Below are positions 1 to 7,213 of a stretch of 7,213 bases of DNA, piece by piece; position 1 is the first letter of the stretch, and each line of letters starts with the position of its first letter. The notes beneath the pieces were generated by a model, which was not told the DNA's origin, made no database searches, and was given only the letters and a program-made list of their open reading frames with translations. The DNA is from Pseudomonadota bacterium (lineage in GTDB: Bacteria > Pseudomonadota > Alphaproteobacteria > Reyranellales > Reyranellaceae). Where the stretch lies: positions 1 to 7,213 of the forward strand of contig JAEZHS010000713.1 in the NCBI GenBank assembly GCA_023436825.1. Direction: 5' to 3'. A program made the translations under genes and the position numbers.

Positions 1-54
1 TTAAGAGACTGGTTCGAGGCCGCCGAGTAGGCGGTCGGGCCTATCACGCACCTG
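1..54 (+). other. Upstream in-frame part of the SDR gene, interrupted by a TAG stop
   Basis: Reading the frame of the downstream SDR gene back to the window edge gives LRDWFEAAE-stop-AVGPITHLV, which runs directly into the conserved VICAGFG segment. The GPITHLV part is what SDR proteins carry just before the NNAG-type motif, so this stretch looks coding on both sides of the TAG at 28-30. A GAG codon there would give an ordinary AEEAVGP sequence. It is therefore either a nonsense mutation (pseudogene) or a base-call error. The Rossmann glycine motif would lie further upstream, outside the window. Confidence 0.6.
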
Positions 55-567
55 GTGATCTGCGCCGGCTTCGGGCTCAACTCACGCGTGGCGGAATTCG
101 ACGCCGCCACCCTGGAGAGACTGTTCACCGTGAACACGGTCGGCCTGATGCTGTGCTGCCGCGAAGCGGCGCGCCGCATGTCGATCAAGCGCGGCGGCAA
201 AGGGGGTGTCGTGGTCAACGTCTCGTCGATGGCCGGCACCATCGGCGGCCGGCCAGGCGCGTCAGCCTATGCCGCGAGCAAGGCCGCCGTCGACTCCTTC
301 ACCATGGGCTTCGCCAAGGACGTGGCGCTCGAGGGCATCCGCGCCGTGTCGCTCAGGCCCGGCATGATCGAGACCGAGATGACGGAAAAGACGCTGTCCG
401 ACCGCGAGACGCGCGAGGCGATCGAATCGACCATCGCCATGGGCCGCGTCGGCCAGCCAGAGGAGATCGCCAACGCCATTGTCTGGCTCTTGTCCGAGGA
501 AGCGAGCTTCATCTCCGGCGTGACGCTCGATGCGTCCGGCGGCGGCTTCGTGTTCGGGAAGAGATGA
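55..567 (+). CDS. SDR-family NAD(P)-dependent oxidoreductase, C-terminal part (gene incomplete, possibly broken)
   Basis: This is the C-terminal ~170 residues of a classical short-chain dehydrogenase/reductase, a cytosolic NAD(P)(H)-dependent oxidoreductase; the substrate cannot be told. Numbering from the GTG at 55, visible landmarks are ICAG (in place of the usual NNAG) at 2-5, the tetrad Asn in VNTVGL (N27), the catalytic Ser in NVSSMAG (S57/S58), the YxxxK pair Y72 and K76, the RPG motif after the active site (101-103), and the usual SDR ending with FISGVTLDASGG. The GTG at 55 is only the first start-like codon after the in-frame TAG at 28-30. It sits inside the conserved fold, so it is unlikely to be the native start. 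A protein starting there would lack the Rossmann nucleotide-binding half. The family call is firm; whether the gene is functional is open. It converges on ilvC across an inverted repeat. Confidence 0.8.
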   Translation: MICAGFGLNSRVAEFDAATLERLFTVNTVGLMLCCREAARRMSIKRGGKGGVVVNVSSMAGTIGGRPGASAYAASKAAVDSFTMGFAKDVALEGIRAVSLRPGMIETEMTEKTLSDRETREAIESTIAMGRVGQPEEIANAIVWLLSEEASFISGVTLDASGGGFVFGKR

Positions 568-571
568 TCGC

Positions 572-681
572 CCGTCATCCCGACCGGAGCGCGAAGCGCG
601 AAGTGGAGGGACCTCGCCATGCGACCGGCGACTGCGAAGAGAAGGTCCCTCCACTTCGCTTCGCTCCGGTCGGGATGACGG
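572..681. repeat. Long inverted repeat between convergent SDR and ilvC genes
   Basis: The left arm is 572-614 and the right arm 643-681, with a 28-base loop. The arms are fully complementary apart from two extra CG dinucleotides in the left arm (43 versus 39 bases). The outer part reads CCGTCATCCCGACCGGAGCG and the inner part AAGTGGAGGGACCT. The element fits almost exactly between the SDR stop (567) and the ilvC stop (689). As RNA from either strand it would form a very stable hairpin, so it could serve as a bidirectional terminator or 3'-end stabiliser, though no T-tract follows on either strand. Sequences of this kind (GTCATCCCGACC...GGAGGGAC) recur as dispersed palindromic repeats in alphaproteobacterial genomes as I recall them. 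Copy number cannot be judged from this window. Confidence 0.85.
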
Positions 682-688
682 CGGGGTC

Positions 689-2360
<1,672 letters not shown>

Positions 2361-2371
2361 ACAAGCCGGTC

Positions 2372-2389
2372 GGGACGCGGCAGCGTCCC
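2372..2389 (+). other. Small hairpin just before the lipoprotein 2 start codon
   Basis: GGGACGC (2372-2378) pairs perfectly with GCGTCCC (2383-2389) around a four-base GGCA loop, ending three bases before the ATG at 2393. It occupies the place of a ribosome binding site, and no purine-rich SD is visible. It may affect translation of the second gene in an mRNA shared with the first. There is no T-tract, so it is not a canonical terminator. Confidence 0.5.
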
Positions 2390-2392
2390 TCC

Positions 2393-2917
2393 ATGCATCG
2401 TTCGCGTCTCTTCACGACCTTCATCATCGCCGCCTCCATCCTGGCCGCCTGCTCCAACCCCGATCCGGCCGCGCCTGTCGGCCCCGCGGTGCCGATGCCG
2501 CAGATTCAGGCCGCCATCGACAATTCCACGCCCGACGCCGCCCAGCGCGGCATGGCCAACAAGACCTGGCTGTGGGCCGGCAACGGGCCGGCGCAGATCC
2601 ACTATTCGACGGCTGACGGCCGCGACTTCGCCTGGGTGGTCGGCCAGCGCCGCATCTTCGCCGGCGAATGGCAGGTCAACACCGCGCCCGGCGCCAACGG
2701 CCAGTCGATCGTCCAGATCTGCCTGCGCTATCCCGGCGTGCGCCTGTCGGGCCTCAGCCCCGACTGGAACTGCCGCCCGGCCGGCGAGATGTTCTACCAG
2801 ATGGCCGAGCGCGAGGCGGGCGACCCGCTGCGCATCAACGGCCGCACCACCGCGCTGTTCGTGCTCGAGAAGACGCCGGCCAATCTGGCCGAGGTGCAGG
2901 CGCGCGTCAGGAACTAG
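2393..2917 (+). CDS. Putative lipoprotein 2, paralogue of the preceding gene
   Basis: A predicted 174-residue lipoprotein of unknown function. The signal peptide is MHRSRLF followed by a hydrophobic stretch, with lipobox LAAC and the lipidated Cys at 20; Ser at +2 suggests outer membrane sorting (inference). A Pro-rich linker (about 21-36) leads to the same domain as the upstream protein: NKTW (57-60), IHYS (69-72), DGRDFAW (75-81), GEWQ (91-94), CLRYP (C110), NCRPAG (C127) and a C-terminal NGRTTALF segment. Both Cys positions match the paralogue. The gene starts 32 bases after the first one's stop and is surely in the same transcript. ATG 2393 is the only start giving a proper signal peptide, although it lacks an SD and sits just behind a hairpin. 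Its stop codon interlocks with that of the convergent M48-like gene. Confidence 0.85.
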   Translation: MHRSRLFTTFIIAASILAACSNPDPAAPVGPAVPMPQIQAAIDNSTPDAAQRGMANKTWLWAGNGPAQIHYSTADGRDFAWVVGQRRIFAGEWQVNTAPGANGQSIVQICLRYPGVRLSGLSPDWNCRPAGEMFYQMAEREAGDPLRINGRTTALFVLEKTPANLAEVQARVRN

Positions 2918-4404
2918 ATCAGCACGTGCACGATAGTGAGGCCGCCAAGCAGGCCGAACGTCATGACCATGACGGTGAGAAAGCCGATCGCCATGACGAG
3001 AACCGCGAACAGCGGAACGAGCAGCATGCCCAAAGCTCCGACCACGAGGCTGCGCAGCGGGTGAGCCGCGAGGGTGGCGAGGTCGAGGGTGCGCCCGCCG
3101 CGCGCGCTGGCGCCCATGGCGCTGAGGCGGGCCAGGCGCTCGCTCGTGGGCGGCGTCAGGGCCAGCGCCAGGCTACGCCGGTCGGTGACGGCACGACGAG
3201 ACGTCGTCGGTGCGGCGATGAACAGATAGGCAAATGATTCGCCGCCGGGCGGCGGATCCGCCGCCCCGATCTTTTCCAGAGCCTGAGCGAAGGCTTCCGG
3301 ATTACGTGCGAGCTTCACGGTGCGGGCGTCGGTCCAATAGCAGCGATTGCGCCAGAGCAACGCCATGGGCGGTCCCAGGAACAACGCCGTCCAGAGGAAC
3401 AGGATGAGCTTGTAGAAGATCGCGACCAGATAGAAGGGCAGCAAGAGGAGCCGCACCGCCTTGGCCACGAGCACGGGCGCATGGCCGGCGATCTTGTCGA
3501 GGTCGGGAATCGCATCGGCTTCGAGGCCCTCTTCCAGGCCCTCGCCAAGACGCCCCAGGGCGTCGGCGCCCATGCGTCGGGTCACCGAGACGAGCAGGAG
3601 CCCGCCCAGGGTGCGCCACGCCGACCAGCGCAGGGGCAGATCGAGCACGGTGAGGAAAAATCCCAGCGTGCGGAACACTGCCATGATGGCTGTCGCAGCG
3701 TGCAGATCCCCGGCTCCAATCGTGGAGACCAGGCGCGCGGCGACGGCCTCGGTTTCGCTGCGATCCAGGCCGTCGAGCATGCCACGCGTGAAGATCACGA
3801 CTCCCTTGTCAGGCGATCCCAGAGCTGCCGCGTTGACCGTCGGTGTGTCGATCAAGAAGAGCGATGGGGTGGGCGCACCGGCGCCGATCGCCACCTCCGC
3901 CACGATGTTGGCGAGTTGCCGTTCCTCGAAATCGTCGAGGTTTGCGGGTCTTGCCTTCAGGCGCGCGATCAGGTCGTCGCTGCTGCCCCGGCCAAAGAGA
4001 TGGCGCAGCCAGAGCCAGACAATGATTCCCGCGAGCAAAGCGGGAACTGCGGCAGGCGCCAACCCGACCAACGGCCCCGCCAAGAGCGCGAGGTCCCCCG
4101 GACCGTTGACTCGATCGAGAGCCTGCGACAGGCGATCGAAGGTGGCGAGCTGCCTGCCGGCGAAATCGTGGATCAACGAGATGCCGCCGAGAGCCAGGGA
4201 CTCGAACAAGCCGAGGGCGGCCGCGAGCTTCAGGAGGCCACCCACGGCCAGCAACACGAGGGGCGTGACGATCGTGCTCAGCACCAGGCCCACACCCGCC
4301 GAAACCAGCGCGCAGATGCTCGCGACCATCCAGGCCGCGCGGCGTCGCCGGATGAGTTCGTCGTAGAAGGTGGTCCGTCGCGTCGATGGCGGTGTTTCGC
4401 TCAC
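2914..4404 (-). CDS. M48 (HtpX-like) family membrane protein lacking the zinc site; probable pseudoprotease
   Basis: A 496-residue integral membrane protein aligning by eye with M48/HtpX-type peptidases along its length. The start TTFYDELIRRRRAAW (11-25) resembles the TFYD...NRR...W opening of these proteins. Membrane segments are likely at about 26-70, 107-135, 240-272, 315-350 and 451-495. The core has the family marks VNAAALG (190-196), the TRGMLDGLDRSETEAV run (206-221), then AARLVSTIGAGD where active members have an AHExxH...D block. The HExxH positions thus read R224-L-V-S-T228, while D233 remains. The second-helix motif RxREYxAD becomes RNRCYWTD (352-359), with Cys355 at the third zinc ligand. 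ARNPEAFAQALEKI (366-379) and TPPTSERLARL (417-427, normally THPP..eRi..L) are retained. So the fold is kept and the active site lost; a scaffold or regulatory role is inferred. The start is GTG at 4404, 16 bases after the exporter stop, with a weak AGG upstream. No ATG gives the full N-terminus. Confidence 0.8.
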   Translation of the reverse strand: MSETPPSTRRTTFYDELIRRRRAAWMVASICALVSAGVGLVLSTIVTPLVLLAVGGLLKLAAALGLFESLALGGISLIHDFAGRQLATFDRLSQALDRVNGPGDLALLAGPLVGLAPAAVPALLAGIIVWLWLRHLFGRGSSDDLIARLKARPANLDDFEERQLANIVAEVAIGAGAPTPSLFLIDTPTVNAAALGSPDKGVVIFTRGMLDGLDRSETEAVAARLVSTIGAGDLHAATAIMAVFRTLGFFLTVLDLPLRWSAWRTLGGLLLVSVTRRMGADALGRLGEGLEEGLEADAIPDLDKIAGHAPVLVAKAVRLLLLPFYLVAIFYKLILFLWTALFLGPPMALLWRNRCYWTDARTVKLARNPEAFAQALEKIGAADPPPGGESFAYLFIAAPTTSRRAVTDRRSLALALTPPTSERLARLSAMGASARGGRTLDLATLAAHPLRSLVVGALGMLLVPLFAVLVMAIGFLTVMVMTFGLLGGLTIVHVLI

Positions 4405-4420
4405 GGCCGGGACACCGGAC

Positions 4421-5050
4421 CTAACGGTCGGACAGAATCAACCGCACGCCGAGCACCGCCAGCACGCCGCCCATGACGCGATCGAGCCAGGCCTTGGCGC
4501 GGCGGTAGAAGGCGCGCGCCGGGCCGCCCGAGAACAAGAGCGCCAGTAGGGCGAACCAGCAGAATTCGTTGATTGCCACGATCGCCAGCACCGCGCCGTC
4601 CATCCAGCCGGGCGTGTTCTGGGGCAGCACCGACAGGAAGATGCTGCCGAAGAACACCATGATCTTGGGATTGCTGAGCTGCAGCAGCAGGGCGCGCATG
4701 AAACCCTGCCAGCCGGTCGTGTGCGCCGTGCGGTCCACCGCGATCTCGGGCAGGGGATCGCGGGCATGGCGCCAGATCATGACGGCGAGATAGATCAGGA
4801 ACAGCGCGCCGCCGATGCGGAAGGCGACGTACAGCCATTCGAACTTGGCGAACAACGCCTGCAGGCCGTAGAGCGCCGCCGCGGCCCAGGTGAGCGCCCC
4901 CACCATCATGGCGAACGCCGCCAGCAGTCCGCCGCGCCGGCCGGCGACCGCCGACGTCTGGATCACCAGCACCGTCGAGGGTCCGGGGCTCGCCACCGCC
5001 AGCAGATGGACAACGGCGAGGCCCAGCAGGGCGACGGCGTATTCCATCAT
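4421..5050 (-). CDS. LysE/RhtB-family amino-acid (or related metabolite) exporter
   Basis: A 209-residue inner-membrane exporter of the LysE/RhtB superfamily, which export amino acids or derivatives by proton antiport. It shows the family's N-terminal helix ending in ASPGPS (SPGP at 21-24), several hydrophobic helices with a typical polar loop near 94-116, the LSNPK motif (125-129) and FFGSIF after it. The length is right (~205-215). The substrate cannot be read from sequence. Location between ilvH and ilvC invites a branched-chain amino acid guess, but that is only inference. The start is chosen as ATG 5050 (MMEYAVALLG); ATG 5047 is equally possible. A GTG at 5062 has GGAG four bases upstream and would add MPPA, but it lies inside a long inverted repeat whose edge is at about 5055. 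The gene is followed after 16 bases by the M48-like gene, so the two are likely co-transcribed. Confidence 0.92.
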   Translation of the reverse strand: MMEYAVALLGLAVVHLLAVASPGPSTVLVIQTSAVAGRRGGLLAAFAMMVGALTWAAAALYGLQALFAKFEWLYVAFRIGGALFLIYLAVMIWRHARDPLPEIAVDRTAHTTGWQGFMRALLLQLSNPKIMVFFGSIFLSVLPQNTPGWMDGAVLAIVAINEFCWFALLALLFSGGPARAFYRRAKAWLDRVMGGVLAVLGVRLILSDR

Positions 5051-5054
5051 CGCT

Positions 5055-5222
5055 GGGGGCACGCCACTCCCGTGGCGCGTCTTCTCATGCTCTTCCGGAC
5101 CGCGCGCATCCTTGCGCGCTCACGAATCATGGGCGTAGGGAGCTGAAACGACCTTCGGTCGATTCGGCGTGGAAGCTCGCGGTCCGGAAGACCATGACGC
5201 GCCACTGGAGTGGCGCGCCCCC
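5055..5222. repeat. Large imperfect inverted repeat, MITE- or REP-like element
   Basis: The left arm is 5055-5111 and the right arm 5171-5222, around a 59-base core. When one arm is reverse-complemented, 47 of 52 positions match by my count, plus one 5-base insertion (TTCTC at 5082-5086) in the left arm. Each outer part has its own small palindrome: CGCGCCACT-GG-AGTGGCGCG in the right arm and CGCCAC-TCCC-GTGGCG in the left. Inside are two further hairpins: GCGCGC/GCGCGC at 5102-5119, within the left arm and core, and CGACC-TTC-GGTCG at 5149-5161 in the core. The element fills nearly all of the 182 bases between exporter and ilvH, with no convincing gene inside. No target-site duplication is evident. 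It begins 11 bases past the ilvH stop and may end that transcript, but no T-tract follows. Confidence 0.8.
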
Positions 5223-5232
5223 GGCAAAGACA

Positions 5233-5733
5233 TCACAGCGCCTCGCCGCCGCGCGACATGGCGACGATGCCGGTGCGACCGACATCGACCAGGCCGAGCC
5301 CCTCCATCAGGCCGATGAAGGTCTGGACCTTGTCGGAGTTGCCGGTGACCTCGAAGACGAAGGAATCCATCTTGGCGTCGATCACCTTGGCGCGGAACAC
5401 GTCGGCGAGACGCAGCGCCTCGACACGCTTGTCGCCGCTGCTCTTGACCTTCACCAGGGCGAGCTCGCGCTCGATATGCGGGCCCTCGACCGTGAGGTCA
5501 CGCACTTTGTGCACGGGCACCAGCCGGTCGAGCTGGGCCTTGATCTGCTCGATCACCATGGGCGTTCCGGTCGTCACGATGGTGATGCGCGAGAGGTTCG
5601 CCTTGGCGTCGGTCTCGGCGACGGTCAGGCTCTCGATGTTGTAGCCGCGGCCCGAGAACAGGCCGACCACGCGCGCCAGGATGCCGGGCTCGTTGTCGAC
5701 CAGCACCGAGATGGTGTGGCTGGACGTCATCAT
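5233..5733 (-). CDS. ilvH: Acetolactate synthase small (regulatory) subunit
   Basis: This is the regulatory subunit of acetohydroxyacid synthase. It binds the catalytic IlvB subunit, raises its activity and confers valine feedback inhibition. At 166 residues it has the family's usual length. The N-terminal ACT domain (about 6-80) contains SVLVDNEPGILARV and the GLFSGRGYNIESLTV stretch. N14, G17 and N32 match E. coli IlvH N11, G14 and N29; the last two are known from valine-resistant mutants, so feedback control is probably intact. The C-terminal domain follows from HIERELALVKV (about 85-165) and ends in the family's SRG motif. The start is taken as ATG 5733 (MMTSSHTISVL), 8 bases after the ilvB stop. 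A GTG at 5745 overlaps that stop as GTGA and would add four residues. Neither start has a clear SD, which fits translational coupling to ilvB. The symbol ilvN would be an equivalent label. Confidence 0.96.
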   Translation of the reverse strand: MMTSSHTISVLVDNEPGILARVVGLFSGRGYNIESLTVAETDAKANLSRITIVTTGTPMVIEQIKAQLDRLVPVHKVRDLTVEGPHIERELALVKVKSSGDKRVEALRLADVFRAKVIDAKMDSFVFEVTGNSDKVQTFIGLMEGLGLVDVGRTGIVAMSRGGEAL

Positions 5734-5741
5734 GGGGGCGT

Positions 5742-7213
5742 TCACACCAGCACCATGCCTTCCTCCGACACCGGCTTGGCGGCACGGTCGTCGGGACCCA
5801 GCAGCATGTCGTAGTGGGCCGCCCCCGACGGGATCATCGGGAAGCAGTTCTCGGCCTTGTCGACCAGAACGTCGACGATGACGGGCTGGTTGATGGCGAT
5901 CATCTGCTTGATCGTGTCGTCGAGCTTGGCCGGCTCGTGGCAACGCAGGCCCACCGCACCGAACGCCTCGGCGAGCTTCACGAAGTCGGGCAGCGATTCC
6001 ATGTAGCTCTCGGAATAGCGGCCGCCGTGCAGCAGCTCCTGCCACTGGCGCACCATGCCCATGTACTGGTTGTTCAGGATGAAGATCTTCACCGGCAGCC
6101 GGTACTGCGCCACCGTCGACAGCTCCTGGATGTTCATCATGATCGAGGCTTCGCCCGCCACGTCGATGACCAGCGACTCGGGGTGGGCGATCTGCACGCC
6201 CATCGCCGCCGGGAAGCCGTAGCCCATGGTGCCGAGCCCGCCCGAGGTCATCCAGCGGTTGGGCTGCTCGAACTTCAGGAACTGCGCCGCCCACATCTGG
6301 TGCTGGCCCACTTCGGTGGTGATGTAGTGGTCGCGGTCCTTGATGTGATGATAGAGGCGCTCCAGCGCGTACTGCGGCTTGATCGTCTCCTTGTCGGCCT
6401 TGTAGGCGAGGCAGTTGCGCGCCCGCCACTTGTCGATCTCGGCCCACCACGCCTTCAGCGCCTTGTGGTCGACCTTGGGCTGCCTGGCCTTCCACACGCG
6501 GATCATGTCCTCCAGCACGTGGCCGGCATCGCCCACGATCGGCAGATCGACGCGCACGTTCTTGTTGATGGAGCTGGGATCGATGTCGACGTGGATCTTC
6601 TTCGACTTGGGCGAGAACTCGGCGAGCTTGCCGGTGATGCGATCGTCGAAGCGCGCGCCGATGTTGATCATGACGTCGCAGTGATACATCGCCAGATTGG
6701 CTTCGTAGGTGCCGTGCATGCCCAGCATGCCGAGGAACTGCTTGTCGCTCGCCGGGAAGGTGCCGAGCCCCATCAGCGTATTGGTGATGGGATAGCCCGT
6801 CATGTGCACGAACTGCGTGAGCAGCTTCGAGGCCTTCGGGCCGGCGTTCACGATACCGCCGCCGGCATAGAAGATCGGCCGCTTGGCGCCGGCGATCAGC
6901 TCGATCGCCTCCTCGACCTTCTTGAGCTCGGGCTTCACCTGCGGACGATAGCTCTTGTGCTGCACCGGCTTCTTGGGCGCCACGTAGTCGTGCTTGTTCA
7001 TCAGCACGTCCTTGGGCAGGTCGATGACGACCGGCCCCGGGCGGCCCGATCGGGCGACATAAAACGCCTCGTGGACGGTGCGCGCCAGATCGCCGACCGC
7101 CTTCACCAGGTAATTGTGCTTGGTGCAGGGCCGCGTGATGCCGGTCGTGTCGGCTTCCTGGAACGCGTCGTTACCGATCAGATGAGTCGGCACCTGGCCG
7201 GTCAGGCAGACGA
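5742..7213 (-). CDS. ilvB: Acetolactate synthase large (catalytic) subunit, N-terminus beyond the window
   Basis: This is the ThDP-, Mg- and FAD-dependent catalytic subunit of acetohydroxyacid synthase. It condenses pyruvate with pyruvate or 2-oxobutyrate, the committed step of branched-chain amino acid synthesis. About 489 residues are visible; roughly 80-110 N-terminal ones, including the catalytic Glu region, lie beyond the right edge. The open frame continues to the edge (VCLTGQVPTHLIG), so the GTG at 7193 is not the start. Visible marks are GQVPTHLIGNDAFQ, the FAD/linker domain with LGMHGTYEAN and RFDDRITGK, the C-terminal ThDP domain with the motif starting at 6155 (GEAS...ILNN, ending near 6069), MGMVRQWQELLHGGRY, and FPMIPSGAAH at the end. 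The Asp of the ThDP motif GD(G/A) is Glu here. Residues at the classical herbicide-contact sites (Pro in QVP, Ala in DAFQ, Asp in FDD, Trp in RQWQ, Ser in IPSG) are the sensitive-type ones. Symbols ilvB, ilvI and ilvG are interchangeable for such genes. Confidence 0.97.
   Translation of the reverse strand, partial: VCLTGQVPTHLIGNDAFQEADTTGITRPCTKHNYLVKAVGDLARTVHEAFYVARSGRPGPVVIDLPKDVLMNKHDYVAPKKPVQHKSYRPQVKPELKKVEEAIELIAGAKRPIFYAGGGIVNAGPKASKLLTQFVHMTGYPITNTLMGLGTFPASDKQFLGMLGMHGTYEANLAMYHCDVMINIGARFDDRITGKLAEFSPKSKKIHVDIDPSSINKNVRVDLPIVGDAGHVLEDMIRVWKARQPKVDHKALKAWWAEIDKWRARNCLAYKADKETIKPQYALERLYHHIKDRDHYITTEVGQHQMWAAQFLKFEQPNRWMTSGGLGTMGYGFPAAMGVQIAHPESLVIDVAGEASIMMNIQELSTVAQYRLPVKIFILNNQYMGMVRQWQELLHGGRYSESYMESLPDFVKLAEAFGAVGLRCHEPAKLDDTIKQMIAINQPVIVDVLVDKAENCFPMIPSGAAHYDMLLGPDDRAAKPVSEEGMVLV

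Follow-up and report, generated by a model that had tools for sequence, protein, structure and literature searches.

The window, by which is meant the whole stretch of 7,213 nucleotides of DNA that was analysed, carries on its minus strand the gene order ilvB-ilvN-lysE followed by a gene for a 496-residue relative of the M48 peptidases that lacks the zinc site (here called dead M48). Two plus-strand genes for lipoprotein-like proteins come next, and then ilvC. The main genes are listed below.

2914..4404, minus strand: predicted M48-fold membrane pseudoprotease of 496 aa, with a GTG start at 4404 and a stop at 2916-2914
4421..5062, minus strand: gene for a LysE/RhtC-type exporter, immediately upstream of the pseudoprotease (PF01810, 117.4 bits)
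5233..5790, minus strand: acetolactate synthase small subunit (ilvN/ilvH type), start provisional (PF10369 and ACT domains)
5742..7211, minus strand: acetolactate synthase large subunit (ilvB/ilvI type), incomplete at the window end (PF02775, PF00205)
2393..2917, plus strand: gene for a small lipoprotein-like protein, convergent with the pseudoprotease gene, the two stops overlapping (called as a frame; no Pfam match to E 1)

The lipoprotein-like genes at 1707-2360 and 2393-2917 (plus strand), both situated between the pseudoprotease and ilvC, encode N-termini reading LAGC and LAAC and have no Pfam match. In related genomes the 1707-2360 protein also matches the place of the 2393-2917 gene, at about 40% identity.

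Gene, fold and selection

The 496-codon frame originally predicted at 2914..4404 without a strand is confirmed and lies on the minus strand; frame 1 of the plus strand is interrupted by a stop across the same interval. The product had been proposed to be an M48/HtpX-type protein, and both the profile search and the structural overlay suggested at that time bear this out. Pfam PF01435 (Peptidase_M48) matches with 27.6 bits, above its gathering score of 20.3, and the AlphaFold model of the 496-aa protein (pLDDT 82.3, pTM 0.81) matches the M48 fold with moderate strength, a comparison made on predicted structure; the protein thus belongs to the M48 family by sequence and by fold. A solved HtpX fragment (PDB 3cqb) also matches (E 3.1e-5) and is in register across the motif. 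Eight NCBIfam HtpX models match below the HtpX equivalog cut-off, the best at 86.9 versus 355 bits, and the search of PDB sequences found no Ste24/ZMPSTE24 at E <= 1, the resemblance to these proteins being one of fold.

Comparison of the window with seven related loci (L001-L007), in all of which the frame is intact, gave dN/dS values (NG86) of 0.20-0.27, with a median of 0.231 over 28 pairs from the eight sequences. The measurement of dN/dS proposed with the original prediction thus indicates purifying selection, and the gene is maintained. At the former active site, the codons of R224 and L225 vary synonymously, C355 is encoded by TGC throughout the eight sequences, and position 228 is evenly split, with Thr and Ala in four sequences each. 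Median dN/dS in the five other frames is 1.15, 0.38 and 2.76 (antisense) and 1.21 and 2.70 (shifted sense), and all five contain stops; these stops and the higher omega rule out that the real coding frame belongs to an overlapping gene, whether antisense or shifted.

The lost zinc site and its history

Residues were assigned from an alignment of 365 distinct sequences, comprising the query, 221 listed matches and 143 M48 frames from fetched loci. The 221 are the 101 homologues of a first search and 120 of the 4245 matches at E <= 1e-10 of a second search, which used an alignment of distant members as query and may include active M48 beyond those listed. Proteins were clustered at 90% identity, and some may share source organisms with the loci; start codons of homologues were set mechanically. 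The active rows were retrieved for their similarity to the query, a choice that may favour LemA-linked M48. The positions of interest, all on the minus strand, are as follows.

3826..3834: N191-A192-A193 of the edge strand, which aligns with the N-A-F of active M48
3721..3735: former HExxH, now R224 L225 V226 S227 T228
3706..3708: D233, an Asp that follows the former active-site helix and is conserved at 98-100% in both the dead and the active groups
3352..3354: W351, characteristic of the dead clade; 98% of active rows have Ser here
3340..3342: C355, at the place of the third zinc ligand, which is Glu in active M48
3136..3156: T417 P418 ... R423, once the active-site plug HPx4R, of which the His is lost while the Pro and Arg remain

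R224, L225, T228 and C355 fall in the H/E/H/E columns, and RLVST and the Cys, which the original prediction had read as replacing HExxH and the third-ligand Glu, lie where it had placed them. The loss extends beyond what had been reported, since the His of the plug, a motif described for M48 as HPx4R (PMC7950410), is also replaced, by T417. An intact HExxH elsewhere, which had been foreseen as an objection, was sought throughout the 496-aa protein and is absent. HExxH, third-ligand Glu and plug His, the marks of an active M48 peptidase, are all missing.

Across the four columns 224/225/228/355, HEHE is found in 127/365 rows and the site is lost in 238/365, with HLSR (89), RLAC (51), QLSR (21) and RLTC (17) the commonest site-less states. 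None of the 238 has Glu225 or His228; a single row (P0204) keeps Glu355, and three are gapped at that column. Loss of the catalytic residues is therefore conserved and, taken with the dN/dS of this frame, goes beyond chance; close orthologues with an intact zinc site, also anticipated as a possible objection, were not found. Arg224 occurs in 81 of the site-less rows and C355 in 77, with both in 74. In the 79 close members, which were chosen by Arg224 and in which its 100% conservation is therefore by construction, L225 is found in 100% and C355 in 97%, so that the conservation suggested for the substituted residues stands at these two positions; it does not at T228, which varies (Ala 68%, Thr 21%). 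A strict Arg swap, with Arg224 present only where the third-ligand Arg is gone, was considered. Leaving out rows gapped at any of five columns, most fit (Arg355 only in 141, R224 with C355 in 73, R224 with A, F or Q at 355 in three), but exceptions exist, with Arg at neither place (8 Q, 3 C, 2 V, 1 E and 1 K) or at both (one row), and the rule is not claimed.

It is barely conceivable that the old site has acquired new chemistry, with Cys355 as a nucleophile or a different metal bound. The Cys is nearly constant in the close members, as noted, but the same column is Arg in 89% of the 159 deeper rows, and a new conserved metal site was not seen: no His reaches >=95% conservation in the 79 close members, and the only Cys to do so are C31 and C355.

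Surroundings of the former site are kept, as the original prediction had also noted. Given in the order close dead (79 rows), deeper dead (159) and active (127), conservation is 100/100/100% for N191, 100/96/97% for A192, 98/100/100% for D233, 100/100/97% for R354 and 98/100/100% for D359, so that the edge strand, the Asp after the helix and the RxR...D motif are near-invariant. The plug Pro and Arg are retained as well. Three substitutions mark the dead clade: F193 is replaced by A, G246 by T and S351 by W.

The tree was built from 31 dead and 26 active representatives, 57 in all, and the dead rows lie on one side of a branch that has SH-aLRT 100 and a length of 2.04 changes per column. With the motif columns masked, the branch between dead and active rows is supported at 100/100 and was recovered in all 200 bootstrap trees examined. 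The tree is unrooted, and the dead side is taken as derived because HExxH is given as the general M48 state (PMC7950410). Tree and alignment together indicate that HLSR with the plug His is the commoner, outer state, within which RLxC without the plug His is nested, and in the tree the Arg224 rows of the window's kind are nested among HLSR rows. In the 159 deeper rows neither the catalytic Glu nor the second His survives, and the third-ligand Glu persists in a single row; the first His is retained in 75% and the plug His in 145/159. In the 79 close rows His is never found at the plug column (two are gapped). As the first and plug His are kept in most deeper rows and absent from the close rows, a second step removed both remaining His.

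By source label the dead clade includes Alphaproteobacteria, Acidobacteriota, Chloroflexota, Gemmatimonadota, Xanthomonadales and one bin labelled Desulfobulbus. Its presence is patchy: matches far above HtpX level were found in 1/199 and 4/150 genomes around the Terriglobia locus, 3/201 and 2/61 around the Chloroflexi locus, 4/150 around the Acetobacteraceae locus and 2/82 around Skermanella. The patchy presence among relatives of the window, described below, would suit an active protease that mutated recently or is decaying in this copy, and one relative outside the window's group (L237) does have a broken frame. Such an origin is nonetheless ruled out, its chances being negligible, by the alignment, in which 0/238 site-less relatives have the catalytic Glu or second His, by the dN/dS of 0.20-0.27 and by the intact frames of the window and L001-L007. 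Taken with the profile and fold matches and the absence of HExxH, these results support the original view of a maintained pseudoprotease. Judged from sequence, the protein is almost certainly a membrane-embedded M48-fold pseudoprotease, neither a working zinc protease nor a pseudogene.

The L237/L250 gene (G760, around the Chloroflexi locus) is a second dead-M48 copy in one genome, and a stop codon breaks its frame. L012 and L014 (Chloroflexi labels) carry an N-terminal CxxC...CxxC segment, zinc-ribbon-like, before the dead M48, and P0107 carries an N-terminal segment matched by PF13248, which we take to be zinc-ribbon-like, in the same place. L248 (G002:C26:20500-24000) is a separate M48-like frame of 496 aa that has HETGH and is unmatched by the dead-clade profile.

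Neighbourhoods of the dead gene

The dead M48 gene occupies the same spot behind lysE in all seven of L001-L007, at a gap of 19-68 bases. Across the family of the Reyranella massiliensis genome the profile matches 74/75 genomes, only 7 of them at full length (E below 1e-200) and the rest partially, at HtpX level; the lysE neighbour was found in 52/75. In the best 30 loci the dead M48 follows lysE in 7, and in 23 the next gene begins within 184 bases of lysE, which leaves no remnant of a dead M48. Three genomes without the dead gene have a lysE 92-94% identical to the window's, closer than that of 6/7 genomes having it. Identity to the window drops roughly in parallel for lysE and dead M48, a pattern that suits vertical descent with repeated loss; gain of the dead M48 may be the alternative. 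A survey of the class (385 genomes, at most 4 candidates scored per genome) returned R. massiliensis as the only full-length match; its protein and that of the window are 70% identical. The short distance to lysE suggests a partner of the LysE/RhtC exporter or the ilv cluster, acting in transporter assembly or regulation, but 23/30 related sites keep lysE without the dead gene and 13/20 dead loci outside the window's group adjoin lemA instead, and such a role is improbable.

The lemA gene (PF04011, by Pfam match for five of the loci) adjoins the dead M48 on the same strand in these 13 of 20 distinct loci outside L001-L007, namely L008, L009, L010, L013, L014, L209, L210, L238, L239, L243, L244, L245 and L247. 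It lies downstream of the dead gene in 12/13 and upstream in one (L008), and it is the only LemA above the Pfam cut-off in 11/13 genomes (G458 has two and G885 three), a count that depends on the quality of these assemblies and may change with better ones. Skermanella aerolata is among the species whose dead M48 comes with a LemA. Among active M48 rows, which were fetched by similarity and partly repeat places, LemA is upstream in 158/183, that is, in all rows that have it. Dead loci without LemA are L011 and L012 (the contig ends close behind), L015, L016, L017, L237 (stop-broken frame) and L240 (7-kb fetch). Since L011, the sole LemA-less locus with Arg224, stands at a contig end, it is silent on LemA adjacency in the window's branch outside the Reyranella group. 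Genes for Ser/Thr protein kinases are present on contigs of LemA-less dead M48 (L011 2778-3725, L015 781-3525, L016 5035-8247), and the L017 frame is 62% identical to that of L016.

Within the window's own group LemA is adjacent to the dead M48 in 0/7 of L001-L007, and none was found among the 7 window ORFs searched against Pfam. The seven genomes of this group all encode LemA close to another M48, which has HExxH and RQREYLAD in 7/7. As of 2016, MamQ was given as the sole LemA member tied to a known process (PMC4902198).

A proposed non-cutting role and its alternatives

The best explanation as a whole, for and against which we see the case as evenly poised, is that the pseudoprotease holds client polypeptides without cutting them. 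The protein would work like an M48 protease locked permanently in a non-cutting state. Client polypeptides at the membrane would be captured by adding a strand to its edge strand and kept uncleaved, so that they can be assembled, have their topology corrected or be handed over. LemA, a small membrane protein, would share in this holding in the deep clade. The window's group, which lies away from LemA and has also lost the first and plug His, may work unaided or with the LemA and active M48 encoded elsewhere in the same genomes.

Parts of this mechanism have parallels in described M48 proteins. Residues N191-A192-A193 were equated by motif alignment with N105, A106 and F107 of E. coli BepA, whose edge strand is described as contacting the client LptD and as mattering both for degradation and for a chaperone-like activity (PMC8423444). 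BepA shares the N-A-x edge strand and a chaperone-like side with the dead M48, but it is a periplasmic TPR protein that keeps its zinc and represses it by a His switch, both of which the dead M48 lacks (PMC8423444, PMC7950410); through this switch BepA is proposed to reach the non-cutting state reversibly (PMC8423444). Ste24/ZMPSTE24, likewise multi-helix membrane M48 proteins, differ in being active zinc proteases, and ZMPSTE24 has a non-catalytic role: it restricts viruses independently of catalysis, and IFITM3 is pulled down better by its E336A form than by the wild type (PMC9601121). ZMPSTE24 sets a precedent for an M48 protein acting non-catalytically. HtpX-type membrane M48, including LemA-linked M48, resemble the dead protein in profile, core fold, edge strand, RxR...D and, in many relatives, a LemA neighbourhood; the dead protein differs in lacking zinc ligands, catalytic Glu and plug His, and in gene order, LemA lying upstream in every active row that has it and downstream in 12/13 dead loci. 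The pseudoproteases iRhoms and FtsHi also act without catalysis, with other folds and in other hosts than the dead M48.

The original prediction had named scaffold, decoy, regulator and membrane protein quality control as conceivable roles. Two further explanations were weighed. The dead protein could be a regulatory subunit that pairs with or competes against an active M48, such as a LemA-linked HtpX-like protease in its own cell, and tunes it, somewhat as iRhoms do for ADAM17. The kept groove landmarks and the active M48 beside LemA in all seven genomes of the window's group agree with this possibility, which we regard as rather unlikely. In 11/13 LemA-linked genomes the only LemA stands beside the dead M48, so that there is no second LemA-M48 pair there, though another M48 may exist (G005 and G006 have further PF01435 matches), and the long branch between dead and active rows (2.04 changes per column) makes mixed dimers less likely. 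Alternatively, the protein might serve with LemA as a scaffold or hub for arranging other membrane proteins, its groove a relic, which seems a doubtful proposition: the LemA linkage of relatives fits, but the edge strand and RxR...D are nearer to invariant than a relic needs, and LemA is not adjacent in the window's group.

Extending the client-holding explanation to the gene pair, we tentatively suggest, as a possibility short of an expectation, that the LemA-M48 pair, which is common in bacteria, is at root a client-holding and not a proteolytic one. The M48 half of an ancient clade would then have become permanently non-proteolytic in two steps, losing the catalytic Glu, second His and third ligand and later, in the window's branch, the first and plug His, and doing so in many species beside the genome's only LemA.

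Pseudoproteases and M48 proteases are known kinds, and a deep LemA-linked clade of zinc-less M48 was not found in the open-access literature, among the matches listed. No M48 pseudoprotease clade or LemA link appeared among the titles and abstract starts of those matches, no open-access text joining 'LemA family protein' with 'M48 family' was found, and M48, Ste24 and HtpX have 0 occurrences in the main text of a review of inactive metallopeptidase homologues (PMC11266112). Where sources name them, the dead proteins mostly appear as 'Zn-dependent protease with chaperone function' or 'M48 family metalloprotease', so the activity implied by this set of database annotations is probably an error. 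As a natural series in which the zinc site was lost, the dead clade can help to tell holding and cutting apart in M48, and, LemA being widespread, a LemA neighbour that does not cut allows a direct test of whether the LemA-M48 pair needs proteolysis. The family formed by the dead clade probably holds proteins rather than cutting them.
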